NCBI GenBank assembly: GCA_021734785.1
Contig: JAIPIF010000001.1
Coordinates: 1-64,000, forward strand
DNA length: 64,000 nucleotides
Direction: 5' to 3'
Source: Candidatus Altimarinota bacterium
GTDB lineage: Bacteria > Patescibacteriota > Gracilibacteria > UBA4473
Shown here: one piece after another, positions 1 through 64,000 of the stretch
Position numbering within the stretch: position 1 is the first letter of the stretch
Layout of the letters: each line of letters begins with the position of its first letter
Program-made: the position numbers and the translations under genes
The notes under the pieces: generated by a model
Told to the model about the DNA's origin: nothing
Database searches by the model: none
Seen by the model: the letters and a program-made list of their open reading frames with translations, nothing else

Positions 1-1554
1 GCCAATCTCGTTGTACGAGCTGGAGATCGTTTTGACTCCGAAAGAAGTCCCGATCTCGATCGCCACGATGTCTTCGTAGTTGTCCACTTTGAATTCGATC
101 GTGTCGCTTTTTTCCGCAGAGACGATGTCGGCGCGGATCGAGAAGATGCGGCTGTCGCCGTCTTCGATCACGTAGCCACCGGTCACACCGTTGTCCAGGC
201 GGAAGGTCACGTAGTCCCCATCGATGATGGTTTCGGCGCTGACCTGCTCCCCGCTCACGTACAGGGCGACATTTTCGAGGATGTCCTCGACCTCGGCCGT
301 TCCATCATTTTTGAAGGTCATGGCGCGAAGTTCCACGTCTTTGTTGGTGGTCGAAGCATTGAGCATGCGGAATTTTCCGATCTCAATGAAGTTGTCACCC
401 ACATCGATAGTGGTGTCCGATCCGAGGTCTGTAAAGGTAAGTTCAGACACTTTGTAGTCTGCAACCTGCATTTCTTCCCCTTCGATCGGGAAGTCTCCCA
501 CCACGTTGGCCGCGGAGGTCGCCAGATCGTCAGCAGAGACGACGGCGATGCGGTTGTGGTGACCCACGTTGGTGTCACCAATGGTGTATTTGGCCGAAGC
601 CACGATGTCTGCCATCAGCGTCTGTCCAGCCGGCACCACGATGGGTGGGTTGAAGCGGAGCTGTGCAATGTCATCGTTGTTGATGGATTTATCGTTGCCG
701 ACTTTGAAGCCGTCAATTTCCATCCAGACGCTGTTGAAGTCTTCATTGTCCCCCAGACCGAGACGAGTGATCGTCATGCTGGAGATTTCGACATCGCTGT
801 CATCTGACGCGGTAAATTCAACCGTCGTGTACGGAACGCTGGTGGCGTTGTATGGCACGTTGGTGCCACGAGGGGTGTCATCCGAAAGCATGACTTCCAG
901 AGTTCCCTCCGCAGGGCCGGTAGGCGATGCGACCACGAGTTGTGCGTCGTACGTGATGCGTGCAGTTTCGGCACGGGTGACAGGATTGGCCGGTCCAAAA
1001 GAACCATCGCTGTATCCAGTCATGAGGCCGTAGTTGTACGCGGTCTCGACGTAGGCATAAAACCAATCGCCAGGGTTGACGTCGCTGAAATGAGGAGCGC
1101 CAGTCGTGTCGAGATCAATCTCAAACGAGTTGACGATCATTTTCGCGAGTTCCACGCGATTGATGCCGTTGGAAGGACGGAAGTATCCGTCTGGGTAACC
1201 ATCGATCCAGCCGTAGTTGTACATGGTCTCGACATAGTCGTAAAACCACGCGTCTTCATTTACGTCTGGGAAATGAGGTCCACCATAGGTGTCGAAGGGG
1301 ACGCCGGAAGCAAGAACGATGATCTTGGCCACCTCAGCTCGGTTGAGCTGACGGTTTGGCGCAAATGATCCGTCGTCATTTCCGGACAACACCCCCTGGT
1401 CCATGAGTTCCTCGATGGCTTCCTCTGCCCAAGATGGGATCTGTGATTCGTCGGTAAAACCGAGGTACGCCTGACTGACAGGAGCGACCATAAAGGTCAT
1501 CGCTGCCAAGGCGATCGAAGCAAGTCCCTTTTTACAGAAAGAAAGTATGTTCAT
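1..1554 (-). CDS. S-layer homology (SLH) domain surface protein, C-terminus outside the window
   Basis: The reading frame is open from an ATG at 1554 to the window edge (518 codons) and has no stop in the window, so the C-terminus is missing. A signal peptide is visible (positive start, hydrophobic run ending near APVSQA, residue 30). Three SLH repeats follow at about residues 33-84, 92-140 and 153-203, with typical motifs such as GYPDGYFRPSNGINRVELAK and GYSDGSFGPANPVTRAETA. SLH triplets bind secondary cell-wall polymers in monoderm bacteria, so this is probably a cell-wall-anchored surface or S-layer protein. The remainder is acidic, beta-rich and Thr/Val/Asp-rich with no family I recognise. 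The start directly precedes the signal peptide. No canonical Shine-Dalgarno site precedes it; a long leader does (see 1555-1813). Confidence 0.85.
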   Translation of the reverse strand, partial: MNILSFCKKGLASIALAAMTFMVAPVSQAYLGFTDESQIPSWAEEAIEELMDQGVLSGNDDGSFAPNRQLNRAEVAKIIVLASGVPFDTYGGPHFPDVNEDAWFYDYVETMYNYGWIDGYPDGYFRPSNGINRVELAKMIVNSFEIDLDTTGAPHFSDVNPGDWFYAYVETAYNYGLMTGYSDGSFGPANPVTRAETARITYDAQLVVASPTGPAEGTLEVMLSDDTPRGTNVPYNATSVPYTTVEFTASDDSDVEISSMTITRLGLGDNEDFNSVWMEIDGFKVGNDKSINNDDIAQLRFNPPIVVPAGQTLMADIVASAKYTIGDTNVGHHNRIAVVSADDLATSAANVVGDFPIEGEEMQVADYKVSELTFTDLGSDTTIDVGDNFIEIGKFRMLNASTTNKDVELRAMTFKNDGTAEVEDILENVALYVSGEQVSAETIIDGDYVTFRLDNGVTGGYVIEDGDSRIFSIRADIVSAEKSDTIEFKVDNYEDIVAIEIGTSFGVKTISSSYNEIG

Positions 1555-1813
1555 CTTTCAAGGGTGATTAAAAAAACAAAAAATAAAAAAGGGTGCCAAA
1601 GCGCGAGAGCGCTTCGACTTTATAAAAAAGGGGAAATATCTCCGTAGTTGGGAGAAATGTGCGTGGTATCTGGGTTTTGACACCACAAAAGCTGACCCAT
1701 GCGGGCCACTTTTTTGGGATTTTGTTCCGGTGTGTCAAAGAGCTCCGATCCGCACCACGACAGGGTTTCCCCTGTGTGCACAGCGCACGGAACCCATCCA
1801 TCGCTGTGAGACC
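1555..1813 (-). promoter_or_regulatory. Long structured 5' leader of the SLH gene (candidate RNA element)
   Basis: Between the promoter at 1820-1847 and the ATG at 1554 lie about 260 bases with several hairpins on the minus strand. One is a perfect six-pair stem with a GAAA tetraloop (ACAGGG-GAAA-CCCTGT, plus coordinates 1760-1775). Another is AAGCGC-TCTC-GCGCTT at 1599-1614. An eight-base inverted repeat TTTGACAC/GTGTCAAA spans 1676-1739. I do not recognise a known riboswitch class. No convincing ORF is present. The function as a leader is inferred from position. Confidence 0.4.
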
Positions 1814-1819
1814 ATTGGC

Positions 1820-1847
1820 ATCGTAGTGATTTGGCGGAAACTGTCAA
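1820..1847 (-). promoter_or_regulatory. Promoter, probably for the SLH gene
   Basis: On the minus strand: -35 TTGACA (1842-1847), 16 bp spacer, -10 TACGAT (1820-1825). The next gene downstream is the SLH protein starting at 1554, which gives a leader of about 260 nt. Confidence 0.5.
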
Positions 1848-1934
1848 CCCAAACTGCCTCTCGCAAATCCCTCCGGATGCTACTTTTTGCAACGAGCGGT
1901 TTCGAAATTTGTTACAACTTTTTTGGAGAAATTC

Positions 1935-2104
1935 GAACCCGGGAAAAATATCACCCCCATTCCGCTTCCAGCGGAATCTCCCCCTCTTAGTCTAAGAGGG
2001 GGTCGGGGGGTGTTATTCCCTCGTCATTGCGAGCGAAACGAAACAATCTTTCCCCCCTTTTTCAAAGGGGGACGGGGGGATTTTTCTTCAAAACTTCCCT
2101 GCTT
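1935..2104. repeat. 170-bp intergenic repeat, copy 1
   Basis: This block is nearly identical to 2371-2540; the difference I see is a single base in the GCGAGCGAA.CGAAAC section. It contains stacked palindromes: CCGCTTCCAGCGG, CCCCCTCTTAGTCTAAGAGG, and a C-tract/G-tract pair around TTTTTCAAA. Parts also recur at about 7917-8008 and 32297-32352. The CATTGCGAGCGAAGCGAAAC core resembles the short dispersed repeats common between genes in many bacteria. I see no coding function. Confidence 0.8.
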
Positions 2105-2170
2105 TTCAATTTTTAAGCCTTCGCATTCGTAATTCGTCATTCGTAATTTGTAATCTGTAATTGTTTTTCT

Positions 2171-2360
2171 CTTTTTTTCCGTCCCTGCGCAGGAGCCATT
2201 TCACAGAGCAAAAAAATGCGTCGTGGAGCGGCGTGTCTGAGTCCCCGCCAAGGCGGGGCGAGTTGTCGCGAAGCAGCATTTTTTTGTGTGCTGTGAGTGG
2301 CGACGAGCATCCGGACGGTGGTTTTTTTCGTTCTTTTTTGGCGGCAAAAAAGGACAACTG
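2171..2360. repeat. About 190-bp structured dispersed repeat, copy 1
   Basis: Matches 8104-8291 in the same orientation with scattered substitutions. It can fold into an outer stem CAAAAAAATGC (2209-2219) with GCATTTTTTTG (2276-2286), an inner hairpin CCCCGCC-AA-GGCGGGG (2243-2258), and a second hairpin GTTCTTTTTTG-GCGG-CAAAAAAGGAC (2330-2355). The inner stem differs in sequence from copy 2 yet stays paired, which suggests selection on structure. It lies between the two 170-bp repeats. Confidence 0.75.
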
Positions 2361-2370
2361 TCTAAAATCT

Positions 2371-2540
2371 GAACCCGGGAAAAATATCACCCCCATTCCG
2401 CTTCCAGCGGAATCTCCCCCTCTTAGTCTAAGAGGGGGTCGGGGGGTGTTATTCCCTCGTCATTGCGAGCGAAGCGAAACAATCTTTCCCCCCTTTTTCA
2501 AAGGGGGACGGGGGGATTTTTCTTCAAAACTTCCCTGCTT
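2371..2540. repeat. 170-bp intergenic repeat, copy 2
   Basis: Second copy of the block at 1935-2104, in direct orientation with a 436-bp period. The two copies bracket the structured repeat at 2171-2360. The rest of the 1555-2606 intergenic region holds AT-rich runs of the CGTAATTTGTAATCTGTAAT type and no gene. Confidence 0.8.
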
Positions 2541-2606
2541 CTCAGCTTTTCCCTTCGTAATTGAAAATTGTTCTCTGCTCTTTGTTATTTGCTCTCTGCC
2601 CCTTGC

Positions 2607-3077
2607 TCACTCTCCCTTGATCTGCGATGAAATATCGTCAAATGACTGCCGACTTTCTTCCGCCCCCTCACGAATTTTCTCGAGCGCCGCCTGCATCCGC
2701 TCAAATGCTGTCTTGATCTCTGTGTATCGTCGCTCCAGATCGGAGAGTTGTGCTTCCAGTCGTTCTTTTTCTTGCTGAAATGCCGCCGATTTTTCGGCAA
2801 TCTGTCGTTCCACTTCCTCCGGAGAGAGGTCCAATGACTGCAGCGACGCTGGCAATCCCTGAAGGGCCAAAACCACTTCTTCGTACGCCGAGCGGACTTC
2901 TTTTTTTTCCTGTTCCAGCCGTTCCACATCGTCGGCACTCACGCCCGTCCCAAAAAAATCCTGCACCAGCACGCGTGCTTGAAAAAGTTTTCCGTCAAAC
3001 ACCTGCTGCCCGCGCTCCGTCCCGGAAAAAACCCAGAGTCCCCCCATCAGCACCACGGCCAGAAGAAAATGTTTCAT
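2607..3077 (-). CDS. Membrane-anchored coiled-coil protein of unknown function
   Basis: The product is 156 residues. A single hydrophobic segment at residues 3-17 (MKHFLLAVVLMGGLWVFSG) could be an uncleaved anchor or a signal peptide. The rest is strongly helical and charged, with heptad-like Leu spacing from about residue 50 to 145 (for example EKERLEAQLSDLERRY), so a long coiled coil is likely. The start codon overlaps the stop of the upstream zinc-ribbon gene by four bases (ATGA), so the two are translationally coupled. I do not recognise a family. It may be an extracytoplasmic spacer or scaffold, but that is only inference. Confidence 0.7.
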   Translation of the reverse strand: MKHFLLAVVLMGGLWVFSGTERGQQVFDGKLFQARVLVQDFFGTGVSADDVERLEQEKKEVRSAYEEVVLALQGLPASLQSLDLSPEEVERQIAEKSAAFQQEKERLEAQLSDLERRYTEIKTAFERMQAALEKIREGAEESRQSFDDISSQIKGE

Positions 3078-3391
3078 CGCCCCAGGAGTTCTCGGATATC
3101 GGATCCCCGAAAATTGTGCAATTGTTCAGAAATCCCCCGCACCGAATCCGGCGAGAGCAAACGATGGCGCCCTTCGACCCATTCCAGTGCCGGCACCTCC
3201 TCTCGCTGACGCAAAAGTCCCTCCATCGTCAGGCGGGACTCGCACTGTGGACATTCCAGCTGAAACGCCAAACTTTCGCTGTCGGCGGACAAGACGTCCA
3301 GTTCAGCGTTTTCCAGGCTGGCACGACATTTGGGGCAGGGAACTGCTCGCAAAATCTCGGGGATCAGCGTCGAAAGTCGAGAAAAATCCAT
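3074..3391 (-). CDS. Small zinc-ribbon protein of unknown function
   Basis: The product is 105 residues from the ATG at 3391. A zinc ribbon is evident: CPKC near residue 19 and CPQC about 30 residues later, a typical four-cysteine site. The C-terminal half is predicted helical and carries no recognised motif. I place the start at 3391 and not at the upstream ATG at 3412 because a promoter (-35 TTGCAT, 17 bp, -10 CAGAAT) ends eight bases before 3391, and 3412 lies inside that promoter. The gene heads a two-gene operon with the coiled-coil protein. It may be a nucleic-acid or protein adaptor, but there is no direct evidence. Confidence 0.65.
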   Translation of the reverse strand: MDFSRLSTLIPEILRAVPCPKCRASLENAELDVLSADSESLAFQLECPQCESRLTMEGLLRQREEVPALEWVEGRHRLLSPDSVRGISEQLHNFRGSDIRELLGR

Positions 3392-3399
3392 CACCAAAA

Positions 3400-3428
3400 A
3401 TTCTGACGGCATTTTGTCCTCGATGCAA
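3400..3428 (-). promoter_or_regulatory. Leaderless-type promoter of the zinc-ribbon gene
   Basis: Minus strand: -35 TTGCAT (3423-3428), 17 bp spacer, -10 CAGAAT (3400-3405), then eight bases to the ATG at 3391. Confidence 0.4.
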
Positions 3429-3456
3429 CCTTTTTCGGCAGATGTGAAAAATACCT

Positions 3457-5415
3457 TCAGTACGCGGTCACGGCAAATTCAAGCCAGTCCACCTCCCCCC
3501 GTGGATCCTGCACCCAGAGCTGCCAGCGCTTTTCGCCGGGCGTGTCAAATCGCGTGGAAATCTGCGCTCCTCGGTGCCGAAATGTCCCCGTGTGCGGCTG
3601 GGTCTGCACTTGCCAGGGATGCTGTTGTCCGGCGGAAACGGTTTGTTTTTGAGAAGAAAAAACTCCACTCGACGGCGCCCAAAAAAACTGCAAATTCTGC
3701 CCCACGCTACTGCGCGCATCAAAGGTCACTCGCTGCCCCACGGGCACGTACTGATGCGAGACCACCACCCGCGCTTCGGGCTGTGGCGGCGCAAAAATCA
3801 TGATCTCACGGCTGAGCGTCCGGACGTTTTTTCCCGCATCCCGAATCTGCATCCGTACGCGCACCTTTCCAGAATCTTCGTACACCCATTCGGCACTGCG
3901 GAGGGTTCGGAAATCGTTGTCCCACTGGCCATCCCCGTCCAGGTCAAATCGGGCTTCCAGCGGCTGCGTGGTGCGGTACTGCGGCTGGAGCGTGCTGTTT
4001 TCAAACTGCGGCGACACCCAAAACCGAATGCGCTCGCCCGCGTACGCGGGGTACGGGTCGTACCAGATGCGCGCGGTGGGCGGGGTGTTTTGGAGGATAC
4101 GAATGTGCTCTGTCGCGGTCACAGTGGTGGAGTCTTCGTTGCGGATTTCCACGGTCACGGCATACTCGCCCGTCCGATCAAACGTCAAATGCGTGTAATT
4201 TTCACGGATAAACGCGGTCTTCCAGTCGGACAACGTCGGAGGAGTAGTCTCCTCTTCGGTTTCGTTCCAGAGCTGACGCACCTTCCAGCGGTACTGGAAA
4301 TTTTGGGCCCGCACGGGCTGGTGCCAGAGCACCGTCCAAAACCGCAGCGTGTCGCCCACTTCAGCAAATTCCAAACGGTCGACCTGCGCGGTCCCCGCCG
4401 ACCAGGTGCTGGTGTTGCGGGTCTGGTTTTGGACCATGATTTCAGCACGGAAGTCGACGGGATCTGGAAGCACGTCCACCGTGGTTTCGGTTTCAGCGCA
4501 AAAAGGATTGGAATGACGGATACACGTGCGCGTGCGCACCCGGTGCTCGCCCGGCGAGTCAAACTGGAGTGACACCGTTTCCTGCCGCGGAAACCGTTTC
4601 CACTGCTGCCCATCGATGCTCCATTCCATCCACCCCAGTCGGGGCACGGCTGAGCGACTCGCGTCGAAATGAAACATCGTTGATTCGGCAAATCCTTCTG
4701 CCGCCGGGCTCACGCTCACGATCGGCGGCACCACAGGCGCAGAGACAATGCGCAGTTTTGACCAGCGACTCCGCGGCAAAATTGAACCGATCAGGCTGCG
4801 ATCCGTGGGTACGATGCCCTCGATTTCCAGGATTTCGTCGTCCTGAAATTTCACTTCGGCACGTGGAGAGACGGTCCGGGTCGTGTCAAACACGGGAGAA
4901 ACTTTTTTTTGGCGCGACCATCCCGTGTCCCATTTTCCATCATTGTCATAATCCCAGCGCACCTGTACTTCGTTTGGGTTGTCGCTGGGGCCCGTGCTCA
5001 GTCGAAGCTCCAGGTCCACCGGATGCCCGACGTACGCTTTTGTGTCAGAAGCAACAATTCGGGCACTCCGGGGAAAGGTGTTGATGACTTTGTACGGACG
5101 GTACGTGGTGGCGATCAGTTTTGTTTTGCGATCACGGATCTGGCATTTGGCGGTGTACTCCCCGACCGTGTGCGAGGTAAATTCGAGCCGCAGTCGCGCG
5201 GAAAAATCCGTCCAGCCGCTGGTGGGGGAGACCTGACACCGCATTTCGATGCCCCCGGGATTGCCGGCGGCGTTGCGAGAGTCCCCCGCGTCGATGATGA
5301 AGGTTGACCCCGCCCCACCGGTGTGGGGCGCGATTGTGACATTGGCGTGCGGGAGCCCACTCGCCAACGCGGGAGCAGTACACAGAATCCCGAAAATGAA
5401 AATCCACTTCTTCAT
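3457..5415 (-). CDS. Secreted multi-domain PKD/Ig-like protein
   Basis: The product is 652 residues. It starts with a clear signal peptide (MKKWIFIFGILCTAPALASG). Successive beta-sandwich units follow that look like PKD or related Ig-like domains: motifs such as DAGDSRNAAGNPGG, DYDNDGKWDTGWS and DLDGDGQWDNDFRT, and repeated phrases on symmetrical WVYED, FDTPG and TFDRTGEY edges. Asp-rich DxDxDGxWD loops suggest calcium binding. There is no C-terminal membrane anchor or sorting motif, so it is secreted or loosely wall-bound. The longest ORF starts at 5454, but the promoter occupies that stretch and the signal peptide begins at 5415. It is transcribed away from the M16 peptidase gene. The binding partner or ligand is unknown. 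Confidence 0.8.
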   Translation of the reverse strand: MKKWIFIFGILCTAPALASGLPHANVTIAPHTGGAGSTFIIDAGDSRNAAGNPGGIEMRCQVSPTSGWTDFSARLRLEFTSHTVGEYTAKCQIRDRKTKLIATTYRPYKVINTFPRSARIVASDTKAYVGHPVDLELRLSTGPSDNPNEVQVRWDYDNDGKWDTGWSRQKKVSPVFDTTRTVSPRAEVKFQDDEILEIEGIVPTDRSLIGSILPRSRWSKLRIVSAPVVPPIVSVSPAAEGFAESTMFHFDASRSAVPRLGWMEWSIDGQQWKRFPRQETVSLQFDSPGEHRVRTRTCIRHSNPFCAETETTVDVLPDPVDFRAEIMVQNQTRNTSTWSAGTAQVDRLEFAEVGDTLRFWTVLWHQPVRAQNFQYRWKVRQLWNETEEETTPPTLSDWKTAFIRENYTHLTFDRTGEYAVTVEIRNEDSTTVTATEHIRILQNTPPTARIWYDPYPAYAGERIRFWVSPQFENSTLQPQYRTTQPLEARFDLDGDGQWDNDFRTLRSAEWVYEDSGKVRVRMQIRDAGKNVRTLSREIMIFAPPQPEARVVVSHQYVPVGQRVTFDARSSVGQNLQFFWAPSSGVFSSQKQTVSAGQQHPWQVQTQPHTGTFRHRGAQISTRFDTPGEKRWQLWVQDPRGEVDWLEFAVTAY

Positions 5416-5425
5416 GTGCAAATAT

Positions 5426-5454
5426 CTTGTAGTACTTTTTTTTATAAATGTCAA
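5426..5454 (-). promoter_or_regulatory. Leaderless-type promoter of the PKD protein gene
   Basis: Minus strand: -35 TTGACA (5449-5454), 17 bp spacer, -10 TACAAG (5426-5431). Only ten bases separate the -10 from the ATG at 5415, so the transcript has at most a few untranslated bases. Confidence 0.6.
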
Positions 5455-5516
5455 GTTCCTTCGGTCGAAAATTCAAAAAAATGCAGTACACTGTCAGCGC
5501 ACTTGATTCTTTTTCT

Positions 5517-6788
5517 ATGGAAAAAATACAGATCCACACCCGCACGCTGCCCTCGGGCCTCCGTCTCCAGGCGGTGGAAATGCCCGGGACGGCCGTCGTC
5601 ACCACGTTGATTTTGGCCGGCGCCGGCTCGCGGTATGAGACAATGGAAATCGCTGGCATTTCCCATTTTTTGGAGCACATGTTTTTCAAGGGGGCCAAAA
5701 AATACCCCACGCCGCGCGCCGTAGCAGAAGCGGTCGACTCATTTGGGGGCGAGTTCAATGCTTTTACGGGCAAAGAGTACGCCGGATATTTCGTCAAATC
5801 CGGTTCGCGCAATCTGGAAAAATCGCTCGACGTCCTCTCGGACATGCTCCTGCACTCGAAATTTGCTCCACGAGAAATCGATCATGAGCGGGGAGTTATT
5901 TTGGAAGAAATGGCCATGTACCTGGACATGCCGACGTACCAGATCAGCTGGGATTTTGAACGGTTGGTGTTTGGCGATCAGCCACTGGGGCGAGACCAAA
6001 TCGGGACACGAGATTTGATCAAATCAGCGACACAAGACCAGTTTCGGTCGTACCAGCACAAACTGTATGCGCCGGACAATCTGGTCATCACGATCGCGGG
6101 AGATGTGAATGAAAAAAGTCTCGACACGGTGGCCCAGTTTTTTGAAATGGAGGCGCGCAAAAAAGCCTACGACCCCAAGCCTTTCGACCCCACTCTCGGG
6201 ACCCGGTCCTACAAAATTCGTGAGAAAAAAACGGAGCAATACCACCTTTCTTTTGGTGTGCGGGCCGTCCCAGAGCGGGATAAGCGTTTTCCCGCACTCA
6301 AGGTTCTCGCTACCATCCTGGGGGGCAACATGTCCAGCCGGATGTTTCAGCACGTGCGCGAACAAAAGGGCCTCTGCTACTCGATCCGCACCACCGTGGA
6401 TGAGTACACGGACGCGGGGCTCCTCACCACTTCGGCGGGCGTCAAACTCGATGATGTTCTTTTTTCGACAGAAGCCATCCGTACTGAGTACGACACACTA
6501 CGAGACAAGGGATTTGAAGACGCAGAACTCGAAAAAGCCAAAAACTATCTGGTGGGCAAAATCGATCTCCAGACCGAGGACACCGAAGCTGTCGCGCATC
6601 ATTTTGGCAAGAACCAACTCCTGTACCAAGACCTGGAGGATTTCGGACACTGGAAACAGAAAATTTTGGCCGTACAAAAATCAGACGTCGAGTCCCTCGC
6701 ACAGGAGCTCTTGCAGCCACAAAACTTCCGCTTCGCGGGGATCGGCCCAGCCATCGACGAAGAAAAACTCACGCCACTTATTTCGTGA
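5517..6788 (+). CDS. M16 family zinc metallopeptidase (processing-peptidase-like)
   Basis: The product is 423 residues. The inverted zinc motif HFLEH lies at residues 50-54 (H50 and H54 ligands, E53 catalytic), and the third ligand fits E131, exactly 76 residues after H54 as in the family. The N-terminal half (SGLRLQAVEMPGTAVVTTLI, AGAGSRYE) and the C-terminal R/Y region (GLCYSIRTTVDEYTDAGLL) match mitochondrial-processing-peptidase-like bacterial M16B proteins such as YmxG. It is probably a cytoplasmic or cell-surface-associated peptide-degrading enzyme. The longest ORF starts at 5448, but family similarity begins at the ATG at 5517. Its 3' end overlaps the convergent deacetylase gene by eleven bases. 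Confidence 0.92.
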   Translation: MEKIQIHTRTLPSGLRLQAVEMPGTAVVTTLILAGAGSRYETMEIAGISHFLEHMFFKGAKKYPTPRAVAEAVDSFGGEFNAFTGKEYAGYFVKSGSRNLEKSLDVLSDMLLHSKFAPREIDHERGVILEEMAMYLDMPTYQISWDFERLVFGDQPLGRDQIGTRDLIKSATQDQFRSYQHKLYAPDNLVITIAGDVNEKSLDTVAQFFEMEARKKAYDPKPFDPTLGTRSYKIREKKTEQYHLSFGVRAVPERDKRFPALKVLATILGGNMSSRMFQHVREQKGLCYSIRTTVDEYTDAGLLTTSAGVKLDDVLFSTEAIRTEYDTLRDKGFEDAELEKAKNYLVGKIDLQTEDTEAVAHHFGKNQLLYQDLEDFGHWKQKILAVQKSDVESLAQELLQPQNFRFAGIGPAIDEEKLTPLIS

Positions 6789-7716
6789 GGGGGAAAAATA
6801 CTTCCTCCTGTGCGGCAAACTGATCGAGGAATTGGGCATGATGCGCGTCGTGTCGCTGCGAGGAAAAGTGCTGAATCAGCCGCCATTTTTGGGGATCAAG
6901 CTCTCGATCGGCCGGGCACCGCCGGTGCAAGCATTCCTGACGATGGACCGTGTAGCCCCAGAGCGTGGGAGAAAGTTTTTCTTCCGCCGAAAGCACCGAA
7001 CGAACCAGGGAATATACGGCCTGGTGGTCGGGGTGATCATCCCCAGGAGCCGGCAGATAAATTTCTGCGGGAGCCCACTGCCGCAAAAGGGTTTTGAGAT
7101 GAAATTCAAGGCGACTTCGCGTGTACGGCGAGGCGGGAAAAAAAGAATCGGCTGCTGAAATCCGACGTCCCGTACAGGTACTCTGGGCACTGCCCTTTTG
7201 AAAAAGTTCCATCAGGTGTCCATCCGGAAATCCAAGAAATACGGCATCCTCCGAAGACAATCCCAGCGAATGAAGTGCTGCGCGGGATTCGGCGCGACGT
7301 GTCTGCCCGTACATCCGAGCCGTGGAAAAATCCTCCTCCGCCAGCCCGTCCCCGTCGGTGATGTAGAGGACCTTGACCGACGCTCCTTCGGCAATTTTGG
7401 CTGCCAGCATCCGGCTGCAGCAGAGGATTTCATCATCCGGGTGCGGTGCAATCACGAGGGTCGAAAGATGAAATTCGGGCGCTTTTGTTTCCGCGGGAGG
7501 AGAAAATACGCTCGCTTCAAACAAGCGTTCATTTCTTGCTTCTCGCTCGGCCAGGAGCTCCGCGGTCGACCGTGCCCGCTGGAGATAAAAATTTCGATTG
7601 GCCCGCCGCAGTCGCAGATCTTCTGTCTCCAGCTGTGCCGGGGGAGCCGAAGCCACTGCCACCGGCGACGCCAAGATTTTTTGCCACATCATTCCCGCCA
7701 GTGCCATTTCCATCAT
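6778..7716 (-). CDS. PIG-L/LmbE family N-acetyl-sugar deacetylase-like protein
   Basis: The product is 312 residues from the ATG at 7716. The signature zinc-binding motif PHPDDE is at residues 91-96 (in LVIAPHPDDEILCCSRMLAA). Other family features are the GFPDG motif and the later HPDH pair that supplies the remaining zinc ligand. The family removes acetyl groups from N-acetylglucosaminyl conjugates; the substrate here is unknown. About 80 residues upstream of the core are helical and unassigned. The longest ORF begins with TTG at 7737, but that codon lies in the spacer of a good promoter whose -10 is eight bases before 7716. It converges on the M16 gene. Confidence 0.85.
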   Translation of the reverse strand: MMEMALAGMMWQKILASPVAVASAPPAQLETEDLRLRRANRNFYLQRARSTAELLAEREARNERLFEASVFSPPAETKAPEFHLSTLVIAPHPDDEILCCSRMLAAKIAEGASVKVLYITDGDGLAEEDFSTARMYGQTRRAESRAALHSLGLSSEDAVFLGFPDGHLMELFQKGSAQSTCTGRRISAADSFFPASPYTRSRLEFHLKTLLRQWAPAEIYLPAPGDDHPDHQAVYSLVRSVLSAEEKLSPTLWGYTVHRQECLHRRCPADRELDPQKWRLIQHFSSQRHDAHHAQFLDQFAAQEEVFFPLTK

Positions 7717-7724
7717 CGGGGGAC

Positions 7725-7753
7725 ATTGTCCGGACAAATCGGCTTTTTTTCAA
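7725..7753 (-). promoter_or_regulatory. Leaderless-type promoter of the PIG-L gene
   Basis: Minus strand: -35 TTGAAA (7748-7753), 17 bp spacer, -10 GACAAT (7725-7730), then eight bases to the ATG at 7716. Confidence 0.55.
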
Positions 7754-7916
7754 CTCTTTTATTTTTCTTTTTCTCCCTTTTTTCAAAACAAAAAAACAAC
7801 TCCCATTCTTCTTTTTGTACGGGACGCAGATCTGCGTCCCCTCCTTTTGTCTTCAAAGCTTCCTTTCTTCCCTGCTTCTCAACTTTTCAACTTTCCCCCC
7901 CCTTTTCAAAACCTGC

Positions 7917-8008
7917 CCGTCATTGCGAGATTCCTGCGAAGCGGGAAACGAAGCAATCTTTCCCCCCTTTTTCAAAGGGGGACGGGGGGATTTTTCTTCA
8001 AAACTTCA
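7917..8008. repeat. Partial copy of the 170-bp intergenic repeat
   Basis: Shares the CGTCATTGCGAG core, the GAAGCAATCTTTCCCCCC run, the TTTTTCAAAGGGGGACGGGG palindrome and the ATTTTTCTTCAAAACTTC tail with 1935-2104 and 2371-2540. It carries an extra TTCCTGCGAAGCGGGA segment within the core. It forms part of the 637-bp gene-free stretch 7717-8353. Confidence 0.75.
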
Positions 8009-8103
8009 CCGCTTCATAACTTTTCAACTTTTGAGCTTTTTGACTTTTAAGCCTTCCCATTCGTCATTTGTCATTTGTAATTTGTAATCTGTAATTGTTC
8101 TTT

Positions 8104-8291
8104 CTTTTTTTCCGTCCCTGCGCAGGAGCCATTTCACAGAACAAAAAAATGCGTCGTGGAGCGACGTGTCTGAGTCCCGCCCCCTCGGGACGAGTTGTCG
8201 CGAAGCAGGATTTTTTTGTGTGCTGTGAGTGGCGACGAGCATCCCGACGGCGGTTTTTTCGTCCTTTTTTGACGGCAAAAAAGGACAACTG
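8104..8291. repeat. About 190-bp structured dispersed repeat, copy 2
   Basis: Second copy of 2171-2360. The inner hairpin here is GTCCCG (8174-8179) with CGGGAC (8186-8191), a different sequence from copy 1 but still fully paired. The distal hairpin GTCCTTTTTTG-ACGG-CAAAAAAGGAC is perfect, where copy 1 has a G-U pair. Flanking AT-rich oligomers (TTTGTAATTTGTAATCTGTA) also recur. I see no gene between 7754 and 8353. Confidence 0.75.
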
Positions 8292-8353
8292 TTTGGAATC
8301 CAAACCCGGGTTCGTTCCCCCATTTGTAATTCGTAATTGAAAATTGCTCTCTG

Positions 8354-10000
8354 CTATTTCCCCTCTTCTCCCGCCACACGCTGGAGCTCGTCCACGGTCG
8401 TGACCCCGTCCAAAATCTTGGTCACCCCGTCCTCCCAGAGTGAGAGAAAGTCAGAATTCGCACGGACATACTCACGAATTTTGAGCGGCGAATCGCCTCG
8501 CAAAATCATCTCACGCACTTCGTCAGTGACAAACAACGCCTCACACACCGCAGTCAGACCTTGGTATCCTGTCCCCGAACACTGATCACAGCCCGCTGCC
8601 ACAGAAATCGTCTCGGGCAGCGCCTGGTCAGGCAAAATCGACGCAATGCGATCCAGCGATTCGGCAAGAATCGGGACTCGTTGTCGTGCAGCAAAAAGCG
8701 GTTCGGTCTTGTGACAGATGGGACAGACCCGTCGTACGAGCTTTTGAGCAAATACCGCATTGACCGTCGGTGCAATATTATAATTTTCCATCCCCATGTT
8801 TCGCAGGCGCGAGATCGCACCGATAGCAGAATTGGTATGCAGAGAGGACAGGACCGTGTGTCCTGTCAGTGCCGCCTCAAATGCCAATCGCGCTGTTGCG
8901 ATTGTGCGGATTTCTCCGACCAAAATCACGTCCGGATCATGCCGGAGGAGTGATTTAAATCCCGTTTCAAAATTGTATTCTCGGGCATCATTGACCTGCG
9001 ACTGTGACACCCCCGGGAGATGGTACTCGATGGGATCTTCCAGAGTCACCAGCTTTCGTTCGGGCGTGTTGAGCTCTGCCAACATCGAATACAGCGTGGT
9101 CGTTTTTCCCGATCCCGTAGGACCGGTGACCAGGATAATTCCATTTTGCTGGTGAAGTGATTTGAGAATCTTTCGCTGAATGTGCGGGGCAAACCCCAGC
9201 TCGGAAAACGTCCGGATCCCGCGGCGAGAATCCAAAATGCGGAGAACGACTGACTCAAGGGTCGCCGTGGGGATCGTCGAGACACGGAGATCGACAAACC
9301 GGTCTCCGGCTCGGACGGTAATGTGTCCGTCCTGCGGCGCATCGGAAATATTGGAGCGCATGCCCGATTCGTATTTGATCCGGGTGATAATTTTTTCCGC
9401 TACTTCGTCCGACAGGGTCAAGACATTGTGCAGGACTCCGTCCACACGAAGCCGGAGTGTCACGCCGTTTTCGGTGGGCTGGAAGTGGATATCACTCGCC
9501 CCAGCGCCAATAGATTCCATCTCGATTTCCGCCAGAGCCGCTTTGGCCGGCATGTCCGGAAGTTTGGATTCGAGCGAGGAAAAGTGCTGCAAATTGACAT
9601 CGAGTTTTTCGGGGGTATCGGTCACGGTTTCGCGGGCCGAAACTGTTTTTTTCTGAAGAACCGAAACCTCGTAATTTTTCATTGCCCGCTCAAATCCCGG
9701 CTTCGAGCAGAGATAGATTTCGAGATCGTAGCGTTTCTTGAGCGAATCAAAGAGCGCCTTGGTCGCGGCACGCTCGGGGTCTACGATCGCGACCCGCAGC
9801 GTTTTTGCCACCCGTTCGAACGGAAAAAGCTCGGCTCTGCGCGCCTCATCCTGGGAAACGATCCGCAGAACGTCCAGATTGATCGGAAAATCGGCAATGT
9901 CCACATACTCAAATCCCAGTTTCTGTGCACGCTCACGCGTCGCGCGTTCCTGAAACTCGCGGTTGATTTTGAGAATGGGATCGATCGCCGGATTGGGCAT
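8354..10000 (-). CDS. pilB: Type IV pilus assembly ATPase PilB (GspE family)
   Basis: The product is 548 residues. An N-terminal MshEN/GspE-N-like region comes first, followed by the secretion-ATPase core: Walker A GPTGSGKTTT, the Asp box (VTLEDPIEY), Walker B region (LLRHDPDVILVGEIR) and the His box (TGHTVLSSLHTN). A tetracysteine zinc site (CPIC and CDQC) marks the PilB/GspE extension ATPases and is absent from PilT. It powers pilin polymerisation at the cytoplasmic face of the membrane. The start at 10000 is set by a strong promoter six bases upstream; the longer ORF from 10066 would read through that promoter. The rest of the machine is encoded divergently from 10823. Confidence 0.95.
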   Translation of the reverse strand: MPNPAIDPILKINREFQERATRERAQKLGFEYVDIADFPINLDVLRIVSQDEARRAELFPFERVAKTLRVAIVDPERAATKALFDSLKKRYDLEIYLCSKPGFERAMKNYEVSVLQKKTVSARETVTDTPEKLDVNLQHFSSLESKLPDMPAKAALAEIEMESIGAGASDIHFQPTENGVTLRLRVDGVLHNVLTLSDEVAEKIITRIKYESGMRSNISDAPQDGHITVRAGDRFVDLRVSTIPTATLESVVLRILDSRRGIRTFSELGFAPHIQRKILKSLHQQNGIILVTGPTGSGKTTTLYSMLAELNTPERKLVTLEDPIEYHLPGVSQSQVNDAREYNFETGFKSLLRHDPDVILVGEIRTIATARLAFEAALTGHTVLSSLHTNSAIGAISRLRNMGMENYNIAPTVNAVFAQKLVRRVCPICHKTEPLFAARQRVPILAESLDRIASILPDQALPETISVAAGCDQCSGTGYQGLTAVCEALFVTDEVREMILRGDSPLKIREYVRANSDFLSLWEDGVTKILDGVTTVDELQRVAGEEGK

Positions 10001-10006
10001 CGGGGA

Positions 10007-10035
10007 ATTGTACCACAGATCTGGCTTTTTTTCAA
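10007..10035 (-). promoter_or_regulatory. Leaderless-type promoter of pilB
   Basis: Minus strand: -35 TTGAAA (10030-10035), 17 bp spacer, -10 TACAAT (10007-10012), and only six bases to the ATG at 10000. The predicted start of transcription is at the start codon. It lies just downstream of the 10047-10724 gene. Confidence 0.7.
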
Positions 10036-10046
10036 GGGGAAGAATC

Positions 10047-10724
10047 TTATTTTTCAGCACTCTCAATCACAGAATCCGAAAGTTTCATCCGCAAGATTTC
10101 CTCTGCCCGACGGTGGGTAAATGCAGGATCTTCGCCGGTGGAAATTTTGAGTGATTGCTTGGACGCGGGGGCGGAAATATCTTCGGACAAAACATCCGTC
10201 ACAAAACAGCATTTCAGCTGAGTGCCCGCAATTTTTTGCAATAATTTCTGCGTTGATTCCTCCGCAAAAATGGCTTCGATAAAAAACACCACCTCCAGAT
10301 GCTCGTGCTTTATTTGGCGGAAGAGTTTGCGTGCCAGTCGGCGAAACTCCACCGTGTCTGCCATCCCCTCGTGCGCCATCATTCGGAGGAGCGAAACGGG
10401 GAAAAGGGAAACTTTGGGTGCGGATTCTCCCAGCCTTCCTTTTGCGGGAAGGGCTTGTTGTTTTTCTTTTTGGAGCGTGGAAAAGGTTGCTGCGGCCTCT
10501 TTGTTTTCCCGTGAAAAAACGACTCCCACCCGCCCAAATCGGGTGTGAGATCGCAAAACCCGCTCCAGACCGGACGACCAGATATTGGCTTCGTGCCAGC
10601 TCTCGGACGGGGGGCGGCCTGTTTGGCACACCTGAAATACCAACTCCTGGGCGGGGTTTTGGCGAAGCAACGCCCGCCCCACCGCCAGCGGCCCAAAATC
10701 CCGACCCCAAAGAATGCGACTCAT
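10047..10724 (-). CDS. Conserved-looking protein of unknown function, upstream of pilB
   Basis: The product is 225 residues with no signal peptide or membrane segment, so it is probably cytoplasmic. It begins MSRILWGRDFGPLAVGRALL. That start weakly recalls racemase-type alpha/beta folds such as glutamate racemase, but neither catalytic cysteine motif of that family is present, so I do not assign it. A beta-strand-like stretch HLEVVFFIEAIF occurs near residue 145. It is codirectional with pilB, 46 bases upstream of the pilB start, and divergent from the pilN operon. It has its own leaderless-type promoter. A pilus-related role is possible from position only. Confidence 0.65.
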   Translation of the reverse strand: MSRILWGRDFGPLAVGRALLRQNPAQELVFQVCQTGRPPSESWHEANIWSSGLERVLRSHTRFGRVGVVFSRENKEAAATFSTLQKEKQQALPAKGRLGESAPKVSLFPVSLLRMMAHEGMADTVEFRRLARKLFRQIKHEHLEVVFFIEAIFAEESTQKLLQKIAGTQLKCCFVTDVLSEDISAPASKQSLKISTGEDPAFTHRRAEEILRMKLSDSVIESAEK

Positions 10725-10731
10725 CGGCGAG

Positions 10732-10759
10732 AATGTAGCAAAAAGCCCCGTTCCCGCAA
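10732..10759 (-). promoter_or_regulatory. Leaderless-type promoter of the 10047-10724 gene
   Basis: Minus strand: -35 TTGCGG (10754-10759), 16 bp spacer, -10 TACATT (10732-10737), seven bases to the ATG at 10724. Confidence 0.5.
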
Positions 10760-10771
10760 AGCGAAAAAATT

Positions 10772-10799
10772 TTGGACGCGGTCAAAAAAGCTCTACAAT
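10772..10799 (+). promoter_or_regulatory. Promoter of the pilus operon
   Basis: Plus strand: -35 TTGGAC (10772-10777), 16 bp spacer, -10 TACAAT (10794-10799). The first ATG follows 23 bases later at 10823, so this operon has a short leader. No Shine-Dalgarno site is evident. Confidence 0.55.
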
Positions 10800-10822
10800 A
10801 AAAAAAACAAACACACAGCCTC

Positions 10823-11383
10823 ATGAATATCCCTCCCATGCAGATCAAGTCTGCATCCCCCACCCCCCCGGAGAAGAAATCCAAGAAAAAGAAATTCCAG
10901 TGGGATGGTACAGTATCTTTTTTGGCGGTGGCAGCCGGAATTGTTCTCATTTGGGCGGGCGTTTTGGGCTGGCAAAAGCTCTCTCTCGCCCACAAAAACA
11001 CCGAACTCGAAGCCTCCATCGCACGAATCGAAACCCAGATCAAAGCCCTCAAGCAACAGGAAGGCGTCACCGATCGCCAAAACGCCGCGGAGATCCTTCA
11101 GCGCGCTGAGCGATATCGCATTGAATGGTCCCGTCTCGTGGATGCGCTACTGGAAAAAGAGGGCTCAGATGTGCGATTTTATCGATTTCACACCTCTCCA
11201 GAAGGAAGTGTCTCGGTCACCGGCCATGCCAATTCGCTCATGGCACTGACCCGCTATCTCGAAGCGATTCAAAAAGATCCCGATGTCCACGACCCTTTTG
11301 TTTCCACGCTCAGTGCAGAAGAAGGCTCCTCTGCCCTGCATTTTGAAATGACGTTTGATCTCTCCATCCCCTCGAAACAATGA
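10823..11383 (+). CDS. PilN-like type IV pilus assembly membrane protein
   Basis: The product is 186 residues. It has a short Lys-rich cytoplasmic N-terminus (residues 1-27), one transmembrane helix at about 33-53 (VSFLAVAAGIVLIWAGVLGW), a helical coiled segment (TELEASIARIETQIKALKQQ), and a small alpha/beta domain with the YRFHTSPEGSVSVTGHA pattern seen in PilN and GspL C-terminal ferredoxin-like domains. PilN and PilO form the inner-membrane alignment complex that connects the motor to the pilin-handling platform. The position before pilO and pilC supports this. No pilM lies in the window. The stop overlaps the next start (ATGA). Confidence 0.7.
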   Translation: MNIPPMQIKSASPTPPEKKSKKKKFQWDGTVSFLAVAAGIVLIWAGVLGWQKLSLAHKNTELEASIARIETQIKALKQQEGVTDRQNAAEILQRAERYRIEWSRLVDALLEKEGSDVRFYRFHTSPEGSVSVTGHANSLMALTRYLEAIQKDPDVHDPFVSTLSAEEGSSALHFEMTFDLSIPSKQ

Positions 11384-11904
11384 AAAATATAAAAATTCTG
11401 GGATTCGTGCTACTGGTCCTCATTGTCGGATTTGGGGTGATGCCCCTGCGAAAAGCCGTGCAAGCCGAACGTACCGAACACGAAAAACTGACTCACTCCC
11501 GCGAGCAAAAAGCCCAAAAAAGCCGCGAGCTCCAAAAAATGCTGGCGCCAAACACCGCCACAACAAAAGTCGTCAAATCCCCCGAACGTCAGATTCCCCT
11601 CCACGCCGAGCAGGAAAAAGTCATGCAGGATCTGTACAAACTCATTCGGGGACTGGGATTTGAGTTTTCGTCGCTCCAGTTTTCACGAACCCACAACTCC
11701 ACCGTCAACGCCCCCCAGTTAAATATTTCTTTCACGATCGAAGGGCGACGAAGCCAGATTTTGAATTTTTTGCGAGCGGTAGAAGCCAATGAACGGTTTC
11801 TTGGTCTCACGCAGCTGGGGGAAATCAACAACACCGAGCCAAACTCCGGCGTCATCCAGATGGGCGTCACGCTGTACACCTTTTATCAGGAAGAACTCGA
11901 ATGA
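11380..11904 (+). CDS. PilO-like type IV pilus assembly membrane protein
   Basis: The product is 174 residues. A transmembrane helix sits at residues 6-24 (ILGFVLLVLIVGFGVMP), then a charged coiled-coil stretch, then a ferredoxin-like domain (FEFSSLQFSRTHNST, LNISFTIEGRRSQILNFLRA, ending GVIQMGVTLYTFYQ) typical of PilO. It is expected to heterodimerise with the PilN-like protein in the cytoplasmic membrane. It overlaps the genes on both sides by four bases, so translation is coupled. It lacks a strong Shine-Dalgarno site of its own. Confidence 0.75.
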   Translation: MKNIKILGFVLLVLIVGFGVMPLRKAVQAERTEHEKLTHSREQKAQKSRELQKMLAPNTATTKVVKSPERQIPLHAEQEKVMQDLYKLIRGLGFEFSSLQFSRTHNSTVNAPQLNISFTIEGRRSQILNFLRAVEANERFLGLTQLGEINNTEPNSGVIQMGVTLYTFYQEELE

Positions 11905-13049
11905 ACCTCTTTGAAAAAAAAAAGGCACCCAAAAAAGTCATCTACGGGGTGACGGATCGCTCAGATCTTCCTTTTTTGGAGCAGGTAAATGAATTTTTGA
12001 TTGATCATTCACCGGTCAAAACCAAAGAAAAGGCGCTGTTTTTTAATTCGTTTCAGTTGATGGTCAGCTCGGGTATTCGCCTCACACAGGCTCTCGACAT
12101 GCTCGCCCGACGCATGCGAAATCAACGGCTCAAGCGCATCCTGTACACGGTTCGATACGACATGACCGAGCGCGGCACCAGTCTGTCAGCTGCCATGCAA
12201 AAATATCCCCGCGTGTTTCAGCCGGCCGAAATCAAAATGGTGTATTCGGGAGAGCTCACCGGAAAAATGGAGGATGTCCTCGACACTATCGCCAAACGCA
12301 TTCAAAAAAATCTCGAGCTGGATGCTCGTATCCGCAATGCGCTGATGTACCCGGCAACTGTCTTGGGAGCTATTGTTCTCGCGAGCGTGGTCGTTTTGAC
12401 GTTTGTGGTCCCCCGATTTGAAACGCTCTTTGCTGACTTTGGAGCGGATCTGCCTTTTGCCACCAAGTTCTTGCTCAACAGTTCCACCTTTGTCCGTGAG
12501 TCCTGGTGGCTAATTGCGACAATTATTGTGGCAGGAATTTTTTTGTTTCGAAACTGGGTCCGCAGTGAGGATGGACGGCGACAGTGGGATGGAATGCTTT
12601 TGAAAATGCCGCTGATCCATTCGCTGGTCAATAACATCCAGACCACCCGCATCGCGGGAAACTTCAGCACGATGATGCGCGCCGGCATTCCTGTGATCAA
12701 AGCCCTTCGCATTCTTTCGGAAGTGGTGACCAATCGCGTGGTTGGCGATGCCATTTTGGAAGCAGAGCATCAGGTTCGGCGGGGGAAACAGGTGCACGAG
12801 GGATTTCAGCAAGATGTGTTTGATCCTGTGCTGGGAGAGGTGATTGAGGTCGGCGAGCAGTCGGGGTCCATTCCCGAGATTTTGGAAAAAACCGCCGCCC
12901 AGTACCAAATGGAGGTCGACGCGCAGTTGCGAAATCTGACCACACTGATCGAGCCTATCGTGATTATTTTGGTGGGAGGGGCCGTGCTGTTTATGGCGTT
13001 TGCGATCCTGACCCCGATTTTCAAAATGCAACAAATGTTTGCCGGATGA
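11901..13049 (+). CDS. pilC: Type IV pilus platform protein PilC (GspF family)
   Basis: The product is 382 residues. Two GspF domains are visible, about residues 45-168 and 250-372, each with the family pattern (FQLMVSSGIRLTQALDMLARR and FSTMMRAGIPVIKALRILSE) and GELTG/GEQSG glycines. Three hydrophobic membrane segments follow the usual plan: TVLGAIVLASVVVLTFVVP, WWLIATIIVAGIFLF and IVIILVGGAVLFMAFAILTP. It is the inner-membrane platform that works with PilB. A good Shine-Dalgarno sequence (AGGAAG) lies eight bases before the start within the end of pilO, in contrast to the leaderless first genes in this window. Confidence 0.93.
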   Translation: MNLFEKKKAPKKVIYGVTDRSDLPFLEQVNEFLIDHSPVKTKEKALFFNSFQLMVSSGIRLTQALDMLARRMRNQRLKRILYTVRYDMTERGTSLSAAMQKYPRVFQPAEIKMVYSGELTGKMEDVLDTIAKRIQKNLELDARIRNALMYPATVLGAIVLASVVVLTFVVPRFETLFADFGADLPFATKFLLNSSTFVRESWWLIATIIVAGIFLFRNWVRSEDGRRQWDGMLLKMPLIHSLVNNIQTTRIAGNFSTMMRAGIPVIKALRILSEVVTNRVVGDAILEAEHQVRRGKQVHEGFQQDVFDPVLGEVIEVGEQSGSIPEILEKTAAQYQMEVDAQLRNLTTLIEPIVIILVGGAVLFMAFAILTPIFKMQQMFAG

Positions 13050-13591
13050 GAGCATGTCCCTCGGCTGGCAGAAAAACGCTGGCCGGATTTACCCTGGTCG
13101 AGCTCGCCGTGACGATCACCATCATCGCGATTCTCGCCGCGGTGGCAATCCCGGGATTTCAGGGGTTTCAGCGCGCAGCCAAACTCGAATCGGCGGTGCA
13201 AATCGTCGAGAGCACGCTGGGGGAGGGGTTTTCCTTTGCCCGATCCCATCCGAAGCAATTTCAGGTGCGAGGCGTGGCCGAAACCAACGAGATCGAAACC
13301 CAGATCTGTGATCTGGAGGAAAACTGTGACGACGGGCGCATCATCTCGCTGGGCGCGGGGGTAAAACTGGATGACGATTTTGCCGTCCGCTTTTCACCAC
13401 CGTTTGGCGATGCGTCGCTGTGGGAGGAGGAGAACGAAATTGAAGAAATCGCAAAAGAAATTTCTCTCTCGATCGGCGACCGGCAGGCCATGCTGACGCT
13501 TTTTACAGACTCGGGGCTGGTGACACGATTTCCGCCGGGGACAGAGGAAGGCGATGAAAATAACCCAAACAACGATGAAAACGAAAGCTGA
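13046..13591 (+). CDS. Type IV pseudopilin, GspH/FimT-like
   Basis: The product is 181 residues. The prepilin signature is textbook: a 14-residue basic leader, cleavage after Gly14, then FTLVELAVTITIIAILAAVA with Glu at mature position +5. The globular part is acidic (pairs of Cys in ETQICDLEENCDD) and ends in a run of Asp/Asn/Glu. It needs a prepilin peptidase, which is not encoded in this window. It overlaps pilC by four bases and the next pseudopilin by 38 bases. The first gene of the second cluster (30054) has the same position and class. Confidence 0.85.
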   Translation: MRACPSAGRKTLAGFTLVELAVTITIIAILAAVAIPGFQGFQRAAKLESAVQIVESTLGEGFSFARSHPKQFQVRGVAETNEIETQICDLEENCDDGRIISLGAGVKLDDDFAVRFSPPFGDASLWEEENEIEEIAKEISLSIGDRQAMLTLFTDSGLVTRFPPGTEEGDENNPNNDENES

Positions 13592-14051
13592 GGGGTATGC
13601 GCTCCTGGAAGTGGTCGTCTCGATCGTGATCATCGTGACGGTCCTCGCCGCAGCCGTGGGGCTGCTGTGGTCGGTGAGTGACGCCAATGCCCGCAATCGT
13701 GATCGCCTCACCGCACTGTATCTGGCACAAGAATGCGTCGAGACCTCGCGCAATCTCCGCGACACGGCCTGGCGACAGCATCTGCCATGGGACTGTGCAT
13801 TTGATGAAAATGTCTTTGTGCTCGGGTGTGAAGATCTCAAAGAAGAATTTGAAGCTCTAGAAAATTATGGCCAACTCCTCGAAATCGATGGCACCCAAAC
13901 AAAATTTACCCGGACGACTGCGGTTGAAACCATTGGAGAAGCCGCTGAAAATCAGAAGATCAAGATCACCTGCACGGTCTCTTGGCCGCTCAAGGTCGGC
14001 ACGGACGCCGTCTCCCTCTCGCACCTCCTCACTGACTGGCGTAAAAAATGA
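13554..14051 (+). CDS. Type IV pseudopilin, PilV-like
   Basis: The product is 165 residues. It has a 14-residue leader, then YALLEVVVSIVIIVTVLAAA with Glu +5. The region ALYLAQECVETSRNLRDTAW is shared in pattern with the 30608 protein (ALDIAREGIEATRNIRDTNW), so the two are paralogues. The start at 13554 lies inside the upstream gene, but a strong Shine-Dalgarno sequence (GAGGAAGG) directly precedes it and gives the same leader length as the first gene. Two further cysteine pairs could form disulfides. It is probably a minor pilin that primes pilus assembly. Confidence 0.8.
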   Translation: MKITQTTMKTKAEGYALLEVVVSIVIIVTVLAAAVGLLWSVSDANARNRDRLTALYLAQECVETSRNLRDTAWRQHLPWDCAFDENVFVLGCEDLKEEFEALENYGQLLEIDGTQTKFTRTTAVETIGEAAENQKIKITCTVSWPLKVGTDAVSLSHLLTDWRKK

Positions 14052-14563
14052 AAAAACTCCACGGACTCTCGCTGGTCGAACTCCTGGTCGCCATCACGGT
14101 CGCCGGGATCATTCTGGCCACGGTGATGACCAGCTACGTGTCCCTGGAGAAATCCAGCCGAAAAATCGACCTCTCGCGACAACTTTTGCGCGAGACAAAC
14201 TTTGCCCTCATCCGCATCGGCGATCGGATTCGAAATAATTCCATTGATTACTCAAAATACAGCGGCGAAAACGCTCCCTGCAGCCTGGAAAACACAGAAA
14301 AACTCTGTCTCAAGAGGGGCATCCAGATCGAGCAGTACGAGGGAAATCTCTTGTTTGCGGGACAGCCACTTTTTTCGGACATTTTTCACATCCAAAAGGC
14401 AGTATTTGAGGTTTCCCCTGAAGAAGATCCTGCCAACCTTGGCAACGATCAATTCCAGCCAAAAGTACAGATTCTCTTGAAGCTCGAGAGTGCCGAAAAA
14501 AATCCCATCAAAATCGACCCGCTCCTCCTGCGTACCACCATTTCTTCGCGCCAGTACGAATGA
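14048..14563 (+). CDS. Type IV pseudopilin, PilW-like
   Basis: The product is 171 residues. A short leader MKKLHG is followed by LSLVELLVAITVAGIILATV with Glu +5. It carries an RNNSIDYSKY motif that matches NNTIDYNRF in the 31303 protein, which points to a paralogous minor pilin. A Cys pair flanks SLENTEKL. It overlaps its neighbours on both sides by four bases (ATGA). It probably belongs to the tip or initiation complex with the flanking pseudopilins. Confidence 0.8.
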   Translation: MKKLHGLSLVELLVAITVAGIILATVMTSYVSLEKSSRKIDLSRQLLRETNFALIRIGDRIRNNSIDYSKYSGENAPCSLENTEKLCLKRGIQIEQYEGNLLFAGQPLFSDIFHIQKAVFEVSPEEDPANLGNDQFQPKVQILLKLESAEKNPIKIDPLLLRTTISSRQYE

Positions 14564-15381
14564 GACAATGCTTTTTTCGCGCCATCCAAAAACACCTCCG
14601 GGCCAAAAACTCGGGCGCGACACTGATTGTCTCGGTGATTTTGTCCGGGCTGATTCTGACGATTGGCCTGGGGCTTTCGCGCACACTGTCGCAAGAGCTA
14701 AAGTTTTCCTCCGATCTCATTTTCAGTGAAAAAGCCTACTTCGGTGCCGAATCCGGCGTGGAGGCGGCACTGCTGGAGCTCAAAGAACACCCCGTCCAGC
14801 ACCGCGAGTCCTCGGAACTCTTGAGCGCAGGGGAGATGAGCGGCACAGCCGTGCATCTCGAGATTCAAAATAAAAAAGAGACATTTGATTTTGTGCTGCC
14901 GGGGGGAACCTCTGCCAAATTCCGTCTCCAGCAAGATGTGGATGAAACCGGTGAATACGAACCCGAATCCGTGCGAGAGTTTTCTTTTACTTCAGGGGAA
15001 AACTGGGACAAGGCCGTCCAGTGGAAAATCCAGTGCGAAAACCCAGGGGACGTGACAGAAGCCCTGATCGGAAAAACGGGGAATGGTCCGCTTTTTCCCA
15101 GTAGCTCTGGGCGACGAAATACGGAGCTTCAGCAAACAATTCAGTTCTTTTTGAACACGCAAACAGACGAAAACACCTGTTTTCTCACCCTGATCAACAC
15201 CAGTACGAATCCGTTTTTCATCACTGCGGGAAGTTTCGACCCCACCATGGCCCCACTCGCCGCGCAGGTGCGAGCCACCGGCAAAACCAGTCGCCGCGAA
15301 AAAGTCGTGCAGTTTTTGTACCGCCAAAAAAACCTCTCGCCGTTTTTTGACTTTGGGCTCCTGCACCGGGAGGAAGACTAG
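14560..15381 (+). CDS. PilX/GspK-like pilus assembly protein
   Basis: The product is 273 residues. A basic N-terminus ends in a hydrophobic segment (ATLIVSVILSGLILTIGLGL) that resembles a prepilin helix but lacks the +5 glutamate, as is usual for PilX and GspK. The conserved downstream pattern AYFGAESGVEAALLELKE is characteristic of the PilX N-terminal region. The rest is a larger soluble domain. It is the last gene of the operon and meets rmuC tail to tail with a four-base overlap. No matching gene is present in the second pseudopilin cluster. Confidence 0.75.
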   Translation: MRQCFFRAIQKHLRAKNSGATLIVSVILSGLILTIGLGLSRTLSQELKFSSDLIFSEKAYFGAESGVEAALLELKEHPVQHRESSELLSAGEMSGTAVHLEIQNKKETFDFVLPGGTSAKFRLQQDVDETGEYEPESVREFSFTSGENWDKAVQWKIQCENPGDVTEALIGKTGNGPLFPSSSGRRNTELQQTIQFFLNTQTDENTCFLTLINTSTNPFFITAGSFDPTMAPLAAQVRATGKTSRREKVVQFLYRQKNLSPFFDFGLLHREED

Positions 15382-16433
15382 CGTCCTGCCTCGATGGCTG
15401 CTTCTTCTTGTTCCAGTCCTTCCTCCAGTGAGGCGACTTTTTCCAGTCGATCCTGCAGTTTTTGATTTTCTTTTTGAGCCCCCTCCACGGATTTGTGCGC
15501 ATGCCCCAGATGCCGAGCCACGAGCAAAACCGCCTCGTCCAGTTTTTTGGCCTGATTTTTGACCCCTGCCAGCTGCGCCAGTGCCTCTCGCGCCTGAGCC
15601 GCAAACTGCTGACTCTGGTACGCCTGGAGCACCGCCTGCAGGACGTACAGCATCGTGTTTGGCCCGGTGATCAGGACTTTTTTGGTGCGAGCAAACTCCG
15701 ACAAATCCGGCGAACGGATGGCGGCTTCGTAGTAGATGTTTTCGTTGGGAAGAAACAGAATAGCAAAGTCCAGCGTCCCCTCGCCCGGCTGAATATATTT
15801 CGCCACTTCGTTGATTCGCGATTTCACGTTTTTTTCAAATTCACGTCGGGCGGTGTCAGAGGACGTTTCATTTTCTGCGTTTACCAGTGCCTCAAAAGCC
15901 GGCAGGGGAAACTTTGCGTCGATCGGGATCATTCCGTTTGAGGTGCGCACCACTGCATCCACCATCCCGGTCCGGCCGATCTCGACCTGACGTGACCAGA
16001 GATTGACCGGAAAAACCGACTTCAAAATTTCTTCCAGACTCTGCTCTCCAAGCGATCCGCGACCTTTTGGAGCGCGGAGGATTCTGTCGAGATTTTTAAT
16101 GGTCGCGCTCACCTCGTTCATTTTTCCAAGCTCTCGCTCCAGTTTCCCGATCACGACGGAAGACTTGTCCAGCCGCTCGTTGAGCTGTTTTGAGCTTTCC
16201 GAAAGGCGGGAATCCACCGTACGGTTGACCTGATGAAACTGGCTCTGGAGAAACTTGGTGGTTTCTCGAAGTTCTGTTTTGAGCGCCTCACTTTCGCGGA
16301 ATCGTGCCTCGCGGTCCCGAGAGAATTCATCGAAAATTTTGGGGTCCCCGCCGGACTTGGGTCGCAGCTGCAGCACGATCACGCCCCCCAGCGCCACCGC
16401 GATCACGATGAGTAAAATCGTCGTCAAGTCCAT
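15378..16433 (-). CDS. rmuC: RmuC family DNA recombination protein
   Basis: The product is 351 residues. An N-terminal membrane anchor (TTILLIVIAVALGGVIVLQL) is followed by a long helical region, then the RmuC nuclease-like core: GSLGEQSLEEILK, VDAVVRTSNGMIPIDAKFPLPAFEAL, and FLPNENIYYEA. The core resembles PD-(D/E)xK folds. A second coiled coil closes the protein. RmuC limits recombination and inversions at inverted repeats, although the activity is poorly defined. A weak leaderless-type promoter (-10 TACCCT seven bases before the ATG) is possible. It is convergent with the pilus operon. Confidence 0.92.
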   Translation of the reverse strand: MDLTTILLIVIAVALGGVIVLQLRPKSGGDPKIFDEFSRDREARFRESEALKTELRETTKFLQSQFHQVNRTVDSRLSESSKQLNERLDKSSVVIGKLERELGKMNEVSATIKNLDRILRAPKGRGSLGEQSLEEILKSVFPVNLWSRQVEIGRTGMVDAVVRTSNGMIPIDAKFPLPAFEALVNAENETSSDTARREFEKNVKSRINEVAKYIQPGEGTLDFAILFLPNENIYYEAAIRSPDLSEFARTKKVLITGPNTMLYVLQAVLQAYQSQQFAAQAREALAQLAGVKNQAKKLDEAVLLVARHLGHAHKSVEGAQKENQKLQDRLEKVASLEEGLEQEEAAIEAGR

Positions 16434-16476
16434 CGATCAAAGGGTACTGATTTTGGCAAAAAATGCACCCGGAAAA

Positions 16477-16884
16477 TCATACTTCCTCTTCGGGAATGTT
16501 GTTTTGAAACGCCTCCGTTTCCAGTTCTGATCCCTCGCTCACCTGAATGTTTATCTTCTGAAGAAATTCTGCCGCCACTTGCTTTGTTTGAGAAATTGTA
16601 CCGGAGGCGTCCTTGAGACATTTCTCCAGGGCTTCCCAAACGGCTGCTTGTACTGTTTGTTTTGTCAGTCCCACGGCAGAAAGCGAAAACACCCGCAGGC
16701 GGGTTCCGATAGCTTTGCTAAAATCGCTCTGTGCTGCGAGAACCCGCTGAACCCGTATCTGCACAGTACGAAGGATGGGGCGAAGTTCAAATACCGGAAT
16801 CCAGGGATATTTTTTGTCCGGAAAGTCCTGTCTCGAAAATTCAATCGAAACAGAAAAGCGTGAATCCAAGTCGGGGGTTTTCAT
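16477..16884 (-). CDS. Small protein of unknown function
   Basis: The product is 135 residues from the ATG at 16884. The sequence is cytoplasmic in character, with a beta-rich first half (SRFSVSIEFSRQDFP) followed by helices and an acidic tail ending EEEV. I do not recognise a family. The longest ORF starts with TTG at 16935, but that TTG is the first half of the -35 TTGACA, so the real start must be downstream. Neighbours are rmuC and the Met-rich membrane protein; there is no clear operon with either. Confidence 0.6.
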   Translation of the reverse strand: MKTPDLDSRFSVSIEFSRQDFPDKKYPWIPVFELRPILRTVQIRVQRVLAAQSDFSKAIGTRLRVFSLSAVGLTKQTVQAAVWEALEKCLKDASGTISQTKQVAAEFLQKINIQVSEGSELETEAFQNNIPEEEV

Positions 16885-16906
16885 GAAGAAACCCTGAAGC
16901 AGCTTT

Positions 16907-16935
16907 TTCGTATTCTTTTGAGACGAGTTTGTCAA
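16907..16935 (-). promoter_or_regulatory. Promoter of the 16477-16884 gene
   Basis: Minus strand: -35 TTGACA (16930-16935), 17 bp spacer, -10 TACGAA (16907-16912). About 22 bases follow to the ATG at 16884. Confidence 0.5.
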
Positions 16936-16954
16936 CGCTTCCCCCGTGCGGAAG

Positions 16955-16983
16955 AAAAAACGACGCCCAAGGGCGTCGTTTTT
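16955..16983. terminator. Rho-independent terminator, two-sided
   Basis: A perfect eight-pair hairpin CGACGCCC-AA-GGGCGTCG (16961-16978) is flanked by six A on the left and five T on the right. It can terminate in both directions and directly follows the Met-rich gene on the minus strand. Confidence 0.85.
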
Positions 16984-17004
16984 GAAGCGATCAGAAAATG
17001 ACGA

Positions 17005-17391
17005 TTATTTTTTCTTTGGCTTGCAGCAGTTGGGGCTCCCCAGTGCCCATCCCAGCCGGATGACAAATGCACCGAGAAACAAAAAGACCAGCACGCAAAT
17101 GCCCTTGAGCATTTTCCAGAGGAAATAGGTCCCATTGCTGGCAAACCCTTTATCGTATTTGTGCGAAAACTGTTTCATCATTGGACAGTCTCCGTGTCCG
17201 CCTTTCCAGTCCTGTCCCATCATCATGCAGTCCTGCATTTGGGGCATTTCTGTCTGCATCATCATCGGCATTTCATCCGACAGCATTGTGGGAGCAGCGG
17301 ACGGTTCTTCCGTCGTCTCCTGCGCAAAAACAAAACCGAACGAAAACAGTCCGATCAAAAAAACCGAGAGTCCGTATGTAGTATATTTCAT
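17005..17391 (-). CDS. Met/Cys-rich membrane protein, possible metal (copper) binder
   Basis: The product is 128 residues. A signal peptide (YGLSVFLIGLFSFGFVFAQ) leads into an external segment very rich in Met with some His and Cys (DEMPMMMQTEMPQMQDCMMM, then GGHGDCPMM). A C-terminal transmembrane helix follows (GICVLVFLFLGAFVIRLGW), and the tail carries a CC pair and ends KPKKK. Methionine clusters with His and Cys are typical of extracytoplasmic Cu(I) or Ag(I) binding; that is inference only. The topology is probably an outside loop with a short cytosolic tail. A hairpin terminator follows, and a near-palindrome lies in front of it. No copper ATPase is nearby. Confidence 0.7.
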   Translation of the reverse strand: MKYTTYGLSVFLIGLFSFGFVFAQETTEEPSAAPTMLSDEMPMMMQTEMPQMQDCMMMGQDWKGGHGDCPMMKQFSHKYDKGFASNGTYFLWKMLKGICVLVFLFLGAFVIRLGWALGSPNCCKPKKK

Positions 17392-17411
17392 GAGAAAAAA
17401 TGAAGAAGTGT

Positions 17412-17426
17412 TTTGATCGTATCAAA
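17412..17426 (-). promoter_or_regulatory. Possible operator at the Met-rich gene
   Basis: A palindrome TTTGAT-CGT-ATCAAA lies 21-35 bases upstream of the ATG at 17391 and overlaps a possible -35 (TTGATA). Its position suits a repressor site. No regulator is identified. Confidence 0.3.
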
Positions 17427-17444
17427 GATTTTTTTCCGCGCAAT

Positions 17445-19001
17445 CTAAAACAAAATTCCTATTACTCCCGCGATCACCAGGTACACGAGCAGCGGCCAGA
17501 AGGTTTTGCGGAGAATCCGCCCCTCCGCTCGGTGCAACCCCAGCACCGCACACGCGGCAATGATGTTGTGCAGACAGACCATGTTTCCAGCAGCCCCGCC
17601 GACGTTTTGGAGGGCCGCGACGCGAATGGGATTGAGCTCCGCCGCGTACGCCACCGACTGTTGGACCCCTCCGAATGTCAAATTTGAAACGGTGTTTGAC
17701 CCGGAAAAAAATGCCCCCAGCGCCCCGAGTGCTGCCGCAAATGCCGGCCAGGTACCCCCGGCGACTGACGCCAGTGCCGTACCGAGAATCCCCGCGGGCG
17801 AGGGGTCTCCCCGAAGCAACAACTGAACCAAAACCAGTGCCCCAAACAGCGCCACGGCGGGTTTCAAAATACGACGAAAGGCCGATGAAACGACTGCCCG
17901 TCGTTCCGTTTTGCGAACGCGAAACCACCACCAACTCAACAGCGAAATAACCCAAAAGGGAATAAAGGACGGCACGTACCCGATCGCATGCGACCAGGAG
18001 ATGTCGGTGCCAAAAATCTGTCTCCACGAAAGGACTCCCCCCACCGAGAGCCGGAAATTGTCTGCGGAAAAAAGTGGCGTGCGATCCAAAAGCCAATCCC
18101 GGAGGGGGAAAAACTCGAGTCGCGTCAGGACCAACAGAAGAATGACACCCCAGAGTGGAAAAAAAGCCTTGGCTAGCTGCCCAAATGAAAATTGGTGCTC
18201 TTGCGGAAAATGCAGGTGTGGACGGAGCCCCCATCCTCGCCGGGCAAAGAAAATCGTGAGCAAAAACCCAAGCGCTCCTCCCAGCAATGCCGGAAACTCT
18301 GCGCTCACCTGCGCGATCAACCAGTACGGCACCAGGCACGCGAGGATCGAGAGGAGGATGAATCCCCAATTCTGTCTGATTTTTTTCCAGGAAACGAGAA
18401 ACCGAAGCCCCAGCACCGGAATCACCAGTCCGGCGAGGAAATGAATGCTCGCAGTCTGTCGCGCGAGTTCGACCATCTGATGGGGAGAGAAACCGAGATT
18501 TCCCAACCCAAACCACGTCGGCATCCCCACCGCCCCAAAGGAAACGGGGACCGAGTCAAACACGAGACACGCGGCCACCACGGGAACGGCCGGAAATCCG
18601 AGGCCGACTAAAATTGGCGCCGCCAACGCCGCCGGCGTCCCAAACCCACTCGCCCCTTCGATGAGAAAGCAAAACGACCACCCCACGATCATCACCTGCG
18701 CGACGGGATTGGGGGAGATGCCATTCAGCCAGTGTCGAATTGTTTTGAGCGCACCAGAAACCTCGATCGTGCGAAAAAGAAACACCGCCCCCCAGACGAT
18801 GAGAATCGGCGTCAGTGCCGTGAGAACACCCGAAATCGTCGCCGCGGCGAGAAATGTCCCCCCATCCTTGAAGAACAATATCCGCACCAGCAGCATCAGT
18901 GCCGCGGCTCCGGGAAGTGCAAAATACGCCGGCATGCTCCGCCGGCGCGCCATCACTACGATGAGAAGCGCGATCGGCAGGAGGGAAAACAAGAGCTGCA
19001 T
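17445..19001 (-). CDS. lctP: L-lactate permease family transporter
   Basis: The product is 518 residues with many membrane segments, about 12-14 by eye. Family landmarks are VVMARRRSMPAYFALPGAA near the start, WGAVFLFRTIEVSGALKTIR, the conserved SFCFLIEGASGFGTPAALAA, and near the end SGSNTVSNLTFGGVQ and VGGAAGNMVCLHNI. The family carries lactate or glycolate with protons. A fermentative cell could use it for lactate export or uptake. The long ORF from 19427 is false: its first 142 codons run back through purH. The start at 19001 sits eight bases after a TACAAT -10 box. It is divergent from purH. Confidence 0.9.
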   Translation of the reverse strand: MQLLFSLLPIALLIVVMARRRSMPAYFALPGAAALMLLVRILFFKDGGTFLAAATISGVLTALTPILIVWGAVFLFRTIEVSGALKTIRHWLNGISPNPVAQVMIVGWSFCFLIEGASGFGTPAALAAPILVGLGFPAVPVVAACLVFDSVPVSFGAVGMPTWFGLGNLGFSPHQMVELARQTASIHFLAGLVIPVLGLRFLVSWKKIRQNWGFILLSILACLVPYWLIAQVSAEFPALLGGALGFLLTIFFARRGWGLRPHLHFPQEHQFSFGQLAKAFFPLWGVILLLVLTRLEFFPLRDWLLDRTPLFSADNFRLSVGGVLSWRQIFGTDISWSHAIGYVPSFIPFWVISLLSWWWFRVRKTERRAVVSSAFRRILKPAVALFGALVLVQLLLRGDPSPAGILGTALASVAGGTWPAFAAALGALGAFFSGSNTVSNLTFGGVQQSVAYAAELNPIRVAALQNVGGAAGNMVCLHNIIAACAVLGLHRAEGRILRKTFWPLLVYLVIAGVIGILF

Positions 19002-19009
19002 CGAGCACA

Positions 19010-19044
19010 ATTGTACTGGAATTTTCGTGGAAAAAAAGTACACT
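19010..19044. promoter_or_regulatory. Back-to-back leaderless -10 boxes of lctP and purH
   Basis: Minus strand -10 TACAAT (19010-19015) is eight bases before the lctP ATG. Plus strand -10 TACACT (19039-19044) is nine bases before the purH ATG. Only 52 bases separate the two start codons, so each promoter's -35 region falls in or near the other's -10. The -35 matches are weak (TGGAAT at 19017-19022 for purH). Confidence 0.5.
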
Positions 19045-19053
19045 CGCCCCGTC

Positions 19054-20562
19054 ATGAAAACAGCCCTCCTCTCGGTCTCGGACAAAACAGGCATCGTCGA
19101 GCTTGCCCAAGAGCTGGAAAAACTCGACTTTCGCATTCTCTCCACGGGAGGGACCTTTCGGGAGTTAAAAAAAGCCGGGATCAAGAATTTGATGGAAGTG
19201 GCAGACTTCACCGGATTCCCCGAGGGGCTCGAAGGCCGAATCAAAACCCTCACCCCGCAGGTCTTCGGGGGGATTCTGAATCTCCGTGACAAGCCGGAAC
19301 ACCAGAAATTTTGCCAGGAAAACAAGATTGAAAATATCGATCTGGTCGTCGTCAACTTGTATCCGTTTAAAGCTGCGTACTCCGATGAGAGCAAAGGTTT
19401 CGCGGACAAAGTCGAGCAGATCGACATCGGCGGCCCGTCGATGATCCGTGCCGCGGCGAAGAACTACAAATTCTGCGCCCCGGTCGTGGACCCGGCGGAT
19501 TATTCGCGGGTGATCGAAGCCCTGAAGGCGGGAAAGATGGATGAGCAGCTGCAAAAAGAACTCGCCGCAAAGGTCTTCGAGATGACCGCGCACTACGATC
19601 TGCTGATCGCCAAATTTTGGGTGGAATCGGCCCGATCGACCCCCGAAACGGGCGGCCTGCGGTACGGAGAAAACCCACACCAGTCAGCCGTTCTTTTGAA
19701 AGATCCTTTTGCCGAAGGCGCCAATCTCGTCGAAGCCGAACTTCTGAACGGGAAGCCGATGAGCTACAACAATTATCAGGATGCCACCGGCGCCCTGGAG
19801 CTCGCGCTGCAGTTTGACACACCGTTTGCCACCATCCTCAAGCATGCCACCCCCTGCTGTGCCGCCACCGGAGAAACAATTGAAGCGGCCTGGGATCGCG
19901 CGTGGACAGAGGGGGATCAGACTTCGGCTTTCGGCGGGATCATCGCGCTCAACCGGCCGGTGACGAAACAGGTGGCAGAGGGAATTGTGCGTTTTTTCAA
20001 CGAAGTCGTCCTTGCCCCGGACTTCGAGCCAGAGGCTTTGAAAATTTTGCAGGGAAAGAAAAACCTGCGCGTTTTGCGCGTGCCGCAGTTTTCAGAGAAA
20101 GCACGGGACCTGTCGATAAAACGCGTCCGCGGCGGCACGCTCGTGCAAGAGGCCGACACCGCCGATCCAGCGTTTGGGAAGCTCGAAGTCGCCACCCAGA
20201 CCCGTCCCACCGATGCTCAATGGCACGATCTGGAGGCTGCCTGGCGGATGGTCAAACTTGTAAAATCCAACGCCATCGTGGTGGTCAAAGACGGCGCCCT
20301 GATCGGCAAAGGCGGTGGTCAGACCTCCCGCGTGGATGCAATGAAAATCGCGCTCGCCCAAGCCGGCGATCGGGCAAAAGGAGCCGTGATCGGCTCGGAT
20401 GCCTTTTTTCCATTCCCCGATGCCGTGGAAGCAGCTGGCGCAGCCGGGATAAAAGCCATCATCCAGCCCGGCGGCTCGATCCGGGATGAGGAGGTCTTCA
20501 AAAAGTCAGACGAACTCGGGATCGCCACCGTCCTGACACGGATGCGCTCGTTTTTGCACTGA
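19054..20562 (+). CDS. purH: Bifunctional AICAR transformylase/IMP cyclohydrolase PurH
   Basis: The product is 502 residues. The IMP cyclohydrolase domain comes first (SVSDKTGIVELAQELEKL, STGGT, GFPEGLEGRIKTL, IDIGGPSMIRAAAKN). From about residue 205 the AICAR transformylase domain follows (LRYGENPHQSA, the catalytic Lys-His in LKHATPCCAAT, TSAFGGIIALN, and SNAIVVVKDGALIGKGGGQ). It catalyses the last two steps of IMP synthesis. The usual KHxNPCG is KHATPCC here, a mild variation. No other purine gene is in the window, so it may serve salvage of AICAR or an incomplete pathway. The start at 19054 agrees with the family N-terminus; the ORF extension upstream to 18661 is spurious. Confidence 0.95.
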   Translation: MKTALLSVSDKTGIVELAQELEKLDFRILSTGGTFRELKKAGIKNLMEVADFTGFPEGLEGRIKTLTPQVFGGILNLRDKPEHQKFCQENKIENIDLVVVNLYPFKAAYSDESKGFADKVEQIDIGGPSMIRAAAKNYKFCAPVVDPADYSRVIEALKAGKMDEQLQKELAAKVFEMTAHYDLLIAKFWVESARSTPETGGLRYGENPHQSAVLLKDPFAEGANLVEAELLNGKPMSYNNYQDATGALELALQFDTPFATILKHATPCCAATGETIEAAWDRAWTEGDQTSAFGGIIALNRPVTKQVAEGIVRFFNEVVLAPDFEPEALKILQGKKNLRVLRVPQFSEKARDLSIKRVRGGTLVQEADTADPAFGKLEVATQTRPTDAQWHDLEAAWRMVKLVKSNAIVVVKDGALIGKGGGQTSRVDAMKIALAQAGDRAKGAVIGSDAFFPFPDAVEAAGAAGIKAIIQPGGSIRDEEVFKKSDELGIATVLTRMRSFLH

Positions 20563-20578
20563 ACTTTTTGAGAAAAAA

Positions 20579-23500
20579 TTATTCTTCCGTATGGGGCGTT
20601 GTCTCCACTTCTGCTTTCTTGGTCAATTTGAGGCGCATCTGGTTTCCTTCGATCTCCAGCACCTCTCCGTCTTCGAAATGGCCTTCCGAAACTTTGAGCG
20701 CGAGCACTTCCTCTGAAATCTTTTGCGAAAACTCTGCAAAAACGCTCCTGAGGTCTTCTGAGACTGTGCAAAAGTCTACGACGATCCGATCGGTGAGGGC
20801 AAACCCCTGGTCTCGGCGCTGCTCCTGAATCGCTCGAATAATCTCTCGCGCAATCCCCTCCAGCCGAAGGGCTTCATTGATCTCGGTATCCAGCAAGACA
20901 ACCGCTGTCGCAGACCCTTCTGCTTCGACCCCTTCGGTCGTGACAAATCCAAATTCAAACTCTTCCGGCAAAAGGGTCTCTCTGGCAATAATGACGCTGC
21001 CATCTTCTTGGAGAGAAAATTCTCCGCTTTTTCCCATGCGGATAACCTCCTGAACCTTCTTCCCAAGCTTTTTGCCAACCATTCGCGCGTTGACTCGCAC
21101 GACCCGTCTCGCAACTTTTTCCAGCTGCACCTCAGACAAAAGTTCTACCGATTTCACATTGGCTTCGGCCTGAATGACAGACCGGTCGAGCGAAATTTTT
21201 TCGGTGGTGAGAAACTGAAGTTTGGGAAGCGGCTGACGAAGCTTGATCTGTTTTCTCGCACGAATTTTTGCCGCCAGTGCCACAATCTCTCGCTCAAGAG
21301 CGACTTTTCTCTCAAGCGCTGGCTGCAGGAATTGCTGCTGGGGGTGGGGGAAAAATGCCAGATGGACAGAGTCTCCCGCCCCAAGATTTTGAAAAATCTG
21401 TTCCGCGAAAAAAGGACACACGGGAGCCAAAATTTTGGAAAAAGTCAGCAGCAGGTAGTGAAGCGTTTCATACGCTTTTTGCTTGTCTTCCTCGAGTCCC
21501 TCCGCCCAAAACCGCTGGCGACTACGACGCAGATACCAGTTATTGAGCTGATCAATCAACGGTGAAATTTCACGAAGTGCACCCTCTAAATCGTACACGT
21601 CCATCTTTTTGCGAAACTCTTGCAATGACTCCTGAGAGACAGAAAGAATCCACTGATCGAGTTCATTTTCGGGCTGCGGAAGCGGAAACCGGCGCTTGGC
21701 TTCGGCGGTTCGAGCCATCGGAATAAAGAGCAAATCTTCCCGAGCGGTAATCCCGTTGAGCACGGCATCAGCGGCACGGATCGTGGCTCCGTGGCTGATC
21801 ACGACAATCGTTTTGCCCGGATATTTTTCCCCCATTTCTCTGAGAAATTCTCGAACGCGTTTTTGCAATTCTTCCGGCGACTCGGTGGTGGGGTTTGCCA
21901 TTCGCAGCGGACTGGAAACCATTTTCTTTCCTTCAAGATCGCCAAAGGAGAGCTCTCGCACGCGCTCATCGGTCATTATTTTTCCAGAGAATCCGGTTTC
22001 TTTTTTGAGAATTTCAGCGGTTTCTTGTGTCCGAATAAACGGAGAGGCAATCATCAGATCAAACGCTCCGAGTTTTTGAGCCACTTCTTTTGCCTGGGCT
22101 TTTCCGGTCTCGGTCAGGTGGTGTTTTTTGCTCCGGTCGCCGGAGTAAATTCCTGCAACATTGTGATCGCCCTCTCCGTGCCGAACAAAAATAAATTTCG
22201 TTGGCTTCCATCGGTCGACATTGGCGTAGGTCGAAAAAAACTGGTACGCGTTTTTGAGCGGCAAAATAACCTGCTTGAGCACCTCCTCCACTCCCTTTTC
22301 GGTGAAACGAAAATTTTCGCCGCGCACCACCGGAGAGGAAAGCAGATAGTACCGCATGGCATCCGCCCCGTACTGGTCGAAGATGAGCTTGGGATCCGGA
22401 TAGTTTTTCTTTGATTTCGACATTTTGTGCCCGTCCTCCGCCAGCACGATTCCATTGGTCACTACATTTTTGAAAATATTTTTGCCAAACAGCGCACACC
22501 CCAAGACATGTAGCGTGTAAAACCATCCCCGCGTCTGGTCGAGCCCTTCGGCGATGAAATCGGCAGCGGGAAAGTCGAGCGTCTGTTCTGTCTTTTCGGC
22601 TTGTCCGGAATCAGTCGGTGGCTGTATCTTTTTTCCAAGCGGCACAGAGTCTTTGTCATGCGAAAAATCTCCTTCCCAAAAGTCCGTTTCGTATCCGTTT
22701 TTTTGGTAAAATTTAACAGCCTTTGGGTTGGCATTAAAAACAATTTCTCGCACCCCCTGATCCACTGCCCAATATTCCAGTTTTTGCAACACCCCACTTC
22801 CCACCCCTTGTCCCTGAAAAGACTGTTTAACGGCAAAGTTCCAAAGAAATGCTCGTTCTTTTTTTTGTGGATCAAGTTCTATTCTGCCAGTTGCCACGGG
22901 AATCCCTTTTTGGGAAAACAAAAAAGCAGTGCCCTGCTGAAAACTCTCGTGATCCGGATTATAAGGAACTTCTGAGCGAAATTTGTCGAAAATTTCTGTT
23001 TTCAGAATATTATGAAAATTCTTCCAGTCTTCATCTGTCTTCACCTCTCGTACTTCGACATCCTTTTGTTGTTCAAACGGAAAATGATTGGACGCATACG
23101 GCATTGCGCCGGATTCAAACCAGCAGTCGAGCACTTCCGGGATGCGGGTCATCGTCCCATCACATTTCGAGCAGGAAAAATGCAGCTCATCCACAAAATG
23201 TTTGTGGAGATCCGACACTTTCTTTCCGGTCAATGTTTCGAGCTCCGCACGCGAGGAAACCACGACCAATTCGCCACATTTGTCACAGCGCCACACCGGG
23301 ATCGGCGCCCCCCAGTACCGATTCCGAGAGATCGCCCAGTCGGGAGCGTCGGCAAGCAACTTGCCAAATCGGCCATCTTTGAGATGCTCGGGCACCCAGT
23401 TGATTTCCTGGTTTTTGGCCAGCATCGTGTCTTTAATTTTTTGAATGTTGACAAACCAGGTCTTGACCCCGCGGTACATCAGTGCGCAATCCGTACGCCA

Positions 23501-24715
23501 GCAGTGCGGATAGGAGTGGGTGACCGATTCTTTTTTCCAGAGCTTGTCGCCCAGATTTTTCAAAACCCAGTCGTTGGCGTTGTCTTCGAGCGAGCCAGGC
23601 ACCTCGGGATCATCCCGGAAATATTTTCCGGCAAGGGGGGGAATGGTCTCATCAAAAAATCCGTGGTCATCAAATGGGTACACCAGCGGAATGCCAGCCG
23701 CGCTCAAAATACGCGCATCATCCTCCCCGGTCGGCGCGATGTGGACGATGCCGGTCCCGTCTTCGTCGGAAACGTACCCATCCCCATGAATCTGGTGCAC
23801 ATTCGGCGCCAGGTCGGCAAAGAAATCAAACAGAGGCACGTATTTTTTGCCGATCAATTCTTTGCCTGGAATTGTCTCAAGGATTTCAACCTCGGCTTGG
23901 TTTTTCTTTCCGAAGACTGCCTCGACCAAACTTTGACCGAGAAGGAACTGTTCGCCATGAAATCGCACGCGAACGTACAAAAGCTTGGGATTCACGCAGA
24001 GACCAAGATTCGACGGCAGCGTCCACGGCGTGGTCGTCCACGCCAAAATCGATGTCTGCGGATCATCGACAAGCGGAAACTTGAGGGTCACCGCCGGGTC
24101 GGAAATATCTTTATAATTCAGGTTTGCCTCAAAATTTGAGAGGGGCGAGCCGAGCTTGGGAGAATACGGAATGACTTTTTCGCCTTCGTAGATCAGGTCC
24201 TTCTTCCAGAGTTCTGAGAAAACCCACCACACCGACTCCATAAATTCCGGGTCCATGGTTTTGTAGTCGTTTTTGAAATCCACAAACCGCCCCATCCGCT
24301 CGACGGTGTGCTCCCACTCATCGGCACACCGCATGACGACCGACCGGCAGAGTTCATTAAATTTTCCCACGCCCATCTTTTCGATACCGGGTTTGCCGCC
24401 AATTTTGTGCTCTTTTTCCACCTGAAATTCGACCGGAACCCCGTGACAGTCCCAGCCCCACTTGCGTTCCACGCGGTACCCTTTCATGGTCCAGTACCGG
24501 GGAATGACGTCTTTGATGGTGCCCGCCAAAATGTGCCCGTAGTGCGGAGTGCCCGTGGCAAACGGTGGCCCATCAAAAAACCGAAAACTATGATGCGGCC
24601 CTCGATATTCCAGCGTTTTTTCAAAAATACGCTCTTTTTTCCAGTGGACCAGGATTTCTTCCTCCAGCTGGGCAAGGGTTTTTTGGGGATTGGGTTGCGG
24701 AAAATGAGGTTTCAT
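20579..24715 (-). CDS. ileS: Isoleucyl-tRNA synthetase with inserted GNAT and histidine-phosphatase domains
   Basis: The product is 1378 residues, some 300 longer than usual. The class I core is complete: HIGH as HYGH (58-61), KMSKS (764-768), the CP1 editing domain (WTTTPWTLPSN), zinc CDKC/CSKC (477-518) and the anticodon-binding C-terminus. DGPPFATG and LDCWFESG are of the eukaryote-like type. Insert one, about residues 551-705, is a GNAT acetyltransferase with motif A NFAVKQSFQGQGVGSGVLQ and the NANPKAVKFYQKNGYE end; it sits between HFPFE and FPAADFIAEGLDQTRGWF. Insert two, about 838-1012, is a histidine phosphatase: FVRHGEGD (H846), SPFIRTQETA (R895), RELSFGDLEG, ISHGATIR (H975). Both are in frame at loop positions. 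The start at 24715 follows a promoter and T-box-like leader. It converges on purH with a 16-base gap. Confidence 0.95.
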   Translation of the reverse strand: MKPHFPQPNPQKTLAQLEEEILVHWKKERIFEKTLEYRGPHHSFRFFDGPPFATGTPHYGHILAGTIKDVIPRYWTMKGYRVERKWGWDCHGVPVEFQVEKEHKIGGKPGIEKMGVGKFNELCRSVVMRCADEWEHTVERMGRFVDFKNDYKTMDPEFMESVWWVFSELWKKDLIYEGEKVIPYSPKLGSPLSNFEANLNYKDISDPAVTLKFPLVDDPQTSILAWTTTPWTLPSNLGLCVNPKLLYVRVRFHGEQFLLGQSLVEAVFGKKNQAEVEILETIPGKELIGKKYVPLFDFFADLAPNVHQIHGDGYVSDEDGTGIVHIAPTGEDDARILSAAGIPLVYPFDDHGFFDETIPPLAGKYFRDDPEVPGSLEDNANDWVLKNLGDKLWKKESVTHSYPHCWRTDCALMYRGVKTWFVNIQKIKDTMLAKNQEINWVPEHLKDGRFGKLLADAPDWAISRNRYWGAPIPVWRCDKCGELVVVSSRAELETLTGKKVSDLHKHFVDELHFSCSKCDGTMTRIPEVLDCWFESGAMPYASNHFPFEQQKDVEVREVKTDEDWKNFHNILKTEIFDKFRSEVPYNPDHESFQQGTAFLFSQKGIPVATGRIELDPQKKERAFLWNFAVKQSFQGQGVGSGVLQKLEYWAVDQGVREIVFNANPKAVKFYQKNGYETDFWEGDFSHDKDSVPLGKKIQPPTDSGQAEKTEQTLDFPAADFIAEGLDQTRGWFYTLHVLGCALFGKNIFKNVVTNGIVLAEDGHKMSKSKKNYPDPKLIFDQYGADAMRYYLLSSPVVRGENFRFTEKGVEEVLKQVILPLKNAYQFFSTYANVDRWKPTKFIFVRHGEGDHNVAGIYSGDRSKKHHLTETGKAQAKEVAQKLGAFDLMIASPFIRTQETAEILKKETGFSGKIMTDERVRELSFGDLEGKKMVSSPLRMANPTTESPEELQKRVREFLREMGEKYPGKTIVVISHGATIRAADAVLNGITAREDLLFIPMARTAEAKRRFPLPQPENELDQWILSVSQESLQEFRKKMDVYDLEGALREISPLIDQLNNWYLRRSRQRFWAEGLEEDKQKAYETLHYLLLTFSKILAPVCPFFAEQIFQNLGAGDSVHLAFFPHPQQQFLQPALERKVALEREIVALAAKIRARKQIKLRQPLPKLQFLTTEKISLDRSVIQAEANVKSVELLSEVQLEKVARRVVRVNARMVGKKLGKKVQEVIRMGKSGEFSLQEDGSVIIARETLLPEEFEFGFVTTEGVEAEGSATAVVLLDTEINEALRLEGIAREIIRAIQEQRRDQGFALTDRIVVDFCTVSEDLRSVFAEFSQKISEEVLALKVSEGHFEDGEVLEIEGNQMRLKLTKKAEVETTPHTEE

Positions 24716-24931
24716 ACAACGGGGAAAAACAATGTTTACGAGCATCCCATATGCACAGGACGGTACCAGCTCGTTTCCCCGGCAAGAAAGCGGGACGGCT
24801 TATTTTTGCAGCTGACGAGCCACGCACCGGCGGAGTCTACTCTTGAAGACAATTTCTTTCCGCTCCCGCCCCGCCAGAGCGGGAGTTGTGGTGGATAGCC
24901 ACTCAACGGGATTTGCACAGACCAAAAGAAC
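24716..24931 (-). ncRNA. T-box-like riboswitch leader of ileS (candidate)
   Basis: The leader runs about 216 nt from the predicted transcription start to the ATG. Near its end, on the minus strand, is a T-box antiterminator/antisequestrator fold: helix A1 CGAGC (24773-24769) with GCTCG (24743-24739), a seven-base bulge TGGTACC (24768-24762), and helix A2 GTCC (24761-24758) with GGAT (24747-24744). There is no 3' bulge. The UGGU in the bulge would pair with an ACCA tRNA end, as expected for tRNA-Ile. An outer stem CGGGGAAA/TTTCCCCG (24781-24774 with 24727-24720) closes it four bases before the start codon. A GC-rich hairpin is at 24863-24885. Stem I and the specifier loop are not resolved by eye. 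Confidence 0.55.
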
Positions 24932-24937
24932 GCTCGG

Positions 24938-24966
24938 ACTCTACCCCAGTCCCCGCCGAACGTCAA
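24938..24966 (-). promoter_or_regulatory. Promoter of ileS
   Basis: Minus strand: -35 TTGACG (24961-24966), 17 bp spacer, -10 TAGAGT (24938-24943). It lies directly after the end of the MgtC-like gene, so ileS is transcribed independently with a long leader. Confidence 0.6.
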
Positions 24967-24978
24967 CTGGAAATCCCT

Positions 24979-26241
24979 CTACAAAAAGAGGAACACCAGC
25001 CCTCCTGCGGCCGAGACGATAGCCACCCCGGGAATAATTTTTCGGAAAAGTTCTCGAGACCCCAGCAGCGCCACGTAGCCGAGTTTGGTGAGCGTATTTA
25101 CCATCAAGGCGATAAAAATAGCCGTTCGTGTCACGGGCAGGCTCAGCTCTCCCAGCCGAAAAGACTCCAGACTGGAAAGCACCACCGCATCTACATCCAC
25201 CAGTCCCGAGAGAAACGCCGCCGCGTACACCCCTTGGGTGCCTAAATATTTTTGACCAAAAGAGATGGCAAACAGAACAACGATAAAAATTAGGCCAAAC
25301 TTGAGCGCGGGACGAAGCTCAAATGGACTTTTGAGCGGCGGCTTTTTGGGGGACTTTGCTTCTCCTTTTTGACGGAGCATCGTCCAGCCAATCCCCATGC
25401 TGATAGCCCCCATCAGTGCAGGAATTGCGAGAAACAAAAGACCAAACTGCCCGCGACTGAGAAGAAAAATCTCCAACAACACCCGCCATTCCATCACGGC
25501 CATCGCGATCAGAATCCCTGCTGCCAAAATGTTGGTGGGAAACTTTTTGCGTGATTGCTCGGAAAAATTGACGGTCACCGCTGTACTCGAGACCAGTGCC
25601 CCAAGAAGCCCCACAAGTGGGATGCCTCCGCGGGCCCCGAAATATTTGGTGAGAAAATATCCCACAAATCCAATGCCCGAGATCAGCATGACCAAGAGCC
25701 ACACCGTGAAGGGAACAAAAATGCCCCACGGATCAATCGGCTCCTGCGGGAGAAAGGGCAAGACCGCCCCAGAGAAGACAAGAAACTGCAGTGCTCCGCG
25801 CGTCTCAGCCGGGGTGAGTGTCCGCACAAAACGATGCAGATCGTCGCGAAATTCTTTGAGGGTAAAGAGAAAAATCGTCAGCAGCAGCGCAATGATCGGC
25901 TGCCCAAACCCCACGAGCGCGCCCAGCCAAAAGGTCAGGAGCCCCGACAGCTCGGAGGTCATCCCAGGTTTTTTGAGGCGAAAATTTCCGTACCAGTACG
26001 CGATCGCCATCAGGACGACCACAGAACCAAAAATCACGGGCGGCAAAAACGGCATCGACGGAAAAAAGGTCGACACCAGGCCAAGAACGGCCAAACACAT
26101 GGTCGTCCGCACCCCGATAAAGCTCTGATGCTGCCGGGTCGTCTGTCCGTCCATTTCCCGACGAATCCCGAGGATTGCGCCCAACGCGATAGTGAGCAAC
26201 AGCTGAAACACTGGCGACTGGCTCCAGAAAGAAAAATCCAT
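24979..26241 (-). CDS. MgtC/SapB family membrane protein with DUF4010 domain
   Basis: The product is 420 residues with about 11-12 membrane segments. The N-terminal quarter resembles MgtC (LTIALGAILGIRREMDGQ, FIGVRTTMCLAVLGL). The C-terminal part matches DUF4010 (LLGALVSSTAVTVNFSEQS and AAFLSGLVDVDAVVLSSLES). Such proteins are widespread integral membrane proteins of uncertain substrate; Mg2+ or other cation homeostasis is a common guess. It ends just before the ileS promoter. The start follows a leaderless-type promoter by only six bases. Confidence 0.88.
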   Translation of the reverse strand: MDFSFWSQSPVFQLLLTIALGAILGIRREMDGQTTRQHQSFIGVRTTMCLAVLGLVSTFFPSMPFLPPVIFGSVVVLMAIAYWYGNFRLKKPGMTSELSGLLTFWLGALVGFGQPIIALLLTIFLFTLKEFRDDLHRFVRTLTPAETRGALQFLVFSGAVLPFLPQEPIDPWGIFVPFTVWLLVMLISGIGFVGYFLTKYFGARGGIPLVGLLGALVSSTAVTVNFSEQSRKKFPTNILAAGILIAMAVMEWRVLLEIFLLSRGQFGLLFLAIPALMGAISMGIGWTMLRQKGEAKSPKKPPLKSPFELRPALKFGLIFIVVLFAISFGQKYLGTQGVYAAAFLSGLVDVDAVVLSSLESFRLGELSLPVTRTAIFIALMVNTLTKLGYVALLGSRELFRKIIPGVAIVSAAGGLVFLFL

Positions 26242-26247
26242 CGCGAA

Positions 26248-26276
26248 ATTGTATCAGAATTTTCCACGAAAGTCCA
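26248..26276 (-). promoter_or_regulatory. Leaderless-type promoter of the MgtC/DUF4010 gene
   Basis: Minus strand: -35 TGGACT (26271-26276), 17 bp spacer, -10 TACAAT (26248-26253), six bases to the ATG at 26241. Confidence 0.6.
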
Positions 26277-26297
26277 GTGAGCGTGCGGTGTTTCGCG

Positions 26298-27062
26298 TTA
26301 TTTTTTCTTGGCCATCGTCTCACTCAATCCCTGAATGGCCTCCAAAATTTCAATGGGGAGCATCCAGACAGTCGTATTGGACTGATCGGACGACAGATCA
26401 TTGACCGACTGCAGCGTGCGCAGATGCAGGGCCCCCTTTTGTTCGGAAAGCGTTTTGGCGGCAGCGGCCAGATTTACGGCAGCGATTTTATCGCCTTCGG
26501 CCTTGATGATGACCGCGCGTTTTTCGCGTTCGGCTTCGGCCTCTTTGGAAATGGTGCGTTTTAAATTTTCGGGGATTATCACATCCTTCAATTCCACAGA
26601 TTCGACTTTGATGCCCCAGGGGTCCGAGGCGACATCGATAATTTTACGAATATTGGTGGCAATGGAATCACGATTTTGGAGGAGCTCATCCAGCGTGACC
26701 TCTCCGACGGCATTGCGCATGGTGGTCTGGGCCATTTGGCTCATCGCCCAGAAGAAATTTTCGACCTCGAGCACTGCTTTTGATGCATCGGCGATCCGGT
26801 AGTAAATCACCGCATTGATCCGCACGGGGATGTTGTCTTTGGTGATAGCTTCCTGATCGGGGACATCCACGGCTTTGGTCCGGATGTCGATGATGTTGAT
26901 GCGCTGAAAGATGGGAATCACGATACGCCAGCCGGGATTTTTGATGCCGGTAAATCGCCCCATCGTAAACATCACTCCCCGCTGGTACTGATTGATCTGC
27001 TTGAGGGAGGAGAGCAGGATGATAACGACCGCGACGACGATGATGACGGTGAGAGTATTCAT
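26298..27062 (-). CDS. SPFH/band 7 (stomatin/slipin-like) membrane protein
   Basis: The product is 254 residues. An N-terminal membrane hairpin (TVIIVVAVVIILLSSL) leads to the SPFH domain with typical stretches: YQRGVMFTMGRFTGIKNPGW, IDIRTKAVDVPDQEAITKDN, YYRIADASKAVLEVENF, and DPWGIKVESVELKDVIIPE. The C-terminal helix is AEAEREKRAVIIKAEG. Bacterial slipins assemble oligomeric membrane scaffolds. They are often next to an NfeD partner; none is present here. A -10-like TACACT lies about 23 bases before the start, but no convincing -35 goes with it. Confidence 0.92.
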   Translation of the reverse strand: MNTLTVIIVVAVVIILLSSLKQINQYQRGVMFTMGRFTGIKNPGWRIVIPIFQRINIIDIRTKAVDVPDQEAITKDNIPVRINAVIYYRIADASKAVLEVENFFWAMSQMAQTTMRNAVGEVTLDELLQNRDSIATNIRKIIDVASDPWGIKVESVELKDVIIPENLKRTISKEAEAEREKRAVIIKAEGDKIAAVNLAAAAKTLSEQKGALHLRTLQSVNDLSSDQSNTTVWMLPIEILEAIQGLSETMAKKK

Positions 27063-27172
27063 GGGAGGGGAAAAATTTCAGCTCCAGTGTAGCAGGTTTT
27101 GCAAAAAATCGGGAACAAGAAAAGAGGGGGATTTCCACATGAAAATCCCCACTCACTATTCAACGATGGGTC

Positions 27173-27841
27173 TCAAGTCAGAGATATTTCTTCTCTTTTT
27201 TCAAGCGCCAAAACTAATTGCTCTAGCTTTTTTACTGCCTCGATTCCCTTTAGTGTTTTTCCATCTCGGCGAGTAACCACTGGATCACAACACTCTTTCA
27301 GTACCAGAAAGGCTTCCTTCTTTTCTCCTTCCTCATCCAACTGAGAAAGGATCAACACAGGTCCTTCCTCGACGTTTTCTCGTTTTTCATCGCAGAAAAA
27401 TCCTCCGATGAGAAAGTTCCCCTCTCGCGCTTTTTCATACATTTTTGAGAAAAGAAGTTGCAGTTTTTCTTCAACTCGCTCCTGCGATCCTGGCTTTACA
27501 GCGGAAAAAACACTTTGCTGCTTTCTCTTTCTTTTCTTTGGAGGTCGCTTTTGCGAAAGTTTGTTTTCGACTTTCTGAACCAACTGCCCCAAAATTTTCG
27601 TTGCCTGAGGATCTCCTTTTTTCAAAATCCCTTGCCGAGTTCTTACCTCGACTTTTCCGTTTACGAAAATTGTCACTCCGCCTTTGGTGCGAAATCCCTC
27701 AATCGAAGGATCAAAAGAAAATTTCCCAAAAGATGTGTTTTCGCTGAAGGGAGTTTTCCCAACAAGCTTTCTTAGTTTCGCTTCGTTTGCAGCAAAGCTT
27801 TTTTTCGCCACTGCTGCTGTTTTTGTTTCATTTAAAACCAT
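27173..27841 (-). CDS. Protein of unknown function
   Basis: The product is 222 residues, soluble and highly charged. A basic linker (RPPKKRKRKQQ, about residues 99-109) separates two parts. The first is small and beta-rich, with GGVTIFVNGKVEVRTRQGIL; the second is helical and contains CCDPVVTRRDGKTLKGIEAV. No family is recognised. Codon use is more A/T-rich than its neighbours, like the unknown genes at 48663, 49315 and 62649. No clear promoter is visible. It lies between the slipin and lepA genes, all on the minus strand, with gaps of more than 100 bases on each side. Confidence 0.6.
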   Translation of the reverse strand: MVLNETKTAAVAKKSFAANEAKLRKLVGKTPFSENTSFGKFSFDPSIEGFRTKGGVTIFVNGKVEVRTRQGILKKGDPQATKILGQLVQKVENKLSQKRPPKKRKRKQQSVFSAVKPGSQERVEEKLQLLFSKMYEKAREGNFLIGGFFCDEKRENVEEGPVLILSQLDEEGEKKEAFLVLKECCDPVVTRRDGKTLKGIEAVKKLEQLVLALEKREEISLT

Positions 27842-28059
27842 AAAAAATAAATTTGGAGATTCTTAAATCCTAAATTTTCCAATTCAGAATTTGACCGCCT
27901 GACCCAATTTCTTGAGCCGCGGTTCTGTCTTCGGTTGGCACGGAAGACAGGAAACGACCCAAGAAAGCCATCGCCGAAAAGAGCATGAGAATCCGCCGCC
28001 CCCGCACATTCTACAAATGGTAGTTTGGGGTGAAAAAATCCCCGTGTCAAGAAATTCGA

Positions 28060-29859
28060 TTACTTTCGCATCAGAGCAAAAAATGCCTCCTGCGGGATGT
28101 CGATTTTTCCAAATTGCTTGAGTCGTTTTTTCCCGGCTTTTTGTTTCTTGAGCAGTTTGTTTTTGCGCGTGACATCTCCGCCGTACAGCTTGGCGGTGAC
28201 GTCTTTTCGCAGCGCAGAAATGGTTTCCCGTGCGACAATCTTGCCGCCCAGCGCCGCCTGAATCTTGATGGCAAACTGTGCCTTGGGGACGATATCTTTG
28301 AGTTTTTTGCACCAGGCCTCTCCGATATGATGGGCGTCCGGTCTGTAAACAATCTGAGAAAGCGCGTCGATTTTTTCTTCGGCCACCAGCATGTCCAGTC
28401 GGGCCAGATTTCCCTCGCGCATCCCAATCGGCTCGTATGACATCGAGGCAAATCCACTGGAAATCGATTTGAGGTCGTCATAAAAATCCGTGACGATTGA
28501 GGCCAGGGGCATTTCAAACGTCAGCTCCGTGCGGGTGGGGTCCGTGTACTGCAGATTTTTGTGCAGCCCACGACGATCAGTACAGAGCTGGATGACTGCG
28601 CCTACCTGTTCGGCCGGACAAAAAATCATGACCTTCATCCACGGCTCACGCAACGCATCGTACTTGCCCGCATCGGGGAGTTCCGAGGGATTGGAAATGG
28701 GAACGATCTCGTCATTGGGGCGCACCATTTCGTATGCTACCGACGGGGCCGTGACGAGAATATCCAGATCAAATTCGCGCTCGAGTCGCTCCTGGACAAT
28801 GTCGAGATGGAGAAGTCCCAGAAATCCGACGCGAAACCCATTGCCCAGTGCCGAAGAATTTTCGGGAACAAACACGAGCGAGGCATCGTTGAGAACCAGC
28901 TTTTCCAGACTTTTTCGCAGGAGTGGAAAATCGTCGCCGGCAATGGGATAAATCCCCGCGAAGACAAACGGAATGGGTTCTTTGTACCCCGGGAGCCCCG
29001 CAGGGCGCGCTTCTGTCCCGGAATAAAGCGTGTCCCCCACCTTGGCATCCACGACATTTTTGAGACCGGTCACGATGTATCCGACTTCCCCTGCAGAAAG
29101 CGTTTTTGTCGGGGTATAGCCGGGCGAAAGAAAGCCAACCTCTGTCGGCAACAACTCTCTGCCGGCTCGCAAAAGCCGGAGTTTTTGGCCGGCACGAAGC
29201 GTCCCCGAAAAGACCCGTACCGAACTCACCACGCCGCGATAACTGTCAAACGTCGAATCAAAAATCAATGCGCGGGTCGAGCCGTGGGCAAAGAGGTCGG
29301 GAGAATGAGAGAAGAGGCGGTTTTTTTCTGGAGGAGGCACCTGCTCGATGAGACAGTCCAAAAGAGCTTCTGTTCCCGTCCCTTCTTTGGCGGAGATATG
29401 AAGAATGTCTTCTGCGGGAAATCCGAGCAGTTTTTCAATTTCTTCGGCTCGGCGGTCCGGCTCGGCGGCGGGGAGGTCAATTTTATTCAAAACGGGGATG
29501 ATTTTGAGCCCCTGCTCCATCGCGAGAAACACATTGGCCAAGGTCTGCGCCTGTACCCCCTGCGTCGCATCCACGACTAAAACGGCTCCCTCACACGCGG
29601 CGAGACTGCGAGACACTTCATAGCTAAAATCCACGTGCCCGGGGGTGTCAATCAGGTTGAGCTGTATCCCTTTCCAGTCCATTCGCACCGGCTGAAGCTT
29701 GATCGTGATCCCCCGTTCGCGTTCGAGATCCATCGTGTCCAGGAGCTGAGATTTCATGTCACGAGAAGAGATGGTCCCCGTCCGCTCGAGTAAACGATCG
29801 GCAAGCGTAGATTTCCCGTGATCAATGTGCGCGATGATACAGAAGTTTCGAATGTCCAT
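28060..29859 (-). CDS. lepA: Elongation factor 4 (LepA)
   Basis: The product is 599 residues, full length for the family. The GTPase motifs are complete: G1 AHIDHGKST, G2 RERGITIK, G3 DTPGHVDF, and G4 as VLNKIDLP. Domains II, III and V follow, then the LepA-specific C-terminal domain (AALGGKIVARETISALRKDV and KNKLLKKQKAGKKRLKQFG). EF4 binds ribosomes and aids translation under stress. The start codon lies three bases after the stop of a short upstream ORF whose first codons duplicate the lepA beginning. Confidence 0.97.
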   Translation of the reverse strand: MDIRNFCIIAHIDHGKSTLADRLLERTGTISSRDMKSQLLDTMDLERERGITIKLQPVRMDWKGIQLNLIDTPGHVDFSYEVSRSLAACEGAVLVVDATQGVQAQTLANVFLAMEQGLKIIPVLNKIDLPAAEPDRRAEEIEKLLGFPAEDILHISAKEGTGTEALLDCLIEQVPPPEKNRLFSHSPDLFAHGSTRALIFDSTFDSYRGVVSSVRVFSGTLRAGQKLRLLRAGRELLPTEVGFLSPGYTPTKTLSAGEVGYIVTGLKNVVDAKVGDTLYSGTEARPAGLPGYKEPIPFVFAGIYPIAGDDFPLLRKSLEKLVLNDASLVFVPENSSALGNGFRVGFLGLLHLDIVQERLEREFDLDILVTAPSVAYEMVRPNDEIVPISNPSELPDAGKYDALREPWMKVMIFCPAEQVGAVIQLCTDRRGLHKNLQYTDPTRTELTFEMPLASIVTDFYDDLKSISSGFASMSYEPIGMREGNLARLDMLVAEEKIDALSQIVYRPDAHHIGEAWCKKLKDIVPKAQFAIKIQAALGGKIVARETISALRKDVTAKLYGGDVTRKNKLLKKQKAGKKRLKQFGKIDIPQEAFFALMRK

Positions 29860-29862
29860 GTT

Positions 29863-29976
29863 CTAAAAGAATTTTGGGGAAATGGAAGGATCGAGCGGCA
29901 CGACGAGAATCCCGTGCGTGACCTGACCGACAGCGTTTTGATGAAGGCAGATGATGCCGAAGTTTCGAATGTCCAT
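29863..29976 (-). CDS. 37-codon upstream ORF carrying a partial copy of the lepA start
   Basis: The encoded peptide begins MDIRNFGIICLHQN, against MDIRNFCIIAHIDH for LepA. The first 18 bases are identical and the next nine nearly so, after which similarity fades. The stop TAG ends three bases before the lepA ATG, so ribosomes could reinitiate. The promoter at 29988-30015 ends only eleven bases before this ATG, which makes the small ORF the first coding sequence on the mRNA. It is either a relic of a local duplication or a coupled leader peptide. Confidence 0.45.
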   Translation of the reverse strand: MDIRNFGIICLHQNAVGQVTHGILVVPLDPSISPKFF

Positions 29977-29987
29977 AATCGGCACGG

Positions 29988-30015
29988 AGTCTATTTCTTT
30001 CGGGGAAATTTGCAA
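29988..30015 (-). promoter_or_regulatory. lepA promoter sharing its -35 with the facing promoter
   Basis: Minus strand: -35 TTGCAA (30010-30015), 16 bp spacer, -10 TAGACT (29988-29993). TTGCAA is its own reverse complement and also serves as the -35 of the plus-strand promoter at 30010-30038. Confidence 0.5.
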
Positions 30016-30038
30016 CTGGCCTCTCGCCAACGTACAAT
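30010..30038 (+). promoter_or_regulatory. Promoter of the second pseudopilin cluster
   Basis: Plus strand: -35 TTGCAA (30010-30015), 17 bp spacer, -10 TACAAT (30033-30038). The ATG at 30054 follows 15 bases later. Confidence 0.6.
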
Positions 30039-30053
30039 CCTTTCGAAAACACA

Positions 30054-30620
30054 ATGCACAAAACTTTTGGATTTTCCTTTCTTGAAATCGTTGTAGGAAT
30101 CGCCCTCATTGGGACTCTGGCAGCAGTGGCTTATCCTTCTTTGGCCCAGTGGCAACGCAAAGAAGCCTATCTCAGGGAAACCAGCCGCGTGATAGAAACG
30201 CTTACCGCCGCTCGGGCAAATGCGCTCTCTGAGCGAGTCTGCCCCTCTGGAGAAGCGGCCGAAACCTGGACAGCTAAAGTTCAACAACAACAGCGACGCC
30301 TTTTTTGCAACGCAAATCCGGCAACTACAGAAAATACGGTGATGTTTTCCCATGTGAATGTTTTTTTGTACTCCTACAACGATGTCCTTTCTGAGTGGAC
30401 TCTGGAGGCCATTGATTTAGAGAGTCGTCCTCTCGAAATTGTTTTTTCGACAGAAGAAAATACTCCCCCCGTTATTCAGGTCGATGATGGTGCCATAACC
30501 TACAGCGAAATCCAACTGGTTCTTGAACCTCGACAAGAAAATATCCGCTCAAAAAAACTCTGCTTTAACCGTTTTGGCGGTTTTCCCTTTTGGGACCAGG
30601 ACGGGAAATGCGGAAAATAA
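30054..30620 (+). CDS. Type IV pseudopilin, GspH/FimT-like (second cluster)
   Basis: The product is 188 residues. The leader MHKTFG is followed by FSFLEIVVGIALIGTLAAVA with Glu +5 and a following Tyr-Pro, the common pilin fold start. The globular domain has Cys residues in ERVCPSGEA and RRLFCNAN and a late LCFNRFGGFPF. It heads a three-gene set in the same order as 13046-14563 (GspH-like, PilV-like, PilW-like). It may build an alternative initiation complex for the same pilus, since the window has a single PilB and PilC. Confidence 0.82.
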   Translation: MHKTFGFSFLEIVVGIALIGTLAAVAYPSLAQWQRKEAYLRETSRVIETLTAARANALSERVCPSGEAAETWTAKVQQQQRRLFCNANPATTENTVMFSHVNVFLYSYNDVLSEWTLEAIDLESRPLEIVFSTEENTPPVIQVDDGAITYSEIQLVLEPRQENIRSKKLCFNRFGGFPFWDQDGKCGK

Positions 30621-31306
30621 AAGAAAAAATGAATATTTTGCGACGGATTCGCACAATAAAAAGCGCGGGAGAATCTCTCCTGGAGGTCGTGGTAGCACTG
30701 ATGATTTTGGGCAGCGTGCTGATTCTTTCCTTTTCGCTGCTGGGGCAAGCAAATCGCACCACGGAAAACGTCAAAAATAAAATTATTGCCCTCGACATCG
30801 CTCGTGAGGGGATTGAAGCGACGCGGAACATTCGCGATACCAACTGGCTCAAGCATTCCGGCCGCCGTCGCCAAAACTGGCTTTGCCTTCCTGCCTCTCC
30901 CGACTGTGTGGAAAAAATTACAGAAGGATTGTATACGGTCGCCTTTGCGGAAGCCCAAGAGCAGTATTTGCTAACGAAATACGCGGGAAGCGATCCACTC
31001 GATCTCTCCAACGAATCAGCTGATTTCTCTGATTTCAAGCTCTGGTTTGATGGGACTCGATACACCCATGAGGAAGCGGGCAATGAACCGACTCTTTTTT
31101 ATCGACAGATTTTTCTTGCTCCCGAAACTCCTTTTGCGGACAGTGACATGTCTGAGCCAGGGTTTTGTGATGGTGCAGGAGACGCCTGTGCCGGGGCAAA
31201 GCTGGAGGTGGTCGTCACGGTTGCCTGGCAAGAAGAAACTGCCGTGCGATCCGTCGAACTGTCGACGCATCTTTTTGACTTCTTTGAGCGCGAATCCTAC
31301 GAATGA
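30608..31306 (+). CDS. Type IV pseudopilin, PilV-like (second cluster)
   Basis: The product is 232 residues from 30608; an ATG at 30629 is the alternative. The 30608 start has a Shine-Dalgarno AGGA six bases upstream, whereas 30629 would give a 14-residue leader like the paralogue at 13554. The signature is SAG then ESLLEVVVALMILGSVLILS with Glu +5. The ALDIAREGIEATRNIRDTNW stretch is shared with the 13554 protein. The C-terminal half has paired cysteines (CDGAGDACAG). It overlaps the upstream gene by 13 bases and the next by four. Confidence 0.8.
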   Translation: MRKIKEKMNILRRIRTIKSAGESLLEVVVALMILGSVLILSFSLLGQANRTTENVKNKIIALDIAREGIEATRNIRDTNWLKHSGRRRQNWLCLPASPDCVEKITEGLYTVAFAEAQEQYLLTKYAGSDPLDLSNESADFSDFKLWFDGTRYTHEEAGNEPTLFYRQIFLAPETPFADSDMSEPGFCDGAGDACAGAKLEVVVTVAWQEETAVRSVELSTHLFDFFERESYE

Positions 31307-32184
31307 AATGGAAAAAACCTGGCTTCACGTTATTTGAAATCCTTGTGGCGAGCGGGATCGCCGCAGTGGTTCTGGTGACCGCTTTTGGGACGGTGGGAAA
31401 TATTTATTTCTTACAAAAACGCGTCACGCTCTCGCAGAATTTTTATGATGAGAGCCGCATTGTCCTCGAGCGACTCGCGAAGCTCTCATGCAATAACACC
31501 ATTGATTACAATCGTTTTTTTGAAGAAGTCGGTCCGGACACTACGCTAGGAGCGTGCGAAATTTTTGATGCCGATCAGCTGCCAGGGGCGGCTGCGACTG
31601 ACCCAGTCACCGTACGAGCCACCCAGGCCTATCCCCGCCTTTTTTATTGGGACAGCAATGACGATGGCATCCAAGACCGAAACCTCGGGGGCAAAACCCT
31701 GACGGGAGAGGACGATCCCTGTACGGTAGCGTTCCAGGGCGATCTCAGCACCCTGTATTTGATTAACGGCGATCGAACAATTCGCTTGGCCATCCGCGAA
31801 AATGCCGGCACCCTTGAAGTCCAGCGACAGCTGGGATTTGACAGCAACGGAGATGGGCGTGCCGACGAGTGGAGTCATGTACTTACCAGCTGTCAGTACA
31901 ATGGGAATGATCCCCTGGGCGGCACAGATCTCTGCGGGAGAGAGCACGACTGGACCGTGATTTCTCCGCCGTCAATTTTGGTGGAATCTTTTGTCTTTGT
32001 GCCCTCACCATCAAGAGATCCGTTCTTGGCTTTTCGGGTGGAAGCGGCCCAGCGACACCCGTCGGTATTTTTGTCGCTGCAGACATCCCTGGCAGAATTT
32101 GAAAAATACGGATTTTCCACGGCGCCAGAAATCAGCCTCCACACCAGCACCTCCTCGCGGGTGTTTGGAAATACGCGGAAATAA
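31303..32184 (+). CDS. Type IV pseudopilin, PilW-like (second cluster)
   Basis: The product is 293 residues. The leader MKWKKPG precedes FTLFEILVASGIAAVVLVTA with Glu +5. A NNTIDYNRFFEE stretch parallels RNNSIDYSKY in the 14048 protein. Asp-rich loops (YWDSNDDGIQDRN and DSNGDGRADEW) look like calcium-binding thrombospondin-type loops, which would be unusual in the smaller paralogue. Two Cys pairs are present. It ends the cluster; repeats follow. Confidence 0.82.
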   Translation: MKWKKPGFTLFEILVASGIAAVVLVTAFGTVGNIYFLQKRVTLSQNFYDESRIVLERLAKLSCNNTIDYNRFFEEVGPDTTLGACEIFDADQLPGAAATDPVTVRATQAYPRLFYWDSNDDGIQDRNLGGKTLTGEDDPCTVAFQGDLSTLYLINGDRTIRLAIRENAGTLEVQRQLGFDSNGDGRADEWSHVLTSCQYNGNDPLGGTDLCGREHDWTVISPPSILVESFVFVPSPSRDPFLAFRVEAAQRHPSVFLSLQTSLAEFEKYGFSTAPEISLHTSTSSRVFGNTRK

Positions 32185-32296
32185 TTTCCATCGCTCCACC
32201 TTTTTCTGAAATAGTTTTTTTACTTTCTTTTTGTCTTTAACGAATTTCTTTCTTGTAACTTGTCATCTGGAATCTGTAATTCTTCTTTTTCTTTTT

Positions 32297-32352
32297 TTCT
32301 TCAAAACTTCACTGCTTCCCTCCCCCCCTTTTTCAAAGGGGGATGGGGGGAT
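32297..32352. repeat. Partial copy of the 170-bp intergenic repeat
   Basis: A CTTCAAAACTTCACTGCTTC segment is followed by a C-tract, TTTTTCAAAGGGGGATGGGG palindrome, as in 1935-2104. It lies in the 267-bp gap 32185-32451, which otherwise holds the AT-rich oligomers seen at the other repeat sites and the gltX promoter. Confidence 0.65.
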
Positions 32353-32415
32353 TTCCCTCCCTGTAATTCGTAATCGAACATTGTTCATTGCTCTTTGCTC
32401 TCTGCTCTTTGTTTT

Positions 32416-32444
32416 TTGCAATTTACCAGCTGTCTGAGTACACT
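32416..32444 (+). promoter_or_regulatory. Leaderless-type promoter of gltX
   Basis: Plus strand: -35 TTGCAA (32416-32421), 17 bp spacer, -10 TACACT (32439-32444), seven bases to the ATG at 32452. Confidence 0.6.
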
Positions 32445-32451
32445 CCCGTCG

Positions 32452-33894
32452 ATGACTCCTGAAACACAAACCCCGGTCGTCGTCCGCATGCCCCCCAGCC
32501 CGACAGGGCATCTGCACCTGGGGACAGCCCGGGCGGCGCTTTTCAATTGGCTGTTTGCCCGCCACCACAGCGGCAAAATTATTTTTCGCTGGGAGGACAC
32601 CGACCGCGAGCGCAGCAAGCCGGAATTTGAGCGAGAAATTCTCGACGGACTGAAGTGGCTCGGGATGGATTTTGAACAAGAAAGTGAAATATTTCGCCAA
32701 ACAGAAAACGCCGAACTGCATCGACAAAAACTGGCAAAACTCTGGGAGGAAGAAAAGGTCTTTCCCTGTTTCACCCCTGCAGAAGAGCTGGAAGAACAGA
32801 GAAAAAAAGCGGCCACCGACAAAACGAATTTTGTCTTTTGGTCGCCCTGGCGAGAGCTCGACAAAAAAACAGCCGAAGAAAAAATGAAAACAGAAAAATT
32901 TGTCTGGCGGCTGCGCACCCCGCGTGATCGCTGGATCGTGTGGAAAGACCTCGTGCGCAAAAAGGTGAGTGTCAACACCGATACGATCGGCGACTTTGCC
33001 GTGGCGAGAGCGGATGGGAGTGTGCTGTATTTTCTTGCAAATGCCATCGACGACGCGACCCAAAACATTACCCACGTCCTGCGCGGCGAAGATCACATTT
33101 CCAATACCCCAAAACAGATGCTTTTGTACGAAGCCCTCGGGGAATCCGAACCAACATTTGGGCACATCCCCCTGGTGCTGGATCAGCAAAAACGCAAACT
33201 CAGCAAACGCAATGTCGAGCCCGGAGTCTGTGTCCTGGTCAAAGATTTTCAGACCGCCGGATTTCTCCCCGAGGGCGTGGTCAATGGCCTGGTGTTTCTG
33301 GGGTGGAATCCCAAAACGACCGAAGAAATTTTTTCGATGGAAGCCCTGGTGGAAAAGTTTGAGATTACAAAAGTCAACCCGGGAGCCGCCCAGTATGATT
33401 TTGGGAAAATGCTGTGGTTTAACAGCCAATGGATGCGCCGCGTGGATGTGAAAAAGTTGCAGCAATATTTTGCGGATTTTTCCGGGAAATCGGTGCCAGT
33501 CGAAGCACTCGAGATCGCACGGGAAAAAGCCAAAACGCTGGTCGAGCTGGAGGACGAGCTCAAATATTTACTCGACGATCCCGGCTGGGATGCGTCGCTT
33601 TTGATGCATGAAAAAATGGGCCTGACGATTGAAGATGGGCAAAAAATGCTGGCAGAAATTCTTCCCTTGTTGAAAGAAATTTCAGAGAGCGAGTGGACAG
33701 CGGAAAAGCTGCACGAAGTTTCAGTGAAAAAAATTGAGGCACTTGGGATCAAAAATGGTCCTTTCATGTGGCCGTTTCGTGTGGCACTGTCAAACCGAAA
33801 AGGCTCGGCGGGGCCGTTTGAAATTGCCAGCGTGATCGGCAAAGAAGAAACCCTGCGCCGAGTCGAGCGTGCTGCGGGAACGGAGAAACACTAG
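32452..33894 (+). CDS. gltX: Glutamyl-tRNA synthetase
   Basis: The product is 480 residues, normal for bacterial GluRS. The HIGH motif appears as HLHLG in RMPPSPTGHLHLGTARAALF, and KMSKS as KLSKR in DQQKRKLSKRNV. The glutamate-binding region FRWEDTDRERS, and GEDHISNTPKQMLLYEALG, are typical. It charges tRNA-Glu and possibly tRNA-Gln (non-discriminating), which would require a GatCAB amidotransferase elsewhere. The start at 32452 is fixed by the promoter. It is convergent with the giant surface protein gene, with a four-base overlap. Confidence 0.96.
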   Translation: MTPETQTPVVVRMPPSPTGHLHLGTARAALFNWLFARHHSGKIIFRWEDTDRERSKPEFEREILDGLKWLGMDFEQESEIFRQTENAELHRQKLAKLWEEEKVFPCFTPAEELEEQRKKAATDKTNFVFWSPWRELDKKTAEEKMKTEKFVWRLRTPRDRWIVWKDLVRKKVSVNTDTIGDFAVARADGSVLYFLANAIDDATQNITHVLRGEDHISNTPKQMLLYEALGESEPTFGHIPLVLDQQKRKLSKRNVEPGVCVLVKDFQTAGFLPEGVVNGLVFLGWNPKTTEEIFSMEALVEKFEITKVNPGAAQYDFGKMLWFNSQWMRRVDVKKLQQYFADFSGKSVPVEALEIAREKAKTLVELEDELKYLLDDPGWDASLLMHEKMGLTIEDGQKMLAEILPLLKEISESEWTAEKLHEVSVKKIEALGIKNGPFMWPFRVALSNRKGSAGPFEIASVIGKEETLRRVERAAGTEKH

Positions 33895-36800
33895 ATCGGG
33901 TCCTTTTCCTGTTTTTCTTGTGTCCGTGCCAGATCTGCCTCGGCTTTTTTTTGGCGGGCCCGCCGCGCAAGAAATTCCGCCATGGATTCGCCGGGCTGAC
34001 GCACATTGGAAAACTGTGTTTTTGTCTGCCAGAGCGGTATGTTTTCCGCACGAGCAGAATATTCTTCGGAAAAAAGACTTTTGCGTGTGGGGAGGAACGC
34101 ATCGGTTTGTGTCGCCGACTCTTGTCCGGTTTCCTGATCCGCCTCATCGGACACTTCTTCGCTGTCCTCTCCGTCCGTAATTTCTCTTTTGAGTTGTTCG
34201 ATCTCTTGCTCCAGTTGAAACTTTACCTGCTCGGCTTCGCGGGCCTTGCGCGCCGCAAATTCTTCGTCGGTTTCTCCCGCACGCTGGGTGTTGGAAAAAT
34301 CATCGCGAGACCACCACAGCGGCAGTTTTTTCTTTTCTTCCTGTACTTCTTGCAGGGGGGTCTGGACTTCTGCTTCGGGGAGTGGTGCTTCTGCTTCGAG
34401 GAGTCCCAGTTCTTCCATAGCCTTTTGTCGTCGTGCCTGAAATTCTGCTTCGGTTTCGTCCAGGCGGCGGATATTCCACGAACGATCTTCGTACTGGATC
34501 ATTGAGCCGGTATCGGTAGGGTCGAGAGAAGATTCTTCGACTGCTTTCTCCTTGGCGCGTTCTTCTTCGAGAACACGCTTGAGATCTTCGAGTGCCTTGC
34601 GGACACGAGTCGCAAATTCTTCGTCGGTTTCTCCCAGGCGTTTGACAAACTGAGACCGATCCAAAATCTGCAGCCCACTGGAAGGCAGTGTCAGTGAGTC
34701 TGGATCCATGGGGCCAAAAACATCCATTCCCTGTACGTCTGGCATGGTCAGCCCTGCCGAAGAATAAAAGGATTCCAGGTCGCCGAGAGCTTTGGCTTTT
34801 CGTGCCCGAAACTCCTCCCAGGTTTCATTGTTGCGTTTGATGTTCCAGGTGTTGTCCTTGTGCCAGATCCGCTCGCGACCGCTGTCTCCCATTGGATTCC
34901 ATCCTGAGTCAGGCCGAAGGGGCTCAAAGAGTTCTCGCACTTCGTCAATCTGTTTTTGGTTTACTGCCTGTTTTTTCTCCAGTGCTTCGTAGGCATCGAT
35001 TTCCGAAATTTCTCGGCTCATCCGTGGGACAGCGCCTTTCAGCGATTCTTTTGTTTCTTCTTCTGGCACTTCTCGCTCGTGTTTGTATTCAAACCCGCCC
35101 ACAAACCAGGCCGAAAAAATATCGCGAGCGATCGGACGTTCCGGCGCAAAAATTCGGCGTGGAAAGAGGTCAAAGATTCCGTGCTGTTTGGCCGCCACAA
35201 GGATGGGGGCAAGTTCTTCCTCGGAAGTGATATCGACAAACGCCGTGTTCGTCGCTTTGGAATTGATGGGGAGATCAAATGCCGTCGCCAAAAGCCGGAT
35301 GGCATCATCTCGAGTTACCGGTTTTTGGGGATCAAAATCCGTTTCGATCAGATTATACTTGAGGGCGGTATAAAAAAGCCGGGCAGTGGGCTCATTGCGA
35401 AGCGGACCCCAGTCGAGTTCTGGCAGATCGTCTCGGCGAAGAGAAATCGCCGACTCGGGCACGCGACACCGTTCGGCAAGAACGATTTCGAGGGTTTCTT
35501 CCCACGTCATTGGTTTGTGGGGCTCAAACGCACGATCTTCATTTGGCTGAAGCAACCCCAGACTATACATTTTAGCAATCACGCGATAAAACTCTGTCTC
35601 CGTCGGGATATCGACGAAATCCATTGTCACTGCTCGAGACTCAAGGCAGTGTTTTTCCGCTGCCGCTTTCATTTGTACGCGTTCTGAATCAAAGGACATC
35701 CAGCCGAGTACGCGTTTTTCTTCTTTTTTGTATTCGTCAGCGGCTAGGCGACCCGCTCGGTATCCCGCAAACCGCTCTTTGCCTTCTGAATCGGTGATAT
35801 ACACAATTTCACTTTCGATTCCTTTGTTGTATTCCAGCACCTGATCCAACGAATCGGAATAGGACATTCGGATTTCTCCGTTTTCAGAGCTCCAGTAGCC
35901 GCGCTTAAATCCCGCAAAGGTCACCTCCCCGCTTCCAGTGGGCTGAAACAATCCGTCTTCCCGCTGAACGAGGGTGTCACCGGTAATCTGTGAGAGGCGA
36001 GGGGAAAGATAGACATCGCTGTACAAAATGGAGATGTCCTGCTCCACCATGTGATGAGCAATGTCCCAGATTTTGACGTGATAGTCTGCCTGGATGGGAA
36101 CCGACACTTGGAAACTTCCATCCGACCCCGTCAGGGTAAAGATTTCATCCTCCGAAGAAATTGCCCGAACATTGACTCCTCCCAGGGGAATGCCATCAGT
36201 ATCAATCACCCGCCCCATCAGATACACGGTCGTGTCGACACTCAAAAGCTCTGAGGTCAAATCATTTGTTTGATCGTAGACAAAGAGCCCTTCTGTTCGC
36301 GGCGAAAGGACAATCGGCACGGTCGCTGCTCCTGATTCATCAGCTGTGGCGGTCCCCACGGCGCTGAGAAGCCCTTCCACGATCTGGAAAACCTGAAGGC
36401 TTGCTCCCGAGGCGACACCCGAAACGTCCAACTCGGTGAGCGAAGGATTGACGCGGTCTCCGTCGGAGAGGTCAGCAACCTGCGGATTTTGAGCGCTTGT
36501 GGAAACGGTCACTGACAGGCTGTCATTGGTCGCGGTCCCCCCGCTGTGAGAAAAGGAAGCCGACAGCGTGTGTTCTCCTGTGGAAAGCGTGGTTTCAAAT
36601 ACCACTTTTCCATTTGCATCTGCTGTGGCCGTGCCCAGAAGTTCATTTCCTCCCCCGGTCGTGCGAGAAAATTGTATCGACACATTTGGACTGGCAGTCC
36701 CGTACAAGACAAAGGTCCCTTTGGTTTCTGCTGGTGTCTGAGAAAAGAGCGGTAAAAATCGGTGCGAAATCGCACTCAGCGGGTTGGTCCCATCGGTCGT

Positions 36801-39800
36801 CACCTCTGTCCCATCTGAAACCGTGTCGTTGTCGCTATCGGCATCGGTGGGATCAGTGGAGTTTTGATATTCTGCTAGATTGAGAAGCGTATCTCCGTCG
36901 GGATCCTCGCTGGCATCTGTTGGGTCGTTGGGGTCGAGACTGTAGTATTCTTCCCACCAGTCTGGCATTCCATCTTCATCGGTATCCAGGCCAATCTGTT
37001 TGACAGCTTCCTGGTTTCCCAGCATGTCCACTGAGTAGTAGTGAAGGTTGTAGTTTCCTTCTGCATCAATATCAAGGTCGGTGGAAGAAATCTCTGTCCC
37101 GGTCTCCCAGGTATTTCCTCCGTCGACCGAATAATAGGTCTGCTGGACTCCCGCTGCCACCGCCGGCTGATCGGAGGGGAGGAGATAAATGACGAAGGCT
37201 CCTTCGGGCGTGGTGGTCGGTGCATCGACCAGGGTGATCGGTGCCGTACGATCGACATTGATGGTCGTCACGGTACTTTCACCGGTGTTGCCTGCATTGT
37301 CCGCAAGGGTCACCTTAAATTTGTAGCGGCCATCCGTGGCAAAGGCATAACTCGTTCCTTCGATTGCCGCAAAATCTGTATCGTCTCCGGTGATCGTTCC
37401 GTCGCCATTTTCGTCAAAGGACATGAGCGTCTGAACGCTCGCGGAATTCACGCCGGAGGTCGTGTCCTCCGTGGAAACGGAAAAGGAGACGCTGTCCTCC
37501 GTGACAAATCCATTGTGAGCGGTCAGATCAAGCGGAGCTTGTGTCGTAAAGGTTGCTGTGGGAGCAACGGTGTCGATCTTGTAGGTTTCGCTCTGCTGGG
37601 TTTCTGTGTTCCCTGCCACGTCTGTTGCTTCGAAGGCAAGTGTGTGTGTCCCTTCACCGTTTAGCTGCACGGGGGCCGTATACTGCGTGGACTGTCCTCC
37701 GTCCGCTTCGTAGGAAATCTGATCCACGCCTGAGTAATATCCGCTTTCCCCACCGGTAGTCGACAGCGGATCAAACAGCGTCGTCCCGGGGTCCGTCGCC
37801 GTCAGGGAGATCACGACCGGACTTGTGTACCAGCCATTGTCGCCGGCGGTACCACTGTCAACAGCAGAAGCTGTCGTAGGATCCGCTTTGTCGACAAGCA
37901 CGTGGAGCGTGGTAGAAAATTCTCCGGCATTGGGTGGCTCGGCATCGTCGAGAGCCCGAACGGTGTAATCGTACGTGCTGCCATCACTTTTGGGGGCCGT
38001 GTCACTGTAGGTACGCACCGAGGCCTCCGTGGTATCGAGAGAATTACTGTTGCGAAAAAGCTCATACTGATTCGCCACAAATCCGCCGCTGACCGCTGTC
38101 CACGCGAGATCAATTGTGTCGGTCGTCGTATAGTTATTTGTGTTTTCAAACACGGGGGGGCTCGCAAGGGTGGTATCGATTTCCAGCTCGACAACATTTG
38201 ACTCGGTGGTAAGTCCTGCTTGGTTGGCAGCGACTACTTTAAATTCGTAGAGATGTTCGTGCTGCAAACCACTGACATTCAGTGACTGCCCCGCAGACGT
38301 CCCCACGATCGTAAAGTCTTCGGTCATCACCGGCGATTCGCCGGAAAGATCAAAGGTTCGACGGTACACGGTGTAGTTTCCAAGCCCCGATTCGGGATCG
38401 GCTGCCGCTGTCCAACTAAGAGTTTGTGTGGTACCCGCCGATGGGGAAGTCGGCGCATTGAGGGTGAAACTCGTAGGAGCGGTTGTGTCGATAAGCGTCC
38501 CGGTACTCGTCGCCCAATCCGAAGCATGACTTACTTGATCCACCGCGCGCACGCGAGCGTAGTATGTGCTTCCATTTTCTCCCAAGTCTGTACTCAGGTT
38601 GGTAGAGATGTAATTGGTGTCGGAGAGAATCGTCTGTTCGGGGGCGGCAAATGCCTGATCCGTGGATACCTGCACTTCGTAATGGTCAATCCCTGAGGTC
38701 GCATCGGTAAATCCGGTTCCGTCCCAAGAAAAGGAGAGGATGCCATCCGAAGAATACGCTCCTACTGCATTGGTCACCGTGCCTGCCACCGGATTGGAGA
38801 GGTCAACCGTGGTGGAAGTGGTGCTCGACCACTCAGAATCAATCCCGCCGATGCTCTGTGCCTTCACTCGGAAAAAATACTCAACCGTGTCCGAAAGATT
38901 GCTCAAAAGGTACGAAACGGTTTCAGAAGAAAGCCCCCCAGAGGAGGTTTTATTTTCGGAAAAGTCGGAGACGGGGGACATTTCGACAAAAAACCGCTCC
39001 GAGCGTTCATCGTTGGACGTCCAAAACACGGTCACTTCATTGGTGCCGGTGTATGTATTGAGTGGAGTAATCGTCGGAGCAACTGGCTGGCCAAAATCCA
39101 CAAGAAACGTCCGACTGGCAGAGCGATAGGCTTCTGCGGCAGAAACGGCTCCGATGGCAGGGAGCGCTGTCACAGTATGTGAGCCCACGGTCAACGTGGC
39201 ATCACAGGTCCAGTCTCCCGCGCTGTCTACTGTGGCAGTACAGAGGAGCGCGGCGTCTTCGTATATTTTGACAGACGTACCCACATCGGCCGCGTCACTC
39301 ACGCCAGCGAAGGAAACCGTTTCGCTTAAAACAATTTCGTCCGCTGAGGGCGAACTGATCACCGGCTGAGAAATCGGAATAGTGATCTGGTTGTCGATGT
39401 CATTGGAAAATCCATCACTGTCGGAATCTCCCCCCGCCGTAAAAATTCCAAAGGTTCGCTCACTTGAGAGAATGGTCGAATCGGCTCCGCCCATCCCCAC
39501 CCGAGCTTGGACAGTGTAGTAACCGCTGGGATTGAAAGTCGCCGCACAGCTCCACTCTGCCAGATAGGTGGGCTGCGCGGACTGAAGACTGGTGCTGGAA
39601 GAACTTTGATCGGTTTGTCCCTGCGCGGTCCGACGGGTCACCCCCTGGGCGGTCAAAAAGGAGCATTCGCCCCGCGCGTCATCACACGACACGTCTGTCA
39701 CGCCTGCCTCTGTCCCAAGTAGTGTTTCGGTGCTGTTCGCCACAAACCATTTTTGGCTCGCAGCGTAAAGGGCGGACACCTGTGTCTCAGAAAATGCCGC

Positions 39801-41618
39801 CTCTGTGATGAATGGAAGCGCAACATCCCCTTCAAAAAATTCATCATCATAGCCCCATCCCATGCGCAGTTCCTCCGCAGAGGAAACCATGTTGCCGGTG
39901 AGAGAAACGCGATCCATTTCCGGCGTGTCTGGGTTTTGATCTACCTCTTGGCCATTTAAATAGATTTTGACATTGGTGCCGTCATACACCCCCACGACAA
40001 ACTGCCATGTGTTGGTGGAAAAGTCGTGGATGCTTGCGGCGCGTTCGCCGTTGGCGGTCTTGACTCCGAAGAAGTAGGGATCTTTTTCGAGTCCGTAGTC
40101 AAAAAACGGATCACCGGCCGAAACCCAGTATGTGCGCGTCGTGTCGGATTCTCCTTTGATCAAAATCTTTTCATACGGCCCGCTGCCCCCCGCGGTCGGC
40201 CGACGGAGCCACATCCCCACCGTCAGCGCCTGTCCTGTCACATCAAAGTCTGCATCAGTCGAAGAGAAGTATTTGCTCATGCCATCGAACTGAAAGGCTG
40301 ATAACTCCGCGCCCGTTGCCACAGGCGTGGTAGAAACGCTTGTTGAATCTGTCAGATCATTCCCCAACGGTCCGAGGTCTGTGACCGAACCACTCCAGTG
40401 TCCCAGGGTGTCAATCGTGTAGGGCAGGGTAAAAAGGCTCGGGGTAATCCGGCTGACAAACGCCGCTCCATCCGACTCGGTCAAAACCGCTCCACCGGTC
40501 GAGAGCCCCAGGGCGTTTTGGTCGACGGTGGAAACTATCCCGCCATCCGCTGCTATCAGTGAGGAAATGTCGGTATGTGCCCAGTCGTCGATCAGCGCAT
40601 CGGCCGTTGTGTTCGAGAGAAAGGTGCTTGCCCCTGTGGAATACAGTAATTTGTTGCTGGTGGTAAAGCTCGCATCGACCGCAGCAGACACCTTCCCCAC
40701 TTTGGTGCCCTGATCCACATTGAGGATATTCAGGCCCACGTTTGTGAGAATCAAGAGAAAGGTCTCTCCGCCAATCTCTGTCACGTCAAGGGCTCGAATG
40801 TCATTGCCGTTGATTGCCGGAGAAGAGGTGGTCGTGTAGGTGGGAGATGTGGAGAGGCTGTCATTGGCAAAATCCAACGTCACCACGCCACTATCCGTCC
40901 CGACGAAAATTCGGCCATTGAGCGCCGAAACCGTCGAGATGCCCGTGACTGCAAACGATTTCCAAAACGTGCGTTGCTCCGCGTCAAAGAGCAAGAGTCG
41001 ATCCGTCGTGGCGAGAAGCAGTGTGCGCTGGGGAAATGTCGCAGCCCCACACCGATCATCCCCCCCGGATCGGGGATCGCCATCCCCATCGCCCATCTGA
41101 TAATCGCAAACCGAATCCCCTGAATCATCTTTTGTCTCGGCGTACCAACTCGATCCAGAGGCGGTGCGCCAGGAAGAATCTCCTCCGTCCCGAAGGGTGT
41201 CGTAGAAAAACTGATCCACAATCCCACTTCCCAAGAGACTATCGCTGTCGAACGAAACCGCTGAACCCGAGGCCTCGACTATGCCCGTCTGGCAGATGCC
41301 ACCATCACAGGTGTCAGCCGAGCAAATCGCAAACCCGCTTTCGAGGATGTCGATCGTGGTTTCGATTTCAGAAACCCCAGAAAATGTCACTTGGCGAGAG
41401 TCATCAATCACATTTTCGCTTTCGGCGGGACTCAGTATCTCTGGGGTGGAAAAGTCGGCATCCGGATACCGATCCGGTGGAGAGGATATCCCATCCGAAT
41501 CCGCTCCCAGTGCGGAAAAAAGAGGCAAAAGGCTCCACAGCACCACCAAGCACAACGACAGCAGTCGCCGTGTCATGGGGGAGGAATTGGAGATATAATT
41601 TGCCGCTGTTTTTTTCAT
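33891..41618 (-). CDS. Giant multi-domain SLH-anchored surface protein
   Basis: The product is 2575 residues from the ATG at 41618. Order along the chain, positions approximate: signal peptide (LLSLCLVVLWSLLPLFSALG), a beta-rich region, a LamG/concanavalin-like domain (440-590), several fibronectin III-like domains (845-1300), bacterial Ig-like repeats, an Asp-rich thrombospondin-type calcium stretch (DTDEDGMPDWWEEYYSLDPN, about 1546-1600), a carboxypeptidase-regulatory-like domain (VIDTDGIPLGGVNVRA, about 1800), an SLH triplet (about 1990-2175), and five C-terminal repeats (2250-2570). The SLH part would bind the wall, with the adhesive domains exposed. It is probably an adhesin for host or surface contact. 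Starts at 41699 are excluded by the promoter. Confidence 0.88.
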   Translation of the reverse strand: MKKTAANYISNSSPMTRRLLSLCLVVLWSLLPLFSALGADSDGISSPPDRYPDADFSTPEILSPAESENVIDDSRQVTFSGVSEIETTIDILESGFAICSADTCDGGICQTGIVEASGSAVSFDSDSLLGSGIVDQFFYDTLRDGGDSSWRTASGSSWYAETKDDSGDSVCDYQMGDGDGDPRSGGDDRCGAATFPQRTLLLATTDRLLLFDAEQRTFWKSFAVTGISTVSALNGRIFVGTDSGVVTLDFANDSLSTSPTYTTTSSPAINGNDIRALDVTEIGGETFLLILTNVGLNILNVDQGTKVGKVSAAVDASFTTSNKLLYSTGASTFLSNTTADALIDDWAHTDISSLIAADGGIVSTVDQNALGLSTGGAVLTESDGAAFVSRITPSLFTLPYTIDTLGHWSGSVTDLGPLGNDLTDSTSVSTTPVATGAELSAFQFDGMSKYFSSTDADFDVTGQALTVGMWLRRPTAGGSGPYEKILIKGESDTTRTYWVSAGDPFFDYGLEKDPYFFGVKTANGERAASIHDFSTNTWQFVVGVYDGTNVKIYLNGQEVDQNPDTPEMDRVSLTGNMVSSAEELRMGWGYDDEFFEGDVALPFITEAAFSETQVSALYAASQKWFVANSTETLLGTEAGVTDVSCDDARGECSFLTAQGVTRRTAQGQTDQSSSSTSLQSAQPTYLAEWSCAATFNPSGYYTVQARVGMGGADSTILSSERTFGIFTAGGDSDSDGFSNDIDNQITIPISQPVISSPSADEIVLSETVSFAGVSDAADVGTSVKIYEDAALLCTATVDSAGDWTCDATLTVGSHTVTALPAIGAVSAAEAYRSASRTFLVDFGQPVAPTITPLNTYTGTNEVTVFWTSNDERSERFFVEMSPVSDFSENKTSSGGLSSETVSYLLSNLSDTVEYFFRVKAQSIGGIDSEWSSTTSTTVDLSNPVAGTVTNAVGAYSSDGILSFSWDGTGFTDATSGIDHYEVQVSTDQAFAAPEQTILSDTNYISTNLSTDLGENGSTYYARVRAVDQVSHASDWATSTGTLIDTTAPTSFTLNAPTSPSAGTTQTLSWTAAADPESGLGNYTVYRRTFDLSGESPVMTEDFTIVGTSAGQSLNVSGLQHEHLYEFKVVAANQAGLTTESNVVELEIDTTLASPPVFENTNNYTTTDTIDLAWTAVSGGFVANQYELFRNSNSLDTTEASVRTYSDTAPKSDGSTYDYTVRALDDAEPPNAGEFSTTLHVLVDKADPTTASAVDSGTAGDNGWYTSPVVISLTATDPGTTLFDPLSTTGGESGYYSGVDQISYEADGGQSTQYTAPVQLNGEGTHTLAFEATDVAGNTETQQSETYKIDTVAPTATFTTQAPLDLTAHNGFVTEDSVSFSVSTEDTTSGVNSASVQTLMSFDENGDGTITGDDTDFAAIEGTSYAFATDGRYKFKVTLADNAGNTGESTVTTINVDRTAPITLVDAPTTTPEGAFVIYLLPSDQPAVAAGVQQTYYSVDGGNTWETGTEISSTDLDIDAEGNYNLHYYSVDMLGNQEAVKQIGLDTDEDGMPDWWEEYYSLDPNDPTDASEDPDGDTLLNLAEYQNSTDPTDADSDNDTVSDGTEVTTDGTNPLSAISHRFLPLFSQTPAETKGTFVLYGTASPNVSIQFSRTTGGGNELLGTATADANGKVVFETTLSTGEHTLSASFSHSGGTATNDSLSVTVSTSAQNPQVADLSDGDRVNPSLTELDVSGVASGASLQVFQIVEGLLSAVGTATADESGAATVPIVLSPRTEGLFVYDQTNDLTSELLSVDTTVYLMGRVIDTDGIPLGGVNVRAISSEDEIFTLTGSDGSFQVSVPIQADYHVKIWDIAHHMVEQDISILYSDVYLSPRLSQITGDTLVQREDGLFQPTGSGEVTFAGFKRGYWSSENGEIRMSYSDSLDQVLEYNKGIESEIVYITDSEGKERFAGYRAGRLAADEYKKEEKRVLGWMSFDSERVQMKAAAEKHCLESRAVTMDFVDIPTETEFYRVIAKMYSLGLLQPNEDRAFEPHKPMTWEETLEIVLAERCRVPESAISLRRDDLPELDWGPLRNEPTARLFYTALKYNLIETDFDPQKPVTRDDAIRLLATAFDLPINSKATNTAFVDITSEEELAPILVAAKQHGIFDLFPRRIFAPERPIARDIFSAWFVGGFEYKHEREVPEEETKESLKGAVPRMSREISEIDAYEALEKKQAVNQKQIDEVRELFEPLRPDSGWNPMGDSGRERIWHKDNTWNIKRNNETWEEFRARKAKALGDLESFYSSAGLTMPDVQGMDVFGPMDPDSLTLPSSGLQILDRSQFVKRLGETDEEFATRVRKALEDLKRVLEEERAKEKAVEESSLDPTDTGSMIQYEDRSWNIRRLDETEAEFQARRQKAMEELGLLEAEAPLPEAEVQTPLQEVQEEKKKLPLWWSRDDFSNTQRAGETDEEFAARKAREAEQVKFQLEQEIEQLKREITDGEDSEEVSDEADQETGQESATQTDAFLPTRKSLFSEEYSARAENIPLWQTKTQFSNVRQPGESMAEFLARRARQKKAEADLARTQEKQEKDPI
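33945..34870 (-). repeat. Five C-terminal repeats in the giant surface protein
   Basis: Within the coding region, five units of about 30 residues share a pattern: an aromatic or Gln start, then a charged residue, [FW]-[SNV], then Arg, then [GND]E[TS], two to three acidic residues, EF, and ARxxKA. Examples are FSNTQRAGETDEEFAARKAR, FVKRLGETDEEFATRVRKAL and WNIRRLDETEAEFQARRQKA. Linkers between units are variable, helical and acidic. I do not recognise the unit as a named domain. Confidence 0.7.
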
Positions 41619-41639
41619 AGAAAGAAACAAAATCCAGAA

Positions 41640-41668
41640 ATTGTACCAAAAAAAGAGGCAAAAAACAA
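41640..41668 (-). promoter_or_regulatory. Promoter of the giant surface protein gene
   Basis: Minus strand: -35 TTGTTT (41663-41668), 17 bp spacer, -10 TACAAT (41640-41645). The ATG at 41618 follows 21 bases later. Confidence 0.55.
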
Positions 41669-41729
41669 GTCTTTTCTCTTGTAAAAGAAGCCGCACCAAG
41701 GAGAAGAGGAAGCCACTGACAAAGAAAAT

Positions 41730-41759
41730 TTGACTTCCTGCCCCTCCTCCCGCGATAAT
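41730..41759 (+). promoter_or_regulatory. Promoter of the cyclophilin gene
   Basis: Plus strand: -35 TTGACT (41730-41735), 18 bp spacer, -10 GATAAT (41754-41759), 22 bases to the ATG at 41782. Confidence 0.55.
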
Positions 41760-41781
41760 AACCGCGTCCTAAACAGGCAAA

Positions 41782-42360
41782 ATGATGAAAAAATCTGTTG
41801 GAATTTTGATCGCCGTAGCGGTTGTGTTGGGAGGGGTTCTTTCCTTCACGGATGTAGGAAAAAATCTCACGGCCAGCGTCTTTACCTCTCCTCCAAAAAC
41901 GGTGACTCTGCAGACAAATAAAGGCGATATCACGATCCAACTTTTGCACAAGGAAGCCCCAACACTCAGCGAAAATTTTTGGCGGCTGGCAAAAGCCGAA
42001 AAGTATGACCGCACTATTTTCCATCGGGTAATCAAGGGATTCATTCTCCAGGGCGGCGACTTTGAGTTTTCCGATGGTACCGGCGGTATGTCTTTTCGGG
42101 GAGAATATTTGCCGGATGAAATTTCGCCCAATCTTTCCCATGTCCGGGGTGCTGTCTCGATGGCAAACAAGGGGCCTGACACCAATGGTTCGCAGTTTTT
42201 CATTGTACACCAAGATGCGACCTTTTTGGACGGACGACATTCGATCTTTGGACACGTGATCGAGGGAATGGATGTCGTAGACAAAATCGCCAACAGCAAA
42301 ACGGACATGAACGACCGTCCACTTGAACGCATTATGATCAACCAGGTTTCTTTGGACTGA
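41782..42360 (+). CDS. Cyclophilin-type peptidyl-prolyl cis-trans isomerase, membrane-anchored
   Basis: The product is 192 residues (an ATG at 41785 is equally possible). The N-terminal hydrophobic segment VGILIAVAVVLGGVLSF is an anchor or signal sequence, so the enzyme acts outside the membrane. The cyclophilin core is complete: FHRVIKGFILQGGDFEFSDG with the catalytic Arg, GAVSMANKGPDTNGSQFFIV, and HSIFGHVIEGMDVVDKI. It may assist folding of the large exported proteins encoded nearby. It is divergent from the giant surface protein gene. Confidence 0.95.
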   Translation: MMKKSVGILIAVAVVLGGVLSFTDVGKNLTASVFTSPPKTVTLQTNKGDITIQLLHKEAPTLSENFWRLAKAEKYDRTIFHRVIKGFILQGGDFEFSDGTGGMSFRGEYLPDEISPNLSHVRGAVSMANKGPDTNGSQFFIVHQDATFLDGRHSIFGHVIEGMDVVDKIANSKTDMNDRPLERIMINQVSLD

Positions 42361-42402
42361 GGCAAAGATGGGCGTGAGACGGGAACGGAAACTGTAACAC
42401 TT

Positions 42403-42430
42403 TTGGCGTCACTTCGTTTGTGTGTATGAA
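42403..42430 (+). promoter_or_regulatory. Promoter of the FecR-domain gene
   Basis: Plus strand: -35 TTGGCG (42403-42408), 16 bp spacer, -10 TATGAA (42425-42430), twelve bases to the ATG at 42443. The earlier ATG at 42422 overlaps the -10 and is unlikely to be used. Confidence 0.4.
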
Positions 42431-42442
42431 TTCCCCCCATCT

Positions 42443-43792
42443 ATGAGTTTTGGAAATCTTCAAAAACAACTCCTCGCGTTTCTTACCCAGGCAAGTACGT
42501 CGGCTGCCCCAGCAGAAAAGACCCGCATAAAAACCGAAGCCCTCTCGGCCTTTTCGGCACAAAAGACAACCACTCCCTTGTGGAGCCGCGCCTTTTTTTC
42601 GCGCTATTCCACCGCAACCGTTTCAGCCGTGCTCGGGCTTTTTGTGATCGGGGGTGGTCTCTTGATGTCTCTCCAGGGACGGACGACCGCGGGAGAAATC
42701 CGGCCACAATACGGTCCCGTAGAGATTCAACGCGGCGGAGAAACCCTTTTGGTAACCGAGCAAACCGATCTCCGAAAAGGCGACATTGTCCGAGTAGGAA
42801 ACCGGGCTGCCGCCGAGCTGATTTTTCCCGACCGTTTTACCTCTCTGGCGCATGACCGCACGGAGGTAAAAATCCTGGCGCAAGATGCGCTGTTTCTGTC
42901 TTCGGGAAAACTCAAGAGTGACGTCCAACAATCGGGAGAAATCCTCACAGAACGCGGCCGAGTACGGCTTCAGCCGGGAGCAGACTTTGATCTGCAGGTT
43001 TCTGACAGCGGAGAAGCGCATATCCTCCTCCGCAAAAATCGGCTTTCAGTCGTCGACCTCTTTGACCGGGAAACGGTCCTCCGAGAGGGAGAAGAACTGC
43101 GCCTGCGGACCGACACGGCTCTCACAGACCAAGACATGCCCCGAGACCTCGAGCTCTCCACAACCCAGCTCCTCGCCATTGATGCCAAGCTGGTCATTGC
43201 CCGAACGAAACTTCTCAGTGGTATAGAAAATTTTGTCCGCCAAAAAGACACCGTCGGCTGGGAAGATGTCTCCTCTGCCGAAGAAACATTTCGGTCCATT
43301 GCCCAGGTCCTCAATGCCTCCAGAAATCTCACAATCATAAAACGAACAAACTCTGATCTTATAAAGAATAAAGAGATTTTTGCGATGGTGTCGCAAAAAA
43401 CAAAAAACGCACAACTCTTGGCAGAAATCCAAGCACTGGAAACGCTTTTTCGGCTCACAAAAGAGAAACAGGATTGGTTTGCGTTTTCTCTTGCAGAAAC
43501 TGGCATCCAGAGCTATGACCGATTTGTATTGCTCGATCGGGCATTTCAGTTGACCACCGCCCAAGAGCGCCGACTGGGAGAGGTCCTCAAGCAAGAATAC
43601 GTATTGAGCTTTTATCGAAAAATCATGAACCCACCACTGAAGATGGATCAAGTTTTGGCCTTGGATGCCGCGCTGCAAACCCTTCCAAAAACAGAAATTA
43701 CTCGTGAATTTTTGTTCCGGGTCAAGGCGCTGCTTGCACCAGATCTCGCTGAAATTTTGGCAGAAAAAATGGCCGTAGAGTTTGCTCTATAA
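42443..43792 (+). CDS. FecR-domain membrane protein
   Basis: The product is 449 residues. A cytoplasmic stretch of about 50 residues precedes one transmembrane helix (ATVSAVLGLFVIGGGLLMSL). A FecR-like beta domain follows (GPVEIQRGGETLLVTEQTDL, VRVGNRAAAELIFPDRF, LRPGADFDLQV-like pattern). The C-terminal 200 residues are helical and unassigned, with a DTVGWEDVSSAEETFRSIA segment. The arrangement resembles an anti-sigma-like sensor, but no sigma factor gene is adjacent. It may instead be a structural wall-linked protein. It is convergent with ftsE with a six-base overlap. Confidence 0.75.
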   Translation: MSFGNLQKQLLAFLTQASTSAAPAEKTRIKTEALSAFSAQKTTTPLWSRAFFSRYSTATVSAVLGLFVIGGGLLMSLQGRTTAGEIRPQYGPVEIQRGGETLLVTEQTDLRKGDIVRVGNRAAAELIFPDRFTSLAHDRTEVKILAQDALFLSSGKLKSDVQQSGEILTERGRVRLQPGADFDLQVSDSGEAHILLRKNRLSVVDLFDRETVLREGEELRLRTDTALTDQDMPRDLELSTTQLLAIDAKLVIARTKLLSGIENFVRQKDTVGWEDVSSAEETFRSIAQVLNASRNLTIIKRTNSDLIKNKEIFAMVSQKTKNAQLLAEIQALETLFRLTKEKQDWFAFSLAETGIQSYDRFVLLDRAFQLTTAQERRLGEVLKQEYVLSFYRKIMNPPLKMDQVLALDAALQTLPKTEITREFLFRVKALLAPDLAEILAEKMAVEFAL

Positions 43793-44482
43793 AATCCCCT
43801 CAAACGCTTCTTCGAGGGAACACTGCGGTCGGTCGAAAAGAATTTTTCCGTCTTCTAGGCGGATGACGCGGGGGAGCGTTTCGGAGAGAAAAACAAAATC
43901 ATGCGTCGAAAAAAGAATGGTCAGTCCCTCTTCTTCGTTGAGTTTTTTAAAAAGCCGTGCAATGCCGCGAGAGCTTCGGGGGTCCAAGTTCCCCGTGGCC
44001 TCATCCGCAATCAGAATCTTGGGGCGGTGTACGAGCGCTCGTGCGATGGCAGCCCGCTGTTTTTCGCCGCCTGACAGCTGATGAGGAAACGCATCGCGAC
44101 GATCTTCAAGTCCCGTCAGGCGTAAAAGCTCCGGCACCCGGTGAGCAATCAAATGCTCTTCTCCGCAGACTTCCAGCGCAAAGGCAATATTCCCAAACAC
44201 GGTTTTTTTGGGGAGGAGGCGAAAGTCTTGAAAAACAATGCCGATCTGTCGACGATATTTTTGGATGGAGTCCGGAGAGAGGGTTTCTAGAGCATAATCA
44301 TCAAGCTTCACCGAACCGCGCGTCGCTCGTTTTTCTCCGATCAACAGCTGGAATACAGAAGATTTTCCCGCGCCAGAAACCCCCAAAATTGCAACCATTT
44401 CTCCTGGCACGACGGTAAAATTGAGGTCCTGGAGAATGGGCTGCCCGCCTGCGGAGAGGGAAACGGATTCGAGTTCAAGCAT
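43787..44482 (-). CDS. ftsE: Cell-division ABC transporter ATPase FtsE
   Basis: The product is 231 residues. Walker A GVSGAGKSS, ABC signature LSGGEKQR, Walker B ILIADEATGNLD and the H-loop FSTHDFVF are intact. The phrase IVFQDFRLLPKKTVFGNIAF is highly characteristic of FtsE over other ABC ATPases. FtsE works with the membrane protein FtsX to control peptidoglycan hydrolases at division. No FtsX gene lies beside it in this window, which is unusual. A -10-like CACAAT precedes the gene by 21 bases with only a weak -35. Confidence 0.88.
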   Translation of the reverse strand: MLELESVSLSAGGQPILQDLNFTVVPGEMVAILGVSGAGKSSVFQLLIGEKRATRGSVKLDDYALETLSPDSIQKYRRQIGIVFQDFRLLPKKTVFGNIAFALEVCGEEHLIAHRVPELLRLTGLEDRRDAFPHQLSGGEKQRAAIARALVHRPKILIADEATGNLDPRSSRGIARLFKKLNEEEGLTILFSTHDFVFLSETLPRVIRLEDGKILFDRPQCSLEEAFEGIL

Positions 44483-44556
44483 GGTTTGCCTTTTTTTTTT
44501 GATTGTGCCACAATTTTGCTGACGCAGGAAGTTTTCCTTTTCTTTTCTGACTTTTT

Positions 44557-45696
44557 ATGATGCGAAAATTTATTCTTTTTCTTTGTGCCCTGTTTTTGGT
44601 TGGCGGAGGGCTGGCACAAGCACAACGGATCCCCACGCTTGAATTTTTTTACGGCGAAGAGTGCCCCCACTGCCACGAAGAGATGGAGTGGTTTCCGGAG
44701 ATCCAGGAGATGTATCCAGATCTGCGAATTGAAAAATATGAAGTCTGGCATGATGCCCAAAACAAGGCCCTCTGGCGCGAACGATTGGCCGAGCTGGGTC
44801 ACAAACCAATGGGCGTCCCCACCAACATTATTGGCGAGACGGTCATTGTCGGATTTGTCCCAGCAAAAATTCGAGACGCACTCGCCCGGCAGTACGGAGA
44901 GCCGGCACAAGAATGTGCTCCCGAAAACATTGGGAAAGAGCCGTGTGCCAATTCCTGGGAAAAATATCTGTCCTTTCCCTGGCCGCTGATGGCACTGACG
45001 CTGGGGCTGATTGACGGATTCAATCCCTGTGCGATGTGGTCTCTGTTTGTATTGCTTGGGTTTTTATTGGCACTCGAGAGCAAAAAAAAGCGCTGGATGA
45101 TTGGCGGGGTGTTTATCGGGGTTTCGGGCCTGATTTATTTTGGGGCCCTGCTGACCTATTTGTTAGGATTCTCTGAAATTTCTGCGCTTGCCGCCGGAGG
45201 CGTCATGACCTGGATTTTCCGTGCGGTGGGAGCATTGGCCCTGGGGACGGGGGGAGTCGTCCTCTGGAGTGTGCGACGCGCACAGGTGGAGTGTCAGGTA
45301 CGAAGCGGCGAGAGCCGAAAAAAGTTTTCGGAAAAATTACAGCAAATTTTGGAACGAAAAAATCTGTGGCTCGTCCTGCTGGGCGTCTCCGGCCTAGCCA
45401 TCAGTGTCAATGCCGTAGAGCTGCTCTGCTCCTTTGCTATCCCGACCACCTTTACGGCCAGTCTCGTCTCGGCCAATCTGGGCTGGACCGAAAAAATAGC
45501 CGCGCTGGTTTTGTACGATATCATGTACATTTTGGATGACCTCGTGGTATTTTTAATTGCGATGTGGACGTTTTCGCTCAAAGTCTTTTCCCCTCGTCTT
45601 GTGCAAATTTCTCACTTGATTGGGGGCATCTTGCTTTTCTTGATCGGGCTCGCCCTCCTGTTTGACCCCGGCATGATGACCCGGATCCTGGGATAA
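44557..45696 (+). CDS. Thioredoxin-like and CcdA/DsbD-like membrane fusion protein
   Basis: The product is 379 residues. A signal or anchor helix (FILFLCALFLVGGGLAQ) is followed by an extracytoplasmic thioredoxin-like domain with redox motif CPHC (in FFYGEECPHCHEEMEW) and the cis-proline GVPTNIIG. From about residue 140 a six-helix membrane domain of the DsbD/CcdA type begins, with the conserved cysteines in DGFNPCAMWS and AVELLCSFAIPTTF. It probably moves electrons across the membrane to keep exported thiols in balance. This fits the many Cys pairs in the pseudopilins. Confidence 0.85.
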   Translation: MMRKFILFLCALFLVGGGLAQAQRIPTLEFFYGEECPHCHEEMEWFPEIQEMYPDLRIEKYEVWHDAQNKALWRERLAELGHKPMGVPTNIIGETVIVGFVPAKIRDALARQYGEPAQECAPENIGKEPCANSWEKYLSFPWPLMALTLGLIDGFNPCAMWSLFVLLGFLLALESKKKRWMIGGVFIGVSGLIYFGALLTYLLGFSEISALAAGGVMTWIFRAVGALALGTGGVVLWSVRRAQVECQVRSGESRKKFSEKLQQILERKNLWLVLLGVSGLAISVNAVELLCSFAIPTTFTASLVSANLGWTEKIAALVLYDIMYILDDLVVFLIAMWTFSLKVFSPRLVQISHLIGGILLFLIGLALLFDPGMMTRILG

Positions 45697-45715
45697 TCCC
45701 GGGAGAAAATTTTTC
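45687..45715 (+). terminator. Possible terminator after the thioredoxin-CcdA gene
   Basis: CCTGGGA (45687-45693) can pair with TCCCGGG (45697-45703) around the TAA stop codon, with one G-U pair. It is followed by AGAAAATTTTTC. The T run is short and displaced, so the call is weak. Confidence 0.35.
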
Positions 45716-45726
45716 TGGAAAAAGAG

Positions 45727-45755
45727 TTGCAAGGGCTTTGCACTTTTGCTACGTT
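45727..45755 (+). promoter_or_regulatory. Leaderless-type promoter of the Fur-family gene
   Basis: Plus strand: -35 TTGCAA (45727-45732), 17 bp spacer, -10 TACGTT (45750-45755), nine bases to the ATG at 45765. Confidence 0.55.
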
Positions 45756-45764
45756 CCGCCCGAC

Positions 45765-46187
45765 ATGGAAAATTTCTCCACACGCGCGCAAGTCGCTTTT
45801 GCTGATCGGGGCTGGCGATTTACCGCCGGAACCCGCAACCTCGCCCGTGTCCTGGAAGAAACCGATGTCCCACTCCCCGTCAGAGACATATCTGCCGCCC
45901 TCGAAGACGCCGGACGAGGAATCGACACTGCGACCGTGTATCGCCTTTTGGAGCGCTTTTTGGAAACCCGGCTGATCCATCGGGTTGCGGGCGGATTCTT
46001 TCCGTGTGCCAATCCAGAAAATGGCAGCGATTCCCATCATTTTCTTGTCTGTGAAAAGTGTGCCCGGGCTGAAGAAATTTTCCTGGACTACAAGGATTCA
46101 ATCTCCAAGCAGCTCGAAAAAGAAAAGGGATTTCTCCTCCGAGAGGTTGATTTGACCTTTTTTGGTGCCTGCAAGCACTGCCGATAA
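45765..46187 (+). CDS. Fur family transcriptional regulator
   Basis: The product is 140 residues. A winged-helix domain comes first (TRNLARVLEETDVPLPVRDI, then IDTATVYRLLERFLETRLIH, the family recognition helix). The dimerisation domain follows with the HHFLVCEKC motif, and the structural zinc site is CEKC plus CKHC at the very end. The histidines of SDSHHFLVC would be part of a regulatory metal site. Whether it senses Fe, Zn or Mn cannot be said. The start at 45765 follows the promoter; the ORF upstream to 45738 lies within it. Confidence 0.88.
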   Translation: MENFSTRAQVAFADRGWRFTAGTRNLARVLEETDVPLPVRDISAALEDAGRGIDTATVYRLLERFLETRLIHRVAGGFFPCANPENGSDSHHFLVCEKCARAEEIFLDYKDSISKQLEKEKGFLLREVDLTFFGACKHCR

Positions 46188-46369
46188 AAACGGAAAACCA
46201 CAGAACGAAGACAAGATTGACTTTGTTTGTTTTTTTCGTAGACTTCCGATCGAAGACTTTTCTCTTCGCATGCTGAAACAGATATTCTCCTGGTGGATAG
46301 ATTTAGCAAGAAACTTGCTTCTGGGGCGCCTCGCCTCGGGGGAGAATGTGTATACGGCCGCGGCGGAGA

Positions 46370-46388
46370 AAAGGACTCTTTGTCCTTT
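46370..46388 (+). promoter_or_regulatory. Hairpin in the 5' region of the RNase Y gene
   Basis: AAAGGAC (46370-46376) pairs with GTCCTTT (46382-46388) around a five-base loop, 14 bases before the rny ATG. It hides the only purine-rich AAAGGA stretch near the start. A control role is inferred. No clear promoter was found in the 215-bp gap 46188-46402. Confidence 0.4.
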
Positions 46389-46402
46389 AACCATTCTGAA
46401 CC

Positions 46403-47944
46403 ATGGAAATCTTGACCCTGATTGTGGGGGGCGTCGCCCTCCTGGTAGGTGCGGGCGTAACGACGATCATTACTCGGCCTCGTTCTCGCCTGATCGAGGA
46501 AACTGCTCGTCGTGAAGCCGAACGCCTGCGCAAAGATGCCGAACGCGACGGGGAACGTATTTTGACGGATGCTCGCAAGCACGGGGAACAGCTGCGGGAA
46601 AATATTCGTCGTGAGGAGCAGCAGATGCGTGATCGCATGCAAAAACTCCAAACCCAGGCCGATGAACGAGCCGCAAAGCGCGAAGAAGTGCTGGAACAAA
46701 AAATTGAAAAAAGTGAAGCCGCCCGAGAACAGTATTTGCAAAGCAAAAAAGAAGCCGATGCCGAAAAAGAAGAGCTCGCCAAGGCGCTCGATGTCCAAAA
46801 CACCGAACTCGAACGACTGGGCAAACTTACCAAAAAAGAGGCAGAGGAAGAGCTTCTGGAGCGCATGGAAAAGGAAACCGCCCCCAAGCTGGCCAAGACA
46901 TTGGAGCGAAAAGTAGACCTCATGCGAAAAAATGCAGACGAACAGGCCTCTGAAATTATTGTCGAATCGATTCAGCGGTATGCCTCTAGCGTGGCGAGCG
47001 AATCGACCATTACCACGGTCAAAATTGAATCCGACACGCTGAAGGGGAAGATCATTGGTCGCGAGGGCCGCAACATCAACGCTTTTGAAATGCTCACTGG
47101 CGTAGACGTCATCATCGATGACACCCCCGGGACAATTACGATTTCATCCTTTGACATGTTTCGCCGGTACGTGGCCAAGGTCGCGCTGGAGGAACTCTTG
47201 AAAGACGGACGCATCCATCCCTCAAAAATTGAAGAACACGTCAAAAAAGCACAGGATCGTGCGGAAAAGCTCATCCTGGAGTTGGGGCAAAAGGCCGCAC
47301 AGGAATTGGGCGTCTCTGGCTTCCCAGAGGCGATTTTGAAACTCGTGGGGCGGTTACGGTTCCGCACCTCATACGGCCAAAACGTGCTGAACCATTCTAT
47401 TGAAGTCGCCTACTTGGCCGAAGCCATCGCCCGCGAGCTCCCCGGCGCAGATCCTGAAGTCTGCAAAAAAGCGGGGCTTATCCACGATATCGGGAAAGCT
47501 GTCAGCCACGAGGTAGAGGGAGGCCATGCGGTGATTGGTAAAGAAATTCTCGAGAAATTTGGCGTGGACAAAAAGGTGATTGCCGCGATGCAGTCACACC
47601 ACGAGGACTTCCCGTATGAGTCGATTGAAGCGAGAATTCTGCAAGCCGCTGACGCCATCAGTGCCTCGCGCCCTGGAGCACGAAAAGAAACCCTGGAAAA
47701 ATACATCCGCCGCCTCAAGGAACTCGAAGCCATTGCTGGCTCATTCCCGGGCGTAGAAAAAGTATTTGCGATTCAGGCGGGACGCGAGGTTCGTGTGTTT
47801 GTGAATGCTGCCGAGATGGACGATCTGGCCGCGGAGAAGCTGTCGTTTGAATGTGCCAGAAAAATTGAAGAGTCCTGCGAGTACCCTGGGGAAGTTCGAG
47901 TGGCGGTTTTCCGCGAAAGCCGCTTTGAAAACGTCGCAAAATAG
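46403..47944 (+). CDS. rny: Ribonuclease Y
   Basis: The product is 513 residues, the usual length. The order is an N-terminal membrane anchor (LIVGGVALLVGAGVTTII), a long coiled coil to about residue 190, a KH domain (GKIIGREGRNINAFEMLTGV), and an HD domain with GLIHDIGKAVSHE and ADAISASRPGARKETLEKYI. It starts mRNA decay at the membrane in many Gram-positive bacteria. A 12-pair hairpin terminator follows in the gap to the convergent trmB. Confidence 0.97.
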   Translation: MEILTLIVGGVALLVGAGVTTIITRPRSRLIEETARREAERLRKDAERDGERILTDARKHGEQLRENIRREEQQMRDRMQKLQTQADERAAKREEVLEQKIEKSEAAREQYLQSKKEADAEKEELAKALDVQNTELERLGKLTKKEAEEELLERMEKETAPKLAKTLERKVDLMRKNADEQASEIIVESIQRYASSVASESTITTVKIESDTLKGKIIGREGRNINAFEMLTGVDVIIDDTPGTITISSFDMFRRYVAKVALEELLKDGRIHPSKIEEHVKKAQDRAEKLILELGQKAAQELGVSGFPEAILKLVGRLRFRTSYGQNVLNHSIEVAYLAEAIARELPGADPEVCKKAGLIHDIGKAVSHEVEGGHAVIGKEILEKFGVDKKVIAAMQSHHEDFPYESIEARILQAADAISASRPGARKETLEKYIRRLKELEAIAGSFPGVEKVFAIQAGREVRVFVNAAEMDDLAAEKLSFECARKIEESCEYPGEVRVAVFRESRFENVAK

Positions 47945-47975
47945 TTTTTGCGAAGGAGTTGAATTTTAAAAAAAC

Positions 47976-48599
47976 TCAAGACCGGTCTCGGGGGAGACCG
48001 GTCTTTGCTCTGAATTTCATCCGCCAGATGGGAGCTTTTTCAAGAAGTTTTTGTCGCTCCCAGTGCGTGGGAATGCCATGGACGGAGGTGTGAAATTTTT
48101 CGATCTGGTCAAACGGCGACTCCTGCACGACCTCGAGCGTTTCATGAAAAAGGGATTCCTGGTCTGTTTGAAAAACGAATTCTGTCGACTCCGGAAGCCA
48201 TTCGGAAAGCTTTTGCAAAAATGTCGCATTTACAAATCGCCGTTTTTTGTGCTTCTCTTTGAACCAGGGATCGGGGAAGTTAATAAAAATCTGTTTAATC
48301 GTTGCCCCTTGCTTCAAACACGGCTCGAGAATTGCGCGAAAATTGCGCCCGGCGTCCCCGTCAAATACGGCAACATTGGAATCATCGGCAAACTTCTGCC
48401 GCAGCGCTTCCGCCAGCGGCCGCCGGATCTCGAAGAGGAGAAAATTGTGGTCGGGAAATTTGGCCAAAAGCTCCGCCGCAAACTCCCCCTTGCACGCCCC
48501 CACGTCGACGAACATCGGACGATCATTCCCAAATCCCTCGAAGGAATGTTCGGTCAGGATCGACAGGGGATTGACGTGATTACGGACACGTTTGGCCAT
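47976..48599 (-). CDS. trmB: tRNA (guanine-N7)-methyltransferase TrmB
   Basis: The product is 207 residues. The SAM-binding motif is VDVGACKGEFAAELLAKFPD (usual DIGxGxGxF). The later FINFPDPWFKEKHKKRRFVN is the family's hallmark PDPWxKxxHxKRR. The C-terminal SVHGIPTHWERQKLL matches the usual TxYE region only loosely. It makes m7G46 in tRNA. The last codons form one arm of the terminator hairpin. Confidence 0.95.
   Translation of the reverse strand: MAKRVRNHVNPLSILTEHSFEGFGNDRPMFVDVGACKGEFAAELLAKFPDHNFLLFEIRRPLAEALRQKFADDSNVAVFDGDAGRNFRAILEPCLKQGATIKQIFINFPDPWFKEKHKKRRFVNATFLQKLSEWLPESTEFVFQTDQESLFHETLEVVQESPFDQIEKFHTSVHGIPTHWERQKLLEKAPIWRMKFRAKTGLPRDRS
47978..48005. terminator. Strong hairpin terminator between rny and trmB
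   Basis: A perfect 12-pair stem AAGACCGGTCTC (47978-47989) and GAGACCGGTCTT (47994-48005) with a GGGG loop. On the minus strand it is followed by GAG and seven T; on the plus strand by a short T run. It overlaps the trmB stop codon. Confidence 0.85.
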
Positions 48600-48607
48600 C
48601 GGGGCAG

Positions 48608-48635
48608 AGTGTACTCAACTCTTTTTTGGGCGCAA
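48608..48635 (-). promoter_or_regulatory. Leaderless-type promoter of trmB
   Basis: Minus strand: -35 TTGCGC (48630-48635), 16 bp spacer, -10 TACACT (48608-48613), eight bases to the ATG at 48599. Confidence 0.55.
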
Positions 48636-48662
48636 CCCGTTGGGGATTTGGGGATTTTTTAA

Positions 48663-49172
48663 TTAGGAGTGATCCGCATCATAAATTTCTTTCCAGGCAT
48701 CTTCTGTGATTCCATATTTTCCCAAAACCAACCAAAATTCATCAATTGCTTTTTTCCCCAAATTTCGAGTTCTCCGATAATTATACGGTGACAGCGTGGA
48801 AAATAAATTTTTTAACGTCGCCCCATCTTGATCTCGATAAGAAATTGTGCCATAAAAGGTTCCGATTAAGTGCTTTTTTAGTCGGCTTTGAATCCCCTTT
48901 TTTTTAGGATCTCCTTTTGGCTCAAAAAAACGATCGATTAGTTCATTGAGTGTTACTCCCGTTAAAACTGTTTCCTTCATTCCCGTATTTTTCTTTTCAT
49001 TCTGCAGTGCTTGAGTCTTTTTGGTCGTTTTCTTTGTTTTTTTAATTATTTCTTCTGTAATACTTTCCCAATATTGCTCCTTTAGTTCTGACAGTTCGGA
49101 TTGCGCCTGAGAAAGAACTCCCTCCAATCTTTCGATTTTTAAAATGATGGAGTTTTTTTCTGAATTATTCAT
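48663..49172 (-). CDS. Unknown protein sharing a C-terminal module with the 49315 protein
   Basis: The product is 169 residues. The N-terminal half is a Lys/Glu-rich coiled coil (ILKIERLEGVLSQAQSELSE). The C-terminal module runs LFSTLSPYNYRRTRNLGKKA then FWLVLGKYGITEDAWKEIYD and resembles two segments of the 49315-50391 protein (LPGDFTENKRQMGEK with AMLSPAGITERTWQQIYEQA, and EEVSGLGPTAERFLFRAFRK with HGISLKDWDEIYQTA). The GKK/GPT turn recalls helix-hairpin-helix DNA- or RNA-binding folds. The gene is A/T-rich and has the same upstream element as its neighbour. Function unknown. Confidence 0.7.
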   Translation of the reverse strand: MNNSEKNSIILKIERLEGVLSQAQSELSELKEQYWESITEEIIKKTKKTTKKTQALQNEKKNTGMKETVLTGVTLNELIDRFFEPKGDPKKKGIQSRLKKHLIGTFYGTISYRDQDGATLKNLFSTLSPYNYRRTRNLGKKAIDEFWLVLGKYGITEDAWKEIYDADHS

Positions 49173-49193
49173 GTTTTCAAATAAAACAATGTT

Positions 49194-49222
49194 TTTATAA
49201 GTTGTTTTTTCTGATTTGTCAA
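49194..49222 (-). promoter_or_regulatory. Strong promoter of the 48663-49172 gene
   Basis: Minus strand: -35 TTGACA (49217-49222), 17 bp spacer, -10 TATAAA (49194-49199). The ATG at 49172 follows after 21 bases. Confidence 0.65.
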
Positions 49223-49229
49223 TTTTTTT

Positions 49230-49247
49230 GACTCCGCCCCAAAAGCT
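49230..49247 (-). promoter_or_regulatory. Shared upstream element, copy 1
   Basis: Plus-strand sequence GACTCCGCCCCAAAAGCT. It lies seven bases upstream of the -35 of the 48663 gene. The same 18 bases (22 with flanking T) occur at 50450-50467 at the same distance from the -35 of the related gene. TTTTG and CAAAA at its ends form an inverted pair. It may be an activator or regulator site. Confidence 0.5.
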
Positions 49248-49314
49248 TTCTCTGCAAAAAATATCAGGGAGACCCGTACGAAAAAAGGGGATCCTGCCTT
49301 AAAGCGGAAACAAC

Positions 49315-50391
49315 TTATTTCCCCTGCGCTGTTTGATATATTTCGTCCCAATCTTTTAGGGAAATCCCATGTTTTCGAAAGGCGCGAAAAAGGAATCGTT
49401 CCGCGGTGGGGCCAAGCCCGGATACCTCCTCATGAGGGTCAAACTTTTCAAAAAATTCTCGAACCGTTGTAAAGTTATATCGCTGCGGCAACTTCCAGAG
49501 TTTGTTTTTTTGTTGATCTATGGGGAGGCCCGCTTGCTGTAAAAAAGAAAAAAAGTTCTTCGCAAAAACCGACTCTTTCTTTTCTTGGGAGGGAAACGGC
49601 TCTGTGACAAAATGACCAAACGCGAGCCCCTCGACTCGAGAAATCTTTTCTCTGAGTTGCTGTACGCACTGAGAAATTTTCTTGCTTGCCTCAAGGGTTT
49701 CCGCCGATCCCGCCTGCGCGTTGGCCTGTGCCTGTTCATAGATTTGCTGCCAAGTGCGCTCGGTGATACCGGCCGGGGAGAGCATCGCCCAAAAAAGAGC
49801 CTTCATTTTTTCCCCCATCTGTCTTTTATTCTCCGTGAAGTCCCCCGGCAGACTGCTTTCGAAAAGTTCTCGAAACGTAGAAGCTCCCGACTGCCTCAGC
49901 CCATTCTTGAGGCGGGTAATGCTTGATTCTGATTCCTTGGGAAGATATTTTTCCACCGCCTCCCCCATGTCCAAGTCCAGTATTTTTTCTGGAAGCCCTT
50001 CGGGTGAATTTTCTGTGTTTTTTGGAGAAATCTCTGCAGACGAAAACGGCAAAAGCGGCAACCCGTGTGATTTCATTATTTCCTGAATATCGTTCATCTT
50101 TTTGGGTCCCAATCCCTGCTGCGCCCCAAAAAAGGCTTTCCCCTTTTGGGCGACATCCCCCAGCGTCCAGAGTCCCTGACTTCGAAAAAAATCCAGCGCT
50201 TTTTTGGAAAATCCCGCTTGCTCGATGGGCATGTTTCTTGCTCGCTCCTGCTGAAGAGTTTCCTCCACCTGCTGTGGATATTTTTCTTGCAGTTTTTTTA
50301 GTTGCAAAAGACCTTCTTGTAGAGAGAAAAGAACCTGATTCAGGTTCCCTGCCTCGGTCGCCATTTTTCTAATTATTCTTTCTTTTCCCAT
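49315..50391 (-). CDS. Unknown protein with alpha-CTD/helix-hairpin-helix-like and repeated modules
   Basis: The product is 358 residues. After a helical N-terminus comes a segment FSKKALDFFRSQGLWTLGDV followed by FFGAQQGLGPKKMNDIQEIM, which reads like the C-terminal domain of RNA polymerase alpha or a related helix-hairpin-helix fold. Two later modules, near residues 180-230 and 300-358, each end in GIxxxxWxxIY and match the C-terminus of the 48663 protein. A DNA- or RNA-binding role is plausible but unproven. The start at 50391 is set by the promoter; the ORF upstream to 50709 is spurious and overlaps glyA. Confidence 0.7.
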   Translation of the reverse strand: MGKERIIRKMATEAGNLNQVLFSLQEGLLQLKKLQEKYPQQVEETLQQERARNMPIEQAGFSKKALDFFRSQGLWTLGDVAQKGKAFFGAQQGLGPKKMNDIQEIMKSHGLPLLPFSSAEISPKNTENSPEGLPEKILDLDMGEAVEKYLPKESESSITRLKNGLRQSGASTFRELFESSLPGDFTENKRQMGEKMKALFWAMLSPAGITERTWQQIYEQAQANAQAGSAETLEASKKISQCVQQLREKISRVEGLAFGHFVTEPFPSQEKKESVFAKNFFSFLQQAGLPIDQQKNKLWKLPQRYNFTTVREFFEKFDPHEEVSGLGPTAERFLFRAFRKHGISLKDWDEIYQTAQGK

Positions 50392-50413
50392 GATTTTTTC
50401 TTTTATCAACATA

Positions 50414-50442
50414 CTTTTACAACCACGGCCTAGACATGTCAA
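50414..50442 (-). promoter_or_regulatory. Promoter of the 49315-50391 gene
   Basis: Minus strand: -35 TTGACA (50437-50442), 17 bp spacer, -10 TAAAAG (50414-50419), then 22 bases to the ATG at 50391. Confidence 0.55.
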
Positions 50443-50449
50443 ATCTTTT

Positions 50450-50467
50450 GACTCCGCCCCAAAAGCT
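50450..50467 (-). promoter_or_regulatory. Shared upstream element, copy 2
   Basis: Identical to 49230-49247 (GACTCCGCCCCAAAAGCT on the plus strand), again seven bases from the -35. The match of sequence and spacing suggests that both genes are regulated together. Confidence 0.5.
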
Positions 50468-50605
50468 CGTAGGATAAAGACGCCATGATTCTCCTGCGAA
50501 AACGACACCACGGACGCCGCCCTTCTGGCAAGGGGCGCATGGAGATCTGAAATCGAACGCTTCCTGTTTTTTGAAAATCGCTTCTCTCTTTTAACTTCTC
50601 TCAAA

Positions 50606-51883
50606 ATGTCTTCTCCCCAACACATCCCGTTCCTCGAAAAACAAGATTCGGAAATCGCTGCCGCCATCCGTGGCGAAGAACATCGCGAGTCCGAAGGCCT
50701 CGAGCTCATCCCGAGTGAAAATTATGTGTCCAAGGCCGTGCTGGAAGCTGATGGATCCGTCTTCACCAACAAATATTCTGAGGGCTACCCCGGACGTCGA
50801 TACTACGGCGGCCAGGATTTCACCGACATCGTCGAGCTCCTCGCCGTAGAACGGGCCTGTAAGCTCTTCAATTGCCAGTACGCGAACGTCCAACCGCTCT
50901 CGGGGGCCCCGGCCAATGTCGCCATGTATTTCGCCCTCTGTGAGCCAGGAGAAACGATCCTGGGCATGGACCTGAGCCACGGCGGGCATCTCACTCACGG
51001 ACATCCGGTGACGCATCTTTCGCATGTGTTCAATTTCGTCCGATACAAAATGAAAGACCCTGACACCGGGGAAATTGATTTCGACGAGCTCCGAGAAACG
51101 GCACTGCGCGAGAAGCCGAAAGTCATTCTGGCGGGATTTTCGGCGTATTCGAGAAATCTGGATTATTCAAAATTTGTCGAGATCGCGCAGGAGGTCGGTG
51201 CCATCACGGTGGCGGACATGGCCCACGTGGCCGGGCTGATTGCGGGCAAGGCCATCCCCAGCCCCTTCGACGCGGGATTTGATGTCATCACCACCACCAC
51301 ACACAAAACGCTCCGCGGTCCCCGGGGGGGAATGATCCTGACTCGTGAGAGCGAGGAGATTGCGAAAAAAATTAATAAATCTGTCTTCCCGGGACTGCAG
51401 GGCGGTCCGCACATGCACCTGATCGCGGCCAAGGCTGTGGCCTTTGGCGAGGCGCTGCAACCGAACTTTCGAAAATACGCGCAGCAGATATTGAAAAACG
51501 CAAAAGCCATGGAGGCAGTTTTCAAAAAAAACGACATTCGTCTGCTCGGTGGCGGCACGGACAATCATCTCCTCCTGGCCGATGTGTACGGCTCGCTGGG
51601 CGTGACGGGCAAGGAGGCTCAGACCGCCCTGGATGAAGTGGGGATCACGCTCAACATGAACACCATCGCCGACGATCCGCGCAAACCACTGGATCCCTCC
51701 GGCATTCGATTTGGCACGCCCGCCATCACCACGCGAGGATTTACGGAAAAAGAGTCCGCCCGTGTGGCGGAACTCATGGTCGAGGTGCTCAGAGATCACA
51801 CAAATGAGGATCTCAAAAAACGCATCCGCGAGGAAATCCGCGAGCTCTGCCTGGCGCATCCCATCCCGGAGTCGTTTGTGTGA
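50606..51883 (+). CDS. glyA: Serine hydroxymethyltransferase
   Basis: The product is 425 residues, full length. Family motifs include EGLELIPSENYVSKAVLEA, SEGYPGRRYYGG, the PLP-lysine region TTTTHKTLRGPRGGMILTR, and GVTGKEAQTALDEVGITLN. It interconverts serine and glycine and supplies methylene-tetrahydrofolate. This matches ThyA, which is encoded later in the window and uses that cofactor. It is divergent from the 49315 gene. No convincing promoter consensus was found in the region just upstream. Confidence 0.97.
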   Translation: MSSPQHIPFLEKQDSEIAAAIRGEEHRESEGLELIPSENYVSKAVLEADGSVFTNKYSEGYPGRRYYGGQDFTDIVELLAVERACKLFNCQYANVQPLSGAPANVAMYFALCEPGETILGMDLSHGGHLTHGHPVTHLSHVFNFVRYKMKDPDTGEIDFDELRETALREKPKVILAGFSAYSRNLDYSKFVEIAQEVGAITVADMAHVAGLIAGKAIPSPFDAGFDVITTTTHKTLRGPRGGMILTRESEEIAKKINKSVFPGLQGGPHMHLIAAKAVAFGEALQPNFRKYAQQILKNAKAMEAVFKKNDIRLLGGGTDNHLLLADVYGSLGVTGKEAQTALDEVGITLNMNTIADDPRKPLDPSGIRFGTPAITTRGFTEKESARVAELMVEVLRDHTNEDLKKRIREEIRELCLAHPIPESFV

Positions 51884-51928
51884 GTGGCCAATCCACAAGC
51901 CCTGCCTAAAAAAGGTTTGTTTTGGGGC

Positions 51929-51957
51929 TTGTGTTTCCCAAAAAGTTCTGGTACAAT
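51929..51957 (+). promoter_or_regulatory. Promoter of the 812-residue protein gene
   Basis: Plus strand: -35 TTGTGT (51929-51934), 17 bp spacer, -10 TACAAT (51952-51957). The ATG at 51983 follows 25 bases later, with GGAA in the leader. Confidence 0.6.
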
Positions 51958-51982
51958 GACCAGATTTCTTTTTTGGAAACTT

Positions 51983-54421
51983 ATGAAATTGCTCGCACAC
52001 CGCCCCGACCGACCAGAGAAATGCTGGCTGTACACCACCGCTGATACCCCCAAGCAGGGACTTGATGATGAATCTGGCGAGCGAATGAAAAAGGAGGAAA
52101 TTCGGGAGGACCTGAATGCCGACCTGGAGAAAACGCTCAATTTTTTGGATAAGCGCATGGACGAACGCGCTGATTTTCAAAACGCCGATCGAGAGGCGTT
52201 GCAAGCCATTGACGGTTTGGTCGATCACGAAAGCGACATGACCCGCCGGTACGCCAAAGTGGCATTTGAAAAACAAAAAGACCTCCTCCAAAAGTTTTTT
52301 GGCGGTCGAGATTTCAATCCGAATGACGAAACCGGCGAGCTTTTTTACGAGCTCAACCGAGAATTTCAAGAAATCGTCAGCGAGGCAAACAACGCGCAGC
52401 TCAAAAAGAAAGTCGAGCTGTTGGACGAAATTGCCAGAGAAGCGGGAGAGCTCTCCGAAAAAATCGAAACCCAAGAAGAACGCCGTACGCTCCATGTGAC
52501 AGGGACGGACGGAAAAGAAATTTTGATCCCCGAGGGACTCGCCGACGACGGCGAACTTAACACACAAAAGGTAACACCACACAAAAACATCGTGGATGCG
52601 TACGAAGCAACCGTGGAGGGAAAGAAGGTCGTATTTTACAAAGTCAACGATGGCTACACCACAGAAGTGCCAAAAAATTTGCAGTACCGCGAGTCTGTAT
52701 CTCTCGACAACGCACAGATCAATTTTCTCACAAACGACAACGGAGAAATTGTTTCCGATGACGCCCCAAAAAGCACGGTCGGAAAAACAACCGTCTGGGA
52801 AAAAGCCGGCGTCTTTCTCTGGAAAGAAAAAGGCTCCTGGAAAGGATCAAAAGAAAAACCCACGGCTGATTATTTTCTCGCGCAAGAACTGGCTGAATGG
52901 AAATCAAAAAAAACCGCACCCGCGGCTCCCACCAGCTTGAACGAAACGGAAAAGGCCGAGTGGAATGAGTCGGTAAAAATTCTTAGCAATCTGGACCTCG
53001 ACGGTCTCCGCCAGTACGGAATTCTTTCTGCTGGTGCCGAGACGCTGGGCGATTTTAATCTGTACGAACTGAATGCGGCCGGCACAGGATTTGTGGCGAT
53101 CGAAAAATACCAGGCCGCCCTGGGATTCAACAATTCAGAAATTGAGGGATACAAAAAAGAAGACATCGCCTCCGGGCGCGTGGACGAGAAAACAAAGGAA
53201 ATCGACAATCGAATTAAAGCGAAACAAAAAGAGCCCGTTTCCAACGACAAGCCGGATAAAACAAAATCCTTCGAGCAGGCAAAAACAGAGGTCTGGGCGG
53301 AGGTGGAACGCGCCGACGTGGAAAACAAACACGCAGCGCTCGTCGAAGCCGCCACAAAAAGCCTCGACGATCTCCCCTCCCTTGCCAATGACTACTCAAA
53401 TGTCGACGAGCTTCGCCAAAAAATAAACGCCGCCGAAGGTTCTCTCGATGCGCTGGAAGGCTTTGAATCTGCGCTCAACTCCAAACACAAAGATCCCAAA
53501 AAAAACATCGACGACACCGCCCTTAAGACCGCACGAGAAAATCTGCAGATCGGTGAGTGGGGGCGGAAGGGCTGGGAAAACCCACGAGAAAAGGTTCTGT
53601 CTGGAGAAAAAAACATTGTCTTTCAGATCAAAGATCTAAAAAATCTCCCCACGAAAGGAAATTTCCCCAATGAAAATAATTCATATTTCAAGTATGAGGT
53701 TGAAGGAAAAACATTCCGGTTTTATTCAAACGATCGCGCGTTTGACGGGAAAAAAATGATGTCTCGGCAGGAAGCGCTTGATCAAATTAATTTTTCGAAA
53801 AATTCTGTCGACGCAGGCACTCCCGAAAAAAATGCTAAATCCGTGGAGGGGGTGAACCTAAAAATTGATAAAAGATTTGTCAAAAGTGTAAGCATCGACC
53901 GCAACTCGGGCCATGAAGAGAAAGGAAAGAAATATCATTCCTACAAAATAAAAATTTCTGAAAATTCTTACGAGTACATACATGTTAGTGATCAAGGGGG
54001 GCTTTCTCCTCGTGACGAAAATAAAGATTTTACCATTGAAAATGGGATAATCACCCTCAAGCCACAGCTTCGATTTAATAAAATATGGGATGAGGTAATT
54101 TATGCTACTGAGGGACTCGACATCGGTAGCTCTAACTGGGATGACATAAAAGACGTTTCGAAGAAAATCCTGGAGGAGGCCATCCATTCTTTTGAAAAAC
54201 GACAAAAAGAACATCCAAATGAAACGAAAGCGGATAGTTACAAAGAGATCAAGTATGAGATTAACTCCTCTGTAAAAGACCTTGGGCTTTATGATTTTCT
54301 TGATCTCGTTCGCTGGTCGGACACAGAAAAAGGAAAAGAGTTTCAAAGGCTACCAGTAATAAAAACCCTCAAAGAATATGTGAATCATCTCGCGGGCACC
54401 AAAAATCTTGATTATTCCTAA
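51983..54421 (+). CDS. Large cytoplasmic-type protein of unknown function
   Basis: The product is 812 residues from the ATG at 51983; upstream ATGs at 51884 and 51956 fall in or before the promoter. There is no signal peptide or membrane segment. Residues 35-170 form a charged helical region (ADLEKTLNFLDKRMDERADF). Later there are beta-rich segments with a repeated flavour: VEGKKVVFYKVNDGYTTEVP near 220 and VEGKTFRFYSNDRAFDGKKM near 580, and IKISENSYEYIHVSDQGG near 660. Composition becomes more A/T-rich toward the end. I know no family. The small gene at 54424 follows with a two-base gap, so the two form an operon. Confidence 0.7.
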   Translation: MKLLAHRPDRPEKCWLYTTADTPKQGLDDESGERMKKEEIREDLNADLEKTLNFLDKRMDERADFQNADREALQAIDGLVDHESDMTRRYAKVAFEKQKDLLQKFFGGRDFNPNDETGELFYELNREFQEIVSEANNAQLKKKVELLDEIAREAGELSEKIETQEERRTLHVTGTDGKEILIPEGLADDGELNTQKVTPHKNIVDAYEATVEGKKVVFYKVNDGYTTEVPKNLQYRESVSLDNAQINFLTNDNGEIVSDDAPKSTVGKTTVWEKAGVFLWKEKGSWKGSKEKPTADYFLAQELAEWKSKKTAPAAPTSLNETEKAEWNESVKILSNLDLDGLRQYGILSAGAETLGDFNLYELNAAGTGFVAIEKYQAALGFNNSEIEGYKKEDIASGRVDEKTKEIDNRIKAKQKEPVSNDKPDKTKSFEQAKTEVWAEVERADVENKHAALVEAATKSLDDLPSLANDYSNVDELRQKINAAEGSLDALEGFESALNSKHKDPKKNIDDTALKTARENLQIGEWGRKGWENPREKVLSGEKNIVFQIKDLKNLPTKGNFPNENNSYFKYEVEGKTFRFYSNDRAFDGKKMMSRQEALDQINFSKNSVDAGTPEKNAKSVEGVNLKIDKRFVKSVSIDRNSGHEEKGKKYHSYKIKISENSYEYIHVSDQGGLSPRDENKDFTIENGIITLKPQLRFNKIWDEVIYATEGLDIGSSNWDDIKDVSKKILEEAIHSFEKRQKEHPNETKADSYKEIKYEINSSVKDLGLYDFLDLVRWSDTEKGKEFQRLPVIKTLKEYVNHLAGTKNLDYS

Positions 54422-54423
54422 AC

Positions 54424-54633
54424 ATGAATTCTCCCCAAAAAGATCGGCTTCGCGCACTGCTCCTGCAGTTTCAAAAAGACCTGCAGGAGATCCAAAAAGA
54501 CTTCGAGCAAAAAATGAACGCCGCGGTCAAAAAAAGTCTCAAAAAGGCTGAAACGCTTCTGGACAAAGAAAATACGCAAAAACTCGCGGATCTCGAGTCA
54601 GGATTTGATGGCGCGTACGAAGACAAAAATTAG
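54424..54633 (+). CDS. Small coiled-coil protein
   Basis: The product is 69 residues, almost entirely helical and charged (LLLQFQKDLQEIQKDFEQKM). It starts two bases after the stop of the 812-residue protein gene and is probably co-translated with it. It may be a partner of that protein. No family is recognised. The 3' end overlaps rpsG by four bases. Confidence 0.6.
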   Translation: MNSPQKDRLRALLLQFQKDLQEIQKDFEQKMNAAVKKSLKKAETLLDKENTQKLADLESGFDGAYEDKN

Positions 54634-55223
54634 TACCGCGCCAGATGAGCAAAGGCTTTGTTGGCCTGGGCGATTTTGTGGACTTCTTCTTTTTTGTTGT
54701 ACGCAAACCCCGTTTCTTTCGACGCATCCAGGATTTCCCCCGCGAGCCGTTTGTACATGGGCTGCCCTTTTTTGCTCCGGGCACCAGCGAGAATCCAACG
54801 AATGGGGAGTGTCTCCTGTCGTTTGGGCGTGACCTCCACGGGAATCTGGTAGATCGCCCCTCCCACACGACGCGGGCGCACCTCCATGGTGGGGCTGGCG
54901 TTTTGGAGCGCTTTTTCAAACGTCTTGAGCGGATCCTCCTCGCCACGGGCGTGGAGCTCGGCAAACATGTCTTTGAGAATTTTGCGGGCAATGGTTTTTT
55001 TGCCACACCGCATGAGATTGTTTACGAGTCGTGATTGAATGGGATCCTGCGCTGAAAAGGGATTTTCAAATTTTTCCGCCTTTTTTTTGGCTGGTTTTTT
55101 TGCCGCTTCGGCGGCAGGCGCTTGATCTTGTTTTTCCGCCTTTTGGGCGGTGCTGACGTTGTCTGCTGAATTTTCTGAGGCGGCTTTCCCGCTCTGCGGG
55201 ACTACTTTTGTGTCGTCTGCCAT
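54630..55223 (-). CDS. rpsG: 30S ribosomal protein S7 with an N-terminal extension
   Basis: The product is 197 residues; typical S7 is about 155. The first 60 residues are a low-complexity Ala/Lys/Glu/Gln stretch (for example AAEAAKKPAKKKAEKFENPF) in place of the normal basic MPRRR-type start. The core then matches S7: RLVNNLMRCGKKTIARKILK, ENASPTMEVRPRRVGGAIYQ-like region, QIPVEVTPKRQETLPIRWIL, and LAGEILDAS. It binds 16S rRNA in the 30S head. It is third in the rpoC-rpsL-rpsG operon. The start at 55223 leaves a 13-base gap to rpsL. Confidence 0.94.
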   Translation of the reverse strand: MADDTKVVPQSGKAASENSADNVSTAQKAEKQDQAPAAEAAKKPAKKKAEKFENPFSAQDPIQSRLVNNLMRCGKKTIARKILKDMFAELHARGEEDPLKTFEKALQNASPTMEVRPRRVGGAIYQIPVEVTPKRQETLPIRWILAGARSKKGQPMYKRLAGEILDASKETGFAYNKKEEVHKIAQANKAFAHLARY

Positions 55224-55236
55224 GAGAAAGAAAAAA

Positions 55237-55650
55237 TTAAGATTTCGGTTTTTTGGCGCCGTAACGAGAGCGGCTCTGCTTGCGATCCGTGACGCCCTCT
55301 GCGTCGAGCGTGCCCCGGACAATGTGATATCGCACTCCAACCAGGTCTTTGACGCGTCCCCCGCGCACCAGGACCACGGAGTGCTCCTGCAGGTTGTGTC
55401 CCTCCCCCATGATGTAGGCGTTGACTTCTTGCCCATTTGTCAGGCGCACCCGCGCAATTTTCCGCAGCGCCGAGTTTGGCTTTTTGGGCGTCATCGTCGA
55501 AACCTTGATACAAACGCCTCGTCTTTGGGGAGAGGCGAGTTTTCGGGTCGTGTTTTTGAGCGTGTTGTGCACGATGTTTACCGCCGGCGATTTTGATTTT
55601 TTGCGTCGGTGGCTCCGAGGATTGCGAACGAGTTGGTTGATCGTGGGCAT
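55237..55650 (-). CDS. rpsL: 30S ribosomal protein S12
   Basis: The product is 137 residues. S12 motifs are clear: [37 protein letters not shown] with the streptomycin-site lysine, [20 protein letters not shown], and [16 protein letters not shown]. Residues 12-34 are slightly more basic than usual. It lies 16 bases after rpoC and 13 before rpsG, in the order that normally follows rpoB-rpoC. No fusA or tuf gene follows. Confidence 0.97.
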
Positions 55651-55666
55651 GGGGGAAAACTATTTT

Positions 55667-58600
55667 TTAAGAAGCGGTGGTTTTTTCTTTGGCCGCTTTT
55701 TCGGCTTCCTGCAGGGCTTTGTAGCCAGTCCCCGCCGGAATAAGCCGGCCGATGATAACGTTTTCTTTGAGTCCGTCAAGCGTATCTCGTCGTCGCTCCA
55801 CCGCGGCATTGACCAGCACGCGGACGGTTTCCTGAAACGAGGCCGCACTCAGCCAGGAGTCGGTCCAGAGCGAAATGCGCGTCAGCCCGAGCAAAAGTCG
55901 CTCTGCACGAATGGGGCGTTTTTTCTTTTTCTTGAGTGCGTCATTTTCTTTGACATACTCGATATAATCACGGACTTCTCCCGCAAGCCATCGGGAATCC
56001 CCCGGATCAATGGCACGGACCTTGGAAGCCATTTGCTTGACGATAATTTCAATGTGCTTTTCGGAAATGTCCTGTCCCTGTGAGGCATAAATGCCCTGCA
56101 CTTCGTACAGAATGTATTCTTGGACACGCTCCACGCTGGTGAGCTCCATCAGTTTTCGCAAATCCAAATGACCAATGGTCAGTGGGGTCCCTTTTTCGAC
56201 CACGTCTCCGCTTTTTACTTTGGTCGTGATACGCGTGGGGATGGCGTAAGTTTTTTTGGCCGCCTCTCCCTCGCGAATGATAATTTCACTGTTGTCGGCT
56301 GAAAGAACTTTTCCGGCACAGCGTGACTTGACCGTTGCTTTGTCCTCGGTAGACCGGGCAATAATTTGTTTTTCTTTGATGGTGTCTCCCTTTTTGACAC
56401 TGGGTTCAAAGTTGTATCCCAGGTGATGCACTACTTCCTCTGGCGCTTCTGCCTGAATGATAATTTTGGTATCATTTTTTCCTTTTTTGATCGAAACTTT
56501 CCCAGAAATTTCCGCCAATTCGGCAGGCGTGGAGGGCGACCGTGCCTCAAAGAGCTCTTCTACGCGGGTCAGCCCCTGGGTCATGGACATCCCCTCGGTG
56601 GCGATTCCTCCCATGTGAAATGTCCGCATGGTCAGCTGCGTTCCCGGCTCTCCGATGGACTGGGCGGCAATAATCCCCACGGGAGTGCCCATTTCGACGG
56701 GTTTGTTGTCTCCCAAATTATAGCCGTAGCAGCTCTGACAAACTCCATCGCTCGTGCGACAAAACATAACCGATCGGATAATTACTGATTCTATTTGTTC
56801 TTCGTTGAGAAGCTGGAGCTCTTTGTGTTCCAGCAGCGTTCCCTTCTTGAGAAGGGTCTTGGTTCCTTTTTTTACCGGCTCCTGAAGCAGGCGGCCGTAC
56901 ACCCGTTTTTCAAAATCCATGCCCAGTTCCGCAGAATTGAGGCGCGTGACTTCTTTGCCGCGGGTCGTCCCACAGTCCTGTTCTCGTACCACCACATCCT
57001 GTACCGAGTCCACCAATCGACGCGTCAGATAGCCGGCTTCCGCGGTTTTGAGCGCGGTGTCGGATTTTCCCTTGCGTCCTCCGTGCGTGGCGTTGAAGTA
57101 TTCGAGAATAGAAAACCCACGCTTGAGGTTCGAACGAATAGGAAGCTCGATCGTGCGCCCAGATGGGCTCGAGACGAGTCCCTTCATGCCAGAAATCTGG
57201 GTGACCTGTCCCCAGTTTCCGCGAGCCCCGGAGTTGATCTGGTAAAAAATGTCATTTTCTGGACCATAGTTTTGGATCATCTCGTCCGTAATTTCTGTTT
57301 TGACGCGGGACCAGATTTTGATCGTGTTGTTGTACCGTTCTTCGTCGGTGATCAGGCCGTGGCGGTATTGTGAATTGATGCGGTTTACGATTTCGTTGGC
57401 GTCTTCAATGATTTTTTCTCGAGAGGCTGGCTCAATAAAATCAAAAACGGAGATGGAGATCCCGGATTTCGTCGCGTAGAGAAATCCCAAGTCCTTGATC
57501 GCATCCGCCATTTTTGCTGTCGCGTCTTTGCCCAGCTGCGAATAACAGTCTGCTAAAATTTTACTGAGATCTTTTTTGCCAAAAGACTGGTTTTGGTAGC
57601 CCAATTCGTTGGGGACCACGCGGTTGAAAATCAAGCGTCCCACAGAAGTTTCCAGCAGGCCCCAGTCTTCGCTGCGAACCTGTATCTTTGCCTGAAGATG
57701 TATCTGCTCGGCTTCGTAGGCCATGATGGCAGCTTTTTCTGAGGGAAATGCCTTGCCGGCTCCCGGCTTGTTTTCAAAAAGCTGTGTCAAAAAGTAACAT
57801 CCCAGCACCATATCCTGTGAGGGATTGATGATTGGATCGCCCGAAGAAGGCTTGAGAAGATTTTTGGCCGACACCATGATCTCTCGCGCTTCGGTTTGTG
57901 CCTTTTCTGACAGCGGCAAATACACCGCCATCTGATCTCCGTCAAAGTCGGCATTGTAGGCAGCACAGACGAGCGGATGGAGACGAATGGCCTTCCCTTC
58001 CACGAGACGAGGACGAAATGCCTGAATCCCCAGTCGGTGCAGGGTGGGTGCACGATTGAGAAGAACATATTTTCCCTTGATGACTTCATCCAGAATATCC
58101 CAGACCACTTTTTCCCCGTCACGAATAAGTTTTTCGCCGGTCTTCACGTTGTAGGCAAGTTCAAACTCAATGAGCTTGGAGATGACAAAAGGCTTAAAGA
58201 GTTCGAGTGTAATTTTTTTCGGAAGTCCGCATTCATCCAGGCGCAAGTCCGGACCCACCGCAATCACAGATCGTCCAGAATAATCGACGCGTTTTCCCAA
58301 AAGGTTTTGGCGAAAGCGCCCCTGTTTTCCCTTCAGCATATCCGACAGCGATTTTAGCTTTCGGCGCTGAACATAGTTCATGCCTGAGCGGGTACTGCGG
58401 GAAGAATTGGAGATCAAAATGTCAACCGCTTCCTGCAGCATGCGTTTTTCGTTGCGGCAGATAATTTCTGGTGCTCCCAGCTGAATGAGTTTTTTGAGGC
58501 GTGCATTGCGGTTGATCACGCGGCGATAGAGATCATTTAGGTCGGAGGTCGCAAAACGCCCTCCATCCAGCTGCACCATGGGGCGCAGATCTGGAGAAAT

Positions 58601-59536
58601 CACAGGGATGACTGTGAGAATCATCCACTCCGGGCGGATTTTGTTTCGCTGAAATGAGCTCACGAGTTTGAGCCGTTTGATCGCCTTTTTTTGTTTTTGT
58701 CCGGAGGAGTTTCGGATCTCTTCTTCGAGCTCTTTTCCGAGCTTGGGGAGGTCTATTTTTTGAACAATTTCTCGTACGGCATCGGCTCCGATCCCCGCGC
58801 GGAAAATATGCCCAAATTTCATCGAGGTATTTCGGTATTTGAGCTCTGGAAGAACCTCTCCCACTGAGATGGACTTGAGCTCTTCTTTCGCTTCTTTGAA
58901 ATTTGTGTTTACTTCTTCGAGTTTCCCAACAAGGCTTTCTTCCAGTTTTTTGAGGTCTGCCTCTTTCATGTCGCCTTTTTTGACGGCATTTTTGGCAGCT
59001 TTGAGACTCTGGTCATTTTCCTCCTTCGTTTTGTCCAGCACTTTTTTGTATTCTTGTTCGAGTTTCTCAATTTCCTCTTCCTTGGCTTTTTCGTCCACAT
59101 CCACTACGACATACGCAGCAAAATACACAACCAATTCCAGTTTTTTGACGGGGAGGTTTAAAAGGAGCCCAATCTTTGATGGCGTGGAAGCCAAAAACCA
59201 GGGATGGGTCACCGGGACGGCAAGTTTGATATGCCCCATCCGTTCACGTCGAACGGAAGAACGGGTTACTTCTACGCCACATTTTTCACAAACAATGCCC
59301 TTGTATCGAATGCGTTTATATTTTCCGCACGCACACTCCCAGTTTTTCACCGGTCCAAAAATCTTTTCACAAAAAAGACCGTCTGGTTCCGGTTTTTGGG
59401 TGCGATAATTAATCGTTTCGGGTTTTGTGATTTCTCCGTGTGACCAACTCAGGATGTCTTCAGGAGAGGCAATGGATATCGAAATCGAGTCAAAGAGTGC
59501 TTGAGGGACACTGGTTCTCTTGACTTCATTATTCAT
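55667..59536 (-). CDS. rpoC: RNA polymerase beta' subunit
   Basis: The product is 1289 residues. The N-terminal zinc site is C68/C70/C83/C86; the catalytic [10 protein letters not shown] is at 528-537; the bridge and trigger region includes [20 protein letters not shown]. The second zinc site lies around CGTTRGKEV and [15 protein letters not shown]. An acidic, Lys/Glu-rich coiled insertion at about residues 147-225 replaces the usual loop after YFAAYVV. The start at 59536 (MNNEVKRTS) agrees with the family; the ORF start at 59629 is within the leader. No rpoB lies upstream, and the gene has its own promoter. Confidence 0.97.
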
Positions 59537-60021
59537 GAGAAGGAGAAAAAAAAGCAGGAAATGAGGGATTTGGACACAGAGAAAAGAGTTTCCCAGCCCA
59601 AAAGCCACGCGATTGTATGAATTTTCCAAAAAGGGTCAAGCTGTTTTTTCTATTTTTTTCTTTCTTCACAAATCCACTTCTTTCTAGAGAAAAAAGAAAA
59701 AGAATAACTTAGTCATTCGTAGAGAAAAAAAGCGAGAAACGAAGCATTCTTCTTGGGGGATGTTTTTGCAATGATATTGAGAAAAAAAAGAAAGAAGACC
59801 AAGAAATGAACTATAAAATTACTGATCAAAACTCCTGCTTTTTAGGGAAAGGGAAAAGAATGATTTTGCAATACCGTGATTTTTTTTCTTTAAAACCCAA
59901 GAAAAATGTGGAAAACTCCTTTCTCTTTTGTGGAAAGGGAGGGGGGATGGGTGTGCAATTTTTTTTATTCCTCTCTTGTCGCAAAAACAAAAAAAAGAAA
60001 AAGGAATGTTTTTGGTGCAAA
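59537..60021. other. A/T-rich intergenic region upstream of rpoC
   Basis: These 485 bases contain the rpoC promoter and leader (59537-59639). The rest is purine- and pyrimidine-tract sequence (long A, AAAG and T runs). No gene, tRNA or repeat was found. Confidence 0.6.
59612..59639 (-). promoter_or_regulatory. Promoter of the rpoC operon
   Basis: Minus strand: -35 TTGACC (59634-59639), 16 bp spacer, -10 TACAAT (59612-59617). The leader to the ATG at 59536 is about 70 nt. Confidence 0.7.
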
Positions 60022-61221
60022 CTATTTCCACACCGTGTTTGGGGCTATGAGCGAATCCGGTGGAATCATGCGGCCGGGTAAAATTTTGACCCCACTGCCA
60101 ATTTGCGAATTTTTTCCCACAATCGCGCCGAGTTTTTGTCGCCCGGAGTCGAGGAGTTCTTCTTTCACTTTTACTTTTATGTTTTGCTGATCGAGTCGCA
60201 AATTGGTCGTACAGGAAAAAGCGCCAAAGTTTCCCCCCTCATCCACTACGGAATCTCCCACATACGAAATGTGCGTCGAAACATTTGGCGCGAGGAAACT
60301 GCGAGCAATTTCGGAGTTGAATCCGATCACACAATCCCTGCCCACGATGGAATTTCTTACCAGGGATCCCGTGCCGATTACCGCGTTTTCTCCGAGAAAA
60401 CAGGGCCCCACAATGACGGCATTGTCGGTAATTTTTGCGCCAGCCGAGAGATAAATTTTTTCCCCGCGCAAGCGCGCCGTGTCGGCGACCTCCGCTTCCG
60501 GGTGAATGAAGGCTTCATTCGGTAGCTGCCCAAGCCAGAACTCGGTCATTTCCAGGACGTGGTGTGGGTATTTGATCGCACACCAGGGACCATCGTAGGC
60601 GACGGCGGTGAAATTTTTCTCCTCAAACAGTGTCTGTAGCGATCGCTCGTACGCGTCAGAGTGTTTGAAATCCTGGGCAGAAAGATGTTTTTGCAACATC
60701 TTTGCATCACAGAAAAAATGCGCCACGATCGTCACCAGATCGGAGGGCTCATTTCCCTCTCCTGGCTTCTCGACTATTTTTTCGATCTTTTTGCCATCGG
60801 TTTGCAGATAGCCCCCGGGAAAATAGGTTTGTACTTTTTTGGCCAAAATCGAACCGTCAGCGGCTCGCCCCTCGAAAACCATTGTTTCATACACCGCGGG
60901 ATCGATTGCGTCGTTGCCTCCCAACAAAAAAACTTCGCCCTCGCCGGCCGCCTCCAGTCCCGCCATCACGCCGCCGGCCATACCATCTTCGGGGTTTTTT
61001 TGCTGGACGACCTGGGCGGGGAAGTTGTACTGTTTCAAAATATTTTCAACTCGTTCTTGGTTGTGTGGCCCGGCCACGACGATGAAGTTTTCCAATCCGC
61101 CCTCGGTGGCGTTTTTGAGCAACTTCACGATCAGGGGCTCTCCACAAAATTCGAGAAAATTTTTATCTCCCAGCGGTTCCATCCGGGTGCTGCGGCCGGC
61201 AGCGAGAAAAATCGTTTTCAT
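60022..61221 (-). CDS. Sugar-phosphate nucleotidyltransferase with left-handed beta-helix (GlmU-like)
   Basis: The product is 399 residues. The N-terminal nucleotidyltransferase signature is MKTIFLAAGRSTRMEPLGDK with LGGNDAIDPAVYE as the metal-site region. A hexapeptide beta-helix begins near residue 240 (AFIHPEAEVADTARLRGEKI, AVIVGPCFLGENAVIGTGS). The plan matches GlmU or glucose-1-phosphate thymidylyltransferase-type enzymes. The exact sugar cannot be told; the activation loop G-x-S-T-R-M differs slightly from GlmU's GxGTRM. It overlaps the upstream gene by four bases. It ends in the gap beside rpoC. Confidence 0.85.
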   Translation of the reverse strand: MKTIFLAAGRSTRMEPLGDKNFLEFCGEPLIVKLLKNATEGGLENFIVVAGPHNQERVENILKQYNFPAQVVQQKNPEDGMAGGVMAGLEAAGEGEVFLLGGNDAIDPAVYETMVFEGRAADGSILAKKVQTYFPGGYLQTDGKKIEKIVEKPGEGNEPSDLVTIVAHFFCDAKMLQKHLSAQDFKHSDAYERSLQTLFEEKNFTAVAYDGPWCAIKYPHHVLEMTEFWLGQLPNEAFIHPEAEVADTARLRGEKIYLSAGAKITDNAVIVGPCFLGENAVIGTGSLVRNSIVGRDCVIGFNSEIARSFLAPNVSTHISYVGDSVVDEGGNFGAFSCTTNLRLDQQNIKVKVKEELLDSGRQKLGAIVGKNSQIGSGVKILPGRMIPPDSLIAPNTVWK

Positions 61222-61745
61222 ATTTTTTCAATCTTGAAGCCGGCCTCGTCGCCAGCGTCGGAGAAATCAATACGGCAATTTTGTAAATGGCGCAAGGTCT
61301 GGGGGGACAAAAACAGCTTCACCCCTTCGGTCTCGACCACAGCATCGCCCGCTTCGGGGTGATCCAAAAAATCAAGGTGGTACGTCACTTCTTCACTCCC
61401 CGGGGGGAAAAGAGCTTCGAGTTTGAACCCTGCCCCTTCTTGCCCGGCTTCTTTTTGAAACTGCCGAACTTTTTCTGCAGCAACCTTGGTCAAAAAGGGA
61501 TCTTTTTTTGGGGCAAACACATTCAAATCCTCCGCGGCTTCATTGAGGTCCTGCAAAATCTTTTGGAGCTCCGCATCGCCCATCCCGTGGCCGCGGACGC
61601 CATCAGCCAGTCGCTCAAAATTGCCGATCATGCAGCCGGCGCAGTGCAGGCCGTGCGCGAGCAAAATTTCCTGTGCCTCGGGCATTGTTTCCAAAATCTC
61701 GGCAACGGTTTCCCCCCCATCAAACTTTTTTTTCGGGCTTGTCAT
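61218..61745 (-). CDS. DUF1858 and A-type (HesB/IscA-like) domain fusion lacking the usual cysteines
   Basis: The product is 175 residues from the ATG at 61745. Residues 10-72 are a DUF1858 module with its CxxC (C35, C38 in LLAHGLHCAGCMIGNFERLA). Residues 83-175 match the A-type Fe-S carrier fold (FLTKVAAEKVRQFQKEAGQE, EGVKLFLSPQTLRHLQNCRI, DFSDAGDEAGFKIEKI). The three conserved cysteines of IscA and ErpA (GGCSG and CGC) are absent; a lone Cys157 is at another position. It therefore probably does not bind a cluster in the usual way. The start follows a leaderless promoter; the ORF to 61946 is spurious. It is coupled to the nucleotidyltransferase gene. Confidence 0.75.
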   Translation of the reverse strand: MTSPKKKFDGGETVAEILETMPEAQEILLAHGLHCAGCMIGNFERLADGVRGHGMGDAELQKILQDLNEAAEDLNVFAPKKDPFLTKVAAEKVRQFQKEAGQEGAGFKLEALFPPGSEEVTYHLDFLDHPEAGDAVVETEGVKLFLSPQTLRHLQNCRIDFSDAGDEAGFKIEKI

Positions 61746-61781
61746 CGGCCGGATTTTAGGGGAAAATGCGCGCGATGAAAA
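61739..61781. promoter_or_regulatory. Overlapping divergent leaderless promoters of the DUF1858 gene and thyA
   Basis: Minus strand: -35 TTTTCA (61776-61781), 17 bp, -10 TAAAAT (61753-61758), seven bases to the ATG at 61745. Plus strand: -35 TTGTCA (61739-61744), 17 bp, -10 GAAAAT (61762-61767), seven bases to the ATG at 61775. Each -35 lies across the other gene's start codon, so both units share 43 bp. Confidence 0.55.
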
Positions 61782-62611
61782 ACGAATTTGATGTTCAATA
61801 CCAGCAGATTCTTCAGGAGATTTTGAAAACCGGATTTGCCGAGGAAAACAAACGCACCGGACACGTGTGCAAATCGCTCCCCGGAAAGGCGATGCAGTTT
61901 GATCTGGCGAAGGGATTTCCCCTGCTGACCCTGCGGAAAATTCCACTGAAAGTCTTCATCGCAGAGCAGATTTGGTTTCTGATGGGCAATAAAAACCTGC
62001 GATTCCTCCAGGCATTTACCAAGATTTGGGATGACTTTGCCGAAGCCAACAACTGCGTCGAGTCGGCGTATGGGTACCGTTGGCGCAAACATTTCGGGCG
62101 TGACCAGATTGGCGGCTTGGTCAAATTACTCGAAAAAGATCCCAGCTCCCGCCACGGCGTGATCCTCATGTGGGATCCGGGCGATGATGGGCTCGCCGAC
62201 GGCATCCAAAAGAAAAATGTGCCCTGTCCGTACACGTTCACCGTGCAGATCATTGGGGGCAAGCTGCACCTGCATTTGGTCATTCGGTCCAATGACATGA
62301 TGCTCGGCAATCCGCACGATGTGGCGGGGTTTGCCTTTCTGGCGCACGTTTTGGCCGAGCGGTTGGGAGTCAACCCGGGCTTTCTCACGGTCTCAATCTC
62401 CAACGCACACATTTACGACATTCACTTCGAGCAGGCGGCAGAGATCGTGCAGCGAAAATGTGAGCACGACTCGATTCCATTCGAGTGCCCAAAAGACGCC
62501 TTTCGTCGGGCGGAGGAGGGGGATGAGACGCTGGTGCAGGAGGTGTTTGAGCAGCTCCGGGCACAGTACCACCCCCAGGACTCCCTCGGGAAAATGGCGA
62601 TTGTGTTGTGA
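61775..62611 (+). CDS. thyA: Thymidylate synthase ThyA
   Basis: The product is 278 residues. The catalytic-cysteine context is VPCPYTFTVQIIGGKLHLHL, with PCPYTF replacing the usual LPPCH type, so Cys of the NVPCPY segment would be the nucleophile. Other family landmarks are GYRWRKHFGRDQIGGLV, SRHGVILMWDPGDD, VIRSNDMMLGNPHDVAGFAF and HIYDIHFEQAAE (usual HIYxxHxxQ). The enzyme makes dTMP from dUMP with methylene-tetrahydrofolate. The start is 61775, not 61766, because the latter lies in the -10 box. Confidence 0.95.
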   Translation: MKNEFDVQYQQILQEILKTGFAEENKRTGHVCKSLPGKAMQFDLAKGFPLLTLRKIPLKVFIAEQIWFLMGNKNLRFLQAFTKIWDDFAEANNCVESAYGYRWRKHFGRDQIGGLVKLLEKDPSSRHGVILMWDPGDDGLADGIQKKNVPCPYTFTVQIIGGKLHLHLVIRSNDMMLGNPHDVAGFAFLAHVLAERLGVNPGFLTVSISNAHIYDIHFEQAAEIVQRKCEHDSIPFECPKDAFRRAEEGDETLVQEVFEQLRAQYHPQDSLGKMAIVL

Positions 62612-62640
62612 TTGACAAAAAATAAAAACGAAGCTTAAAT
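62612..62640 (+). promoter_or_regulatory. Leaderless-type promoter of the P-loop protein gene
   Basis: Plus strand: -35 TTGACA (62612-62617, directly after the thyA stop), 17 bp spacer, -10 TTAAAT (62635-62640), eight bases to the ATG at 62649. Confidence 0.65.
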
Positions 62641-62648
62641 TGTCTCCG

Positions 62649-63476
62649 ATGATTGAATATTCACCGGAAGATTTCGGGCTGGAATATCAAACACGAAAAG
62701 GGGAAAAATTTAAAGCGCATCCACCAGATCCGGAAGGCCTCCCTCTTTCTGAATATCGAAAAAAAGAAAGTGAAAAAATAAACGACTTTTTAGATTCAGA
62801 AAAAGAAGTTTGCGTCGTGGGCGGATTTTCTGCCACAGGAAAAACGTTCTTTTTTAAAAATCTGGCAAAAGAAAAGGGGTTTGCCTTTGTTGACTTACAG
62901 GCCTTTGGATTTGGCACTGCCGAAAAATGGGCAGAAGAATCTATCAAAAAGGCAGAAGGCGGAACAATTTTTGACGAGGGGATGATGCTAGAAGAGGACA
63001 TTGAAGTGCAAAGAGAATTTAGAAAACTCTTTTCTTTTGCTCGGGGAAAAAAACATAAAATTTTTCTTCTTGGGGGTGGCACAGCTGCTACCACAGAAGG
63101 ACAAGAATCATTTCTTTTACAGCAAATCCCAGAGAACAGTTTGACAGAAACAGTTCCCTTTTTTTTAAAGATACTGAATGAGCAACAGATTATTGAGCTT
63201 TTGGAAGCAACGATTAAAAAATTCCAGGGGGAGCTGCGAGAGAGGCTGGAAAAAACACTTTCTTGCGAAACAAAAACAAAAGAGGCAATAAATCAGATCC
63301 ATCCTTACTTTAGAATAGCAAGAGTTATTAGTCGGTTGCCGTACTCAGACCGGGTCGAAGGAAGTCCGTTTGCGTCGGTAGGTCATTCTGAGGAAATTGG
63401 ATCGAAAGAAAGAGAAAGACAACGCCAAAAAAACCTAACAAAAGCGAGGGCCATTTTGCGCGGCGAAGCAAAATAG
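62649..63476 (+). CDS. P-loop NTPase-like protein of unknown function
   Basis: The product is 275 residues from the ATG at 62649; the ORF start at 62640 is a TTG in the promoter. Walker A is GGFSATGKTFFF (residues 58-69) and a hydrophobic strand followed by GGG (HKIFLLGGGTAATT, about 140) could be Walker B or sensor 1. The C-terminal third is helical with a basic end (KERERQRQKNLTKARAIL). It may be an AAA-type or kinase-like protein. Codon use is more A/T-rich than thyA and glyA, which suggests an accessory gene. Function unknown. Confidence 0.65.
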   Translation: MIEYSPEDFGLEYQTRKGEKFKAHPPDPEGLPLSEYRKKESEKINDFLDSEKEVCVVGGFSATGKTFFFKNLAKEKGFAFVDLQAFGFGTAEKWAEESIKKAEGGTIFDEGMMLEEDIEVQREFRKLFSFARGKKHKIFLLGGGTAATTEGQESFLLQQIPENSLTETVPFFLKILNEQQIIELLEATIKKFQGELRERLEKTLSCETKTKEAINQIHPYFRIARVISRLPYSDRVEGSPFASVGHSEEIGSKERERQRQKNLTKARAILRGEAK

Positions 63477-63521
63477 AAGGAATCGTTTTAATTGCATGCT
63501 CATATTAGACAAATCACATCA

Positions 63522-63663
63522 TGTCATTCCGGCTTGTCCGAGCCAAATTTCTTTAACGGCGGAATTTATTCCGCCGCCGAGGAATGAATTCCTCGGTTAA
63601 AAAAACGGGGAATCCACAACCATTTGCAGTCCGGGCACCGATTCCCGACAAGCGGGAATGACA
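63522..63663. mobile_element. MITE-like element with terminal inverted repeats
   Basis: A 142-bp stretch is bounded by 17-base inverted ends TGTCATTCCGGCTTGTC and GACAAGCGGGAATGACA (16 of 17 match). Inside are two perfect hairpins, GGCGGAAT-TT-ATTCCGCC (63558-63575) and CCGAGGAAT-GA-ATTCCTCGG (63577-63596), framed by TTTAAC and GTTAAA. No target-site duplication or ORF is evident. It lies in the 292-bp gap before the last gene. Confidence 0.5.
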
Positions 63664-63768
63664 GGAGGTGTTTTTTCTGGAATTTCGAAAAACTCCCTCC
63701 TTTTGCCCCGCAAAACGACCGAAGGACGCCAATCTTATTCCCAGCAAGAAGAGCGACCACCTCCACAA

Positions 63769-63999
63769 TCACACCTCAATCCCCAATCCCAGCCGCACGA
63801 TCACGCCGATTCCAAACGACAGCGCGGCCACGCCCAGACTGATCAGGGCCATTTCGCCAAACCGCTTCCAGAAGGACTCGGCCTTGGCCACAGAAATGTA
63901 AAAATTGAATCCCGCGATGACCAGAATCACCACGGAGATCGTCCCCGCCAGGGCGTGCAAGTAGTGATCGAAGAGAAAAAACGGCAGCACCAGCAGGAT
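63769..63999 (-). CDS. C-terminal end of a VIT1/CCC1-like membrane protein (partial)
   Basis: The frame is open to the right edge of the window, so the N-terminus is missing. The visible 76 codons hold two hydrophobic segments (HALAGTISVVILVIAGFNFY and ISLGVAALSFGIGVIVRLGL) around a SVAKAESFWKRFGEMA loop, a pattern that fits the end of VIT1/CCC1-type iron or manganese transporters. It may be fused to a ferritin-like domain as in related proteins, but that cannot be seen here. Confidence 0.6.
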   Translation of the reverse strand: MLLVLPFFLFDHYLHALAGTISVVILVIAGFNFYISVAKAESFWKRFGEMALISLGVAALSFGIGVIVRLGLGIEV

Positions 64000-64000
64000 C

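Follow-up and report, generated by a model that had tools for sequence, protein, structure and literature searches.

The ileS locus and its leader

The window, namely the whole stretch of 64,000 nucleotides analyzed here, belongs to a genome of approximately 1.06 Mb from the Patescibacteria (CPR), and carries on its minus strand an ileS gene of clear identity (tRNA-synt_1, E 7e-137) whose AUG lies at 24715-24713. An in-frame upstream start at 24745 was rejected, because it falls inside the antiterminator described below and the starts of the relatives lie 3' of theirs. Inserted into the encoded IleS are a GNAT acetyltransferase domain (residues 591-685) and a histidine phosphatase domain (residues 852-1000); NCBIfam holds a family for IleS with GNAT, and the phosphatase insertion is without explanation.

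The promoter from which an earlier note on this DNA had derived a 216-nt leader was found in place as a sigma-70-like TTGACG-17-TAGAGT with 9 of 12 matches. In the relatives, a comparable -10 element precedes a conserved, start-like GYUCUUU by about 6 bases, at nearly the same spacing as in the window, and GYUCUUU itself stands 20-25 nt 5' of Stem I. This agreement supports a putative transcript start at 24931, and hence a predicted leader of 216 nt (24931-24716). The start sequence GYUCUUU (24931-24921, minus strand, in the window; leaders of genomes G001-G017) is conserved in the family and is often able to form a tiny hairpin. The features of the locus, all on the minus strand, are as follows.

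24938..24966 (-): promoter, -35 TTGACG at 24966-24961, 17-nt spacer, -10 TAGAGT at 24943-24938; predicted start near G 24931
24738..24911 (-): whole T-box element; leave-out model E 1.8e-23, covariation
24864..24911 (-): Stem I, base UCCCG/CGGGA, 24911-24907 with 24868-24864; helix 1, paired in 92% of cells
24888..24902 (-): specifier hairpin GUGG-CUAUCCA-CCAC with 7-nt apical loop; helix 2, paired in 97.5% of cells, with compensatory changes at 3 of 4 pairs
24894..24896 (-): specifier codon AUC (Ile), invariant in the family, complementary to anticodon GAU
24869..24885 (-): additional hairpin b, CUCCCGC-UCUG-GCGGGG, which turns Stem I into a three-way junction
24830..24863 (-): Stem II with S-turn motifs AAGAAA (24858-24853) and GUAGA (24840-24836); helices 3 and 4, compensatory changes at all 9 pairs
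24808..24829 (-): Stem IIA/B pseudoknot, CGG 24829-24827 with UCG of the F-box UCGUCA (24818-24813); helix 5, 100% paired
24777..24794 (-): Stem III, CCCGC...GCCGGGG, seen in the sequence; similar hairpin in G001, G002 and G006
24738..24774 (-): antiterminator (A1, bulge, A2); sequence, covariation, leave-out model
20579..24715 (-): ileS, with inserted GNAT and histidine-phosphatase domains

The A1/TGGTACC/A2 module recognized in the earlier note directly 5' of ileS was confirmed at that place. A1 comprises six pairs (ACGAGC 24774-24769 with GCUCGU 24743-24738) and is followed by the bulge UGGUACC (24768-24762) and by A2 (GUCC 24761-24758 with GGAU 24747-24744), which has no opposing bulge. 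The base of A2 in the window is a G-U wobble, as in T-boxes, where this wobble is regarded as the main sensor of the amino acid (review PMC7583486). The corresponding pair is G-C in 12 of the 13 family members, in which respect the family departs from the actinobacterial type, and in 50 of 92 elements.

Stem I, which had escaped the same inspection by eye, is present at 24864-24911 as an ultrashort stem carrying AUC in its apical loop, and the guess that the fold could be of a divergent, shortened type was thus borne out. At the position of hairpin b, the leaders examined from the window's family (f1) have a hairpin of other sequence; elsewhere in the phylum it is often absent, and it is present in some members outside the family. 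In many relatives, the specifier helix has GA/RA flanks compatible with a K-turn; those of the window are GA and AA, with hairpin b in addition, and the base 3' of the specifier is C instead of the usual purine. For Stem II, the GAA and UAGA motifs are conserved in the family, which is evidence at the sequence level, the three-dimensional shape of the S-turn being predicted only. Stem III is flanked by AAUAAG on the 5' side, an inexact fit to the RRRxG motif, and by AAA on the 3' side, where T-boxes have AA.

Conservation, covariation and model searches

Plain folding was uninformative for the window leader, which folded no better than its shuffles (z -0.91) and whose minimum-energy fold retained the A1/A2 module and lost Stem I. 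The DNA upstream of ileS was compared across the nearest genomes. The TGGTACC module was found just 5' of ileS in 12 genomes of the window's family as well as in G021 and G038 from other families, and a model search added G005, so that the conservation of the A1-bulge-A2 module among relatives, on which the earlier note had staked its reading, holds in 13 family genomes. The element was absent in three family members having an ileS start (G004, G014 and G018).

Ten of the family leaders could be aligned end to end. They share, from 5' to 3', the base helix of Stem I, a hairpin with a 7-nt loop always containing AUC, hairpin b, Stem II, the pseudoknot CG(N)/F-box, sometimes Stem III, and A1-bulge-A2. 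Across these ten, 94.5% of the cells designated as paired could pair, in comparison with 74.9% in shuffles and 35-52% when the partners were slid by 1-3 columns. Compensatory changes were observed at 24 of 35 pairs, with a covariation score of 0.64 against 0.26 for the control, and one position of the pseudoknot displayed five pair types (C-G, G-C, A-U, G-U and U-G).

Since the consensus structure was drawn on the same alignment that was scored for covariation, a covariance model that leaves out the genome in question constitutes a fairer test. Such a model (R2), built from the leaders of eight relatives with both the window genome and its sister (G001) excluded, gave a single match in the 64-kb window, at 24738-24911 on the minus strand (97.9 bits, E 1.8e-23), and the next match in the whole window genome reached only E 5.9; the E-values of this model and of R1, described below, are rough. 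Within 64 kb, a helix of six pairs and a motif of eight bases may occur by chance alone, and the RT-5 model weakly matches here as well, so that a mere chance likeness of one short hairpin to an antiterminator was considered. Both the leave-out match and the 24 pairs with compensatory changes refute this view, which can practically be dismissed.

The general T-box model of Rfam (RF00230; gathering threshold 93 bits) did not match the window even at E 10. The lack of a covariance-model hit had been named in the earlier note as a result that would refute its proposal, and to that extent the proposal failed its own check. We read the miss as a limit of the model rather than as evidence against a T-box, because RF00230 describes a long Stem I. 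On other leaders of the class, RF00230 gave E-values from 7e-10 to 1e-3, all under its cut-off; these include long-Stem-I T-boxes before thrS (L031 and L032, 47-48 bits) and weaker matches before trpS and glyS. As a separate observation, L031, L032, L034, L035 and L038 are long-Stem-I or other T-box candidates with RF00230 scores of 23-48 bits, located before thrS, trpS and glyS. The match of RT-5 (RF03026), which overlies the T-box at E 0.15 and reaches half the model's cut-off, was dismissed as chance.

Agreement of the specifier with tRNA and target gene

The tRNA-Ile(GAU) of the window genome ends in ...GCCCACCA, having A as the discriminator base and an encoded CCA. Thus AUC, whose third base is C as looked for in a T-box specifier, is complementary to the GAU anticodon and UGGU to the ACCA end of the tRNA, and the suggestion that U at the variable position of the bulge suits the A discriminator of tRNA-Ile was substantiated by the genome's own tRNA.

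As the covariance model R1 was trained on all ten leaders, and hence solely on AUC/ileS leaders, its matches before other genes provide a fair test of the specifier. A fixed region of each R1 match was scanned for hairpin loops, with shuffles as control. An AUC-A loop was found in 52 of 63 ileS leaders and a GUC-A loop in 2 (5.6 and 4.7 predicted from shuffles), whereas the valS leaders showed GUC-A in 18 of 21 and AUC-A in 1 (2.1 and 1.9 predicted). The window, G002, G011 and G017 are among the scan's misses because the base after their AUC is C or U. By eye, the specifier of the lysS leaders was AAG, and those of two aspS leaders of the non-discriminating type were AAC and GAC. These non-discriminating AspRS genes (L290 and L037) come from different genomes, and one of their T-boxes reads AAC (Asn), the other GAC (Asp).

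Several AUC elements seemingly without ileS head short operons that include it. In L241-L247, L250 and L252-L255, one to several small genes lie between the AUC T-box and ileS, such as MazG-like, NUDIX-like and CYTH-like ones (identified by eye), and TGA is recoded in some of these genomes. In L248, an AUC T-box precedes an ilvA-like threonine dehydratase gene, followed by a RidA-like gene.

All testable features identify the leader as a T-box, apart from its score with the Rfam model and the lack of a terminator in the window copy. On the basis of its anatomy, covariation and specifier-target agreement, which together uphold the T-box plan originally claimed, we conclude with high confidence that ileS is controlled by a T-box riboswitch in its leader, which reads tRNA-Ile; that the tRNA binds and that the switch responds to its charging are inferences. 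Synthetase genes in general can have autoregulatory leaders, and the site is missed by RF00230; both facts would also be compatible with a protein-binding RNA or a peptide attenuator merely resembling a T-box. The invariant features, however, are precisely those of T-boxes (specifier, S-turn, F-box and UGGN-ACC), and the specifier shifts with the target gene, which neither a protein-binding nor a peptide leader predicts. Such an RNA is therefore very unlikely.

For the T-box, the following mechanism is proposed. AUC in the apical loop of the tiny Stem I would pair with the GAU anticodon of tRNA-Ile, and Stem II together with the IIA/B pseudoknot would brace the codon-anticodon duplex. With uncharged tRNA, the 3' ACCA may pair with UGGU of the bulge and hold A1/A2 together, allowing ileS to be expressed; with charged tRNA, the bulge could not be bound and the competing form would win.

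Output step, distribution and relation to known T-boxes

To define the competing form, the region 3' of A1' was inspected. A terminator-like hairpin with a U run was present there in 82 of 101 elements, versus 31% in shuffles, and the hairpin overlapped A1' in 68 of the 101. All 12 other leaders of the window's family have a terminator (G003 and G005 as judged by eye and folding). Judged by sequence, the competing form in the family and in most of the phylum would thus be a transcription terminator, often overlapping A1'. The presence in most copies of a terminator competing with A1 indicates that an ultrashort Stem I is coupled here to the control of transcription.

In contrast, no credible terminator was found in the window leader, where the matching stretch is unfolded (0.0 kcal/mol) and the weak site flagged by the script lies inside the antiterminator. 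The output step in the window's species is therefore unsettled. The leader could still be a T-box whose output is translational in this species, or whose switch is decaying, a real possibility that we hold only tentatively. In its favor, the window leader stands alone among the 13 family leaders in having no terminator. GGGGAAA on the 3' side of Stem III is, moreover, complementary to UUUUUCCCC just before the ileS AUG, and this pairing could mask the start region; in the A1-formed state, folding prefers GGGGAAA:UUUUCCCC over Stem III by about 2.3 kcal/mol. However, no Shine-Dalgarno-like sequence was found before the ileS AUG (24715) of the window, leaving none to be masked, and the complement of GGGGAAA is not kept in the sister genome G001. 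The pairing is also compatible with A1, and because the two coexist it is not a clean competitor.

Judged from published descriptions, the T-box of the window resembles the ultrashort ileS T-box of actinobacteria (Nocardia farcinica and Mycobacterium) in having AUC in the apical loop, Stem II with an S-turn (AGA), a IIA/B pseudoknot and no tRNA-elbow module (PMC7583486, PMC10651847). An apical-loop specifier is characteristic of short Stem I's (PMC7583486). AUC occupies nucleotides 16-18 from the base of Stem I in the window, and the corresponding N. farcinica bases are numbered C18 and A19; the F-box UCGUCA is close to CCGUCA of N. farcinica (PMC7583486). Unlike the known actinobacterial elements, which act on translation via Shine-Dalgarno masking, most relatives of the window have a terminator, and family f1 has hairpin b in Stem I.

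With the classical transcriptional T-box of Firmicutes (RF00230), the element shares Stem II/IIA/B, Stem III, the control of a synthetase gene and, in the window's relatives, A1-UGGNACC-A2 competing with a terminator. It differs in that its Stem I is not long and has no double T-loop elbow module, in that it scores below the RF00230 threshold, and in that the specifier lies in an apical loop rather than a side bulge. The thrS leaders L031 and L032 come from the same class of organisms and share the UGGN-ACC bulge and a synthetase target, but are not of the ultrashort type, having apical AGAGA-like and GUGAAA-like motifs. The elements of Patescibacteria thus appear to combine an actinobacterial-type aptamer plan with a Firmicutes-type expression platform.

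At E <= 0.01, R1 had matches in 79 of 353 genomes of the window's class, in 87 of 380 from a sample across the phylum Patescibacteria, and in none of 40 genomes from other phyla. Across the class and phylum sample, the element precedes ileS, valS, lysS and aspS genes; Parcubacteria GW2011_GWA2_40_23 (L156) is an example outside Gracilibacteria. T-boxes have been described as chiefly a feature of Firmicutes that also turns up in a few other phyla (PMC2494555; for contiguous T-boxes, PMC12452182), and the class II model of TBDB was run on genomes of actinobacteria and on those class I hits whose Stem I is truncated (PMC7778990). In the open-access papers searched, we found no T-box described for Patescibacteria/CPR, including Peregrinibacteria, Saccharibacteria, Parcubacteria and Gracilibacteria; paywalled papers, preprints and the hit lists of Rfam and TBDB were outside our reach, and a prior notice beyond this search is possible.

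A long Stem I with an elbow-binding module is generally required in transcriptional T-boxes, and most translational ones have an intermediate or ultrashort Stem I (PMC7583486); an ultrashort Stem I combined with a transcription terminator is thus thought unusual. We consider it probable that ultrashort-Stem-I T-boxes controlling transcription termination form a family spanning the phylum Patescibacteria and break the usual link between ultrashort stems and translation, with Stem I forming a three-way junction in the window's family. With such elements, the claimed need of transcriptional T-boxes for contact with the tRNA elbow can be put directly to the test. Their commonness in reduced, host-dependent Patescibacteria suggests that amino acid supply is sensed there through tRNA charging, and their broad distribution is relevant to the question of whether the T-box is of ancient origin or has been transferred between lineages. 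A covariance model for the ultrashort variant would annotate many leaders that are now missed.

In L083 (G002), L156 and L096, palindromic repeats have apparently been inserted into variable loops of the T-box, as exemplified by CCTCGCACCTCAGGATGACAATG in L156.
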